Assembly: GCA_029582265.1 (NCBI GenBank)
Contig: CM055831.1
Span: forward strand, 24,876,682 to 24,940,681
DNA length: 64,000 nucleotides
Direction: 5' to 3'
DNA from: Zoroaster sp. YZ-2022
Lineage: Eukaryota; Echinodermata; Asteroidea; Forcipulatida; Zoroasteridae
Position 1 is the stretch's first letter. Each line of letters starts with the position of its first letter. Of this stretch, positions 1-64,000 are shown one piece after another. The notes under the pieces were generated by a model. It was not told the DNA's origin. It made no database searches and saw only the letters and a list, made by a program, of their open reading frames with translations. Made by a program: the position numbers and the translations under genes.

Positions 1-212
1 AACAAAATTTGGTGTGGATAAAATTTTTAATTTTTTTTATTTTTATATTCTAATGAAATTTTGTGTGAACCCAAAAGTCGTCAGTATTGCGATACATGAT
101 TTTGTATCATGATGCGTATCGCAGCAGTTTTGTAGATGCATCGGGGAATCTTTACACCCCTAATCTGCGTCTTAAAATTATTTGTGGTGACTGTTTGTTT
201 TTACATTATCAG

Positions 213-325
213 GTACCCTTACAAATGGCAAGAAGTTTGACTCGTCCCGAGATCGTGGTAAACCTTTTGAATTCAGAGTAGGAAAGGGTGAAGTTATCCG
301 TGGATGGGACGAAGGAGTCGCTAAA
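213..325 (+). CDS. FKBP1A: FKBP exon: GTLTNGKK to DEGVAK
   Basis: Acceptor TTATCAG ends at 212 and donor GTGAGT starts at 326. The exon is 113 nt. The first Gly codon is split (phase 1: G from the previous exon plus GT here), and the exon ends in phase 0 after the Lys of GVAK. It encodes the 40s loop and the start of the active-site helix of FKBP12. Confidence 0.95.
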
Positions 326-3323
326 GTGAGTAGTACATCTCAAATAATCAAGAACCAATTCCAGGGTTTGTCCCAAAATAGGTGGGGAACAGGCGTATGT
401 CCAGGGGGGAGGGAGACAGTCCCCTCTCCCACCTGCTTTTTGTTACTCTCCTACTATAGCTGCACTTTAGTGGCAAGTTTTGACTGTCGACCCAAATTTG
501 CACACACAGGCATTCTTGACTGGTTTTTACTGTCATTTTGACCACCCTCAACAATACCAGACAATGCTTTTACCAGTCAAAAACGGTCGACTCGTTTTGA
601 CCTGTAAATGTACTTAGTACACATAAGGTTTGACAGTGTTTGACTATAAAGTGCACTGGATATACCTTGGCAAGTATATCAACATTTTGACTGATTTTGA
701 CCCTTGTAGTAGTAGGAATGCAAATAATACAAAAATAAATGGAAAATATTTTGCTGCACAGTCAAAATTTAACCCGATTTTACTCTTAAAATGGTGGGGG
801 AGGGAGTTCTGTATATTCTGAGCAAAACCTTTCCGGGGGCTACTTTTTTCCCGAGGTGACAACTGTTTTCTTCGGCAAGATTTAGGGTTTAGATTTTATG
901 CACTTTCAGTGCTACTATGACACAGAGTTCTTGTTGTGTTCGAGCAAAACAGCACCCTTGGTACGGTCAAACATAATCATTAACCCTTGGGTCAAAATCA
1001 GTCAAAATGTTGATATACTTACCAAGGTATACCTAGTGCATTGAAAAGTCAAACACCGTCAAACCTTACAGGTCAAAAGCAGTTGACTGTTTTTGACTGG
1101 TAAAAGCATTGTCTGGTATTGTTGAGGGTAGTCAAAATGACAGTCAAAACCAGTCAACAATGCCCCTGTGTGCACAGTTGGTTCACCAGTCAAAATAGGC
1201 AGTAGATTAAATTTTCCATGCATGCATTGATGTATATATCTACATCTAATTGCATTTCATTGCTCAGATTCTTGCTTTATAAAGATTTTTAACGTGCAAT
1301 TTTGTGTTTATTCTTTCACAGATGAGCATTGGTGAGCGTGCAAAGTTGACGTGTTCTTCTGACTTTGCCTATGGTTCTAAAGGCCACCCCGGGATATATC
1401 CTTTTAAGCGATTTATAAACATTTAAAGGTTACACATATGACTGGCAATTAAAAAACCCTAAACTTGGACCCAATTTTAAAAAGTGAGATTTTGGTATAG
1501 TTTGATTCTCTAGATTTTCCTCTTTCATTTGATACCAGATTTGTAGAAATCAGGGAAAACAACAATTGTTCTTATAATATAAGAAAAAAATATAAGAAAA
1601 AAAAATTCTGATTTCTACAAATTTCATTTGATACCAGATTTGTAGAAATTGGGAAAAAACAAATTTTTCTTATAATATAAAAAAAATTCTACAAATCAAA
1701 CTATACCAAAATCTCACTTTTGAAAATTGGGTCCAAGTTTTGGGTTTTGCAAGTCACATACAGTATTAGTTTAGCTCTATGAACTTCTTCCTTCGTATAC
1801 ATGTCGGAGTTCTACCAATTAAATCCCTCAGCCCCCCCCCCCCCCTTACATTCAATGTGTTGAATAAAAATCATGCATTTTCCCACCATTTCCCTTCCCG
1901 TTTTCGCCCCTTAACCCTCCTACTATAGTGGCAAGTAGCTATAGTGGTCAAATCAAAGTGTCTGTTTTGACTGTTGACCTAAATGTGCACACAGGAGCAT
2001 TTTGATTGGTTTTTACTGTCATTTTGACCGCCCTGAACAATACCAGACAATGCTTTTACCAGTCAAAAGCGGTCGACTCATTTTGACCTGTAAATGTTCT
2101 TACTACACGTAAGGTTTGACAGTGTTCGACTTTTAAGTGCATTAGATATACCTTGGCAAGTATATCAAGTATATTTTGACTGATTTTGACCCTTGGCAGT
2201 CATAGAAGGGTTAAAAACAAAGGCACTCTTAGAAATTAAAATAAATTTATGACCCAGAGTGAACAATGCTTTGCTGGTCAAATAAGCGACCCATTTTGAC
2301 TGTCGATTATTTTGTGAAAAAAATAACAAAATTCTCATCTGAAAATGGCTCACAAAATATAAAACAAAAAACATACATCTTAAACAAAAACAATTACAAA
2401 AAAGGGAAGGATTAATGCATTGTGTCATTTCACTCGGCTTCACCTCATGAAATGGATCAGTTCAGATATTACCTTGTGATATATATGTGACCTGTCACCA
2501 CAAAATGAGCTTTAAGTCGGAAATTTAAACAATTGAGTTATTGGTATTTCTGGATTCAGTAGAACAAGAGCTTCCCAATGATATATAACACTTGGGGGTA
2601 CAGCGATCCCCCAGACCACCAGAGGGGGATTTGCGGCTTTGTTTCCGTCTTTTGTTTCTGTCTTTGTTTCAGTCTTTGTTTCAAGTTGTTTGTTAGAACG
2701 CGATAAAAGCTACCAACGAAATTGGCCTGAAATTGAGGTTTTTAATTGTATGACCGAACTGAAAATTTGGAATTTGATATAAGGAGATTTACAAATTGCA
2801 AATATAATAACAAAAAAATTAGACATCCCCTCTGATTTTTCACTTTTCCCACTTTACTGAGAAATGGTATAGTGCGACTTTACGCTCATTTCGTTGTAAC
2901 AGGTCACATGTGACTGGCTCTGGCAAAACCCTAAACTTGGACCCAATTTTCAAAAGTGACCTCCCAAATTTATCGTGAAAATTAACGATGTTCCCAACGA
3001 CGTTTCAGGATTTTTCTTTTTCCATCCAAATCTAGAGGAAATGCTCTATATGGTGACATGAAAACTGATCCCTCAAACGGGTCCCTGGGGTCAGTTTTGG
3101 ACCTTTTCATGGCTGTTACGCATTATGGTAAATGCCGAGAAGTTTCGGGTTTTGCCAGAGCGTGTCCCATATTCTTCCCTGTGTACTCTTAGGAACTCAG
3201 TACTTGTATAAATATGAACAACATCTATTTCCACTTTTGTCTGCTACTTATCCTTAACTTCTAATTACTATCCCATCGAATGCGACATTGATCTTTGATG
3301 TTGAGCTTTTGAGTATCAAGTAA
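213..3323 (+). CDS. FKBP1A: FKBP12-type peptidyl-prolyl cis-trans isomerase, 3' three coding exons (5' exons lie outside the window)
   Basis: Join 213-325, 1322-1395, 3269-3323. The spliced product covers the C-terminal three quarters of an FKBP12-class protein. It begins at [12 protein letters not shown], passes through [11 protein letters not shown] and [12 protein letters not shown], and ends in [10 protein letters not shown] followed by TAA. FKBP12 is a cytosolic prolyl isomerase of about 108 residues, the receptor for FK506 and rapamycin and a partner of calcium-release channels and type I TGF-beta receptors. The ligand-pocket residues expected in this part are visible: the aromatic residues of PFEF, the V-I-R-G-W floor, the Tyr of FAYG, the His-Pro of GHPG, the Ile-Ile that follows and the Phe of IFDV. 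Intron phases are 1, 0 and 2, and each splice keeps the frame. The first two exons (about 30 residues) must lie upstream of position 1. FKBP1A and FKBP1B cannot be separated in an invertebrate; the single ancestral FKBP1 is most likely. The gene is convergent with CCDC25. Confidence 0.95.
437..1215. repeat. Two inverted copies of the GTCAAAA-rich TTAA-type element in an FKBP intron
   Basis: 437-722 reads forward (CTCCTACTATAGCTGC at the left, TAGTAGTAGGA at the right). About 955-1215 is a copy in the opposite orientation. Shared words include the runs around GACCACCCTCAACAATACC and CCTTGGCAAGTATATC. The family's proper ends, TTAACCCTCCTA and TAGGAGGGTTAA, are degraded here; better copies lie at 1911-2214, 10948-11255, 12187-12485 and 53752-54069. 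The 326-1321 intron holds nothing else that I recognise. Confidence 0.75.
1322..1395 (+). CDS. FKBP1A: FKBP exon: MSIGERAK to GHPG(I)
   Basis: Acceptor TTCTTTCACAG ends at 1321. The exon is 74 nt (24 codons plus AT). Reading on without splicing gives a stop 11 codons later, so a splice is required after the GHPG codons. The only donor that restores the family sequence is ATATCCTTTT at 1396, the minor-spliceosome type. The first two bases of the following Ile codon are in this exon. Confidence 0.94.
1425..1757. repeat. Inverted-repeat (hairpin) element
   Basis: The left arm (about 1437-1510; AAACCCTAAACTTGGACCCA then AAAGTGAGATTTTGGTATAG) is repeated in reverse complement at about 1685-1752. 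A second pair of inner repeats (ATTTGATACCAGATTTGTAG) surrounds poly-A. A related left arm occurs again at 2925-2960. This looks like a foldback-type non-autonomous transposon. Confidence 0.7.
1911..2214. mobile_element. TTAA-flanked CCCTCCTA element (GTCAAAA family)
   Basis: TTAACCCTCCTACTATAG at the left and AGAAGGGTTAA at the right, about 304 bp. The inside is rich in GTCAAAA/TTTTGAC words shared with the copies at 10948-11255, 12187-12485 and 53752-54069. A TTAA duplication plus CCC-starting ends is the piggyBac-superfamily signature. There is no coding capacity, so it is a non-autonomous (MITE-like) copy. Confidence 0.75.
2487..2908. repeat. Inverted-repeat element with GTGACCTGTCACC ends
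   Basis: GTGACCTGTCACCACAAAAT at the left pairs with the reverse complement of GTTGTAACAGGTCAC at the right. AGTCGGA/GCGACTTTACGCTCATTT form a second, imperfect pair. No reading frame is credible. It fills most of the second half of the AT-AC intron. Confidence 0.55.
3269..3323 (+). CDS. FKBP1A: FKBP last coding exon: (I)[17 protein letters not shown] stop
   Basis: The exon follows the AC acceptor. T completes the split Ile codon; the rest reads through the family's last beta strand (LIFDVELL) to TAA at 3321-3323. The protein ends within one residue of the usual FKBP12 C-terminus. I did not identify the polyadenylation site in the following 3' flank. Confidence 0.94.
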
Positions 3324-4039
3324 AGACGTCTACCCTTGAGACGTAACTGCCCCCTGGCTTCATGACCTCTGACCGTTAGCGCAAAAAGTAGTCACCGCAG
3401 TTTCAGAAGGAATGAGTAGTAATATTGAATATGTAGTCAATGTCGGACAGTTCCCTGTAACTTCTAGAGTCTTCTCCAATTGTCATAGGCAATCAATTTT
3501 GCCCAAACCTTTGAGCATTGTTATCCAAGAGGGTCACTTACTTTCTGTGATAACTTCTAAAATTCACTGTTGTTTCTGTGCTGAGCTTTTGAGAGCCGAA
3601 GTAATGACATCATGTTGACATAAATCAGTGAATCGTTTTTGTAAGTGTTGCATCGTAAAACAATAACGAAACGAAGATTGTGTAGAACCAGCAGCCATGA
3701 TGTCATGGGAACGAGACCTCACACTTCGGTTCTGTATTCAGTCCGGTCACACAGCTTGAGATGTAATCGTTATGCTGGCCAATCACAGCCAGCGCTGTAA
3801 CAATGAGTGGGAAACCAGTTGACCAATCACACAGCCTGAGCTGAAATGATATTGGGAATCCATTTGACTAATCACAGCTTAAATAATTAAAAGTATGGGC
3901 AAGTTTGAGTGCCGACTCGTGTCTGACAAATGGTCGATCACGGTTTGATAATGTGTACACTCTGTATGTATACACTCAAACGACCACGGTCAAAAACCAA
4001 CGACGAATTCGCAGTCAAACTTAGCCAAGTTGGCAGGTC

Positions 4040-5810
4040 TGTGATTTCTCAAGATCTTTCCTGATTTCAAGATTTTTTTTACAAATCTCCCTTTGCCACA
4101 ACATTTTCACGAAAGAAGAGAAGTAGCCACCAAGGAAAGAAAGAAGTAGCCTGTATTATGTCCAAACCTGTAGTTTCTTGTTTGAGGGGATGTGGAGAGT
4201 CTGTAAATCCTCTAAAATTAAACATCCAGTAGGTTCAGGGGGCTTTGTTCTCTCGACCAACCCAGGAAACCCAGGCCCGCTACCCATTCTCCAGGATTTT
4301 TTACTTTTGTTCAAATCACACCCATGAGTTGGTCATTCACTTAAGCTGTTTCAGGTCTAGCTATGATTGGTCGAATTGCTTTACAATATCCAGTATTCAG
4401 ATACAAGGAATTACAGAGTTATAAACAGAAAAGACCCTCGTTTTAGCAGGAATGACATTGTAATCGGTTTCATCAATAATTTTGTTCTTGTTTTCTTTTC
4501 ACCTGCTCCCAAACAAAATGAAAAAAATGAAAAAAATCAGAAACAGTGTTTTCAAACAAGCTAATATTTCTCATCTCATAATGGAGAAATATACACTTTG
4601 AGAATATTTATTTTTTGTTACAAATTTAGCTATCGTTTTGCACAAAAAAAAAATACAAAAAAAATGTGTCCCTTACTTTGGTTTGCCTCTTTGCAACCAA
4701 AATTTCTGTGTTCCTTCAATCTTTTTAATATCAAGAATATTTTTTTTGTTTCGAGTATAATTGTATAATTCTTGTACACAGTATAATGGTATCAGATGAA
4801 ATCAAGGAATTTGGCATGATTGTTAATAGATTTGTACCAGCATCTCCAGAAGGTTAATCAGAATTGAAGAGATTTTTGCCAGTTATTGGATCTTAATCAT
4901 GTTTGTAAATACTATCAAACACACGTACAGCACACAATATGTGCCATTTTTAATCATCATTGTGTAATATTTACATAATCTTAAAGCACATTTTGTGGAA
5001 ACAAAAATCTCGCTTAGTTTCATTCGCAAAAGTTTTATAGTCATTAGTAATCATGTCAAGGGGTATCTAGGTCTTTGGATATATATTTTGGACAATTTGT
5101 CACCCCTATCTCCATTTATTAACCCCTTCAGTGCAAGATTATTTTACCCAGGCTGCCAAAAGTTTTCCAGGTTCAATCTGTCGACATTTATTTGTAAACC
5201 AATAAGGAAATGTGGCACTGCCCAAAATTCAATTATTAGAATTGATTTCTCCCAAGATAACTCGGTGGTTTCGGGATCTCCTCTGAGGATCCTGAATCTT
5301 GGGATCAGCAAAAATCTACGCTGCACATAAGTGTTAGAGTGTTACTTACGATCATTTGTTTATTTGCGTAAAACGTCAGTCGCACGCATCTGGTGACGTC
5401 ATACACTTGTTTATGTGTGCATGAACATGTTGGACCTCCCCCAACTCATTCCATCCACTTACTTTATTTTTTATCCATAAACAGTTTGATTGTGATTTCC
5501 CATGATTTTTCCTGATTTCAGGATTTTTTTAAAATAAATCTCCCACCTCAGAATTTTCTTGAAAGAAGAGAAGTAGCCACCAAGGAAAGAAAGAAGTAGC
5601 CTGTATTGTGTCCAAAACTTTCTTGGGATGTGGAGTCTGTAAATCCTCCAAAATTAAACATCCAGGAGGCTCAGGGGGCTTTGTCGTCTAGACCAAAGGG
5701 AAACCCAGGCCTGCTACCCACAGGAGGTTCAGGGGGCTTTGTCCTCTAGACCAAAGGGGAGACCCAGGCCCACTACCCAATGTTCAGGATTTTTTTTTAC
5801 TGTTGGTAAA
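4040..5810. repeat. Two copies of a dispersed roughly 280-bp repeat (GAGAAGTAGCCACCAAGG family)
   Basis: Copies at 4040-4330 and 5500-5810 share GAGAAGTAGCCACCAAGG, CAGGAGGTTCAGGGGGCTTT, CCTCTAGACCAAAGGGAGAC and a TTTCAGGATTTTTT end. Further copies are at 10190-10400, 12602-12890 and 37920-38275. In the 5.5 and 38 kb copies the block from CAGGAGGTTCAGG to GCTACCCA is duplicated in tandem. The remaining sequence between the FKBP stop and 7.4 kb shows no supported gene. Confidence 0.8.
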
Positions 5811-7466
5811 CATGTGCCCTCAGTGGTTGAGGAACAAGCTGGAAGACTGACAGTGAAGGGGTTAAATGAACATCACATAAGCCTCTTTTTATAATTCCCA
5901 TTCTAGATCTCGGTAAATCCGTGTAGTCATCCATTACTTTCACCGTTATTAGTGCTAACAGATTAATTCTAATTAAATACCACCAAGTCAGAAACGGTGC
6001 ATCTTTGAATTTTTCTAGCACAAGATGCGTATTTGTTGAATGAATTACAATGTATTTATAGATTTGTTCCCCACCAGATTTTTTTTTTTCAGTAACTTGG
6101 ATTGAATTCAATTTAATCTTCTTGGATTAACATAGTTAACCATCTTGTCCCCCTAGTCACATTGTTTCGATCATTTCACTGCATTTTGATGATGCCAATA
6201 TGCTTGTATACATTTTCAGGGAGTAAATTATATCCATCAGGGGTGCGATTTGTCCAGTTATTTCCGGATTTTTACAAATCGCAATGTTGTGATCCTCCGG
6301 ATTTGAGCAATAAAGCAAACGCTCAGAACTATAGATTTCACCCCAGCCGCCCCAATACCCCTAGCAAAATTGATGTGGATTTGTCAAAACTGCCCAATTT
6401 CACTCCCTGATACGTAGATTCTGACTGGAGCAAACACGCTGTGAGTACCGACCAATACCGAGATATATAAATTACCCTTATACGGACAGTCGCTTTTAAA
6501 AAATAGCTTCAGGAAACCGTCATGGCAACTGTGGTAGGCACAAACATATGCAAATGAGCACCACATTGGATGTGATTTAGCACTTTCAGTTTTGTGTATG
6601 CACACACTATAACACATGCTCCACGGGATAGTATTGTTTATTACACACGTAGCAGGTGTTGCACATCTTGTTTTGTCCGTCATTTGGTTACAACCCTCAC
6701 TTTATCCATGGTAAAATGTACTCGGAGCACGGTTCTGTGTGCGAGAGCATTCTAAATTAAATTTGTCAAGGAAGACTAATTCTCTTGGTTAAATGGCATT
6801 GCAATGCATGGTTTATGAGAGTGGAATCATGGTAGTCCAGTGGCTTCATTGTAAGCGTATGACCTTTCTTCCCAGTCGGTATAATAGAGATTGCAATGAG
6901 AGTAGCAACATGGCATCCAATGAAAGCACAATACCCTCTATCTAGTCAGTATAATAGAGAACAGTGAGAGTAGCAACATGGCGTCCAGTGGCTACAATGT
7001 AAACATATGACCCTTTATCCAATCAGTATAATAGAGATCCATGGTTCAGACTAAACCATGTATGGAAACCATGTATGCTCTTACAAGTAACATTAATTAT
7101 GAAAAAGGTGACATTTGAACCAATACTTAAAGTGGTTCCACTGATTCCAAAATAAATGTTTTTTATTTCATACATGTATCATTATTAATCCTTACAATAT
7201 GATAGTATTTCTGTAGTCGATATATTACGAAACCAGACTGTTCATGTTTAGAAAACATTTTTGCGTGTATCAATCGGAACGGGTGTACAATTTATAAACA
7301 AGAAATTTTTGGTGTGTGCCTTTTATGAACTGAAGGAACCGGTCTATAATCGGTAATACATCGTACCAAGTACACTCAATATAACTTGTGTAATTGTCAT
7401 TTATTTTGTGCGTAATTTTGTTTGCAGAAAGTATCACAATGGCAGATATTTGAAATGCATACATTA

Positions 7467-7803
7467 GGCCCCACCCCCCCCCCAAAAAAAATCTGGTTTC
7501 TGCGCGCGTTGCCTCAGACATACCTGTCAGCATTTTAATTTCCTTTTTTTGTTGTTGCTATGAATTGATGTCCAAATGCAGCCAAAATTGCTAGATCGAT
7601 TGGAATTCTGCCACGCTGTGTTTTAACCAACTTTTTCACATAGGGGTATGAACGTTTGCCCGATTTGTGAGGCCTCTCTTAGCCACCATACTTTGTGAAT
7701 GTATACATGTATCACGTATTTCCCTTATGGCAAAAAAAAAAAACATCACGGCACCGATTTTTTTTTAAGATGACCAGTAACCAGAGACCTTTTTTGGGGG
7801 GCC
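7467..7803. mobile_element. TTA-flanked GGCC-ended MITE (Harbinger-like)
   Basis: TTA (7464-7466) then GGCCCC at the left, and GGGGCC then TTA (7804-7806) at the right. The inner ends CTGGTTTCTG and CCAGTAACCAGAGA are inverted. The middle shares TGAACGTTTGCCC and GAGGCCTCTCTTAGCCACCATACTTTGT (in pieces) with copies near 11.5, 13.8, 32.5, 36.5, 47.2 and 55.4 kb. A three-base TTA duplication with GGCC ends points to PIF/Harbinger. Confidence 0.75.
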
Positions 7804-8219
7804 TTACAGATGTGATTTTTGTGAGCTTAAAATGTAACACCTGCATTTTAACCGATATTTTTCCTCCTTGTGAAACACTGCTCGTGCGCATCGTAGCCCT
7901 CTGGTGGTGACACTGCACCCAGTGTCTTGATGATAGCCACTTTGGCATCAAGTGAGCATTATGCGTGTATGTAACGGTACTACATGCACATACTTCTACC
8001 AGCCAATGATCGATGGAGATATTCTGTGTGTGCGCACATCAACTGCAAAATACGCCAAACGCAATGCACTGTCACTGCCGTATTGATCAAGAGTGATCGA
8101 ACAAATTACATGCCCTCAACAGCTCATGCACGGAGTGAATAGACACATACACGTCTGAACTGAGCTCAAAATTCTCTTATCAGGTAATTTTCCTGTATTT
8201 CGTATATTGGTTGAAATGT

Positions 8220-8402
8220 ACAAATACAGGGCATGGAATCGGAGTGCTTGTTTCAGATTAACTCAGTGACAGAAAATAATACCCCAAATTATATGGTCAT
8301 ATTACCATTGCTGCTGTATAAATGAGCCAGTCATTTTTAGTCACTGTGTTCATCTTAAACTAGGACACCGATTCCATGCCCTGTCTGCTGATATTGTCCT
8401 TT
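8220..8402. mobile_element. Palindromic CAGGGCATGGAATCGG element
   Basis: The left arm CAGGGCATGGAATCGGAGTG (8227 on) pairs with CACCGATTCCATGCCCTG (to about 8384). Inner inverted words are GATTAACTCAGTGACAGAAA and TTTAGTCACTGTGTTCATC. The outermost arms (CACGATCA/TGATCGTG) seen in other copies are missing here. Confidence 0.75.
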
Positions 8403-8696
8403 TTTTTAATGCAAATCGTCCCACACAAGGCCAATGGCTACTAAGTCATTGAGTTGTTACATCGACTCCACACTGAAGAAACCAGCCACTCACACCGAAA
8501 CAAGACAAGTTAATAACCAGCCTCTTCACGGTGCGAATAGGACTGGGAGGGGTAACTAGTCCAGAACAAGGCAGTTGTTAAACTGCCTCTGCCCCTATAA
8601 GCAATTATGGTTAAGTGTCTTGCTCAAGGACACAAGTGTCACGGCCGGGACTCGAACCCACATTCTACTGCTAAGACCAGAACTTGAGTCCGGTAA
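8395..8696 (-). mobile_element. tRNA-derived SINE, type (i) 3' body, 5'-truncated
   Basis: On the minus strand: part of a tRNA-like head (CTTACCGGACTCAAGTTCTG, GTGGGTTCGAGTCCCGGCC), then CTTGTGTCCTTGAGCAAGAC. A body shared with 49921-50246 follows (GGGGCAGAGGCAGTTTAACA, CTGGACTAGTTACCCCTCCC), ending in a short A-rich tail. The tRNA head lacks its first ~20 bases. Confidence 0.8.
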
Positions 8697-8863
8697 GAAT
8701 GTATGTATGCTAAATATCAACCACCACAAATGGAGAAATATCATTTGTGTATTACTGTGTATTTGAATTGACTATTTTTAAATGATGTCCAATCACAGTG
8801 ACTGTATCACATTATATGACTACCCTGATGTTATACAAAGGTACATGTAAGTTCTGAATCACA

Positions 8864-9175
8864 TAATAATAATAATGTGTGGACTTATATAGCGCACGTA
8901 TCCACCAACCGAGTGGTGCTCAAGGCGCATATTATTACCCCTGCTCATAAATCATTCCTGAAACCATCTCAGCTCCCTGGGGAGTATACAGCTCAATTGC
9001 TGCAATTACAGCGCATATAGGGCTAATCAACCAACTCTGCCCTCACAGGTACCCATTTAACCCCTGGGTGGAGAGAAGCAATTATGGTTAAGTGTCTTGC
9101 TCGGATTCAAACCCACATTCTGCTGCTAACACCAGAACTTGAGTCCGGTAAGCTAGACCGCTCGGCCACGACATG
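8864..9175 (-). mobile_element. tRNA-derived SINE, type (ii) 3' body with LINE-like tail
   Basis: Same tRNA-like head as the neighbouring SINE (TGGCCGAGCGGTCTAGCTTA), then a different body: CCACCCAGGGGTTAAATGGG, CTGTGAGGGCAGAGTTGG, CTCCCAGGGAGCTGAGATGG. The tail is GCGCCTTGAGCACC...GGTGGATACGTGCGCTATAT followed by an ATT microsatellite. Part of the B-box side of the head is deleted. Confidence 0.85.
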
Positions 9176-9354
9176 CCTCGACATACAACGACAAAAAATC
9201 ACAATGTTGACAAGTAAACACTTATCCACCATACTTTGTGTATGAGAAATTAATTTGGTCTGGTTCCAATAACCTTGTATATGTATCACATATTTCACTG
9301 GATTACCAAAACAAAAAGGCACGTCAACGCATCAATTTTGAAGCCGATTTATGA

Positions 9355-9500
9355 CTAGAAACCCACAACATTCTCCTGAGGACGATCAGTGCATACTGGT
9401 CGAAACGTCGAGTTGTAACCTCCAGTTCTTTTCAGAACTAATTACTACTCAATTGAGAATTTCACATGGTGTCACCGCAATTAGTCTCACTAACCCACAA
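9355..9500. repeat. Dispersed repeat with GAAACGTCGAG motif (possible Penelope-like 3' end)
   Basis: CTCCTGAGGACGATCAGTGC, GGTCGAAACGTCGAGTTGTA and ACATGGTGTCACCGCAATTA recur in inverse orientation at 58020-58140. The motif resembles the 3' region of Penelope-like retroelements, but no protein is left to prove it. Confidence 0.5.
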
Positions 9501-10638
9501 CATATTGAATGCCCCATATCGTTGCAGTTTTCACAAAGTGACATATCCGTCCACGAAGTTGGTAAAGTTTTAAAACCGTGATTTTGATGTCATTTTAATC
9601 TCGAAGATCATTATTTTTTTTCTTTGTTTAGAAAGCTGAAATCTCGAATGACAGATAACTGTATTCGTTTTGTAGAGGAAAATAACTATAAATGAATAAC
9701 GCTTATAAACCAAACCGTCACTTCTTGGAATACACGTGTGGTGTGAACATGCCGTTCGCATAAAATACATGCACAAGGCTGCAATCGGTCACTTCGTGAA
9801 AACTTAAAACCACAGTTGACTTCGATTTTACAAAAACTTGGTGAAATGAAATGAAATATAACAGTATTTGAAGTCCAAATATTGACTAAACTCATTTTAA
9901 AAAATTACAATTTTTCACCAATCCGTTACTTCATGAAAACTGCGACGATATTTCGCGTATAAACGGGTTTTCTATGCATGGTAAATTTTCCAACAGTGAT
10001 CAATTTTAACATACAAAGCAAACCTAATAGTTTTTTTTCTTTTCTTTCTTTTCTTTCTCCATGTCTCTCCATCCAGAGTCCTGCTTCTAGGGAATCAAAG
10101 TACAGGAATAGCTGTGTGTGGTATTGTTTGCAGTTCGCTTCCTGCTCCAATAACGTCACTCTTATGACAAGATTACGAAGAAGCCTGTGATTTCTCAGGA
10201 TTTTTACAAATCTTCCTTTGTCTTGAAGAAGTAGCTTGTATTGTGTCCATACCTCGAGTTTCTTGTTTGTGGGGAGTCTGTAAATCCTCCAGAAATTAAA
10301 CATCCAGGAGGTTCAGGGGGTCTTTGTCCTCTAGACCAAAGGAGACCCAGGCCCGCTACCCATTTTTCAGGATTTTTTTTACTTGTCAAATCATACCTCT
10401 GTATGAAGTCTTTCACTGAAGTGGCCATTGTGGGTTTTCTTCTTCTACACATGTTTATGGGAGTCTGGTGTCCATAATAGACTGGTGCGATTCAAACTGA
10501 TTTTTTTTCATAAGTGGTCAAGAAACCAGACATCTATTTGTAGCCACCACAGACCTGGATAGAATAAGTATCCATCCAAAATAATGCATCTCATTCAAGT
10601 TGGAAACTAAGTATATACATAATCTCCCAGAGAAATAA

Positions 10639-10644
10639 TTTATT
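10639..10644 (-). promoter_or_regulatory. CCDC25: Probable CCDC25 polyadenylation signal AATAAA
   Basis: AATAAA on the minus strand lies 107 nt past the CCDC25 stop codon, in an otherwise AT-rich flank. Position and strand fit; the cleavage site is not proven. Confidence 0.55.
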
Positions 10645-10750
10645 CTCAAAAGGTAGTTGACAAGCCGCAGTTTCAAATACATCGTGGGTGGAAAGATGTC
10701 CAAACACTGTCTCCATAGATTGTAGAGGGAATCCTGTTGTTTTTTTTAGT

Positions 10751-10832
10751 CTACATGAAGTCATCCGATGCATCCGAATCTACATCTGCGTTAGATTTCA
10801 TGTTCTCCGATGACATCAAACTTGTATAACTC
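10751..10832 (-). CDS. CCDC25: CCDC25 exon 7: (R)[12 protein letters not shown] to SDDFM stop
   Basis: Acceptor GATATCAG; the first base completes Arg. SYTSLM and the acidic SDASDDFM tail match the vertebrate C-terminus. TAG is at 10753-10751. Confidence 0.94.
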
Positions 10833-13800
10833 CTGATATCAAAACACAAATGCAATTTCGATGTTGAGGTAAATTTCCAGTCGGCATATTTTAGACCTAA
10901 ACATGTCATTTTTCATCATGGTAAAAACATCAATATACAATTTTTAACCCTCCTACTATAGCTGCACTTCAGTGGCAAGTAGCTATAGAGGTCGAAACCA
11001 GTCAACTGCCTGTTTTGACTGTTGACCCAAATGTGCACACAGGGGCATTTTTGACTGGTTTTTACTGTCATTTTGACCACCCTGAACAATATAAGACAAT
11101 ACTTTTACCAGTCAAAAACGGTCGACTCATTTTGATCTGTAAATGTACTTACTACACGTAAGGTTTGACAGTGTTTGACTTTTAAGTGCACTAGATATAC
11201 CTTGGCAAGTATATCAACATTTGGACTGATTTTGATCCTTGTAGTAGTAGGAGGGATAAGAGGCAATAAAAGTCAAACTGGTCCGGCATCCCCTGAATAT
11301 GATAGTAATATTGTCACGATCAGAGCAGACTTTAACAGGGCATGGAATCGGTGTGCTAGTTTAAGATTAACACAGTGACTGAAAATTACTGGCTCATTTA
11401 TGCAGCAGCAACGGTAAAATGACCTTATCATGTGGGGTATTATTTTCAGTCACTGAATTAATCTAAAACAAGCACTCTGATTCCATGCCCTGTTGATCGT
11501 GATGATACTGTCCCTTTAAAGCCAAATAAAAAAAGTCTCTTGTCTCTGCGCACCAGCATTTTTAATTTTCTTCTTTTTTTCTTTTTTTTTTGCTATGAAA
11601 TAATGTCCAATTGCAGCCAAAATTGCTGGATCGATTGGAATTCTGCTGTGCTTTAAACGACTTTTTCACATAGGGGTATGAACGTTTGCCCAATTTGTGA
11701 GGCTTCTCTTTTAGCCACCATACTTTGTATACAGGAAATTTTATTCCCGCAAATGTATAACGTATTTCCCTGTTGGCAAAAAAAAAGATGGCCGAAAAAA
11801 AGCGTCACCGATGACCAGAAACCGGAGCCTAACAAATGTTTCAACTGAAAAGATAACTTGATCATTCTTCTCTTCATCCCCTCACCTTTCTTCCGCTTCC
11901 TTCTGCCTTCTTCGGGCTTCCTCTCTCTCATTATCCTTGTTGACCCTCGCTACTTTCTTGGCCGCCTCTCGTTCCGCCCTGTCCCGCTCCTCTCTCTCTG
12001 CCTGCAAGTCTGGCGTCCGTTCTTCTTTTGTCTTGTTTAGTCTGTTCACAATCTCGTTGATTCTCTTGTCGACTTTGACACTAAGGACCTGACCATTACG
12101 AAGAAGATATAAAATGCTCAAGAACATCTAAGTGACCTATGAAAACCACGCCAGAGTTGTAATATTTGTACTCATATGGTAACTAACCCTCCTACTGCTA
12201 CAAGGGTCAAAATCAGTCAAAATGTTGAAATACTTCCCAAGGTATATCTAGTGCACTTAACAGTCAAACACTGTCAAACCTGTATGTAGTAAGTACATTT
12301 ACAGGTCAAAATGAGTCGACCATTTTTGACTGGTAAAAGCATTCTTCTGGTATTGTTCAGGGTGGTCAAAATGACAGTCAAAGATGCCCCTGTGTGCACA
12401 TTTGGGTCAACAGTCAAACCAGGCAGTTGACTAATTTTGACCTCTACAGCAACATTCCACTAAAGTGCATCAATAGTAGGAGGGTTGATGTGAGTAGCAC
12501 ACCTGTAAATGTACTTACTACACGTAAGGTTTGACAGTGCATGTTCATAGACATTTTGACTGACTTTTGACCCTTGCAGTCATAGAAATTAATTTAAAAA
12601 AATAGTCTGTGATTTCTAGGATTTTTCCTGATTTCCGGAATTTATTTACAAATCTCCCTATTGCCTCAAACTTTTCTTGAAAGAAGAGAAGTAGCCACCA
12701 AGGAAAGAAAGAAGTAGCCTATATTGTGTCCAAACCTCTTGTTTGTGGGGATGTGGAGAGTCTGTAAATTCTCCAAAATTAAACACCCAGGAGGTTCAGG
12801 GGGGTTTTGTCCTCTAGACCAAAGGGAGACCCAGGCCTGCTACCCATTTTTCAGGATTTGTTACTTTTTTCAAATTCACACCCCTGGAGTAGTCAGGGCG
12901 CCAAACTAAAAATCTTCCCCACAGCGTTAACCAGAGGGGTGTCTGGGTGTCTTTTAGACACCCTGTTTCAATTTGGGACACCCTATTATATCCGTCATTT
13001 ACAAGTAAAAGTATCGTAAGTCAACAATTTGGACACCCAAGTTCTAAATCTTGATTACCTCCTTATGTTTATGGAATCCTACTTGACCGACGTCCATGTC
13101 GGCTGTTTTCTTGAGATTGCTCCATGGTGTGTATACTATATTGATGTTGTTTGCTTTATTACCTGCAAAAGAGAATTTTTTTTTATATATATTTTTTTTT
13201 CCCCAACCAGTGAAATGCATGATACATGTATATGCGGTTATTAGAACCAGACCAAATTTCCCATACACAAAGTATGGTGGCTAAGAGAGGCCTCACAAAA
13301 TATGAATTCCAATTGATATCTGACTCTTGAAGAATGTAATGTGTACACTTTTACACACAATTATCTTTAAATTCAAGAGATTGCACTCCAATAAGGAAAG
13401 GATCGATTTAAGTATGGTATCCTCTGTATTATAAAAGTCAATTTGTTACCATTTACAGTACATGTATTTGTACACCACCGGGTATCCGAAGATTCCTGAT
13501 TTCTGGTATCCGGTTCCAAAAATAATAATAATAATCAGATCCCATGTGAAAAGTTTCAAAAGTAAAAGTGAACAAAATGAGTACGAATATATTTCCATGA
13601 GTATGAAATAAAAGAATTTCGCTGACTGTACTCACCGGTTATACTATTAGCCTTGACAAGCTGTGCACAGTCCTCGAGCACCGTAGCTGGAATACTGTTG
13701 ATATTCTCCCCTTTCGGTAATCTCAGATACACGTGAGCTGAGGAGTGCTTGTCTACATGAAACCTTCATAAAAAAATATTTCGAGTCTTAGCGACAGTTG

Positions 13801-16800
13801 AGATTTAAGGCAAAAAAAATTAAGTCTCCGGTTTCTGGTCTCCATGCGCGTCGCCATTTTTAATTTTCTTTTTTTTTTTGCTCTGAAACAATGTCCAATT
13901 GCAGCCAAAGTTGCTGGATCGATTGGAATTGCGCTGTGTTTTAAACAACTTTTTCACATAGGGGTATTAACGTTTGCCGAATTTATATATGGGAAATTTG
14001 GTCCCCGTGTATATGTATTACGTGATTACCATTAAAAAAAACACGTCACCGCACCGATTTTGAAGCCAACTGATGACCAGAAACAGGAGGCCTAAACCCA
14101 AATGGTGGGTCTCTCATTATCTCTGTAGCTCAAAGGTCTGATTCGACCCAAAGACCTGACCTTTGAGACAGTAACTGCAGCTAACTGAACTAGAGACTAT
14201 GTACTTACCATACATCTTCAGGAAAACCATATTTCAGTAATTCTTCATCTGAAAAGATGAAAACAAATGGGAAAATAAATTCAAATAATTTATAGGGAAT
14301 ATTTACATTTTATAATTACCCGATTACAAAATTACTTTCCTTTAACCCTAACTCCCTGAATCCTTCCTAACTCCCTAGGCCCACTTGCTTACACATAACC
14401 TGAATCCTTCCTAACTCCCTAGGCCCATTTGCTTACACATAACCTGAATCCTTCCTAACTCCCTAGGCCCATTTGCTTACACATAACCTGTATCCTTCCT
14501 AACTCCCTAGGCCCATTTGCTTACACATAACCTGTATCCTTCCTAACTCCCTAGGCCCATTTGCTTACACATAACCTGTATCCTTCCTAACTCCCTAGGC
14601 CCACTTGCTTACACATAACCTGTATCCTTCCTAACTCCCTAGGCCCATTTGCTTACATAACCTGTATCCTTCCTAACTCCCTAGGCTAACCTGTATCCTT
14701 CCTAACTCCCTAGGCCCATTTGCTTACACATAACCTGTATCCTTCCTAACTCCCTAGGCCCACTTGCTTACACATAACCTGTATCCTTCCTAACTCCCTA
14801 GGCCCACTTGCTTACACATAACCTGAATCCTTCCTAACTCCCTAGGCCCATTTGCTTACACATAACCTGTATCCTTCCTAACTCCCTAGGCCCATTTGCT
14901 TACACATAACCTGAATCCTTCCTAACTCCCTAGGCCCATTTGCTTACACATAACCTGAATCCTTCCTAACTCCCTAGGCCCATTTGCTTACACATAACCT
15001 GAATCCTTCCTAACTCCCTAGGCCCATTTGCTTACACATAACCTGAATCCTTCCTAACTCCCTAGGCCCATTTGCTTACACATAACCTGAATCCTTCCTA
15101 ACTCCCTAGGCCCATTTGCTTACACATAACCTGAATCCTTCCTAACTCCCTAGGCCCATTGCTTACACATAACCTGAATCCTTCCTAACTCCCTAGGCCC
15201 ACTTGCTTACACACAACCTGAATCCTTCCTAACTCCCTAGGCCCACTTGCTTACACACAACCTGAATCCTTCCTAACTCCCTAGGCCCACTTGCTTACAC
15301 ACAACCTGAATCCTTCCTAACTCCCTAGGCCCATTTGCTTACACATAACCTGAATCCTTCCTAACTCCCTAGGCCCATTTGCTTACACATAACCTGAATC
15401 CTTCCTAACTCCCTAGGCCCATTTGCTTACACATAACCTGAATCCTTCCTAACTCCCTAGGCCCATTTGCTTACACATAACCTGAATCCTTCCTAACTCC
15501 CTAGGCCCATTTGCTTACACATAACCTGAATCCTTCCTAACTCCCTAGGCCCACTTGCTTACACATAACCTGAATCCTTCCTAACTCCCTAGGCCCACTT
15601 TGCTTACACATAACCTGAATCCTTCCTAACTCCCTAGGCCCATTTGCTTACACATAACCTGAATCCTTCCTAACTCCCTAGGCCCATTTGCTTACACATA
15701 ACCTGAATCCTTCCTAACTCCCTAGGCCCATTTGCTTACACATAACCTGAATCCTTCCTAACTCCCTAGGCCCATTTGCTTACACATAACCTGAATCCTT
15801 CCTAACTCCCTAGGCCCATTTGCTTACACATAACCTGAATCCTTCCTAACTCCCTAGGCCCATTTGCTTACACATAACCTGAATCCTTCCTAACTCCCTA
15901 GGCCCATTTGCTTACATAACCTGAATCCTTCCTAACTCCCTAGGCCCATTTGCTTACACATAACCTGAATCCTTCCTAACTCCCTAGGCCCATTTGCTTA
16001 CACATAACCTGAATCCTTCCTAACTCCCTAGGCCCATTTGCTTACACATAACCTGAATCCTTCCTAACTCCCTAGGCCCATTTGCTTACACATAACCTGA
16101 ATCCTTCCTAACTCCCTAGGCCCATTTGCTTACACATAACCTGAATCCTTCCTAACTCCCTAGGCCCATTTGCTTACACATAACCTGAATCCTTCCTAAC
16201 TCCCTAGGCCCATTTGCTTACACATAACCTGAATCCTTCCTAACTCCCTAGGCCCATTTGCTTACACATAACCTGAATCCTTCCTAACTCCCTAGGCCCA
16301 TTTGCTTACACATAACCTGAATCCTTCCTAACTCCCTAGGCCCATTTGCTTACACATAACCTGAATCCTTCCTAACTCCCTAGGCCCATTTGCTTACACA
16401 TAACCTGAATCCTTCCTAACTCCCTAGGCCCATTTGCTTACACATAACCTGAATCCTTCCTAACTCCCTAGGCCCATTTGCTTACACATAACCTGAATCC
16501 TTCCTAACTCCCTAGGCCCATTTGCTTACACATAACCTGAATCCTTCCTAACTCCCTAGGCCCATTTGCTTACACATAACCTGAATCCTTCCTAACTCCC
16601 TAGGCCCATTTGCTTACACATAACCTGAATCCTTCCTAACTCCCTAGGCCCACTTTGCTTACACATAACCTGAATCCTTCCTAACTCCCTAGGCCCATTT
16701 GCTTACACATAACCTGAATCCTTCCTAACTCCCTAGGCCCATTTGCTTACACATAACCTGAATCCTTCCTAACTCCCTAGGCCCATTTGCTTACACATAA

Positions 16801-19083
16801 CCTGAATCCTTCCTAACTCCCTAGGCCCATTTGCTTACACATAACCTGAATCCTTCCTAACTCCCTAGGCCCATTTGCTTACACATAACCTGAATCCTTC
16901 CTAACTCCCTAGGCCCACTTGCTTACACATAACCTGAATCCTTCCTAACTCCCTAGGCCCACTTGCTTACACATAACCTGAATCCTTCCTAACTCCCTAG
17001 GCCCATTTGCTTACACACAACCTGAATGCTTCCTACCTCCCTAGGCCCATTTGCTTACACATAACCTGAATCCTTCCTAACTCCCTAGGCCCATTTGCTT
17101 ACACATAACCTGAATCCTCCCTAACTCCCTAGGCCCACTTGCTTACACATAACCTGAATCCTTCCTAACTCCCTAGGCCCATTTGCTTACACATAACCTG
17201 AATCCTTCCTAACTCCCTAGGCCCATTTGCTTACACATAACCTGAATCCTTCCTAACTCCCTAGGCCCATTTGCTTACACATAACCTGAATCCTTCCTAA
17301 CTCCCTAGGCCCATTTGCTTACACATAACCTGAATCCTTCCTAACTCCCTAAGGCCCATTTGCTTACACATAACCTGAATCCTCCAAAATCCTTCAGTAG
17401 TAAAGCAAGCACATGACATGTATGCACACATGTTTCTAATCTGTGATACATGTACATGGCCAGGGACCCTCCTTGCCTGCATGGAGCAATAAACAGTGTC
17501 CACTGACCCAAGCACTGACCTTGCAATCACTACAACAAACATGGATGTACATGTACCATGGAAAGGCAAGTATGCCTAATAACCTCAATCCTTCAAAATC
17601 CTTCACTTTAGCGAAGAGGATTTGGGAGGATTTGGGAGGATTTGGGAGGATTTGGGAAGGTTAGGGTTAAAAGATGATAGAGGATACACTTAAGAAGATG
17701 AAAGTGTAGTCAAGTGAGGATTGGACGCTATTTTGGGAGATTTTGAGCAATGAATGTATGCACATCCAGTGAGATGTTGGCCATTTTGTCATCTGCTAAA
17801 AACACATGCTTCGACATTGTGCACAAGTGGCGGTTGGGTTTGACATTCTTTCCATGGTACCATACATCCTGAATTTTTTCCGTCTGACTCTTTTAAGAAA
17901 ACATGAAAGTAATCCTGTGAGCAGCAGCAATTACATAATTATTTTAAAAATAGACTCTGAATGGAAGAGGTATTCGGACTAGGGCCAATGATATTGGGGG
18001 GGTGTCCAGTGTGTTGGTCCTAAACTAGGGCTATGAAATTAGCTAGTGAAACTCGGATTGTTTTCTGTACATCACTCATTTCTTATAGAGTATGAGTACA
18101 ATTCAGCCTCATCTTCACTTCATGAGAACCCAATTTTTATATATCAATCTGTAAACGTTTTTTAATTCAACTCCTCGGCAATAAACCCTTTCAAATTTGT
18201 GAAACTTACTTTCATATTTGTCGACTCCAACATAGATGACATAACCTGAAAAAAGTGGGAAAAGAATCACAACATTAATCCAACTATCATCTTCAACAAG
18301 CGCTATGCCCGCACAAGGCCCTTGTCACTACTATCAGCTTGTTAACCCTAACTACCCCAAATCCTCCAAAATCGTTCTCCTGGTTTTGCCTGATTTTGAT
18401 GGATTCAGTACTCCACAGTATAGCCCAGTGAATAGAGCATGTAGCCATGTGTACCAAAACCATCAAACTCCACCGGCTGCTTTTTGTTGGATTCAGGACT
18501 GTATAGCTAAGCCATGCCGGATGCTTTGCATTTGCTACTGTACCAATTCTAGCCCCCATTCTAGGGCCAATACACTGGATTCCCTCCGTATCCTTGGCCC
18601 TAGCCCCACATCATGTACAAAAAAGAAGCAATTTTTTTTTTCAACTTTTGATCTGCTAATTATTACAATCTAAACTTTTGTGATTAACGTTAGGTAAGCT
18701 TACCCAAGCAGACATATTTTACATAAATAAGTTCACTTTTGTGAAATCGGTAATTTTGGTGAAATTTTAATTTTATAATTTTTTTTTTTTAATTTCAAAA
18801 ATGTTTCGAAAATTTCATGAAAGTGAGCTATCCAAGAATAATGGATTTTATGCCAAAAGTGTCTGCTTGGGCAAGGTTACCTAACGTTAATCACTAAGTT
18901 TTAGATAGGCCTAGTAAAAAGTACCGTCCCCGTAGTAAAAACAGATCAAAAGTTGAAAAAATTTGTTGTACATGTGGTGCTAGGGCCAAGGAATTGACCC
19001 TCAGTTAGCAAAAATAAAGGATAACATTCTCCGATTAATGAACAAATTCAATCCATACCTTCACTCTTAAAATAGAAAACCAT
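10751..19083 (-). CDS. CCDC25: Coiled-coil domain-containing protein 25 (CCDC25), complete seven-exon gene
   Basis: Complement of join 10751-10832, 11886-12088, 13059-13162, 13636-13763, 14209-14248, 18210-18245, 19059-19083. The total is 618 nt: 205 residues plus stop, against about 208 in vertebrate CCDC25. The N-terminal NFACT-R/DUF814-type domain is clear: [43 protein letters not shown], then [21 protein letters not shown] long charged coiled coil follows ([20 protein letters not shown] on through [10 protein letters not shown]), and the family's acidic tail ends in DDFM. Every donor and acceptor follows GT-AG and every phase is consistent. Relatives include yeast Jlp2. Human CCDC25 has been reported as a surface sensor of extracellular-trap DNA; whether that applies here is unknown. 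Start codon: the only ATG giving MVFYF. The gene is head to head with BLCAP and convergent with FKBP. Confidence 0.97.
10948..11255. mobile_element. TTAA-type CCCTCCTA element (GTCAAAA family) in CCDC25 intron 6
   Basis: TTAA (10944-10947) then CCCTCCTACTATAGCTGC. The right end is TAGTAGTAGGAGGG with the flanking TTAA decayed to ATAA. Internally it is nearly collinear with 437-722 and 1911-2214. Confidence 0.8.
11301..11518. mobile_element. Palindromic CAGGGCATGGAATCGG element in CCDC25 intron 6
   Basis: Arms TTGTCACGATCAGAGCAGAC / GTTGATCGTGATGATACTGT and CAGGGCATGGAATCGGTGTG / GATTCCATGCCCTG. The centre CTCATTTATGCAGCAGCAAC is shared with all other copies. Confidence 0.82.
11521..11829. 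mobile_element. GGCC/TTA-type MITE (Harbinger-like) in CCDC25 intron 6
   Basis: GCCAAATAAAAAAAGTCTC at the left and ACCAGAAACCGGAGCC at the right. Internal AATGTCCAATTGCAGCCAAA and GAACGTTTGCCCAATTTGTG are diagnostic of the family. Confidence 0.7.
11886..12088 (-). CDS. CCDC25: CCDC25 exon 6: coiled-coil region VLSVKVDKR to AEE(R)
   Basis: A 203-nt exon, phase 0 in and phase 2 out, with donor GTGAGG. It encodes the Glu/Arg/Lys-rich coiled coil. An unspliced reading frame on this strand extends 13 codons upstream through the intron and is not the real start. Confidence 0.95.
12187..12485. mobile_element. TTAA-type CCCTCCTA element (GTCAAAA family, inverted) in CCDC25 intron 5
   Basis: CCCTCCTACTGCTACAAGGG at the left and AATAGTAGGAGGG at the right. 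The flanking target copies are decayed (CTAA, TTGA). The body runs in the opposite direction to the 10.9 kb copy, although both ends read CCCTCCTA inward. Confidence 0.78.
12602..13055. repeat. Two abutting dispersed repeats in CCDC25 intron 5
   Basis: 12602-12890 is a copy of the GAGAAGTAGCCACCAAGG repeat. 12917-13055 is a copy of the GGGTGTCTGGGTGTCTTTTA...TTTGGACACCCAAGTTCTA repeat, also found at 39645-41370 (split by a SINE), 58753-58905 and 60433-60610. The second one ends a few bases from the exon 5 donor. Confidence 0.8.
13059..13162 (-). CDS. CCDC25: CCDC25 exon 5: [13 protein letters not shown] to GFHKHKE
   Basis: A 104-nt exon; acceptor TTTTGCAG, donor GTAATC. It encodes [20 protein letters not shown], the best conserved block. 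The donor is bounded within about ten bases by a dispersed repeat (12917-13055). Confidence 0.95.
13330..13500. repeat. Dispersed repeat retaining the empty TTAA site of the 38.75 kb element
   Basis: TGACTCTTGAAGAATGTAAT through ATTATCTTTAAATTCAAGAG and on to GTACACCACCGGGTATCCGA matches 38706-38754 joined directly to 39389-39540. The 13367-13370 TTAA here is uninterrupted. Confidence 0.85.
13636..13763 (-). CDS. CCDC25: CCDC25 exon 4: [13 protein letters not shown] to KANSIT(G)
   Basis: A 128-nt exon; donor GTGAGT follows CCG. It holds the hallmark [14 protein letters not shown] of the NFACT-R/DUF814 fold, and then [20 protein letters not shown]. Confidence 0.95.
13808..14092. mobile_element. 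GGCC/TTA-type MITE (Harbinger-like) in CCDC25 intron 3
   Basis: TTAAGGC with AAGTCTCCGGTTTCTGG at the left; CCAGAAACAGGAGGCC with TAA at the right. The shared core AATGTCCAATTGCAGCCAAA is present. Confidence 0.75.
14209..14248 (-). CDS. CCDC25: CCDC25 exon 3: (N)[12 protein letters not shown](W)
   Basis: A 40-nt exon with acceptor CTTTTCAG and donor GTAAGT. The Trp codon is completed by exon 4. It is separated from exon 2 by the 3.96 kb intron that carries the 44-bp minisatellite. Confidence 0.93.
14346..17666. mobile_element. TTAA-flanked CCCTAAC element expanded by a minisatellite, in CCDC25 intron 2
   Basis: The element is bounded by TTAA at 14342-14345 and 17667-17670. It starts CCCTAACTCCCT and ends GGAAGGTTAGGG. 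The right 280 bp (17390-17666) is the ordinary body of a roughly 300-bp family seen at 43654-43906, 54289-54597 and 60699-60997; shared words include CATGGCCAGGGACCCTCC and AATAAACAGTGTCCACTGAC. The other 3 kb is the 44-bp array listed next. No reading frame belongs to it. Confidence 0.85.
14354..17390. repeat. 44-bp-period minisatellite, about 69 copies
   Basis: Unit: CCTGAATCCTTCCTAACTCC followed by CTAGGCCCATTTGCTTACAC and ATAA. Period measured between GAATCC words (for example 15001 and 15045). Variants are mostly single bases (CATTTG/CACTTG, GAATCC/TATCC, ACATAA/ACACAA), with a few short deletions such as near 14660-14690. Variants are clustered: TATCC units at 14490-14880 and CACTTG-plus-CACAA units at 15195-15310. 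This suggests local spread of variants. The period is not a multiple of 3. Confidence 0.97.
18210..18245 (-). CDS. CCDC25: CCDC25 exon 2: (G)[11 protein letters not shown](N)
   Basis: A 36-nt exon. Acceptor TTTTTTCAG and donor GTAAGT are both good, and both boundaries split codons in agreement with exons 1 and 3. It matches the Y-x-I-Y-x-G-x-DKYEN segment of the family. Confidence 0.93.
18342..18600. repeat. Degraded TTAACCCTAAC element in CCDC25 intron 1
   Basis: TTAACCCTAACTACCCCAAA at the left, then AATCCTCCAAAATC and TTTTGATGGATTCAG words as in the element at 59217-59658. No clear right end is visible. Confidence 0.5.
18679..18892. repeat. Inverted-repeat element in CCDC25 intron 1
   Basis: GTGATTAACGTTAGGTAAGC with TTACCCAAGCAGACA at the left is matched in reverse complement by TGTCTGCTTGGGCAAGGT and TACCTAACGTTAATCAC at the right. 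The middle is AT-rich. It is a roughly 214-bp foldback/MITE with near-perfect 40-bp arms, so probably a recent insertion. Confidence 0.8.
19059..19083 (-). CDS. CCDC25: CCDC25 exon 1: MVFYFKSE(G)
   Basis: ATG is at 19083-19081 on the minus strand, and donor GTATGG follows 19059. It encodes 8 codons plus one base. The next exon supplies GT to complete Gly. MVFYF is the invariant N-terminus of the family. Confidence 0.92.
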
Positions 19084-19626
19084 TTTCAGCACTTTTTGAT
19101 CAGACGATCATCACCACCACTAGTAATGAGTAGATAGGCCTATACACATACACATGTAAACTGTTTTCATGTGGTTTTCTTATTCTTGACACTTGAGGGC
19201 GCACTCAGTTTTATGACGCCTTTAATTAATAAAAATGCTTCAAAAATGGGAAATAACACTATAGATATTGGATACACATATTTAGCAAATCTTGACAAAC
19301 GAATACAATTTATTTTTTGGACGCAAAGAAACAATTAAAATGTAGAAATGTTCAACTACTACTTTTATTGGGTCAAGTATGAAACCTAGTCTCTGTAAAA
19401 TATTTGCGTTTGAAATGTGTTTAATTTTTTGTCAACAAGCGAGACCTGTGGCACCAGACTAAATATGACGATGGACGAATTTCATCATAAAGTTAGAGAC
19501 ATCATGGAGGAAGGAATGTAGACAGTCGTTCGATCCATGCAGTTAAACATGTGATTTCTGCCAGTGAAAATGCACAGTTTGTGGTTCCAGATGTACTGAT
19601 TGAATTACAAGAAAACGAGGTTCGCC
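19084..19626. promoter_or_regulatory. Shared CCDC25-BLCAP intergenic region (probable bidirectional promoter)
   Basis: 543 bases separate the two divergent start codons. No TATA box is obvious. On the BLCAP side a short upstream frame (MTMDEFHHKVRDIMEEGM, ATG at about 19466) ends before the BLCAP ATG and could reduce translation if it is in the mRNA. Transcript starts cannot be placed from sequence alone. Confidence 0.45.
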
Positions 19627-19863
19627 ATGTACTGCCTCCAGTGGCTTTTGCCGGTGTTACTGATGCCGATACCGCGGTCGGCATTAAACATGGGACTACT
19701 GCATAATTACAGCATGTTCATGATACTGTATCTAGCGGGATTCTTTCTCGAGAGAAAACCCTGCACTATCTGCAGTGCCATGTTCTTCGTGGCGCTGGCG
19801 CTCATCTGTTACAATTGGACGGGGAACTGTATTTTCTACTCCTGTGGAGACTCGTGTGAATGA
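19627..19863 (+). CDS. BLCAP: BLCAP (bladder cancer-associated protein, apoptosis-inducing factor homologue), single exon
   Basis: The 78-residue frame starts [14 protein letters not shown], identical to the vertebrate N-terminus over the first 12 residues. It continues with [24 protein letters not shown] and [20 protein letters not shown], ending SCE TGA. BLCAP is a small two-membrane-segment protein, 87 residues in mammals, that lowers proliferation and promotes apoptosis; its mechanism is poorly known. Hydrophobic segments at residues 4-14 and about 24-38 and 46-58 fit, and the [10 protein letters not shown] motif is unmistakable. The mammalian C-terminal tail after the Cys-rich end is missing. 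An upstream in-frame ATG (19600) would add nine residues, but MYCLQW is the conserved start. Of the mammalian A-to-I recoding positions, Tyr2 and Gln5 are present and Lys15 is Ile. The intronless coding region is typical of the gene. Confidence 0.95.
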
Positions 19864-19917
19864 TTTTGAGGAAGACGAGTGACAAGTTTGATAAAGACAG
19901 TCATATTATTAACAGGC

Positions 19918-20331
19918 GCATCTGTTACAATTGGACGGGGAACTGTATTTTCTAGTTCTACTCCTGTGGAGATGCGTGTGAATGATTTTGAGGAAGATGA
20001 GTTTGATGAAGACAGTCATATTAACAGTCACTGATGGTGTTTGATCCATCCAACGTGACCATCTCAAAAGTAAAAAGCATCTTGCAGTTCCATCATGGTG
20101 TAACTGTTTGAACTTCAATCAAATCCTGTATTTTCTACTCCCGTGGAGACTTGTTGTAGTAATGATTTTGAGGAAGACAAGTGTGACAAGTTTGAGGAAG
20201 ACAGTCTTGTCAACAGTGTCTGATCCATCCAACATGACCATCTGAAAGTAGCTAGGATGATCCTGTCGTTAATAATCTGAAAGTAAAAGGGTTTTGCAGT
20301 TCCATCATAGTGTAACTGTCGGAACTTCAAT
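19918..20331 (+). repeat. Two degenerate tandem duplications of the BLCAP 3' end
   Basis: 19918-20122 and 20126-20331 both descend from a unit that overlaps the last codons of BLCAP. 19920-20010 repeats ATCTGTTACAATTGGACGGG through GTGTGAATGATTTTGAGGAA (original at 19804-19873). 20128-20190 repeats TGTATTTTCTACTCCCGTGG onward. Each also carries GATCCATCCAAC..GACCATCT and GCAGTTCCATCAT..GTGTAACTGT. The copies have stops and small indels, so they are non-coding 3' flank or UTR. Confidence 0.8.
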
Positions 20332-20614
20332 CGTCCACTGAATTAATTTACTTAACATTGGACATGCATAACTTGTATGAATACTAGTTGATTCATCATT
20401 ATTTACCATCATATATCAAAGGATTCTGCACTGGATTGGAGTTAGTATGGCGAGTCTATCGACAGTGACGTATTGCATTATACCAAGTTTGACTCGGTCA
20501 GGTTATTGGACAACGTCCGTCTTGAATCAGTTCTATCAGATGGATCATGGATGAGGTCTCGAGGAGGGCGCTTCATACTCTCATGTCTTTCCCAAGAAAC
20601 ACAGTCCTAACTTA

Positions 20615-22140
20615 ATCTGGGGCCAATTTCATAGAACTGCTTACCAGCCAAACTTTCATACAAAATGTATACATTTTGGCTGGTAGTCTGTTTTATATTG
20701 CTTAGCAAAAATATTTGCTTAGCATGATGCTCCACTTAGCAGCTCTGTGTAATGTTAGCATTATTCACGGATTAGCAAGGCATTTCAGTTCGCTCTGCTT
20801 GTACTGAGGATTCAGCGCTTACACGGCTGGCGCAACAATTCTGTGCTTGCCCTGTAAGCAGAAAATGGAGATTGTAAGCATGGAATTCCTTGTTAAACAA
20901 TTTCATGGAGCTGGGGCCAATTTCATCGCGTTGCTAAGCAGATAATTTTATATAGGATTTAAGGCTTTGCATGGTGGGAAATGGTAATTAGGAAAGTTTT
21001 CGGAAGCACCATGTAACAAATCTCTAAAGTAGAGGTGTTGGCTCTGAGAAGAAATTATCTGAGAAGATAATTTTACTTAGCAATATTTTTTGCTAAGCAT
21101 TATAAAACAGACTACCAGCCAAAGTACTCATTTTATTTTATTTTTTTATTTTTATTTATTTTTATTTTATTACATTTTACACTGGCAATCAGATTACATC
21201 AATTAACCCTCCTATGCCCAAGCTGAAATTTGGCCCAGTAAGCACCGCACCCACAGACAGTCACTTGAGTATTTTTGGTTGCATTGCCAATTGTTCACAC
21301 ATGTGTATTTTTGTGCTGGAGTTAGTGGCAAAGTCAAACACACTTGTGTGTGTCCTACATAAGTTACATGTACATGTATATGCAGAGTCACACAGAGCTG
21401 TGTATGTACTGCATATACACTTGAGTGGTTTTGGTTTGACCTCCTATCAGAGCCACATGTCCTTGCATTTATTTGAGTGCACTGCACAAAGTCAATGGGT
21501 TGGGAGTGACATACAAATTTTGATTGTCTTTGATTGTTAAACCTATAGGAGGGTTAAATATAAAACCAAAACCCTAAAAAAAGAAAAATACACAAAAATT
21601 CATGTTAAACAAAGCCAGTGAGTGGTAAGATAGAACAGGTGACCAGCACCTCTACAAGACCATCCTACCACAAGAAACCCACTAAACATTATATACCTTA
21701 TTACATCCCCCCCCCCCCCCCCTGTTTGGACAGAAAAGACAACATCAAAACCCTTCTACACATGGAGGCCACTCCCAACCACTACATTCTGTTCTTTAGC
21801 AACCTTCAGTACATACATGTACAAGCCTGCTGTCCTTTACAAGTGATCTTACAAAATCAACTGTGTGCCACCCAAGGCCACAGTAAATGTTTGAACATAT
21901 TACTATGGCCTACAATGTATCAATGGGAGACCACCTTACCCTGTAATCTCAGTGGTGTGACAGTACACAGAAGGGTAACCATAGGAGGCCACTGGCAACA
22001 GCTAATGGCTTGGAGTGGCCTGAATGGGTTGTTTCAAAAATTGCACTGATTGTAGGAGGGTTTTAAGCAACAAATTAATTTATGTGCAAGTTTGACTGGT
22101 AATCCAAAAAAATATGCTAAGCATATCTTTCCGGTAAGCA
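20615..22140. mobile_element. CCAATTTCAT/GCTTA-rich inverted element interrupted by TTAA-type element(s)
   Basis: 20620-21130 contains GGGGCCAATTTCATAGAACT, TTTGGCTGGTAGTCTGTTTTAT and its reverse complement near 21100, and many GCTTAGCA words. Related ends recur at 22080-22140. The interruption at about 21140-22065 begins with AT-rich sequence and includes the TTAA element 21207-21553. A second TAGGAGGG-TTTTAA end lies at 22051-22066. A 143-codon open frame at 21618-22049 has a poly-Pro run from a C tract and no recognisable domain. Confidence 0.5.
21207..21553. mobile_element. TTAA-flanked CCCTCCTATGCCC element
   Basis: Perfect TTAA at 21203-21206 and 21554-21557; ends CCCTCCTATGCCC and ACCTATAGGAGGG; 347 bp. 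The body (CTGAAATTTGGCCCAGTAAG, GACAGTCACTTGAGTATTTT, CAAAGTCAATGGGTTGGGAG) also occurs at 24498-24840 and, inverted, 53378-53747. The body is unrelated to the GTCAAAA family although the ends are shared. Confidence 0.88.
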
Positions 22141-22562
22141 ATGTTTTCCACACTGGTGATTCATACTACTGGATATTCAAGGTCTGCCTATAAACCAGGT
22201 AACAACAAGAGGTCTGACGGAACGGACGTCGTCTTTCCCTTGATCGGAGCAGTCAAGCAAAATTTTCATGACGGTCTGCGCTGTGGATCACATTACTGGG
22301 ATTGTTTACATCGTCGCTGTTTGACTTCAGGCACGAACTAGAAAAGGTTCAATCTTACGATGTGTATCAATAGAAAAATCTAATTTAACCCAAAAAGTGT
22401 GCTGCAAAGGTTTTAAATCTAATTTTTTTTTTCATAATGTTGGATTGCAGTTCTTATACATCTGTTGTAACATGCTTCTTCTAAAAATATGTCTCAACTT
22501 CTAAATTTAGTTTTTGGGAATATGAATATGATTCCCCTTAAAATAATAAACATAATTACAAG

Positions 22563-23000
22563 GAAAGAATGTCGTATCTGACCGCCACTTTTTAAGGGTT
22601 TTGGGGAAATTTTTTGCAACCACTAACCAGTTAAAAAATTGATTCTATCGATTTTTTAGAGTACAGAAAGTGAAAACTATCTTTAAAATACACTTTTAAT
22701 ATTTCACTTCTTAAAAATCCTCCCCTTCAGAAAATAGAAGGATCCTGTTATAGTTGCCACTGCGTATGGACAATGACCGTGTTGGTCACTTATGGGGGAG
22801 TTGACAAGATCTGACTGACATGACTGAGGAAGTCATTGTATACCTAAAATGCCTGATTTTTCATGAAATAAATATACTGGAATAATTTGAAGTATATGTC
22901 CATCATCATCCATATGTTCTCCACCTTACTGGGTAGGTAAGATTACATTATTGGTTATATTGAATGAGAAAAAGTGGCGGTCGGATACGACATTCTACCC
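22563..23000. mobile_element. Inverted-terminal-repeat element, GAAAGAATGTCGTATC ends
   Basis: The left end GGAAAGAATGTCGTATCTGA..CCGCCACTTTTT pairs with AAAAAGTGGCGGTCGGATAC..GACATTCT at the right. A second full-length copy is at 37056-37505. The interior (CTGACTGACATGACTGAGGA..AGTCAT) is conserved between them but has no long frame. Confidence 0.8.
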
Positions 23001-23948
23001 GTTTACAATAGAAAAATGTTCAATCCTCAAGGGAAAATGACTAGGCACTAACAAATATTATTTGTTGAAATACATATGAAAACTTGAAGTGATTTCCCAG
23101 TAAAATATTGTACACATACAGGAGAATTTTTCTATAAAATTTAGCTTGGCTATGTGCAGGGTTCTGCCCATGGTGGTCATTGCGGAAACCCAGACCGGCA
23201 CTCGGGATCCCGCAACCACCACTGGCAAAAAAAAAATTCCGACCACCACTCATGTTCCAAAGTCATGGAACATTTCAAACCTATTTGATGTTAAAAATCC
23301 GGTGTTCCCTAAATTGTTTTGAGTAGTATACAATACAACTATAAGACAATATAACTCAGGCATGCAACTTTTCAGCTGATCAGCTGATTTCCTCATTTTC
23401 TTTAATAATAGTGCTATAGAAAACTGAAAAACACTGTACAAAGTTTTGTGTGCTCGGCCATTTCCTCTTTTTTGGGGGCAATTACAAAGTTGCATGTCTG
23501 ATAACTATTTCATTTCATTTATTATTTCACAGGGCAGAAACAATCACAAACACAATGGTAAAAAAATAATTAGAGAAAAATATAAAATACATGATAAAAA
23601 TTATAAGATTGATGTAAAACAATATAACTAATTTGGCTTACTTCACTGACAACTTAACTGATTTTGAAGATTGCTTATGATTTCATTTGATTTGTGTGTA
23701 TTATTTGATCATATTTTACTTAATTGCACCACAGCACAGTTAGAAATATGATACAATGTTCAAATGTGCATTATTTAATTTAAACCTTTAGATGTAAAGT
23801 TTAATAAAATGTACAATTATGGTTATCAAGTCGAGAATTTTGTTCTTGAAGATTCAGTTCGATTTGAAAAGGAGCGCATACGCCAAGACTGGGGCAACAC
23901 AGGCAGTGGCAAATGCGTAATTCATGTGATCACTAACAATATCGTTTA

Positions 23949-24150
23949 AGTGAATATCATCACGATTAACAGGGCATGGAATCAGAGTGCTAGTTTTAGA
24001 TTAACTCAGTGACTGAAAATAATACCCATATGATGAGGTTGAATTACCGTTGCCGCTGCATAAATGAGTCAGTGATTTTCAGTCACTGTGTTCATCTTAA
24101 ACTAGGACACCGATTCCATGCCCTGTTGAAAGGCTACTCTGATCGTGACG
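23949..24150. mobile_element. Palindromic CAGGGCATGGAATC element bordering the 81-bp array
   Basis: Same arms and centre as the other copies (GTTGCCGCTGCATAAATGAG). Its right outer arm GATCGTGACGATATTG runs directly into the first array unit. Confidence 0.85.
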
Positions 24151-24151
24151 A

Positions 24152-26790
24152 TATTGATGTACCTTCCCTTCAATGTATATCTTGATTCAAAGAGAGTAAG
24201 CATACTCATAGAAGCAGTTTTGTCAACATTACCAATTTTGTACCTTCCCTTCAATGTATATCTTGATTCAAAGAGAGTAAGCATACTCATAGAAGCAGTT
24301 TTGTCAACATTACCAATTTTGTACCTTCCCTTCAATGTATATCTTGATTCAAAGAGAGTAAGCATACTCATAGAAGCAGTTTGGCCAACATTACCAATGC
24401 TGTACCTTCCCTTCAATGTATATCTTGATTCAAAGAGAGTAAGCACACTCGTAGAAGCAGTTTGGCCAACATTACCAATGTTGTACCTTCCCTTTAAAAC
24501 CCTCCTATGCCCAGGCTGAAATTTGGCCCAGTCTGAAATTTGGCCCAGTCAGCACGGCACCCACAGACACTCACTTGAGTATTTTTGATTGCATTGCCAA
24601 TAGGTCAAACCACAGAGTCACAGAGCTGTGTATGTACTTGGTTTTGGTTTGACCTCCTTGAGTGCACTGCACAAAGTCAATGGGTTGGGAGTTACATACA
24701 AATTTTGAGTGTCTTTGGGTTTGACCTCCTATCACACAGCCACATGTGTTTGCATGTATTTGAGTGCACTGCACAATGTCAATGGGTTAAGAGAGACATA
24801 CAAATTTTGAGTGTCTTTGAATGTTAAACCTATAGGAGGGTTAATGTATATCTTGATTCATAGAGAGTAAGCATACTCATAGAAGCAGTTTTGCCAACAT
24901 TACCAATGTTGTACCTTCCCATCAATGTATATCTTGATTCATAGAGAGTAAGCATACTCATAGAAGCAGTTTGGCCAACATTACCAATGTTGTACCTTCC
25001 CTTCAATGTATATCTTGATTCAAAGAGAGCAAGCATACTCATAGAAGCAGTTTGGCCAACATTACCAATGTTGTACCTTCCCTTCAATGTATATCTTGAT
25101 TCAAAGAGAGCAAGCATACTCATAGAAGCAGTTTGGCCAACATTACCAATGTTATACCTTCCCTTCAATGTATATATTGATTCAAAGAGAGTAAGCATAC
25201 TCATAGAAGCAGTTTGGCCAACATTACCAATGTTGTACCTTCCCTTCAATGTATATCTTGATTCAAAGAGAGCAAGCATACTCATAGAAGCAGTTTGGCC
25301 AACATTACCAATGTTGTACCTTCCCTTCAATGTATATCTTGATTCATAGAGAGTAAGCATACTCATAGAAGCAGTTTGGCCAACATTACCAATGTTGTAC
25401 CTTCCCTTCAATGTATATCTTGATTCAAAGAGAGTAAGCGTACTCATAGAAGCAGTTTTGCCAACATTACCAATGTTGTACCTTCCCTTCAATGTATATC
25501 TTGATTCAAAGAGAGTAAGCATACTCATAGAAGCAGTTTGGCCAACATTACCAATGTTGTACCTTCCCTTCAATGTATATCTTGATTCCAAGAGAGTAAG
25601 CATACTCATAGAAGCAGTTTGGCCAACATTACCAATGTTGTACCTTCCCTTCAATGTATATCTTGATTCCAAGAGAGTAAGCATACTCATAGAAGCAGTT
25701 TGGCCAACATTACCAATGTTGTACCTTCCCTTCAATGTATATCTTGATTCCAAGAGAGTAAGCATACTCATAGAAGCAGTTTGCCAACATTACCAATGTT
25801 GTACCTTCCCTTCAATGTATATCTTGATTCAAAGAGAGTAAGCATACTCATAGAAGCAGTTTTGCCAACATTACCAATGTTGTACCTTCCCTTCAATGTA
25901 TATCTTGATTCAAAGAGAGTAAGCATACTCATAGAAGCAGTTTGGCCAACATTACCAATGTTGTACCTTCCCTTCAATGTATATCTTGATTCAAAGAGTA
26001 AGCATACTCATAGAAGCAGTTTGGCCAACATTACCAATGTTGTACCTTCACTTCAGTGTATATCTTGATTCAAAGAGAGCAAGCATACTCATAGAAGCAG
26101 TTTGGCCAACATTACCAATGTTGTACCTTCTCTTCAATGTATATCTTGATTCAAAGAGAGTAAGCATACTCATAGAAGCAGTTTTGCCAACATTACCAAT
26201 GTTGTACCTTCCCTTCAATGTATATCTTGATTCAAAGAGAGTAAGCATACTCATAGAAGCAGTTTGGCCAACATTACCAATGATGTACCTTCCCTTCAAT
26301 GTATATCTTGATTCAAAGAGAGCAAGCATACTCATAGAAGCAGTTTGGCCAACATTACCAATGTTGTACCTTCCCTTCAATGTATATCTTGATTCAAAGA
26401 GAGTAAGCATACTCATAGAAGCAGTTTGGCCAACATTACCAATGTTGTACCTTCCCTTCAATGTATATATTGATTCAAAGAGAGTAAGCATACTCATAGA
26501 AGCAGTTTGGCCAACATTACCAATGTTGTACCTTTCCTTCAATGTATATCTTGATTCAAAGAGAGTAAGCATACTCATAGAAGCAGTTTTGCCAACATTA
26601 CCAATGTTGTACCTTCCCTTCAATGTATATATTGATTCAAAGAGAGTAAGCATACTCATAGAAGCAGTTTGGCCAACATTACCAATGTTGTACCTTCCCT
26701 TCAATGTATATCTTGATTCAAAGAGAGTAAGCATACTCATATGAGCAGTTTTGCAAACATTACCAATGATGTACAGTCATGTACCTTCCC
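24152..26790. repeat. 81-bp-period minisatellite, about 28 copies, both strands open
   Basis: Unit: TGTACCTTCCCTTCAATGTA, TATCTTGATTCAAAGAGAGT, AAGCATACTCATAGAAGCAG, TTTGGCCAACATTACCAATG, T. The period of 81 is 27 codons, so frames stay open along the array on both strands. Predicted proteins repeat VYLDSKRVSILIEAVWPTLP (+) and SMLTLFESRYTLKGRYNIGN (-). These are artefacts: there is no non-repeat domain, no splice context, an in-frame stop before the array on the minus strand, and single-base indels (for example near 25780 and 25998) break the frame. The array is interrupted by the TTAA element at 24498-24840. Confidence 0.95.
24498..24840. mobile_element. TTAA-type CCCTCCTATGCCC element inserted in the 81-bp array
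   Basis: It splits one array unit: CCTTCCCTTTAA before it and TTAATGTATATCTTG after it. Ends are CCCTCCTATGCCCAGGC and CCTATAGGAGGG. It is the same family as 21207-21553 but with a small internal deletion. It was inserted after the array had formed. Confidence 0.9.
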
Positions 26791-27337
26791 TTGAAAGTAA
26801 TTGTACTTGTCATTGACTTATTTATCATCAGAAAAAAATCACCTTGTATGCTCTCACCCTCCTCACCTGCGGGAATAAGCAAGTTCATCCCACAACACAC
26901 AAAACAAATTTTAAACAAAACAAATTAAATAATAATACTGCCAATACTGAGTTACACTTTTTTCCAAAAAAGTTCCACTTTCTAAAAAAGAAAAATACAC
27001 CTTCATTTTCAAAGTCATCCAAGAAACCTGTTTGCACCCGTTCGAGGCTGTGCCAGTGTTGTTTAAGTTCCATGTTAATAATGTGCATATGTTGAATGCT
27101 GTAAGATGATGTAATTTATTGTAACAATTATCTGGATTAAGTTGTGTGCCTTTCGTTGATTACAAATAAATACATTAATCTTGTTATGAATATGCATGAT
27201 GATGTTTTTTGTTTATTTGCTATTTTTACGATGTTGTTAAAGGGTCAGTATCATCACGTTCAGAGCAGACTTTCAACAGTGCATGGAATCGGCGTCCAAG
27301 TTTAAGATTAACACAGTGACTGAAAATTACTGGCTTA

Positions 27338-28152
27338 GGCCAACAACAAAAAAAGATGTTGAGTTGCCCTCCACCGACCGACCCAAAAGTGATGAAATCT
27401 CGGGGCGTTTTTTTTCTGTTTTTTTTCTTTCTTTTTTTTCTCTTTTTTCCCCGTCATTCATAGGCCTATTTATTAATGAAACTTACTAATTTTCTTTGTA
27501 TAAAACATAATACGTTTGATTTGTGAAATTTTCCACTTTTTTTACCGGTAAATTTACCGGTACCCAAGACTCAATCTACATGTTTTCAAATCGAATGGCC
27601 CCGGCCCTCACATGGTGCACTGCCTTCGCACACACTGTGTGCCAAACGATTGCGACTCAAATCTACACGTTTTCCAATCGAATGGCCCCCTCACATGTTT
27701 TCCACTGGCTTCGCGCACTGTTTTGTATGTTAACGATTGCGACTCAATCTACACATTTTCAAATCAAATGGCCCTCACACGTTGTGCACTGGCTCCCCGC
27801 ACTGTACAGTACATACATGGACGTGTGTCAACGATTGTGACTCAATCTACACATTTTCAAATCGAATGGCCACTCACGTGTTGCATGTTGAGCATTGCAC
27901 GCAATATGGATGAATTTGCTGTGTCAATCAAAAGTACAACAAAAATGCTTGGGATACTTTTATTCTGAAGCAAAATTCCTTGCTGATAGGTATACAAATG
28001 AAAAACATGGTATGTGGTTTTCAGTTCCAATGCATTTCAATATTAAAATGACAGTCAAGGAGAGAAAAAAAAATTAAAAATAAAAAAATCCCGACCGACC
28101 GACCCCTTCAAATATTTTCACTAGAGGGCAACTCAACAAAAAATTTTTGGCC
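27338..28152. mobile_element. TTA-flanked GGCC-ended element (Harbinger-like), 815 bp
   Basis: TTA duplications are at 27335-27337 and 28153-28155. Inverted ends of about 30 bp: GGCCAACAAC..GTTGAGTTGCCCTC against GAGGGCAACTCAAC..TTTTTGGCC. The interior holds about four degenerate repeats of GCGACTCAATCTACACATTTTC plus AAATCGAATGGCC and CCGACCGACC words near both ends. No transposase. Confidence 0.85.
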
Positions 28153-28262
28153 TTATTTATGCAGCAGCATTGATTATAATGTTGGGTATTTTGGCAGTCA
28201 CTGAGTTAATAATCGAAAACCAGCATTCCAATTCCATGCCCTGTTGATCGTGACGATACTAT

Positions 28263-29838
28263 TGTGACGTGAGATGGTGTTCACGTCGCTTTGTCTCACT
28301 AAATTAATCTCTTTAAGTATTCCTTAACTATATCAGAGTGTTACCTTCAAAAACAAACTGTTTAGGGTTCTAAATCATATTTGTTTTCTAAATAAAATCT
28401 TGCAGCAGTAGATATGTACCGTCGAACGTACAATGTACATCTGCCGCGCGCGGCCACTTGACCGCTGCTCATTAATATTCATATTTAGATAACACGTGTA
28501 CTCTGTGACCATATAAGGATACGTCAATTTATTACTTCTTTTTGATCCCAGTATTACCAATAGCATATTTAAACATGGATTTGTAAATTGTATTATTCTT
28601 AAATAGTTATTCCTTCAAGAATAATTGTTTAAAGTAATTAACTTGTGCATATTTAACTTTTATTTGTGATAATCGTCTGCATTGCAAGCGCGCGAGTTTT
28701 GGATGCTGCGCCAACCAACTTTGGGCCAATGAAAATAGTGTCGCTGCTGCGCCGCCGTTAATTGTATAAAGCTAGCTAGCTAAGGCAGTGTTTCAGCAAA
28801 TTTTAATTTCACGATCAGTTGCTGGAAGTTAAGCTCGCTGTAATTATCAGGTTAGTGTTGTAATGTTTATATGAAACAGATTGAACCCACATTGATTGCT
28901 TTTAAATGACTTGATTTATTGAATTCTATAAATAACATTGCTTGGATAAAATGTGTGTTTTGCATTATAATTTGTTCTCAAGATAATAGTAAATATTAGA
29001 AGAATTTAAGTGACATTTTCTTGGTACATCGTACCTACATATATAAATTATAGGCCATCTCGTTTACTATCTCCATTATGACTTACTGTCGGGAACTTGA
29101 CTTATTTACTGAGGCTTTAGTTGTTTAGGAACATATATTAATGTTTTGTGCATATTTATGAGGTAATTATTAGTTGCTGGAAGTTAAGCTCGCTGTAATT
29201 ATCAGGTTACGTGAGGTTGAGCAGCAACTCCTCCGCATGACTCCGCATCACAACGAGGTGTTTACACTAGCACTATAACCGGCGCGGCGGAGTCAAGTTT
29301 ACGAGTAGATAAACGGGGGACTATACTACCAGTGGATGCGTTCACTGCGATGCCAGTATAGGAGCTTCGTTGTACATCTATCCGGGACGGGCGGAGTAAT
29401 TTATATTCAGCGGAGAGCTGACGATTAAGACGTTTAACCCAGTCTGGGACTGGCGGAGTAACTTAAATTCATCAGCCGGTAGCTGACGATAACCCAGTCT
29501 GGGACACTGGCGGTGTAATTATTCATTAGCTTAGAGCGGAGGGCTACGTTTAGTGTATTGACGGAGTTAAACAGAGCACAACATTATTGTATGATTGCTA
29601 TAATTTTAACATATTTTGAGTTGAGATGTAAATAAATTGTTGAAACTGTTAGACAGGCGTCATTCTTAGTTCTTACGTTGTAGTCCATCTCTTCAGTAAA
29701 TATTTATTGACTGCCTGGTTGTATATTTCAACCCAACGGACTTGGGGAAGATAAATTTATTTGTACCACGGTGATCAGATTGGTAGGAGACACTGGCACT
29801 AGAGTTGCAACAGCGCCCCCACCGACCGCCGCGTCACA
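28263..29838 (+). mobile_element. Solo LTR, 1,576 bp
   Basis: It starts TGTGACG and ends CGTCACA (seven-base inverted ends with the TG..CA rule) and is flanked by CTAT at 28259-28262 and 29839-29842. A TATA box TATAAA at 28765-28770 and a polyadenylation signal AATAAA at 29631-29636 give a plausible U3-R-U5 order on the plus strand. A 38-bp stretch starting AGTTGCTGGAAGTTAAGCTC is perfectly repeated at 28817-28854 and 29172-29209; the first copy ends in a donor-like CAG/GTTAGT. There is no internal region or second LTR, so this is the product of LTR-LTR recombination. It is an LTR retrotransposon of unassigned clade. Confidence 0.82.
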
Positions 29839-30110
29839 CTATCCTTTTAATACCAAAATGAAACAATTATTTTAAAAGAATCACAATATTTGCGCAGCTA
29901 GTTTAGGGTTTAGGTGTGGTCATTGTCATCCCCCCCTTGACAACATATTGATCCCGATGAAGTTGTTTGTATTTCTTTGTTCAAAATGATAGTGTATTAA
30001 GCATACTCGGTTCACGAAGTACACGGTTTAAATTATATTCCTTAGACACCAACTATGTAGGTGTATTAGCTGGTGATGACGTAATAATTAAGTCTTTGAC
30101 TGACTGATCT

Positions 30111-30495
30111 GGGCCCAATTTCATGGCGCTGCTTACCACAGAATTCTGCGCTTAAGGCGCCATAAAAAGCGTGTGATTATATATGCGCCGTAAGCTAAGC
30201 AGCCGATTTTTTGCTTACTGTACGTTTTTATTTCATAACGCTGCTAACCGTTAAGCACAGAGAAAGGCATGCTAACTTGCCGGCCGTTATTGCTAGTAAA
30301 TGAGTGACGCAACAATACAAATCCATGGTGAACACACACGCGCCGCTCTTAATTTTCTTGCTAACCCGTGAAATACGAAGAAAAAAATTGCTTAATTGTA
30401 CTTAAGTGTACTTATGCTTAAGCAATTTTTTTCTGCTGTAGTTAGCACGAAAATTTGCTTACTGGAAAGTAGCGCCATGAATGAATTTGGGCCCA
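30111..30495. mobile_element. TGGGCCCAATTTCATGG inverted-repeat MITE
   Basis: TGGGCCCAATTTCATGGCGC at the left and GCGCCATGAATG..AATTTGGGCCCA at the right. GCTTAAG/CTTAAGC words are frequent inside. It is an intact relative of the split copy at 61808-63292. Confidence 0.85.
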
Positions 30496-30543
30496 GGATT
30501 GTTCAAGGCAGTCACTGACCAGTGTTGCAATCAGACATCAGTG

Positions 30544-31702
30544 TATGGAGGTCGAAAAGTGGACATCTGCTTTTCAGCTTTCTAAATAATGAAAAAGCAG
30601 ATTGAACGTTGTTGGCTAGTGCATTTTTCTACTTTTCTGCTTTTCTTCCACCTAAAAAGTAGATTGAACATTTTGGTAACATCCATTTTTCTACTTTTCT
30701 GCTTTTCAGTTTCAAGACTAAGCAAATTTTACTTGTTCACCTACACTAGCGGTCAAAAAGTGGACATCTGCTTTTCTGGTTTCCTACAACCAGAAAAGTA
30801 GATTGAACGTTTTCGACAAATCAAATTTTCTGCTTTTCTGCTTCCCGAAAAGCAGATTAGACGTTTTGTCACACAGTGGCCTAAAAGTGGACGTCTGCTT
30901 TTCTGGTTTCCCACAACCTGAAAAGTAGAAAGAACGTTTTGGACAAATCCATTTTTCTGCTTTCCTGCTTCCTGAAAAGCGGATCAAACGTTTTCTCAAC
31001 AGTGGCCTAAAAGTGGACAAGTCTGCTTTGCGCTTGAAGAAAAGCAGATTGAATGATTTGATAAATCTACTCCCCTATCCACAAAATAATGGACTAATCC
31101 GTCACAATACAATGTCCTACGTAGGCGCCAGGTAGACGTGTTCCGTTTGATCTGTGATGTGCCGCCCCCTGTTTTTCAGCGACGGTTATCACATGCATCG
31201 TTTTGGTGCGTTGATAGGATTCGTCCATGTTTTTGTGGATAAGGGAGTAGATTTATGAAATCATTAAATCTGCTTTTCTTCAAGCGCAAAGCAGACTTTT
31301 AGACCACTGTTGAGAAAACGTTCGATCTGCTTTTCAGGAAGCAGGAAAGCAGAAAAATGGATTTGTCCAAAACGTTCTTTCTACTTTTCAGGTTGTGGGA
31401 AACCAGAAAAGCAGATGTCCACTTTTAGGCCACTGTGTGACAAAACGTCTAATCTGCTTTTCGGGAAGCAGAAAAGCAGAAAAATTGATTTGTCGAAAAC
31501 GTTCAATCTACTTTTCTGGTTGTAGGAAACCAGAAAAGCAGATGTCCACTTTTTGACCGCCAGTGTAGGTGAACAAGTAAAATTTGCTTTTCTTGAAACT
31601 GAAAAGCAGAAAAGTAGAAAAATGCACTAGCCAACAACGTTCAATCTGCTTTTTCATTATTTAGAAAGCTGAAAAGCTGAAAAGCACTTTTCGACCTCCA
31701 TA
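30544..31702. mobile_element. Foldback element: 1.16 kb near-perfect palindrome
   Basis: TATGGAGGTCGAAAAG opens and CTTTTCGACCTCCATA closes, flanked by ATCAGTG at 30537-30543 and 31703-31709. The arms (about 30544-31075 and 31240-31702) are nearly identical reverse complements. Each arm contains four to five degenerate units of AAAAGTGGACATCTGCTTTT..CTGGTTTCC..CAGAAAAGTAGATTGAACG. The roughly 165-bp centre is unique and GC-richer. Mirror-image 70-90-codon frames on the two arms are artefacts. Confidence 0.9.
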
Positions 31703-31954
31703 ATCAGTGGTTGCAATAAGCTATCTCGGTATTTTGATTGGTCAACGTGTTTTGAATGGGACAAGACATTTGTGTACGGTAAATGAGACTTTTTGTCTAT
31801 ATAACGGGTGGGTAATTTCAGGTAATTCTACCTCCATGTTATGGTAGCATCATGCATGCGAGAATCAAGAAGTATGATAAACAAATAGCAATCACTCGAT
31901 AATATTGTGAATCATCGAAAGATCCTTGCATTGAAGACAACTTCAAACTATAAA

Positions 31955-32160
31955 TATCGCGGCACCCGCTGCTATATATATTCTAGCCAGCCAATCGACA
32001 ACGAGCAAGCTCGGTGGTCGAGAGGTTAAGAAGTCTGTACTGGTAAGCATGAGGTCGTGGGTTCAAATCCCGGCCGAGTCGCCTGTGAAGTTTTTTTTCC
32101 ACAGACACTCGGAAAGTGCTATACACACGTCGGTGTTTGGGCAAAATTAAATCAACAACT
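31955..32160 (+). mobile_element. tRNA-derived SINE B
   Basis: tRNA-like head from 32009 (GCTCGGTGGTCGAGAGGTTA, A box; GTGGGTTCAAATCCCGGCCG, B box; ends in CGAGTCGCC), then CACAGACACTCGGAAAGTGC and ACACACGTCGGTGT. The 50 bases upstream (CGGCACCCGCTGCTATATAT) are shared with the 62.5 kb copy, so the unit extends 5' of the tRNA part. Confidence 0.82.
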
Positions 32161-32245
32161 TCAGAAGTTAACTTTATTAATTAAAGGCAAAGACCACTGT
32201 ATCTGAACTACTCCCTACATCCGGTGCACCTTTCATTCGTGGGTT

Positions 32246-32467
32246 AAAGGGGCAGTATCGTCACGATCAACAGGGCATGGAATCGGAGTGCTAGTTTTAG
32301 ATTAACTCAATGACTGAAAATAATACCCCACATGATAAGGTTGTATTACCGTTGCTGCTGCATAAATGAGCCAGTAATGTTCAGTCACTGTGTTCATCTT
32401 ATAATAGAACACCGATTCCATGCTCTGTTGAAAGTCTGCTCTGATCGCGATGGTAGTGTCCCTTTAA
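32246..32467. mobile_element. Palindromic CAGGGCATGGAATCGG element
   Basis: GTATCGTCACGATCAACAGG..GCATGGAATCGG at the left; CCGATTCCATGCTCTG and TCTGATCGCGATGGTAGTGT at the right; standard centre with GCTGCTGCATAAATGAGCC. Confidence 0.87.
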
Positions 32468-32507
32468 TGTACCCGGGGCCTGAGATAAATAAATATATCT
32501 CAGGTTA

Positions 32508-32818
32508 GGCCAAAAAAAATATGCGGTGACGCACTTCTTTTTTTCTTTTCTTTTTTTCTTTCCTCGGCCATCTTTTTTTTTTGCCCACAGGGAAATACGT
32601 GATGATACATTGTATACTCGGGGACCAAATTTCCCATGTACAAAGCTGTATGGTGGCTAACAAAGGCCTCACAAATCGGGCAAACGTATGAAAAAGTCGT
32701 TTAAAGCACAGAACGGCAGAATTCCAATCCATCCAGCAATTTTGGCTGCAATTGGACATCGTTTCATAGCAACAACAATTTAAAATGCCGGAGACTTTTT
32801 TTTGGGGGGGGGGGGGCC
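32508..32818. mobile_element. TTA-flanked GGCC MITE (Harbinger-like)
   Basis: TTA 32505-32507 then GGCCAAAAAAAATA; right end GGGGGGCC then TTA 32819-32821. The core AGCAATTTTGGCTGCAATTGG is the reverse complement of the family core. Confidence 0.82.
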
Positions 32819-33314
32819 TTAAGGAAAGCTAGCCTGACTGCCCTATTGAATTCCCTTGGATCCTTAATTCATCTTCCCTTGTCTCCAATTCCATATTCCC
32901 TTGTCTCCATTCCCTTCTCTCCTATACTGATCTGCTGTTTTCATCCAACGAGCTTGGTGGTGTGGCTCACCACTGCAGGTATTCCTCATCTAGGCCGAAG
33001 GTTTTATTTATTTACTTTTTTTTTACTTATATGAATTTGTATACTAAAAATGAATTTTGACTTTCTTTTCCTTTAAAAAATCTTCCACAACCGTGAATTA
33101 CTATTATATAGAAAGGCTTTGCTTCTGAATTAATTTTGTAGTAAAAATGTATTTTTAAAATGTCTAAAAACAAATATATGAAAATGTTGAAAAAAATAGT
33201 CTTGAACTCGGTACCTTCTACTTTTAATGCGAACGTTCTAACCACTAGACTACCTTACCTATTTTATCTTAAAATGAAAACACTTTATACAAAATAATAC
33301 TTGTACCAACTTAA

Positions 33315-33542
33315 ATGGATAATATCGTCACGATCAACAGGGCATGGAATCAGAGTGCCAGTTTTGGATCAACTCAGTGACTGAAAATAATACCGCACAT
33401 GCATGATAAGGTCATATTACCGTTGCTACTGCATAAACGAGCCAGTCATTTTCAGTCACTGGGTTCATCTTAATTTAAACGAGGACACCGATTCCATGCC
33501 CTGTTAAAAGTCTGCTGTGTTCGTGCTGATAACGCCCCTTTA
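33315..33542. mobile_element. Palindromic CAGGGCATGGAATC element
   Basis: ATATCGTCACGATCAACAGG..GCATGGAATCAG on the left; CACCGATTCCATGCCCTG and TGCTGATAACGCCCC on the right. Confidence 0.85.
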
Positions 33543-33554
33543 ACACCAATTACT

Positions 33555-33782
33555 ATCTTAATGTAAAAGAGTGAAAACCACTCTTTTAAAGAGCTATATG
33601 GCGGACAAGTCTTTTTTGGAGTGAAACCCACTCTGATTCGAGTGAAAAATACAGTAAAAGGCAACCAATTCACTCTTTATACACTACTAATTTTACTCTT
33701 TATCCACTCCAAAAAGACTTGTCCACCATATAGCTCTTTGAAAGAGTGGTTTTCACTCTTCTACATTAATTAAGAGAGTAGG
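33555..33782. repeat. AAAGAGTGAAAACCACTC palindromic element
   Basis: The left arm TAAAAGAGTGAAAACCACTC..GAGCTATATGGCGGACAAGT is matched by ACTTGTCCACCATATAGCTC..GAGTGGTTTTCACTC on the right. Inside are five further CACTC/GAGTG words. About 228 bp with roughly 75-bp arms. Confidence 0.8.
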
Positions 33783-34384
33783 CTTTCAATAAATCAGTCA
33801 CTTAATAATCATTTTGGTCAGTAGCGTAGCCAGGATTTTCAGAGTGGGGGAATTTTTTGGAGTAAATTTACAGAAACAAAACAAAAACCTCTAAAATTGC
33901 TCAACGGAGGGGCGATTCGATTCCAATTATATATAGGCTATATATATTTTCCACTCGGTTTTTGCATGCACTTTATGTAACATTTTTCTTGGTTTTTTTC
34001 CTCTTTTTTCCCTCTTTTTACTTTTTTTATACGCCACTGTTCAGCAAACAAATAAGTTGAAATATTAACAAGTTTTTGAATTTACCGAATTTACCGCTTG
34101 TGAATTTACCGCACCCCCACCTTTGGCTAAGCCACTACTACGCCTCATTGATAAACATCGGGGAGGACCAATCATATTTTGCTAATAGCTGGTACAGGTG
34201 TGTTTGACTATTTCACCAATGATTCCCAGCAATTTTGTTTGAAATGTGAAAATGAAATGGCATATTTCACAAATCAATTGCCCAAAAAGCATGTTTTTCA
34301 TGTAATGAAGTGCCTAAAACAATTTATAAGGGGCATACATTGATTTTCGAGAACTTCATTATTGCATAACAATTCATTTCAATT

Positions 34385-34655
34385 AAATTCGTCCCTAATT
34401 TGCCATATTGACCAATCCCGAATTAAGTTGGCATAGTGACCAATGCGGTATTGGTCACTTTGCCAAATTACAAAAATAGCCAGTTAGAGCATTCGTCATT
34501 TGAATGCATGCTCTATCTCCAAAACTATAAGGAATACATGCATGTGGATTAGATACAATGGTATAGGTCTCTTCCTGAATGTACCAATGGGCGGGAAAAC
34601 TTAAAATTGAAAAAAGTCGGAATTGGTCACTATGGCAAATTAGGGACGAAATGTA
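34385..34655. repeat. Inverted repeat CGTCCCTAATTTGCCA
   Basis: CGTCCCTAATTTGCCATATT..GACCAAT at about 34389 is repeated in reverse complement (GGTCACTATGGCAAATTAGG..GACG) at about 34625. An inner pair GACCAATGCGGTATTGGTC sits at 34438. Likely another small foldback. Confidence 0.65.
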
Positions 34656-34756
34656 TTCATCATGAACAGCATGGAAATCTTCCTCTCGTTCTGCACATAT
34701 AAAAATATAATAAACATTAAACATTTAAAATCTTCCATAATTTTTTTTGTAAAAAC

Positions 34757-34979
34757 TTAAAGGGAAAATATCGTCAGGATCAACAGGGCATGGAATTGGA
34801 GTGCTAGTATTAAATTAACTCAGTGACTGAAAATAATACCCACATGATAAGGTCATACTACCGTTTCTGCTGCATAAATGAGCCAATAATTTTCAGTCAC
34901 TGTGTTCATCTTAAACTAGGACACCGATTCCATGCCCTGTTAAAAGTCTGCTCTGATCTTGACGATATTGCCCCTTTAA
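34757..34979. mobile_element. Palindromic CAGGGCATGGAATTGG element
   Basis: ATATCGTCAGGATCAACAGG on the left, CACCGATTCCATGCCCTG..CTTGACGATATTGCCCC on the right, family centre present. The following 35.0-36.5 kb holds no gene or repeat that I can name, apart from short inverted words (GAATGCAGG/CCTGCATTC near 36160 and 36270). Confidence 0.85.
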
Positions 34980-36536
34980 AAGTATTACAAAATCTGTTAT
35001 TTAAAAACACTAACAATAAATATGAAATCATGTAAAAGAGACAAACGAGGGCAAGTCAGACATCCATGGGATGAGTTGGGTCTGAAAGGGAAAGGTTAGA
35101 GAAGGATGATATGGGACTCAAAGCGGGTGGGGGAGGGGAGAGAATTGAGACAAACCACGCATGATATGCCATAAGAATTTAAACAAATTATCTGGACCTG
35201 CCTGTCTGCCTTTGACGGTTGTTGTTGTAACATTTGTCATTTAAAAACATTTGTTCGCTTTCCTACTCCTAAAAGGAACATAGTATTATTTTTTAAATAT
35301 TAGTAAGAAAAATGCCGGGAATCATCAAAGTATATTTAAAATTAATTTACAATTAAAAACACGGGCGATGCGTATGTTGCCCATATTTTTGCATTATTTC
35401 AGCAAATATTTGTGACATTTTGATTGTTTTTATTTAAACACATAATTGATTGTCTATTGAGGAATTTATCATAGAAATAGAAAATTACTATGCAAAATGT
35501 TTAATTATTGAAACTTGGATCTCCATCCGTTTCGCTCCTCGCCCTCTTTAATTCCTTCGTCGATAAAAGTGACGACGATCCACAGATATAAAAACAACAG
35601 TGGGCGCTATTTCACTTAGTCCAAAATGTGGGAGCTGTCCCTTGGCTGGTGTCCAACAAGTAGATGGCTTTTTGGAATGAATATGGGCAAGATGGACGTG
35701 TACCAGGGAGCTGTCATATGGTTTTTGTATTGCAGTACAAGCTTGCTAGCTGCATGCATACGATATACATGTATGCAGGTTCATAATATTACTCAGTTAT
35801 TTGATGTCAACTCGAGCCGGTAAATCGTCGCTGGATTTCAACACTTAGGGTCAGGAAATGAGCATATCGTGATTAAGGAGGTAAGAATAAATTGAATTGT
35901 CATGAATAACAATTGATTGATTGAGCCTGTTGATGAATGAATGAGAGAGGAACTGTCGACCGACTTCACTGATTATATTATTCATCAACAAGCCGGCAAG
36001 CCTCTGCGACTACTTACTAACATTAACATGACCAACGGACTGACTGTTTACACTGTAATATTAGCCCTATTTTCACTATTAAAGTATTAAATGTAAAGTT
36101 TATACATGTTATATAAATATGTGTTCAATTGCCTCATATTTTAGGTACAACTATAGTAGAATGCAGGTCCACACCGAAGGTTACTTCTTATAAATTTACG
36201 TAATCTGACTTAAAAATACACAACTGCGGTTCCTCGGTCAAATTCAGAAATAGGGAAAAATTTGGCCCTGCATTCTAGTTAGGGGCCTACTCCATCTTTG
36301 GACTTTTCGCTGTTCACGAGTCGTGCGCTGGAGGTGGTCAGTGCTGCTATCTTGACTCGTTGAGTTCGCTGCAATTGTGCAAATTTAAACATGAATGTTA
36401 AAACATCCATTTATCCACATCGCTTCAGAAATAAAATTTACACTTGAAAAAAATACGAGTCTCTGTTCGAATTCCATGTCACTAAAATGTCTTTGCTTAA
36501 AGCAATATTTTAAACAATTTACTATATTGTAGATTA

Positions 36537-36825
36537 GGCCAAAAAAGTAATAAAAAAGCATCAAAATCGGTGTGACACGTTTTTTTTGCCAACCAATGAA
36601 ATACGTGATACATGTATACGGGGTTATTGGAACCAGACCAAATTTCCCATACACAAAGTATGGTGGCTAAGACTAGAGTAAGAGAGGCCTCACAAATCAG
36701 GCAAACGTTCATACCCCTATGTGAGAAAGTCAAACACAGCACGGCAGAATTCCAATCTATCCAGAAATTCTGCCTGCGATTAGACATTGTTTCATAAAAA
36801 AATTTAAAAAAAATAAAATAAAAAA
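36537..36825. mobile_element. GGCC/TTA MITE (Harbinger-like), right end decayed
   Basis: TTA 36534-36536 then GGCCAAAAAAGTAA; the core GCCACCATACTTTGT is present as its reverse complement ACAAAGTATGGTGGC at 36653, with GGCAAACGTTCATACCCCTA. The right end merges into A-rich sequence. Confidence 0.65.
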
Positions 36826-37055
36826 TGCTGTATACACATATATTTACATATAATAATAATTAATAAATAATTATAAGCTTTGGTTTTTCAGTACATGTAC
36901 ATACTGTGTACATTGTATCTCTTGTAAATAAACGTTTTCATCAATGACTTTGGGAAACCAAACCAAACCATTTGTTTGCATGTAATGTATTGAAATGTCT
37001 TCATCCATGCAGTGACATGCACACATCAATGTATTTACATACCTAATAACAGAAG

Positions 37056-37505
37056 GAAAGAATGTCATATCCGACTGCCGTTTTTTGAATTTTTTTTGCA
37101 ACCACTAACCAGTTAAAAAAATGATTCCATCGATTTTTGGGGGTACAGAAAGTGAAAACTATCTTTAAAATCTACTTATGATGGTTTTCGGACTTGATTT
37201 TCCTTCTAAAAAAATCTTCCCCTTTAGAAAATAGAAGGATCCTATTATAGTTGCCACTGCGCATGTACAATGACTGTGTTGGTCACTAATGGGAGAGTTT
37301 ACAACAAGATCAGACTGACATGACTGAGGAAGTCATCGTATACCAAAAATGCCTGATTTTTCATGAAATAAATATCCTGGAATAATTTGAAGTATACAGT
37401 ATGTCCATCATCATCCATATGTTCTCAACCTTACTAGATAGGTAAGATTACATTATTGGTTATATTTAATGAGAAAAAGTGGTGGTCGGATACGACGTTC
37501 TACCC
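37056..37505. mobile_element. Second copy of the GAAAGAATGTCATATC inverted-repeat element
   Basis: GGAAAGAATGTCATATCCGA at the left and TGGTCGGATACGACGTTCTA at the right. It is collinear with 22563-23000 (CAACCACTAACCAGTTAAAA, ATAGAAGGATCCT, CATGACTGAGGAAGTCAT). Confidence 0.85.
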
Positions 37506-37509
37506 TAAC

Positions 37510-37882
37510 AGAAGTCTATTATCTACATAAAGTGTGCAACTTGTGTACTATAACGTTGTCCACGGCATAGTAGGATTTGGCCCATTCGTGACGTTTTGTT
37601 CCACAAACTGACGCGCAAGGTCTCAAAAAGAAGCAGTGCAGTCTGGGAGACTTACCCGGCATGTGAGAGAACTGCGTTATCCCCACAGCTGATGGTTCGA
37701 CTGCGTCTAGGTCTCTCGGAGCTAGCTTCATGTGGAAACGCCTGTCCCATGATGCCCCACGGCAGGCCGGACAGGGAGAGCAAAACCCGTAACCGAGCTC
37801 GTTGTGCGTGCGCGCATTTGGAGTACAATGCCGTGGTATGGATTACAGCAGGCTGGCACACTTCATGTAGGTAATAGACTTC
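37510..37882. mobile_element. AGAAGTCTATTA..inverted-repeat element with one terminal unit
   Basis: Left end AGAAGTCTATTATCTACATA..AAGTGTGCAACT; right end CACTTCATGTAGGTAATAGA..CTTCT. The body GGATTTGGCCCATTCGTGAC and CAAAACCCGTAACCGAGCTC is shared with 45485-45990, where the left end has multiplied. Several overlapping 70-90-codon frames are shadows. Confidence 0.8.
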
Positions 37883-37919
37883 TGATAATAATAATAATAA
37901 ATAAATAAATAATTATCAG

Positions 37920-38275
37920 GCCTGTGATTTTGCAGGATTTTTCATGATTTAAGGATTTTTTTTACAAATCTCCCTTTGCCTCGACATTTTCTTGAAAGAA
38001 GAGAAGTAGCCACCAAGGAAAGAAAGAAGTAGCCTGTATTGTGTCCAAACCTCTAGTTTGTGGGGATGTGGACTGGAGAGTCTGTAAATCCTCCCAAAAT
38101 TAAACATCCAGGAGGTTCAGGGGGGCTTTGTCCTCTAGACCAAAGGGAGACCCTGGCCTGCTACCCACAGGAGGTTCAGGGGGCTTTGTCCTCTAGACCA
38201 AAGGGAGACCCAGGCCCGCTACCCATTTTTCAGGATTTTTTACTTTTGTCAAATCATGCCCCTGAATTATAATCC
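37920..38275. repeat. Dispersed GAGAAGTAGCCACCAAGG repeat, with internal tandem duplication
   Basis: Collinear with 5500-5810, including the tandem doubling of CAGGAGGTTCAGGGGGCTTT..GCTACCCA. Confidence 0.85.
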
Positions 38276-38754
38276 TTGGCTTTCACTCAATATACATACC
38301 TTTGTACGTACATTATATCTCTTGTAAAAAAAAACCAATTTCATTTTACTTTGTGAAACCAAACCAAGCCTCTTTTGGCAAACCATTTTTGGCATTTCAC
38401 AATATTTGAACCATTACCAAATAATGAAAATAATGTAAACCACCTACTTAACATATATTTGACAAAATCTAGTTTGTTTTATACTGAATAACATTTTCAC
38501 ACGTATCATTTCGGTTTGCGGTAACACAAATGTGTTTTTATCTCAACCATCGCTAAGTGAGGTACAGACTCTGAAAAGACAACTCGTATCATCGGATACC
38601 CGACCGAAACGGTTATTACCCGGTTCCATTTTTCGGTTCCAATTACCCGTAAACGACTTTTTAAAATTCGGACTGAATATTTGAGCGGAGCGAACAGAAA
38701 TCTGTAACTCTTGAACAATGTAATGTTTACACTTTTACAGACAATTATCTTTAA

Positions 38755-39388
38755 CCAGTTGACGTCGGGAATATTAATTTTTTTCCGGTCCCCCGTGCGG
38801 GTTTATTTTCAGTGAAAAATCTGAATAAATTTCTAGCCATTAATAATTTTTTTTGTCAATGAAACTAAGTTCGGACACCCAAATAAACACCTTTACTCAT
38901 TGACATTTCGAGAATTAAATGGCTAGTTTTTTAATTACGGTTGTGTTTGTTCAGCACAATTAGACCGTTGGCAAGCTCCGATGCAACGGCCTATTAGCGA
39001 CCAGCGCCCGGTCGAAAAGACGGCATACCTGGAGAGAGATCGAATGCCTTGTAAACAATGGATATAAATCCGTCTTTACAAATGCTTGGCTGGTTAGGTA
39101 TGTCATAGGAACAGGTCTTGGATAAAGGGATTAGGCAAAAATCAACAAAAAGAGTGAACTCGTTCAGTATTTGCAGTGCATTTTGTCCGGGGCCACCGAA
39201 CCGTGACCCCATGGACTCCGAGAAACGATTGCGTGTATACACGTCAGCCGCCACGACGGCACGCCACGTATGGCATGTTGACAAGTCTCCCGGTGACACA
39301 CACAAAAATCGGAATGCGTGTTTAGACGCTCTCCGATCCGCTGTACAAAAAAAAATTGCGTGTATACACGGCATCCGAAGCGAACTGG
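38755..39388. mobile_element. TTAA-flanked CCAGTTGACGTCGGG element
   Basis: TTAA at 38751-38754 and 39389-39392; ends CCAGTTGACGTCGGG and CCGAAGCGAACTGG; 634 bp. Nearly identical to 49260-49888. A distant relative is at 56445-57169. It has interrupted a dispersed repeat whose unoccupied form is at 13330-13500. A frame covering about 90 codons is open in both close copies but starts and stops differ, so coding is not supported. Confidence 0.92.
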
Positions 39389-39644
39389 TTAAATTCAAGA
39401 GATTGCACTCCAATAAAGAAAAGATCGATTTAAGTATGGTATCCTCTGTTATAAAAGTCAATTTGTTACCGTTTACAGTACATGTATTTGTACACCACTG
39501 GAGGCATGTTTTCAACAAAAATGAAAACGGGTATCCGAAGTTTACTGATTTCGGGTATCCGGTTCCAAAAATATCCGAAAACGCACAGCCCTATATCGGG
39601 CAAACTCGTTTCTCAACAATCGCTAATGTGGTTCAGGGCACAGT

Positions 39645-41370
39645 ATTAGCCAGAGGGGTGTCTGGGTGTCTTTTGGAGAGCCTGTTTCAATTTTGGACAG
39701 CCTATTTTATTTTCATTCTGTGCCTCGGCGCCTTAGAGCAAATTTTGGATTTTGGCGCTATATAAATTTGTGCCATGGTCGAGCGGTTTAGTGCATCGGA
39801 TTTGTGTTCTGATGGCTGAGTCGTCAGAATGTGGGTTCGAATCCCAATCGCGACCATGGTGCTTGTGTCCTTGAGCAAGACACTTTACCATAATTGCTTC
39901 TCTCCACCCAGGGGTTTAGTTTAGTTTATTGAATTTCCATACATCAATAAATACAACAGTTTTACTAGTATAGGCAGTTTCATGAAAATTTGAAGTTGCT
40001 TCAATTCTTTTAAATGTCATATCACTGGATAGAGCAAAAAATTAGAAAGAAAATGAGGGGTCAATGGTCATGATAGGTTAACCCTGTGCAAAGTTACGAT
40101 TTTTTGTTGATTTAAATATTTGGTCATTTTGGAGGCCAGTTTCATTTGAAAAGTTGTGACCGCATTTGCCTGCAACGTATCCTTGTAGTTGTAGTACTAA
40201 CAAAGTGTCTATATAGCATGTACCCCTTTTATAACAAAAAAATCTCATTGAATACCAAAATCCACCCGTGCGTGACACCCCGATTAAGCGTGCGTGACAC
40301 CCCGATTCACCGAGTCAAATCGCCGATAGAGGTGATTTTTTTAAAAATTTGCTGTCGGATCATTTTCCGCGAGTTGCACTGTTTTTCCACCAACGTTACA
40401 GTTGGCACCACGATACGGTGTATCCTTTTTTCGTGGTTTCAAGTTTCGTGAAGACCATCCAATACCTCTAAATTGATGATGAATTTCCGTCATGCACAAT
40501 GATGAAAAGCGGGTCGTAAACACGGCGATATTTCTAACGTCCGAGTTCGGATATTTTGCATTGAAACGAAGCAAAATTTATGAATGAATCTAAGATGGCG
40601 TCTACAGATTAACGCTTAATCCGCACAGCGACAACGCGAGCTACGACGACATATTAAACAGCTAACCAGGGGGAACGTTTTCGCGAGAACCCGGATGTGA
40701 GTGAGTCGGTCACAATCGCGATGTCTAAAGTTAGCTTTTGAAGTGCGCCGCCAGCGGCGGCTTGCGTGAATCTGCCTAACTAGTATGAAATTAACAACAA
40801 GGAAGTAGTGAGGTGCCTGGGAGAAAGCCGGGGCTTATACGAGACCAGGCACCTGGTATATATATAGAAACATTATAGCAAAAATACATTAACAATTTAA
40901 TTGTAAAAACATGATGTTTTGGTAAATTATTAATTACAATCGAATTACACAGTATTATTATAAATATGAGGTATTACCGATAGTTATAAATAATAATTAC
41001 TAGTGAGTAACAACCTTTTCATGTATTTTTTAAAGCTCTGTATTGTTTGTAGGGTAAATGGGTACCTGTGAGGGCAGAGTTGGTTGTTGTGTTTGATTAG
41101 CCCCATATGCGCTGGAATGGCAGCAATTGAGCTGTATACTCCCCAGGGAGCTGAGATGGTTTCAGGAATGATTTATGCGCCTGATGAGCAGGGGTAATAA
41201 TGAAATGCGCCTTGAGCACCAGTTTGGTGGATACGTGCGCCATATAAGTCCACAAAATTATTATTATTTACATGTAAAAGTACTGTACAAGTGAACAATT
41301 TGGACACCCTGTTTTGAAATTTCCAGCAAATTTGGACACCCTAGTTTTAAATCTTGGCATACCCCTTGGT
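39645..41370. repeat. GGACACCC repeat split by a SINE that is itself split
   Basis: 39645-39710 (GAGGGGTGTCTGGGTGTCTT, TTTCAATTTTGGACAGCC) and 41265-41370 (TTACATGTAAAAGTACTGTA, TTTGGACACCCTAGTTTTA) are the two halves of the repeat found whole at 58753-58905. Between them lies the SINE (39774-41270). Confidence 0.75.
39774..41270 (+). mobile_element. tRNA-derived SINE type (ii), interrupted by a 1.1 kb insertion
   Basis: tRNA-like head 39774-39865 (CATGGTCGAGCGGTTTAGTG; GTGGGTTCGAATCCC), then CTTGTGTCCTTGAGCAAGAC and CTCTCCACCCAGGGG. The body resumes at about 41051 with GGGTAAATGGGTACCTGTGA and runs to GCGCCTTGAGCACC..GATACGTGCGCCATATAAGT and ATTATTATT. The inserted 39917-41050 starts TTAGTTTAGTTTATTGAATT. 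It has no long frame, and holds GAGGTGCCTGG..CCAGGCACCT (inverted) near 40811-40857. Confidence 0.82.
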
Positions 41371-41528
41371 TCAGGAAGAACTATGGGGACTTCACGGGGT
41401 CTTTGCACATGTTATGCATTAAAAACTCTATGACAATATACACAATGTACACAGCTCAAACGTGAAACAAGTGCTAGTCTGTAGTGCAGTAAATCACATT
41501 ACACACCCATGTCAAAATAACAACACAC

Positions 41529-41913
41529 TAAGGCTGTGCTGGGTATTCGGATACCGACTGAAACTCTCATTTCCTGGTTCCATTTTTCGGTTCCAATTAC
41601 CCGTAAACGACTTTTAATATTTCGACTGGACATTTAAACCACACAAATGGAAGTCTCTGATTTTTTGTTGTTAACAAAATGTGTGTGGGAAATGGGGATG
41701 CTACGAGTCATTTTTAATATAGAGGCAGGAAATTATTACAATAAGTTCACATTTATTATGACTCTAATAAAAACGAGAGAAACTCGTGTTCATATTGGTT
41801 ATTTTATACATTTAGGAGTATTGTGTTTTTACAAAATTGTTTACGGGTACCTGGGTAAAGATTTCCAATTTGCGGTATCCAGTTCCCGATATAACCAAAC
41901 ACCCACAGCCTTA
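41529..41913. mobile_element. AAGGCTGTG-ended element (TACCCGTAAACGAC family)
   Basis: AAGGCTGTGCTGGGTATTCG at the left, CACCCACAGCCTT at the right; a second copy, reversed, at 59698-60010. GGTTCCAATTACCCGTAAAC also occurs at 38636-38665 in the split repeat. Confidence 0.75.
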
Positions 41914-42448
41914 TAACATACAACGTTGTGACAGAAATTGTTCATTGCTTTATAACTTACACCATACAGTACGTTGACAAGCTTTTGTGCAGCGAGATAG
42001 GTTCCTTTATTGTCGAACCAAAGTCACGTATTTGAATGAATGCAGTTTAGTCGATATACATGCTTCCTGTCAAAACCCAAGGTTGAGGCTCAGCGACCGG
42101 ACAATAGTACCGTTTTGTGTCAAAACTACTTCTCACAGTTAGGATATGAGTCAACACTCTGTCTCCATTCATTCTTATTATCTATTTCAGTGTATGTCAA
42201 TGTCAAATAACAGACATTTAAGTAGACAATTGGCAAAAAGCCAGAAGAAATTGGAAAGTCGCAATCTAGTCAAAATGTATCTGTGGTAATGTGAGTTAAA
42301 AATGGCTCGGTGAATTGTTTGCACACTATGAAAAAAAGGCACTTCCTCAAAACAAAGTTTCTGATATTCTTGATAAAGAAACCAAATTACCCGAGTGTCT
42401 CCCAAATTTCCTATGTAAAAGTCTGTAGCTCTAAGGTCTGATTCGACC

Positions 42449-42449
42449 C

Positions 42450-42490
<41 letters not shown>

Positions 42491-42509
42491 TAACAATAAC
42501 AATAATAAC

Positions 42510-42551
<42 letters not shown>

Positions 42552-42850
42552 GAAGATTTGTAGTGCGTACATATCCACCCTGCTGGGCGCTCAAGGTGCG
42601 GAAACAAAGACAAAACATACAAACAATATACAATGATAGCATAGAAAAAAAATTATGTGCCGAGATGCATGTACCTACATGTACAATGCAATTACAAATA
42701 TACATCATCTTTGAAGAATTGTGACATAAGATGAGTTTTAAGCAGCAACTTAAATCTAGTTATACTATGACAAGATTTGAGTTTAGTTGGAAGATGATTC
42801 CAGAGTCTCGGAGCCGCGACAGAAAAAGACCGATCACCAATGACAACACC
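42449..42850 (-). mobile_element. LINE 3' end with (TAA)n tail
   Basis: The minus strand reads a short non-LTR reverse-transcriptase C-terminus remnant (rich in frameshifts), then CCGCACCTTGAGCGCCCAGC..GGGTGGATATGTACGCAC and a long TAA/TTA microsatellite (42449-42550). It is collinear with the better copy at 61940-62385. Confidence 0.75.
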
Positions 42851-42894
42851 TAGTTACTGTGCACAGCTAGTGGGCCACGAAAGCTGAACGGGTC

Positions 42895-43005
42895 GTTGTC
42901 ACCCAGGGTACTCCCCAATGGTACCCAGGCAATCGTAAAAGTCCTCTAACGTGCCTAAGATTGACATTGCTTGGGTACCATTGGGGAATACCCTCGTTGA
43001 CAATG
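42895..43005. repeat. Inverted repeat GGTACTCCCCAATGGTACCC
   Basis: CCCAGGGTACTCCCCAATGG..TACCCAGGCAAT and its near reverse complement ATTGCTTGGGTACCATTGGG..GAATACCCT face each other across about 40 bp. Confidence 0.7.
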
Positions 43006-43653
43006 AACCCTTCTGCGCCTATAAAAATGCCGAGAATGTTTGAGACAAAAATGTTCATATACATGTAGCTGTTTATCTTCAAATTGTATCAAACAGCAAG
43101 GAAAGTGGACATTGTGAGCAGTTCTGAGCACCTGTCAAATACATACCCAAAAAAACCCAGAATAAATAATCATTGGTCGCTTGGGTACCGGTTCAATATA
43201 ATTTAAACAAATTTGACTCGTGAATACAAGCAAGAAGACGTGTGCATGTATCTTCCAATAGTAAATCAACTTTCTACAAACTCGTGTACACATGTAAATT
43301 GGCAATTAGGATGTTGGTAATGGTTGACGATGTGCAGAGGTAGGCATTGTTTGGCAAAGAATGGTTAGTCATAATTTAGAGAAATTTTTTTGAGCAAAGC
43401 ATGTACATTGTATTGTCGTTGCCTTTTACGATGCTGCTATGATAAAGCATTTCATTCAAGGCTATAATGTACATGTAATGACATGATTTATGTAATTGCT
43501 CGACTTGGGGTCTTGGATTTTAAGGTGACTCAAATAAAATCTATATTTTAAAAGTGACTGCACTGGGCTTTCAGAACTTTTTTGCCTGATGACCACCATG
43601 TCAATATTGTATTGGTAAATTAACCATTGTCACCTGAAACTTGTACACATTAA

Positions 43654-43906
43654 CCCTAACCTTCCCAAATCATCCAAACACATGTGTTTCTAATCTGTGA
43701 TACATGTACATGTACATGGCCAGGGACCCTCCCTGCATGCATGGAGCAATAAACAGTGTCCACTGACCCAAGCACTGACCTTGCAATCACTACAACAAAT
43801 ATGGATGTACATGTACCATGGAAAGGCAAGTATGCCTAATAACCTCAATCCTTTAAAATCCTTCACTTTAGCAAAGAGGATTTTGGAGGATTTGGGAAGG
43901 TTAGGG
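43654..43906. mobile_element. TTAA-flanked CCCTAAC element, no 44-bp unit
   Basis: TTAA at 43650-43653 and 43907-43910; ends CCCTAACCTTCCCAAATC and GATTTGGGAAGGTTAGGG are inverted repeats; 253 bp. The body matches 17400-17666 closely. The 44-bp unit present in the other copies is missing here. Confidence 0.88.
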
Positions 43907-44659
43907 TTAAAAAAAATTGTTTTGACAATAGTCTAGAATTGTTTATTTATAATGGCACCTTATACTTGCCATAATTAGTTATTCAAGGCTAGGTTAAATT
44001 AATGAAATTGATCACAGTGTATTGTTTATTCCAATTTACAAGTGCTTGTGTTCTGACTGATATTGTTAGACTTCATGTAGTCATTATGCACAGAATAGCC
44101 TCGGTAGGGTCATTTATTGTGTGTTGTTCAGGCCCCCCAAAAAAGGTCTCTGATTTCTGATGTCCGCACATGTCACCTCTGGATAGCTCAAAATAACAGT
44201 TAACACCCCCATTCTGTGTTACAGGATTCCAGTCCTGTGTCTTTTCATATTTATTCCCTGCCACTAAAAAAAATCCGAGGCAGAACCCTGGAAAGTACAT
44301 ATTTAACAGCACACAGATGTTAAACGCATGATGTACAATGCAAACTAAATGATAAAACATCAATGCCAGAAAGATGTCCACATTAATAAAGACTCTAGGA
44401 GTGAGTCGTGGTGATGGCACTTTGAAAATAGCTTTAAAAGATGCGTGGAACCTTCCTTTAATAATACAGTGATGAACCTGCAGGAGGAATGTATCAAAAG
44501 GTGTACTTTTTGTAGATAATGCTACATACAGTGTTCTTGTCGGGCATACAATGGCGTGTCTGGCCACTACCCTTTAGAAATATACAGAAACTCTTTGAAG
44601 TTGCTGATATGCAATCGATACGTATCATACAATGTGCATGCTTTTCTTCAGTGGAACCA

Positions 44660-45990
44660 GAACTCGTGTACTAACCTAGTCCACGGCATAGTACCAGGGG
44701 TGCGTTCCACTTGCGTGAACGTTGCAAAACGTTAGCCAACGTTTGCAAACAATTTCGAGTGGAACCAATTGTGCGCCGCCAACGTTGGCGAACGTTAGCA
44801 ACAGACGACGAACGTACATGTAGTTTTGAGGTGTTCATGGTTGTTCAAATGTTGCGCTCACAATTAAATCGGTTCCACTTTGACACATCGTCACCAAACG
44901 TTCGTGCAAACGTTTGTGATACATTCGTGCAAGCGGAATGCAGCCCAGAAGTCTGTTACCTACATGTACATGAAGTGTGCCACTCATGTACTAAGCTAGT
45001 CCACGGCACAGTACCAGAAGTCTATTACCTACATGAAGCGTGCCACTCGTGTACTAACCTAGTCCACGGCACAGTACCAGAAGTCTATTACCTACATGTA
45101 CATGAAGTGTGTGACTCGTGTACTAACCTAGTCCACGGCACCAGAAGTCTATTACCTACATGAAGTGTGCCACTCGTGTATTAACCTAGTCCACGGCATT
45201 GTACCAGAAGTCTATTACCTACAATGTACATGAAGTGTGCCACTCGTGTACTAACCTACATGTAGTCCACGGCACCAGAAGTCTATTACCTACATGAAGT
45301 TTGCCACTCGTGTACTAACCTACATTGTAGTTCACGGCATACTACCAGAAGTCTATTACATGTACCTACATGAAGTGTTACACTCGTGTACATAACCTAG
45401 TTCACGGCATAGTACCACAAGTCTATTACCTACATGAAGTGTGCCACTCATCTGCTAACCTAGTCCACAGAATAGCACTCCAAGAAGAATGGATTTGGCC
45501 CATTCGTGACGTTTTGTTTCACAAACTGACGCACAAGGTCTCAAAAAGAAGCATTGCACTCTGGGAGACTTACCCGGAGTGTGAGAAAACTATCTCGCGC
45601 GCGCACCTTAGCATTCAGCACGTTCTCCACACAGCTGATGGTTCGCTCGTGTCTAGTTTAAGATTGCGTCAAGATCTCGAGGAAATAGTTTGTGGAAACG
45701 CCTACCTTTTCACAGATTATCAATAAAAGATGACAGATGTTGTCTTGACCAGTAACATTTTATGCATTTCTATGCTGGATAGCTCGAAGTACATGTAACA
45801 CCCCCATTCTGTGTATAGTACATTTCATAGTTTCGTGTGGAAACGCCTATCCCATGATACCCCATGGCAGGCCTAGCAGGGGGAGCAAAACCCGTAACCG
45901 AGCTTGTTGTGCGTGCGCACATTTGGAGTACATGTACAATGCTGTGGTATGGATTACAGCAGGCTGGCACACTTCATGTAGGTAATAGAC
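44660..45990. mobile_element. AGAAGTCTATTACC element whose left end has become a minisatellite
   Basis: 44660-45480 carries about ten units of CAGAAGTCTATTACCTACAT..GAAGTGTGCCACTCGTGTAC..TAACCTAGTCCACGGCA (roughly 55-65 bp, variable ATGTACAT insertions). 45485-45700 is the body shared with 37580-37730, and 45830-45990 matches 37735-37882 up to the inverted end. A short repeat CTTCTGAACC x4 follows at 45994-46024. Confidence 0.85.
44697..44949. mobile_element. GGGTGCGTTCCACTTGC inverted-repeat MITE
   Basis: GGGGTGCGTTCCACTTGCGT at the left and CGTGCAAGCGGAATGCAGCCC at the right (within 21 bases, partially matched). Repeated AACGTT words and the pair GAGTGGAACC/GGTTCCACTT inside. It interrupts the roughly 60-bp array after CATAGTACCAG. 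Confidence 0.75.
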
Positions 45991-46074
45991 TTCTGAACCT
46001 TCTGAACCTTCTGAACCTTCTGAAGTTGTAGTCAGCAGGGCGAATCTAGTCCGCATGTTGCTAACTTTATGGTG

Positions 46075-46270
46075 CAGCTTATGCACACTAGAGTGTGTTG
46101 AGCTTTTGTTTGAAGCTCTCGTATGATGTGGATGAAACTACATGGTGAGCCAGGTTATTCCATGCTTTACCAGTCCGTGAAAAATTTGAAGACGTCCTTA
46201 ATTGCAAATGGAATCTCAATATGGTAGTTGCGGTTTCTTCTTCAACCATAGGTGGAACCTATTGGCTGTG
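46075..46270 (-). mobile_element. LINE reverse-transcriptase C-terminal fragment (second family)
   Basis: On the minus strand the words TGKAWNNLAHHV and SYESFKQKLNTL read in frame. W-N-x-L then F-K-x-x-L is typical of the extreme C-terminus of CR1/L2-like LINE reverse transcriptases. No more of the protein is present. Confidence 0.55.
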
Positions 46271-47200
46271 GCTGTTAGACATGTAGAATTAAAGCAATCT
46301 CTTTCTTCATCACACGGCCTTTGATATCAACAAGGCCATCTCTGAAGGAATCCCAGCCATTAATACCCTAATTACTTGAGACCTTGCCCAGGCTAACTTG
46401 AGCCAGTTCCTGGGGGCCAGAGGCTGTCATGCTGCAGGCATGAACTCGGAGTATGTGATGATGCACAGGCTAATCATGCAGACTGAAGCAGTGCAACCCT
46501 CTGTGTAGGACAGAGCTGACGTTTCAAATTGCATTTCAGACAAGTTTAGTTTTTTTTATGGAAGCTGACCAGGAAAACTTAATTTTTGGAACATGACAGA
46601 ATGGTAAAGAATGTTGAAACAAAAAATGTAGAAAAAAGTCAGTATTTATTTAATTATACAGATTGGGAAAAAACATGATTCGGGAACAATGCATGTATAC
46701 TACTCGAAACAATTTAGGGAACACCGGATTTTCAACATCAAATAGGTTTGAAATGTTCCATGAACCGGGATTTTCATTTGCAACCCCCTCTCTCTTTCAG
46801 TAGTCATGTCATGGAAATGTGTAATCACTACATGCATCCTTTATCATCTGTTTCATTGTGCAGTTGTTTCTCATCAATTCTGTGAAACATTGTGTTTAAA
46901 TGTTATCAGGCATGATATTCTTCCTAAGGTTCTTTTCAGAACCTGTACCTCAGCTTTGCGATAGTTGAGATAAACACATGGTGTATAACGCAAACCGAGA
47001 TGATATCAGTACTCCACAATGCACAGCCTCAAATCTTGTAAATGTCTTGCTGCTGTGTTCTTTGCAAAGAGCAAAATCCAAGATCTGATTATGTGTCATA
47101 TAGGCCTATATATATTGTATTTATGTGTAATGACCTTAACATTTATTAACATGAACATGTGTGCATGCACCTTCTCATTGCTGTGACAGCTTCTGTCTAA

Positions 47201-47608
47201 GGCCAGGCCATACAAAAAAAGTCTTCAGTTTCTGGGTCTCCACGCGCGTCCCATCAGACCCGCACATTTTTAATTTTCTTTTCTTTTTTTTTGCTATGAA
47301 ATGATATCCAATTGCAGCCAAAATTGCTGGGCCGATTGGAATTCTGCCGTGCTGTGTTTTAAATGACCTTTTCACAGAGGGGTATGAACGTTTGCCCAAT
47401 TTGTGAGGCCTCTCTAAGCCACCATACTTACGTATAAAACATGGGAAATTTGGTCTGCTTGCAATAAACGCGTATATCACATATTTCACTCGTTGGCAAA
47501 AAAAAAGATCACCAAAAAAAAAAAAAAAATTTTTTTAAAGGCGTCATGACACTGATTTTGAAGTCGACCTACTGTATGACCAGAAACTGGAGATTTTATT
47601 TGTTGGCC
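47201..47608. mobile_element. GGCC MITE (Harbinger-like)
   Basis: GGCCAGGCCATACAAAAAAA..GTCTTCAGTTTCTGGG on the left; CCAGAAACTGGAGA..GTTGGCC on the right; family core AATTGCAGCCAAAATTGCTG present. A truncated piece of the same family is at 48304-48400. Confidence 0.75.
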
Positions 47609-47639
47609 TAGTGTCCATGTTTGTTAATTGTGTACATTT

Positions 47640-48045
47640 GTCTGTAAACGCATCCATACTTTATAATAATGAAGAGATATCTACAGAAACCAACCAATGT
47701 CTGTAAATGCATCTATACTTCATAATAATCATGAGATATGTAGAGAAACCAACCAATGTCTGTAAATGCATCCATACTTTATAAGAATCAAGAGATATGT
47801 AGAGAAACCAACCAATGTCTGTAAATGCATCCATACTTTATAAGAATCAAGAGATATGTAGAGAAACCAACCAATGTCTGTAAATGTATCCGTACTTTAT
47901 AAGAATCAAGAGATATGTAGAGAAACCAACCAATGTCTGTAAATGCATCCGTACTTTATAAGAATCAAGAGATATGTACAGAAACCAACCAATGTCTGTA
48001 AATGCATCCATACTTTATAAGAATCAAGAGAGATGTAGAGAAACC
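47640..48045. repeat. 59-bp-period tandem repeat, about 6.5 copies
   Basis: Unit: TCTGTAAATGCATCCATACT, TTATAAGAATCAAGAGATAT, GTAGAGAAACCAACCAATG. Copies differ by a few bases. Non-coding. The stretch from 48.4 to 49.2 kb that follows holds no feature I can name beyond a C tract at 49179-49199. Confidence 0.9.
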
Positions 48046-49259
48046 TGTGAAGAGTTTCAGCTCATTCCATTGTGTCATGAACGAGAAAGAAGCCAAAATG
48101 CACTCAGATTGTTTGACTTTCATTCTAATATGGAAAATGAAATAATTGCAAATTAGTAATACGTGTACATTTCACATTTTTTCTTTAAAAAAAAGAAAAT
48201 GACCTGTCAGACAGAATCATTTCTCAGACTTTTTGATATCATCACCATCTTACCATCAAGTAAGTTTTTACGTGTAGAATATAATTCAGTAATTTTGTAA
48301 TTGGCCCCCAAAAAATCTCCAGTTTCTGGGCTCCACGCGTATTGCCTCAGACCTGCGCGTCGGCATTTTTAATTTTCTTATTTTTTTTGGCGTTTCTCTT
48401 AATCCACTGCCACTCAAAGAAATCTATTCAGACGGACTACCTGTAAGTGTTGAGAATTGATTGCATACCTGTGGTTGTCGGCTGTAAAGCAATCATGCCT
48501 GAATAATAAAAAATAATCGCGATACTATCAAAAATCACGTTATATATTTGACGATATAAATCTATTGCCTAAGCTTAGTTTTATGTAAAACTGTGATCAT
48601 GATTTATATTTTTCGAGATCACCAGTCGTGCTTAGGGGTTTCAATTACATTGAACATTGCCCAAGTATGTTGTTTATTTTCACCCTAATAAGTGGGACAA
48701 GTTCGGACAGCTTACCATGTGTTCATCTTCCAGGCATGCCCAGAGCCCAGATATTAGAATCTCGGTGTGCTTTCGGATCGAGTTAATGGAATCTTGTAAA
48801 GCCATGAAGTCCTGAACATTCTCCTGTAATCCCACTGCATTAGTGACCCTAGTGGCGACATGTTTTTGCGTTTGTCAGTGAACCTAAGCAAATCTTTTTT
48901 GGAGTTGATAAGATTAGGGATATAAATGCAGGGTAAAAGGCTGCGGTTGAACAAGAAAGGAATAAAATGATGCGTTAACATAACTTAAAACCAGTATTGT
49001 GCGTCTGCTGTAAATGTGAAATCCTGAACAGTACGTTCATGTAATGTACATGTACATGTCCAGTCTTGTAACAGTGCTACAATACATGTCAATGTCACAT
49101 GTGTATATTCTGACTATGATTTTGTAATTACATTTTTAATACTGTATACATTTTTAAATACATTTTAAACACTGTAGACCCCCCCCCCCCCCCCCCCCCA
49201 AAAAGTAAGTTTTTGACTGGTAAAACTTGCCAAGGTACATGTATATCTAGTGCACTTAA

Positions 49260-49888
49260 CCAGTTGACGTCGGGAATATTTATTTTTTTCCGGTCCCCCG
49301 TGCGCGTTTATTTTCAGTGAAAAATCTGAAAAAATTTCTAGCCATTAATAATTTTTTTTGTCAATGAAACTAAGTTCGGACACCCAAATAAACACCTTTA
49401 CTTATTGACATTTTGAGAATTAAATGGCTAGTTTTTAAATTACGGTTGTGTTTGTTCAGCACAATTAGACCGTTGGCAAGCCCCGATGCAACGGCCTATT
49501 AGCGACCAGCGCCCGGTCGAAAAGACGGCATACCTGGAGAGAGATCGAATGCCTCGTAAACAATGGATATAAATCCCTCTTTACAAATCCCTGGCTGGTA
49601 CGTCAAAGGAACAGGTCTTGGATAAACGGATTAGACAAAAATCAACGAAAAGAGTGAACTCGTTCAGTATTTGCAGTGCATTTTGTCCGGGGCCACCGAA
49701 CCGTGACCCCATGGACTCCGAGAAACGATTGCGTGTATACACGTCAGCCGCCACGACTGCACGCCACGTGTGGCGTGTTGACAAGTCTCCCGGTGACACA
49801 CACAAAAATCGGAATGCGTGATTAGACGCTCTCCGATCCGCTGTCCCAAAAAAAATTGCGTGTATACACGGCCTCCGAAGCGAACTGG
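49260..49888. mobile_element. TTAA-flanked CCAGTTGACGTCGGG element, second copy
   Basis: TTAA at 49256-49259 and 49889-49892, inside TGCACTTAA/TTAAAAGTCGAACAC; the unoccupied sequence GTGCACTTAAAAGTCGAACA is seen at 53808-53827. 629 bp, nearly identical to 38755-39388. Confidence 0.92.
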
Positions 49889-49910
49889 TTAAAAGTCGAA
49901 CACTTTCAAA

Positions 49911-50246
49911 CCTTTGTGGAGTGTCGTGGCCGAGTGGTCTAGCTTACCGGACTCAAGTTCTGGTGTTAGCAGCAGAATGTGGGTTCAAATTCCGGCCGTG
50001 ACACTTGTGTCCTTGAGCAAGACACTTAACCATAATTGCTTATAGGGGCAGAGGCAGTTTAACAACTGCCTTGTTCTGGACTAGTTACCCCTCCCAGTCC
50101 TATTCGCACCGTGAAGAGGCTGGTTATTAACTTGTCTTGTTTCGGTGCGAGGGGCTGGTTTCTTCAGTGTGGAGTTGTTGTACTCAACCCCACCTTGGAG
50201 TAGCCATTAGCTTTGTGTGGGGCGATTTGCAAAAAAAACAAAAACC
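49911..50246 (+). mobile_element. tRNA-derived SINE, type (i) body, full length
   Basis: tRNA-like head from about 49921 (GTGTCGTGGCCGAGTGGTCT; GTGGGTTCAAATTCCGGCC), then CTTGTGTCCTTGAGCAAGAC, GGGGCAGAGGCAGTTTAACA, TAGTTACCCCTCCCAGTCC and an A-rich tail. AAACCTT occurs on both sides (49906-49912 and about 50241-50247), a likely target duplication. Confidence 0.85.
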
Positions 50247-50887
50247 TTATGTGTAGTAAGTACATTTACAGGTTAAAAAGAGTCGACCGTTTTTGATTGG
50301 TAAAAGCATTGTCTGGTATTGTTCAGGGTGGTCAAAATGACAGTAAAAAAAAAGTCAAAAATTCCCCTGTGTGCACATTTGGGTCAACAGTCAAAACAGG
50401 CAGTTGACTGATTTTGACCACTATAGCTACTTGCCACTAAAGTGCAGCTAGAGTAGGCGGGTTAATAACACAGTGAACTGAACCTTTCCTTACAAAATAT
50501 GGATGCTTTTACATGCATTGTAACTTATATACTGGATTTAGCTAAACAAAATCTTTACTGCAGTGTTAGATGTACACGTCAATGCTCATAGTGTACCAGG
50601 TAAATCGTTAATTTGAAATCCTGTAACTGCAACCGGTTCCCTGCAGGGGTGTAACCCTAGCACCCCTTCTTTTGTTGACCTTGAGGTGGACCTTTCGGTT
50701 CAAGCTGGCAACTTTCCATCCATTTCTCGGCATGTGCCCAAGAAATATGGCATTTTATTACCTGACATCCAGTAAGTCGTATTTGATATGTTGTTTTAGC
50801 TTCAAGCTGTTCTAGTGTGTTTACACTGTCACCATCAATATTCACATTATAGTCATTAACTCTTTTTGGACGGTGCGCCCTTTTAGA

Positions 50888-52398
50888 TAAGCCTGCAAGT
50901 TTGCGGTTTTAAAATTATCCGTGTAACCGTATGTTTTGCGGTTACGGTTAACCGTAACCGACGTTCAAAGAAAAACAAAGAAAAAAAAAGTCTCGGTAAG
51001 TTTGTTCATAATCTTATTTGTTACCACGTGAACGGCAGATATTGTTCAAACATCGCTAATTTAAAGATCGTAATCGCAAACAAAAATGATATACACGTAT
51101 CAAGAACAGGTGAAGAACATTCCCCTGCCCCTATACAACGCCGACAAACGATGCCAAAATTCACTCTTGAAGACTGAAGTACGTACGTACGTGTACGTAA
51201 CAGACGAGCGTATGGGAAGTATTGTGTACGGAGATTACCTAGCCCCTGCCCCATTGGCTCTCAGCCAACATCGTTGACAGCCCGCGCCCAAAAAGAACCA
51301 ATCATGATGCACAGGTGTAGCGCGTGAAAGATATCCATTGTTTATCCGTCCGCCCAAACCCCATTGGCCAAAGTGGTTTAGCCCATGCCCAAATCTAACC
51401 ACTCACGATGCGTCAAGATTGGCGAAAGCCCGAGCACGTGGGAAAATAATGCTTTGTGTCTAGTATTATTATTTACGACCCAGATCGATTATTTTTAGGT
51501 CGAGTTTTGTTGAGGAACGGCGCTGGGTGATATTAAATGGACCATGGAGGATTCTTTATTTTCGTTAGGCTTCGGGAAAAACACCTTGGTCAACTTATGA
51601 GGGGAAAAAAGGCCGAACAGCATTTAATAAATTGAAAAGGAATAAAAGTCGAAACCACATTTAATAAATAGAGTAGACAACTAATGAAACACCAAACGCC
51701 AGCTCGATGCTACATAAACGGCACTTCACAAACTTGCCTCCACTTATCTTGTCAAAAAATGACCAGACTTGACTTCCCGTACGCGGCATATTTCCAAATG
51801 ATTAAGTCGCTATGAATTTCTTGACACGGAACTCACGGAAGATCGAATGAATTAAAATTACGGAATTGCAAAAGCAGGAATGAAAATTTCACAAATACCG
51901 TCACGTACGACCGTGGTCTAGTACTGTCTAGTACCTGTCTATAGAATGCACATGTCCAGCGCGTGCACAGTATTTATGCACACCTGGACTGTTTATATCT
52001 AGGTCAGCGGTATTCAATGCCGGTTCCGCCGTCCACCCTTTGATGTTTGAAGACAAATTAAGCGGTAACAAAATGCCACTCGCGCTACAGTTTCTTCTAA
52101 GAAATGCAACTACAAAGACGCCATTCAAGGAGAAAGGGCAATTACAAACACGCGGCATTCTAGACAAAGCAAGCGTCTGGTACTTTGTCACCAGCGTTCT
52201 CGGTCTAATCTTCAAAAGATCGGGATTTGTTTTTGCTCGCCCGCAACTTGATTGATGTCTTCTTCGCGTACTACGCTCCAAAAATGGAAGGGTCGATTTA
52301 AAAAAAATAGATTAAGGTTAACCGAACCGGAAAAACGTAACCGTGTAACCGTTTGAACGGTCGGTTAACCGTGTAACCGTGTAACCGTTGCAGGCTTA
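50888..52398. mobile_element. hAT-like element with TAAGCCTGCAA ends, 1,511 bp
   Basis: TAAGCCTGCAA and TTGCAGGCTTA are perfect inverted ends; CTTTTAGA is duplicated at 50880-50887 and 52399-52406 (8 bp, as in hAT). Subterminal GTGTAACCGT/ACGGTTAACC words are numerous on both sides. The middle has CCATTGGCC boxes and mixed short frames of 60-117 codons with no recognised domain. Confidence 0.88.
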
Positions 52399-52763
52399 CT
52401 TTTAGAAGCCCATATGCGCGTCGTAATCGGACGGTGCGCCCTTTTAGAAGCCCAACGCGCACACGACATAGGCCCGACGTCATCACCTGACAACATAGTT
52501 GTGTTTTGACTTGTTTAGACAACAGAATACGCAACTAACCAATAAGAATTCGAGGTCATGTACCTTCAATGCAAATTAGCTAATAAATATTGACTATTGA
52601 TGACGTTTATGACTACGAGAACAGACGAAACACTCCGATCCGATCAGCTCAGATTGTGTCAAGTTTTTGTTTACTTTAATTACACATGACCCTATGCAGT
52701 TTACCACACACGTTGAATTAAAAATGGCGGCCTCCATGGAACTCACAACAAGATGCGAAACAC

Positions 52764-52868
52764 ATGATATTTTCATGGAATTATGAAGTGGGAAGTGCTG
52801 ATGAAGGTGATTATGCTGACGATGTTGACTTTGAACACCCTGACAGTGATGGAAGTTTTGATTTTTAG
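52764..52868 (+). other. Short acidic reading frame, possible transposase N-terminal remnant
   Basis: 34 codons starting MIFSWNYEVGSADEGDYADD and ending in SDGSFDF then TAG. Acidic, Asp/Glu-rich leaders are common in piggyBac transposases and the frame lies inside a TTAA-flanked element, but there is no catalytic domain. This assignment is inference only. Confidence 0.2.
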
Positions 52869-53377
52869 GGAAAAAATGTCCGTAAAAGCTGTTAATCTGA
52901 GGTCATATGTATCAAGTACAATAGCGATATAGCGATACGGTATGTTGTATCAATGTTGTAAATTATGATTTGTGTTACATAAACAGTGGGTTTCAAACCA
53001 TTATGGGTAATATTATTATGCCCTGACATATTCTAACATAAACAAACCACCTTTGTTTATCATACAATGTATATTTCCAATACCTTGTAGATTTATTGAT
53101 GTTTATTCTGCGGAACGATAAACATATGTTTATATTTGGATGGCTGCAATGCATTATGGGTATTCCCAACATGACCCCCATCTCAATATTCACACTCAGT
53201 AAGTCATATCCTTTATTTTGATACCTTACTCTCTTCAATTGGCAAAAGATGAAAAATATTGCTAATAATTTCCACACTTGACCTTGATGTTTAGAGTATC
53301 AAATTACAGTATCAAATTACACTAATTACATTAATTCCATCCACACATGTAAAATAACTCCGGCTAGAAAGAGTTAA

Positions 53378-53747
53378 CCCTCCTACAGGTTTAACAATCA
53401 AAGACACTCAAAATTTGTATGTAACTCGATCCCAACCCATTGACTTTGTGCAGTGCACTCAAATAAATGCAAGGACATGTGGCTATGGTAGGAGGTCAAG
53501 CCAAAACCACTCGACTGTATCTGAGTCTGCTGCTAACTTATGCAGTACGTACACAGCTCTGTGTGACTCTGCATATAACTTATGTAGGACATACACAAGT
53601 GTGATTGACTTTGCCACTAACTCCAGCACTCTTAGAGAAAAATACACGTGTGAACAATTGGCAATGCAACCAAAAATACTCAAGTGACTGTCTGTGGGTG
53701 CGGTGCTTACTGGGCCAAATTTCAGCCTGGGCATAGGAATTGGAAGG
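53378..53747. mobile_element. TTAA-flanked CCCTCCTACAGG element (inverted relative of 21.2 kb copy)
   Basis: It begins right at the TTAA that ends the preceding element (53374-53377) and ends GGCATAGGAATTGGAAGG before TTAA 53748-53751. The body is the reverse complement of the 21207-21553 body (CAATCAAAGACACTCAAAAT, CCCATTGACTTTGTGCAGTG). Confidence 0.82.
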
Positions 53748-53751
53748 TTAA

Positions 53752-54069
53752 ACTGCAATGATCAAAATCAGTCAAAATGTTGACTGTACTCACCAAGGTA
53801 TATCTAGTGCACTTAAAAGTCGAACACTGTCAAACCTTATGTGTAGTGTGTAAGTACATTTACAGGTCAAAATGAGTCCACCGTTTTTGACCGGTAAAAG
53901 CATTGCCTTGTATTGTTGAGGGTGGTCAAAATGACAGCCGAAACCAGTCAAAAATGCCCCTGTGTTGCACATTTAGGTCAACAGTCAAAACAGGCAGTTG
54001 ACTGATTTTGACCACTGTAGCTACACTGTACTTGCCATTGAAGTTCAGTTCAGGAGAAGTTCAGGAGGG
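53752..54069. mobile_element. GTCAAAA-family TTAA element
   Basis: From TTAA 53748-53751 to TTAA 54070-54073; right end AGTTCAGGAGGG; body as 10948-11255 reversed. It supplies the unoccupied form of the site used at 49256. Confidence 0.8.
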
Positions 54070-54288
54070 TTAATTGGACATTCTCTACACTTACAATTGA
54101 TGCGCTTGCTGAGTCTAGGTACTAGACCTTTTTTCATGGAGCAACCACCTGGTTTTTATGTACAAGTCAATTGGAACTAGATTAAGGCTTATGTCCTAAA
54201 TAGGCTGGTGCCTTTTATCATCTGATTTTAGATTCGCAGTCAGGGAACCAGACTACATGGACGCACTTTGAGAAAAGTCTACTAATAA

Positions 54289-54597
54289 CCCTAACCTTCC
54301 CAAATCTAAAGTGATAGTTAGCTAAAGTGAAGGATTTTGAAGGATTGAGGTTATTAGGCATACTTGCCTTTCCATGGTACATGTACATCCATGTTTGTTG
54401 TAGTGATTGCAAGGTCAGTGCTTGGGTCAGTGGACACTGTTTATTGCTCCATGCATGCAGGGAGGGTCCCTGGCCATGTACATGTATCACAGATTAGAAA
54501 CACATGTGTGCATACATGTCATGTGCTTGCTTTACTACTGAAGGATTTTGGAGGATTCAGGTCATGTATTTAAGCAAATGGGCCTAGTGAGTTAGGG
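54289..54597. mobile_element. CCCTAAC-family element, inverted, with one 44-bp unit
   Basis: CCCTAACCTTCCCAAATC at the left, GGCCTAGTGAGTTAGGGG at the right. Reversed body of 43654-43906 plus a single copy of the unit (TTTAAGCAAATGGGCCTAG). The TTAA flanks are decayed to ATAA and GTA. Confidence 0.8.
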
Positions 54598-54784
54598 GTA
54601 TAGATCGATGTACTATTATTGGATTTTATCATGGTTCTCCTAGACAGACAGGAAGTTATTTTTTATTTTTTTAAAAACTGTCATCTAGTTCTTCAGCTAT
54701 TGAAACTACTTTTGAGCACCGTTGTTACCTGGGAAAATAACATCTTTGCTGTCGGTGACCCTCATTATTATTTCCTCAATCCAG

Positions 54785-54972
54785 GCTTTCTCTTGCCTCA
54801 TCACCCGCCCAAAGTCTGACCGACCCAGCCTTTCGCATTCACTGATAGATGAGAAGCGAGCACCCTCAACATGGCGTCCTTCAACAAGGCAGCCGAGAAA
54901 CTGACGCTGAAAATATTCCAGCCTAATGGAAGCTTCAACTCGGTCAAGTGTATGGAAACGACTGATATTAAG
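54785..54972 (+). CDS. PTK2: FAK first coding exon with 5' UTR
   Basis: Coding from ATG 54871 (34 codons, phase 0 end) to donor GTAAAG at 54973. An acceptor-like ATTTCCTCAATCCAG ends at 54784, so the exon probably begins at 54785 with 86 nt of 5' UTR. Any upstream non-coding exon and the promoter are not located. TCAACATGG gives a reasonable start context. Confidence 0.88.
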
Positions 54973-57900
54973 GTAAAGATACTATTTCATGTCATTTTCT
55001 GTAAGTCACTTAACCCTCCTACTGTTTGACCATTTGAAACCTTTCAAAATTTCCACTTTATAACAAAATGCCCATTGGTTTTGTACACACATGGTGATAC
55101 CATTTGAACAGTGTTGGTAGCAAGCTTTACTACCATTCAAATCCATTCAAATGCATAGAGGGTCCATTGATTCACCACTTAAAAGTATCCAAACAAGGTT
55201 TTGTATTAGCTGTACTACCATTTGGAAAGATCCAAACAAGGTTTTGTATTAGCTGACCTACCATTCAAAACCATTTGGGGGAATCAATACTGTACACAGT
55301 TATTTCACCATTCAAAACCACAAAAGTGAATGATTTCAAATGGTGGATCAACTTGTATGGAAAAGGTACCAGAAGTAGGAGGGTTAAATTAGATAGATTC
55401 CGCTTAGGCCAAACGGCCTCCGGTTTCTTGTTATAGGTTGGCTTTCAAATTTCTTTGTAATCTTTTCATGTAAACATGTATACATGGTTTTTGGAACCAA
55501 ACCAAATTTCCCATATACAAAGTATGGTGGCTAAGAGAGGCCTCACAAATCGGGCAAACGTTCATACCCCTATGAGAAAAAAGATGTTTAAAGCAGCACG
55601 TCAGAATTCCAATTGATCCAGCTATTTTGGCTGCAATTAGACATCATTTCCTAGCAAAAACTAAAAATGCCTACACGCGAGCAAAATTTTTTCACATATA
55701 AAATGATAACTTCAAATTGCCATAACAATTTAGGAATCAATAAATCTATACCGTACCTTTAATATCGGTACCCAAGTGTAACTGCATCGTCAACCATCTG
55801 TAAGCTTTTAAATGCAATATGAGTACGGATGGAAATGATGCATATATTTTCAGTAGATGAATATCACAACTTGAAAATAACAAAGCGAAATTGGAAATGA
55901 AAAAAAGATCTTCTTTACCCACGGGAAATGGTCTATCTTTGGTTTCACTGGATCCTTTGATGTACATCTATTCCCATTGTGCCGTCTTGTCCATTGACTA
56001 TCCAGTTGGTCTATGGGCAGCTGGCAGGGTTCTGCGACGATGCTTTCTCCCTACTCTGGGACCCATTAAGAGGGGGGGACGAGATCTTTGTTAAAATAAA
56101 CAGAGCCGGATGTTATTAGTGGCTTGGAGTAATTGTCACACTATTTCATTAAGCGGTGGCAGGTTGTATGGGAGCGTAGGTTTTTGTAGATTGTCATAAA
56201 TTAAAGGGACATTCAACTGAAGATGTTTCTTTTCAAAATTCGCTGATTTGTTAAATTTCCAAAAAACAGTTTTGAAACGAGGTGTTAAGCCAGGATGTAA
56301 TAATAATACAGGGTTCGTACGGGTCATGGAAAACCTGGAAAGTCGGGGAATTTTGCTTTTGCATTTTCCAGGCCTTGAAAGTCATGGAAATGGGTAAACT
56401 TCTTTAAAAGTCATGGAAAGTCATGGAATTTTAAGACTTATTAAAACCAATTTGCGTCAGAGGCCGTGTACACATGCAATTGTTTTTCGCACCGCGGATC
56501 GGAGAGCGTCTAAACACGCCATAGGAAACTCAGGAATATTTGTATGCATGCTCGGTTGACGTGATAACGAGCCACGTGCGTAAAGTGACGTGCACAGAAG
56601 ACGTGACCACACGCTGTGGAAGCTTCCATTGTCCTTTCGGGTGACGTGAAAACACGCCATTTTGGCAGAGCTCGTGCTTCGGTTGACGTGTTATTGTGCA
56701 ACACTTGTTCGGCACAAGAGCCGCTTCACATGGGTGGGTGTGCGGCACTCGTAAACCTGTTCCACACCTTTGTCTTTGTCTCCATTGAAATCTGTAAAGC
56801 TGCGGTATACTAAGATTTCTATAGACCAATTACCGTGCACCATTGTCCCATTGTTACTCGGTACCATGCCACTCGGATAATGGGGAAGGAATCCTTCCTC
56901 CATGCTCGGTTGACGTGTAAATACGAGGAATAATTCTTTAGAGGGCTCGGTGGACTTCTAAAGACGCAACACCAAATACGCCTCCTGGCTATAATTCCCA
57001 CGGGAAACTCACCAATTTATCTGCTAATAAGCTAAATGGGGGTGTCTCGTCTTAGTTTCATTGACGTAACCCAAAAAAATTCACGCAAAAAAAAAAACGT
57101 GTTTGTGTGTGAAAAAGAAACCCGCACAGGGGCCCAGAAAAACTTTTTTATTCCCGACGCAAACTGGTTTTAAAAGAAAAAGAAACAAGACAACCGGCAA
57201 ACAAAAAGACACAATTTCTGGGTCACAAGTTCACATCAAAGAAATGTCTGCCGACTTTGGAATGTTGAATGTATCAATTTGGGATTAGACCCAAGACAAG
57301 AGTTGGGGCTATTGTTCACTTGACAATGACTGACAGGTTGTGGTTTTACACTCCCAGACCAAGAGACAATAACCTCTGGGACCGGGTTCTTGGCTGGTTT
57401 ACAAGCTATTATAAACTAAACACGCGTGGGTCCCACTCTGCCTGGCACGCGGGTACCCCGCTTATCTGGTTTTTGCCTAAGCAGTGTGGTAGCGGAACCA
57501 GTGTCGTTTAAAGTTGAATGCTTATAAATAGATTGCGGCAGGCCGCATAGTTACAAATGCGGTGCATCAAAAACATTCTGTTGAAAAGAAACAAAGTTGC
57601 CGGCCAATTAAAATGTATCAATAAAGCTTCCTACAAGATTAAATAAATCCCTCAGTGGCAACAAATTATTGTTGTTCACAATTAGTTCTCGAACTGAACA
57701 AAGGAAATTTTGGGGTGTTTTTTTTTTTCACCATGGAATAAATTATACTTTTATAGCGTATCGGCCGATTTATAGCGTATCGGTATTTTTTTTTATAGCG
57801 TATCGGGCATGCCTGGCTAGAACAGTGGTGTTCTACTTAGATTCGCATTGTTAATGTTGGGCGCGAATCTTCGCGCGAATCGAAAAGTCATGGAAAAGTC

Positions 57901-60900
57901 ATGGAATACTTGTTGTAAAGGTCATGGAAAGTCATGGAATTATCTAAGTAAAAAAGTGTACGAACCCTGTAATAATAATAGGTAAAACTTGTACATGTAG
58001 CTTTGCATGGTGAGGATGATTTAAGTAAGACTAATTGCGGTGACACCATGTGGAATCTCAATTGAGTAGTAATTAGTCTGAAAAGAAATGGAGGTACAAC
58101 TCGATGTTTCGATCAGTATGCTCTGATTGTCCTCAGGAGAATAATAATAATAATGAACATTTGTAATGCGCCGGTGTCCGTCAAAAGAGATGCTCATGAC
58201 GCAGTGACACATCAGTGTAAACAAGAAAACAAAATACATGGTAGAACAATGCAATATAAAATTACAAGGAACAATGGTTGTAAAAAAAGGCTGACTGGCC
58301 CTGGTCAGAATATGCTAGGCAAAAACGATATTCTGACAACAAGGAAAAACCCTGCATACACAACCAAGCAAACACAACCAAGCAAACAAGGTTGATTTGC
58401 AAAAAATGTAAACACCGAAGCGATGCTCTTCACATATTAAACAAAAACAAAAGGTATAAATACATCATCATAAAAGTCAATAGTTAAACATAAGTAAATT
58501 ATACATCAATTTTCATCAAATGAGTTTTGAGAGCAGTTTTAAATGAAGCAAGAGATGGAGATTGTTTGACATGCTCAGGTAAATCATTCCACAAAGGAGC
58601 AGCAGCAGCAAAAGAACGTTTTCCCCAGGATCTCTTTGTCAATTTCTTACTCAGAAGAAGTTTATGATGTGATCTCATGAAATCACGATTTGAGTGATAT
58701 GGTTGAAGTAATTCTGATAAATATGATGGTGACATATCAATGGAAGATTTAGAAATAGGGTTTCCAAATTTGCTGGAAATTTCAAAACAGGGTGTCCAAA
58801 TTGTTCACTTACAATACTTTTACATGTAAATGACAGATGAAATAGGGTGTCCAAAATTGAAACAGGGTGTCCAAAAAGACACCCAGACACCCCTCTGACT
58901 AATACTATGTTTTGAAATTACTTTTCACCTTTCAAACCTTTGAAAGGGTTGAATACACCCTCCTTTTTATTCTGTAATTTTGTAATTTATCAATGGTTCA
59001 CAACAACCATTTTTTAAACTTTTTTTTTATTTTTAAATTTAACTTTACATTGACATCCTTCTGTCATCTTTTCTTTGTGGTGAATTTATTTTAATTTTCT
59101 TGTGCAATTTGACTTGTTCTGTTTGTCTCATCTTTGAAAAAAACAAAAACGTTTGTTATATAATTTAGTATTTTCTTAAACATTTTATTGTAAATTTACG
59201 ATTTCTAAATGTTTAACCCGAACCCCTTGGGTATTTTTACTGGAAAGTATCCTGAATCCACCAAAATCCACCATTTTTGTCACACACAAAATGCTGGTGT
59301 CCTGAATCCATCAGAATCCGCCAGTGTAGATATTGGACATATCCTGAATCCACCACTAAATTTCTGGCGGATTTTGGCGGATTCAGGATACCATGCTCAC
59401 ATGAAAATTTGTATAGTATGTTGCTGCATAGAATCCATCAAAATCTAACACATACAAGTGTTGGCTGTACATGTACAGTACATGTAACTATAATCCATCA
59501 AAATACATGTACATCAACCAACATGACCAAGCAGTTAAAAACTATTGAAATCCTGAATCCATCAAAGTCCGCCATATGCTCAATGTGGAGATATCCTGAA
59601 TCAGCCGAAATCCTCCAAAACAGGGGGATGGATTTTGATGGATTCAGGGTGGTTAGGGTTAATAAACCATTTTTTAAAAATTGAATTGAATTGAGTAAGG
59701 CTGTGCATTTATGGTTATTTCGGGAACCGGATACCCGAAATTGAAAATCTTTGGATACTCGGGTACCCGTAATTTTTTTTGTAAATTTTGTAAAAACACA
59801 TAAATCCTCCCGAATACATAAAATAACCAATATGAACACAGGACTTACTGTAATAATTTCCTATAATGATAATAATAACTTTTAAATCAGAGACTTCCAT
59901 TTGTGTGGGTTAAATATTTGTTCAGTCGAAATTTTCAAAAGTCGTTTTCGGGTAATTTGAAGCGGAAAATGGAAACGGGTAATTTCAGTCAGGTACCCGG
60001 CACAGCCTTAGAATTGAGGGATCAAACTATACGATATTTACATAAACACACATGTGCATTCATTTGCTGGTGAAAGTGATTGCAAAACATAAACATTGGT
60101 ACCCTGTTTATGTTGTTCATTGACTCATTTGTCATGTACATGTATACTACCAGGAGTTGGTTAAGTGAACATGAGCCAAGGAAGATCAGACTAATTAAAT
60201 CAACCAGCACTACACATTTCCCTGACCTTTTCATGAAGGTTATTTATTCAAGAAAGAAAAACGGAGAAAAAAAACCCACAGGAAATGGTTGTGTTATTGT
60301 TGGAATTGGAGTAGAGTGTCAAAAGTACTATGCCCAAGGTGATTATAATTATTTGTGAAGTTAAAGGGACAATATCGTCACGATCAACAGGGCATGGAAT
60401 TGGAGTGCTAGTTTTAGATTAACTCGGTGACCAAGGTGTTAGCCAGGATTTAGAACTACATGTAGGGTGTCCAAATTTGCTGGAAATTTCAAAACAGGGT
60501 GTCCAAATTGTTCACTTATACTTTTACATGTAAATGACAGATGAAATAGGCTGTCCAAAATTGAAACAGGGTGGCCAAAAGACACCCAGACACCGCTCTG
60601 GCTAATACTGTGTCAGTGACTGAAAATAATACACCACATGATAAGGTCATATTACCGTTGCTGCTGCATAAATGAGCCAGTAATTTTGTTCATCTTAACC
60701 CTAACTCCCTAGGCCCATTTGCTTACACATAACCTGAATCCTCCAAAATCCTTCAGTCGTAAAACAAGCACATGACATGTATGCACACATGTGTTTCTAA
60801 TCTGTGATACATATACATGGCCAGGGACCCTCCCTGCATGCATGGAGCAATAAACAGTGTCCACTGACCTAAGCACTGACCTTGCAATCACTACAACAAA

Positions 60901-63538
60901 TATGGATGTACATGTACCATGGAAAGGCAAGTATGCCTAATAACCTCAATCCTCCAAAATCCTTCACTTTGGCAAAGAGAATTTGGGAAGGTTAGGGTTA
61001 ATCTAGGACACCGATTCCATGCCCTGTTGGAAGTCTGGTCTGATTTTGTCCCTTTAAATAAAAATAAAACTTTTGGAAAGTTTGTACCCCGCTACAAGTG
61101 TCACAATACATAATCGCCAGTGCTTAGCTGAGAGACACCTACAATTAATAATAATAATAATAATAATGTGTGGACTTATATAGCGCACGTATCCACCAAC
61201 TGAGTGGTGCTCAAGGCGCATTATATTATTACCCCTGCTCATAAGGCTCATAAATCATTCCTGAAACCATCTCAGCTCCCTGGGGAGTATACAGCTCAAT
61301 TGCTGCCATTACAGCGCATATAGGGCTAATCAACCAACTTTGCCCTCACAGGTACCCATTTAACCCCTGGGTGGAGAGAAGCAATTATGGTTAAGTGTCT
61401 TACTCAAGGACACAAGTGTCACGGCCGGGATTCGAACCCACATTCTGCTGCTAACACCAGAACTTGAGTCCGGTAAGCTAGACCGCTCGGCCATGACACT
61501 CCAATTGCTCCAATCACGCGTGTACCATGGACATTGGCAAATTCATTTGCATAGACCTCTGTATGGCGGCTCCTTTGTGATCCAACAGTTGGCTAACCAC
61601 TTTGTTTCTTACTTCTGAAAGCTGAAAAGACTGGCCTAATATCATTTCCATGGAATTTCTGACTTTTGTGATTTTTGTTTTTCAGTCGCGATATATTTTT
61701 TAATCATGATTTGCTGATATCTCGATAACTTGAAAAGTTCTCGATATCGTAATCGAATAAAAAAGGTATCGCGATATTTGATATCATCGTATTATCGCCC
61801 AAGCTTAGGCCCCTTGGCCCAATTTCATCGAGCTGCTTAGCAGCCGATTTTCCGCTTATTGTACGTTTATTCATTTCATAGCATTGCTAACCGTTAAGCA
61901 TAGAGAAAGGCATGCTAACTTGCCGGCCGTTATTGCTAATAATAATAATAATAAAGATTTTTAGCGCGCACATATCCACCCTGCTGGGCACTCAAGGCGC
62001 GGAAACAAAGAAAAAACATTAATACAAACAATATACAATGATAGCATAGGGAAAACAAATTATGTACCGAGATACATGTACCTACAATGCAATTACAAAT
62101 ATATACATCATCTTTGAAGAGTTGTGACATAAGATGAGTTTTAAGCATCGACTTGAATCTGGTTATACTATGACAAGATTTGAGTTTAGTTGGAAGATGA
62201 TTCCAGAGTCTCGGAGCTGCGACAGAAAACGACCTATCACCCCAGTTCCGTTTTGAAGTTGGTTCCTTGAGGAGTGACATGTTACTGGAGCGCAAATTGC
62301 GTGATGAAGTGTAGACTTTAAGTAGTTCAGAAATATAAATTGGAGCAATGTTATTAAAAGATTTGTGAACAATTAGCATTAGCTAAGCGAATGAGTGACG
62401 CAACAGTACAATTTTCTTGCTAACCTGTGAATTGTGTACATGTAGGTTGGTAAAATTCTTGCGTCGGGAGATAAACAATTGATTTAATTTTGCCCTACAC
62501 CGACGTGTGTATAGCACTGTATACTCAGTGCTTTCCGAGTGTCTGTGAAAAAACTACACAGGCGACTCGGGCGGGATTCGAACCCACGACCTCCTGCTTA
62601 CTAGTGCAGACGTCTTAACCTCTCGACCACCGAGCTTGCCTGATGACAATTGGCCGGCTAGAATCCCATATAGCAGCGGGTTCCGCGATATATATAGGTT
62701 GGTGAAATTCTTGCGTCGGGAGATAAACAATTGATTTAATTTTGCCCTACACCGTCGTGTGTATAGCACTGTATACTCAGTGCTTTATGCTGTGAATTAT
62801 GCTTATGACATAAAACACAATAAAGGGGGCCACTTTGCATCCGTCACGTTAGCAGTTTTTCCAATGGTTGTTATTTATTTTTAAGTACCTGAAATCGACC
62901 AAAAAGTGTTTCAACATGTGAATGGACATGCAGGCTTATACTAGAACTAATTTGAGTTGATTTATTTTATTTTTAAAATTTTTAAAATTATTTTGTTACC
63001 CTCAAATTTCCATAAAAATTGGACGGAAAAAGTTACCTCACTTTTCCGTCCATTTGTTGATGGAAATTTTAGGGTAATTAAAAAAATAATAGTAATAATC
63101 AACTCAAATTATCTTTAGGATAAGCATGCATGTCTATTCAAATGTTGAAATTCTTTTTGGGTGGTTTCAGATATTTGAAAAAAAATTACAACCATTAGAA
63201 AAACTGCTAACGTGACGGTAGTAAAGTGGCCCCCTTTATTGTGTTTTATGTCTTATGCTTACCGGTAAGCAGCGCTATGAAGTTGGGCGCTGGTCATTTC
63301 TAAGGTTTACATGTAGTGTGTCTCTTGTATCAAAACTTTATTTTGAATTTGTGTATATGCAGAGTGTGATTCATGCTGTCGTTGCTAAGTTAGCGAGGGG
63401 AGACCGTGCCTTCCAGAGTAGCTTTGCGATTCGTCTACAGCACATACAGTCCGAGGAGAGTCACTGGCTCCACAGGGATCTCACTATTGGTCAGATCAAA
63501 CAGAAGTACGAGAAGATACACCCGGCATTAGAATGGAG
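54871..63538 (+). CDS. PTK2: Focal adhesion kinase (FAK/PTK2), first two coding exons; gene continues past the window
   Basis: Join 54871-54972, 63363-63538. It encodes MASFNKAAEKLTLKIFQPNG..SFNSVKCMETTDIK, then SVIHAVVAKLARGD..FAIRLQHIQSEESHWLHRDL and IKQKYEKIHPALEW(R). This matches the FERM F1 lobe of FAK: an N-terminal beta strand of the form ERVLKVF, then the block RLxHLxSEExHWLHxDM..KYExxHPPEEW. FAK is a cytoplasmic tyrosine kinase acting at integrin adhesions; its FERM domain autoinhibits the kinase and binds receptors and phosphoinositides. Kinase and FAT domains lie beyond position 64000. The N-terminal tail before the FERM domain is short (about nine residues, against about 34 in vertebrates). 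PYK2 is the vertebrate paralogue; invertebrates usually have a single FAK. The 8.4 kb intron is almost entirely mobile elements. Confidence 0.93.
55014..55383. mobile_element. TTAA-flanked CCCTCCTACTG element in FAK intron
   Basis: TTAA 55010-55013 and 55384-55387; ends CCCTCCTACTG and AGAAGTAGGAGGG. The body is a third, unrelated type: CCATTTGAAACC, CCATTCAAAACCA and CAAACAAGGTTTTGTATTAG words repeated two or three times in both orientations. Confidence 0.88.
55407..55690. mobile_element. GGCC/TTA MITE (Harbinger-like) in FAK intron
   Basis: TTA 55404-55406 then GGCCAAACGGCCTCCGGTTT; reversed core ATTTTGGCTGCAATTAGACA. The right end is decayed near AAAATGCCTACACG. Confidence 0.68.
56309..57969. 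mobile_element. hAT-like element with CAGGGTTCGTAC ends, 1,661 bp, carrying a TTAA element
   Basis: CAGGGTTCGTAC at the left and GTACGAACCCTG at the right; TAATAATA duplicated at 56301-56308 and 57970-57977. Subterminal AAGTCATGGAAAGTCATGGA words on both sides. Inside: the TTAA element 56445-57169, then sequence of unknown origin (57174-57840) with no recognised protein. Confidence 0.85.
56445..57169. mobile_element. TTAA-flanked AACCA/TTTGCGTC element (relative of CCAGTTGACG family)
   Basis: TTAA 56441-56444 and 57170-57173; ends AACCAATTTGCGTCAG and CCCGACGCAAACTGGTT. It shares GATCGGAGAGCGTCTAAACA with the 38.8 and 49.3 kb elements but is about 25% longer, with many GTTGACGTG repeats. Confidence 0.8.
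58020..58740 (-). mobile_element. LINE 3' end and adjoining repeat
   Basis: 58139-58740 on the minus strand keeps a reverse-transcriptase C-terminus: SYLSELLQPY, RSWGKRSFAAAAPLWNDLPE, FKTALKTHLM. It then runs to ATGCGC..CATT and an ATT microsatellite at 58139-58155. 58020-58138 is the GAAACGTCGAG repeat also seen at 9355-9500. Confidence 0.75.
58753..58905. repeat. GGACACCC repeat, intact copy
   Basis: TTTCCAAATTTGCTGGAAAT, AGGGTGTCCAAATTGTTCAC and CAAAAAGACACCCAGACACC; reference for the split copy at 39645-41370 and the inserted copy at 60433-60610. Confidence 0.8.
59217..59658. mobile_element. TTAA-flanked CCCGAACC..GGTTAGGG element in FAK intron
   Basis: TTAA 59213-59216 and 59659-59662; 442 bp. 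The body has seven to eight CCTGAATCCA(C/T)CAAAATCC-type words, mostly in the same direction, ending in an inverted GGATTTTGATGGATTCAGGG. CCTGAATCC is also the start of the 44-bp unit. Confidence 0.82.
59698..60010. mobile_element. AAGGCTGTG-ended element, second copy
   Basis: AAGGCTGTGCATTTATGG at the left; GGTACCCGGCACAGCCTT at the right. Reverse orientation of 41529-41913 (CGGGTACCCGTAATTTTTTT; AGAGACTTCCATTTGTGTGG). Confidence 0.78.
60362..61055. mobile_element. Palindromic CAGGGCATGGAATTGG element with two separate insertions
   Basis: Pieces 60362-60432, 60611-60698 and 60998-61055 join into a standard family member. 60433-60610 is a GGACACCC repeat copy flanked by CGGTGA/CAGTGA. 60699-60997 is a TTAA-flanked CCCTAAC element with TTAA at 60695-60698 and 60998-61001. 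Confidence 0.9.
60699..60997. mobile_element. TTAA-flanked CCCTAAC element with exactly one 44-bp unit
   Basis: CCCTAACTCCCTAGGCCCAT..TTGCTTACACATAACCTGAA at the left, GGGAAGGTTAGGG at the right; 299 bp. This is the unexpanded counterpart of the 3.3 kb element in CCDC25. Confidence 0.92.
61147..61500 (-). mobile_element. tRNA-derived SINE type (ii), full length
   Basis: From the head (GTCATGGCCGAGCGGTCTAG; GTGGGTTCGAATCCCGGCCG) on the minus strand through CACCCAGGGGTTAAATGGG and CTGAGATGGTTTCAGGAATG to GCGCCTTGAGCACC..GGTGGATACGTGCGCTATAT and ATTATTATT. It is the best complete copy. Confidence 0.9.
61940..62385 (-). mobile_element. LINE 3' end: reverse-transcriptase C-terminus and (TAA)n tail
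   Basis: The minus-strand frame of about 147 codons reads IVHKSFNNIAPIYISELLKV, then NLRSSNMSLLKEPTSKRNWG, DRSFSVAAPRLWNHLPTKLK and FKSMLKTHLM. S-F-S-V-A-A-P-R-L-W-N-x-L-P is the classic extreme C-terminus of CR1/L2-like LINE polyproteins. The 3' end is GCGCCTTGAGTGCCCAGCAG..GGTGGATATGTGCGCGCTAA plus an ATT microsatellite. It is 5'-truncated. Confidence 0.82.
62446..62790 (-). mobile_element. tRNA-derived SINE B with doubled tail
   Basis: tRNA-like head at 62560-62635 on the minus strand (GCTCGGTGGTCGAGAGGTTA; GTGGGTTCGAATCCC). The tail GACGTGTGTATAGCACTGTATAC (in pieces) with TAAACAATTGATTTAATTTTG occurs twice, at 62446-62530 and 62697-62787. Confidence 0.78.
62813..63245. mobile_element. 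Long-armed inverted-repeat element
   Basis: Arms of about 65 bp: AAACACAATAAAGGGGGCCA..CGTCACGTTAGCAG..CCAATGGTTG against CAACCATTAG..CTGCTAACGTGACGG..TGGCCCCCTTTATTGTGTTT. An inner pair TGGACGGAAAAAGTTACC/CACTTTTCCGTCCA is at 63021-63052. It lies 118 bp from FAK exon 2. Confidence 0.85.
63363..63538 (+). CDS. PTK2: FAK second coding exon (FERM F1 lobe)
   Basis: Acceptor GTGTATATGCAG ends at 63362; donor GTAAGT starts at 63539. 176 nt: 58 codons plus AG, completing Arg in the next exon. SEESHWLHRDL and KYEKIHPALEW are the diagnostic residues. An unspliced frame that starts at 63255 is not the real start. Confidence 0.94.
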
Positions 63539-64000
63539 GTAAGTCCGTGCATGGTCTGATGAGGGCACCGTTAAGCTAGTTGCTCATCACGAGGGTATTA
63601 TAGAAATTTGGTCTGACCATCTGGAAACTGGGTGGCATCTTGGCATAGTGTCCACTTAAAATTATTGTACGATAAAACATTTTATTTCGAAATTGTACTA
63701 TTTAAAAATCTACCAGGAAAAAGGTTGAAAAATTGATAATGTATAATAAAAAGTTTATTTGGAATAGGTTCTTTCTTACATTTTATCCAACATTTATTTC
63801 TGAATTTCTTTCGTATTTCTCTGGTAGTTTTGAAATTGGTTAGCCATGTTATTTTTTTTTCTCTCAAAATTGCCCTTTCAAAATGACCCTGTCAAAATGA
63901 CCCTGTCAAAATTGCCCTTTCAAAATTACCCTGTCAAAATTAAATTACCCTGTCAATTTTTATTTTTTTTTGGGAATTAATAATAAGCTAGTAATAATTT

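Follow-up and report, generated by a model that had tools for sequence, protein, structure and literature searches.

We found that an animal FKBP1 (FKBP12) gene almost certainly contains a U12-type AT-AC intron, in the interval from position 1396 to 3268, and that a U12-type intron probably occupies the same codon, in the same phase, in distantly related animals. The assignment is based on a 64-kb stretch of DNA (the window), in which a donor and a branch site in perfect agreement with the U12 consensus stand exactly at a junction that is fixed by protein homology. From this arrangement we infer that the minor spliceosome actually excises the interval. U12-type AT-AC introns as such are a known kind; what is new, as far as full-text literature goes (as distinct from supplements and U12 databases), is the occurrence of one in FKBP1.

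Structure of the FKBP1 locus

The window opens within the FKBP1 gene, which is read from the forward strand, and it holds the 3' part of that gene. The exons, introns and splice signals are listed in Table 1.

Table 1. Features of the FKBP1 locus, with positions counted from the first base of the window.
Feature	Positions	Strand	Description
FKBP1 coding exon A	213..325	+	113 nt, begins mid-codon; 5' flank ...TTATCAG, 3' flank is the U2-type donor GTGAGT
Ordinary GT-AG (U2-type) intron between exons A and B	326..1321	+	GTGAGT...TTTATTCTTTCACAG; acceptor TTCTTTCACAG
FKBP1 coding exon B	1322..1395	+	74 nt, 3' end ...GGC CAC CCC GGG AT
Predicted AT-AC U12-type intron	1396..3268	+	1873 nt, phase 2
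Predicted U12-type 5' splice site ATATCCTTTT	1396..1405	+	consensus as in an excerpt of PMC2831892
Predicted U12-type branch site TCCTTAAC	3251..3258	+	consensus as in an excerpt of PMC2831892, distance optimum as in an excerpt of PMC3584512; branch A taken as 3257
AC 3' terminus of the AT-AC intron	3267..3268	+	intron end ...TAATTAC
Last coding exon C	3269..3323	+	52 nt coding plus TAA (3321-3323); 5' start T ATC CCA TCG AAT

When the three coding segments (213-325, 1322-1395 and 3269-3320) were joined, they gave 79 amino acids followed by TAA at 3321-3323. The joined product matched Pfam FKBP_C with an E value of 1.8e-29 and solved FKBP1A/FKBP1B chains with an E value of ~1e-35, covering residues 30-106 of these 107-residue chains. 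Its FKBP_C domain ends in the FKBP12 C-terminus, which places it in FKBP1/FKBP12. In total 161 distinct PDB sequences matched the 79 amino acids, and the 60 best listed were mostly FKBPs or FKBP fusions. The highest identity among the 120 relatives listed was 85%, to the starfish Asterias amurensis, and 84% identity was reached by the sponge Suberites domuncula, the starfish Asterias rubens and three further records from the same 120. Such relatives are in keeping with an echinoderm or some other invertebrate. Beyond exon B, the frame read on into ATATCCTTTT soon ends at a stop codon. Exon C starts at 3269, immediately 3' of TCCTTAACTTCTAATTAC, and supplies the missing FKBP1 C-terminus up to the stop codon. 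In the alignment with the solved FKBP12 chains, each 107 residues long, the codon split by the intron (AT|T) falls on residue 90. The matches listed for the 64-kb window included neither another C-terminal exon nor another copy of FKBP.

As for the remainder of the window, a comparison of its nine other open reading frames with Pfam gave one sub-threshold match and nothing else. The Rfam gathering scan of the window reported one tRNA only.

Uniqueness of the splice junction

Every donor between 1340 and 1420 was combined with every acceptor between 3230 and 3300, and 797 of these joins kept the frame into the C-terminus. GT-AG and GC-AG termini were found in none of the 797 and AT-AC termini in four. 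Among these in-frame joins, 1395/3269 (AT-AC) was the only one with standard termini to restore GHPGIIPSNATL; the same protein sequence is produced by a one-base slide to 1396/3270, with the non-standard ends TA-CT. A GT-AG or GC-AG alternative at this site, or a twintron, was ruled out in the tested ranges by the absence of such termini from the 797 joins.

Because no GT-AG join in these ranges yields the C-terminus, a gene model restricted to GT-AG introns loses the last exon, as the first-pass annotation had anticipated. That annotation had also pointed out that a GT-AG exon elsewhere, supplying the C-terminus, would speak against its reading. No such exon came up among the 797 joins, and when the C-terminal motif was looked for in the six reading frames of the window, the exon at 3269 was the single match listed.

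U12-type signals of the intron

The donor agreed with the U12 consensus ATATCCTT in all eight positions (1396-1403) and the branch site with the consensus TCCTTAAC, likewise in all eight (3251-3258), both consensus sequences being those in an excerpt of PMC2831892. The distance from the branch A at 3257 to the last intron base, C3268, is 11 nt, and an excerpt of PMC3584512 gives 11-13 nt as the optimum between branch A and 3' splice site. The first-pass annotation had described donor, branch motif and terminal AC in one intron, 11-12 bases from branch to end and a protein restored by splicing at the AT-AC junction. We recovered all of these, with ATATCCTTTT at 1396, the branch A 11 nt before the last base of the terminal AC (3267-3268), and GHPGIIPSNATL across 1395/3269.

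At the junction that protein homology dictates, the intron begins with AT and ends with AC. Such termini alone do not set the splicing pathway (excerpt of PMC2831892), and the major (U2) spliceosome might splice an intron with these ends, as it does in sodium-channel genes; a pyrimidine-rich stretch, noted by eye just upstream of the branch site, would fit in with this. We regard splicing by the U2 pathway as highly unlikely here, since G is the +5 base of every sodium-channel intron in the U2-type AT-AC class (excerpt of PMC2831892), whereas the FKBP1 intron has C at this position, inside a perfect ATATCCTT, and since its perfect U12 branch site lies at the optimal distance. Between the branch site and the intron end no polypyrimidine tract was evident by eye.

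Co-occurrence of the motifs alone is weak evidence, because at least one combination of exact donor, branch site and AC (8-16 nt from the branch, intron length up to 20 kb) was present in 76 of 300 simulated 64-kb windows; the real window has one. We therefore rejected co-occurrence by itself as proof of a U12 intron. With looser motifs the window contained one AT-AC combination, which is that of the FKBP1 intron, and 20 GT-AG combinations; the latter use two end points only, 28336 and 28338, and in 18 the donor belongs to a tandem array. For motifs placed at the homology-fixed junction, the product of the base frequencies is 4.3e-10.

The frequency of such combinations in simulated windows could also be taken to mean that we are dealing with a pseudogene or a broken exon order that shows AT-AC features by chance, the more so as the window holds the 3' part of the gene without the N-terminal exons. 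This seems scarcely credible to us. The joined 79 amino acids are intact and, among the 120 relatives listed, 84-85% identical to FKBP1 of Asterias and Suberites domuncula; the motifs sit exactly at the junction set by homology (about 4e-10 by base frequencies); and other predicted proteins, too, show the signature G[I/V/A]YP, which is treated below, at this codon.

The subtype to which we assign the intron, U12-type AT-AC, had been called a small minority of U12 introns in the first-pass annotation. It is a minority, and to this extent the statement stands, yet it is not exotic, because AT-AC introns make up about 26% (excerpt of PMC10639083) or about 22% (excerpt of PMC6717393) of human minor introns.

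Read-through in predicted proteins of other animals

A U12 donor at phase 2 that is read as protein gives I-Y-P or V-Y-P, or M-Y-P in the case of AT|GTATCC, and a U2 donor GTAAGT or GTGAGT at the same phase gives an immediate stop. Queries consisting of exon B and a read-through tail produced 592 and 163 candidates, of which 591 and 162 passed, and the best 120 were taken from each. Over three protein searches, two of them biased towards the signature, G[I/V/A]YP was located exactly at the split codon in 26 of the 274 FKBP proteins listed. The best 120 of 591 were the first source of 24 of these proteins, and the other two were added by the frog-based query (best 120 of 162).

For four of the 26, which are annotated proteins, the species is named: the mites Leptotrombidium deliense and Dinothrombium tinctorium, the tick Rhipicephalus microplus and the brine shrimp Artemia franciscana. 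Two others have cores close to those of sponges: P0142 is 98% identical in its core to FKBP1A of Halichondria panicea (P0032) and P0123 is 95% identical to Suberites ficus (P0006). All 26 depart from the FKBP sequence right after Y-P. Their tails differ from one another, except for the near-identical pair P0133/P0157, and P0194 stops at Y-P. Many of the read-through proteins start with non-FKBP residues just before G-T-L, the start of exon A, and these N-terminal starts look like a genomic reading frame entering from an upstream intron. P0241 consists of exon B alone, its first residue being the same as that of exon B in the window.

The residue before Y was I in seven of the 26, and G-M-Y-P occurred in none of the 274 proteins. 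Provided that the phase of the junction is the same, I at this place excludes G at +1, so that AT-AC is preferable to GT-AG, for the seven I-Y-P proteins at any rate. Y-P was followed by F (10 proteins), S, T or N (three each), L (two) and D, C, V or I (one each), and one protein ends there. Nine of the 26 cannot have T at +8, which points to donors weaker than the consensus in some lineages.

It could be objected that a biased query gathered G[I/V]YP proteins that go back to random read-through or to errors in the sequences, and that the U12 intron seen here is a local oddity which was not inherited from an early animal. The 26 proteins are indeed not an unbiased sample, because the queries contain Y-P-F and so favour such proteins in word-based choice and in ranking; a search without the read-through tail had G[I/V/A]YP in 0 of the 120 proteins listed. 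Species are named for four of the 26 only, and donor positions +8 and +9 vary. A merely local origin is nevertheless improbable in our judgement. The 23 proteins with a full core fell into 12 clusters at 90% identity (three incomplete cores were excluded), so that the 26 are not one species recounted. By a binomial estimate, which leaves word selection unmodelled, 1-1.5 Y-P would be expected by chance even if every one of the candidates (592) were a read-through of random residues, as against the 24 found. The departure of every protein right after Y-P, the mutually different tails outside the pair P0133/P0157 and the many starts ahead of exon A that resemble a genomic frame argue in the same direction, towards an intron shared with other animals.

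With the frog-based query, four read-throughs (P0202, P0125, P0127 and P0241) were present among the best 120 of 162, and none of these four was named as vertebrate. This is weak evidence against the intron in vertebrates, because vertebrate read-throughs may simply be missing from the database. Two scans of viral collections for the homologous exon-intron boundary, as contaminant eukaryotic DNA, gave 0 matches. Prokaryote contigs gave 18 matches to the same boundary, with an FKBP exon upstream in 0 of the 18.

Ancestry of the intron and gene annotation

We consider it likely that the intron is ancient in animals and was already present in an early animal ancestor, because a U12-type intron probably stands at this codon and phase in animals as far apart as those considered. 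The conservation is borne out indirectly, through the read-through proteins of the two mites, the tick, the brine shrimp and the sponge-like records. For the early ancestor, an AT-AC form is more likely than a GT-AG form.

Gene annotation probably misses this intron in some animals. The predicted FKBP1 proteins of the four named arthropods appear to be truncated, the annotation having run into the intron. These observations could be of real use in correcting FKBP12 annotations. Moreover, the read-through signature G-[I/V]-Y-P suggests an inexpensive screen of protein databases for U12 introns in cases where a genome sequence is lacking.

Possible consequences for FKBP12

FKBP12, a central regulator, is much used as a target of drugs (FK506/rapamycin) and has the ryanodine receptor and the TGF-beta type I receptor among its partners. 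Its residues Ile90 and Ile91 are presumably part of the FK506 pocket, and it is to residue 90 that the split codon aligns.

On the proposed mechanism, the minor spliceosome, which is made up of U11/U12, U4atac/U6atac and U5, would recognise ATATCCTTTT together with TCCTTAAC. By analogy with established AT-AC introns, the donor would pair first with U11 and afterwards with U6atac, and TCCTTAAC would pair with U12. Splicing would then join AT|T into the codon that corresponds to residue 90 of FKBP12 in the alignment. Retention of the intron would leave the FKBP12 fold minus its last 17 residues, so that the minor spliceosome would be required for full-length FKBP12.

According to one proposal, minor introns act as switches under the control of unstable U6atac, and levels of the minor spliceosome are reported to shift with stress through U6atac (both in an excerpt of PMC3728624). 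A switch of this type, with a regulatory effect, may by analogy exist for FKBP12. If removal of the last coding intron requires the minor spliceosome, the levels of the latter could set the supply of FKBP12.

The widest reading combines an unreported AT-AC U12 intron at the residue-90 codon of FKBP12, kept since the ancestor of sponges and bilaterians, with control of FKBP12 by the minor spliceosome and with annotation that truncates FKBP12 in several animals. We put this combination forward tentatively and would lean slightly against its holding in every part.

Comparison with known introns

In the full-text literature searched, the main texts and excerpts examined did not mention a U12 intron in FKBP1, and FKBP1A did not occur together with minor introns or the minor spliceosome in any paper. 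FKBP is absent from the main text of the minor-intron papers PMC10639083, PMC2831892, PMC7367187, PMC6717393, PMC8034651, PMC3584512, PMC2846911, PMC3728624 and PMC8767276. FKBP and U12 or minor introns are mentioned together in PMC11136669, PMC11876696, PMC545797, PMC8384624, PMC5260091 and PMC11233911; in the excerpts of these papers the mentions concern other matters, namely FKBP4/5 (FKBP52/51), FKBPL or the FKBP domain of an Arabidopsis splicing protein. If vertebrate FKBP1A keeps the intron, it may well be listed without comment in U12DB, IAOD or MIDB.

U12-type GT-AG introns have the branch site and the branch distance in common with the AT-AC type. They also have the same donor core, TATCCTT, as the FKBP1 intron, which differs from them in its AT-AC termini; the I-Y-P read-throughs of other animals exclude G at +1, unlike U12-type GT-AG introns. 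Sodium-channel genes, in turn, have U2-type AT-AC introns, which share the AT-AC termini and differ in having G at +5 (excerpt of PMC2831892), whereas the FKBP1 intron combines C at +5 with a U12 branch site. The closest likeness is to the U12-type AT-AC introns of prospero/PROX1, PHB2 and Syx6/STX6, which are common to fly and human and have the same ATATCCTT donor, TCCTTAAC branch site and AC end (excerpt of PMC2831892), the difference being that the host gene here is FKBP1.

Repetitive sequence

The inverted repeat in the GT-AG intron between FKBP1 exons A and B recurs within the AT-AC intron of the same gene, where positions 2002-2168 are 92% alike to positions 516-682, so a single kind of element appears to have entered both introns. 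A shorter inverted repeat lies near the AT-AC donor, with a partial further copy at 2920-2959. Elsewhere, repetition of the 81-nt unit leads to long repetitive ORFs on both strands. The U12-donor-like word GTATCCTT is present in nine copies of the 44-nt unit, as a result of repetition only.

Repeats and a tRNA-like match in the window
Feature	Position	Strand	Description
Inverted repeat pair, A-B intron	478-607 / 1066-1195		89% complementary
55-nt inverted repeat	1453-1507 / 1694-1748		96% complementary, spacing 186 nt
44-nt tandem array	14355-17383		main row 61 copies, 97-98% matches
Two 81-nt tandem arrays	24158-24494 and 24843-26774 (overall 24158-26774)		
tRNA-like match	62563-62636	minus	Rfam RF00005, 45.2 bits

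Arthropod FKBP1 annotations

Among the relatives listed in FKBP protein searches with read-through queries, the annotated FKBP1 proteins of Leptotrombidium (P0125), Dinothrombium (P0202), Rhipicephalus (P0194) and Artemia (P0129) carry, in place of the conserved C-terminus, a tail of the kind that reading past a U12 donor would give. These C-termini look like an annotation error caused by the AT-AC intron.
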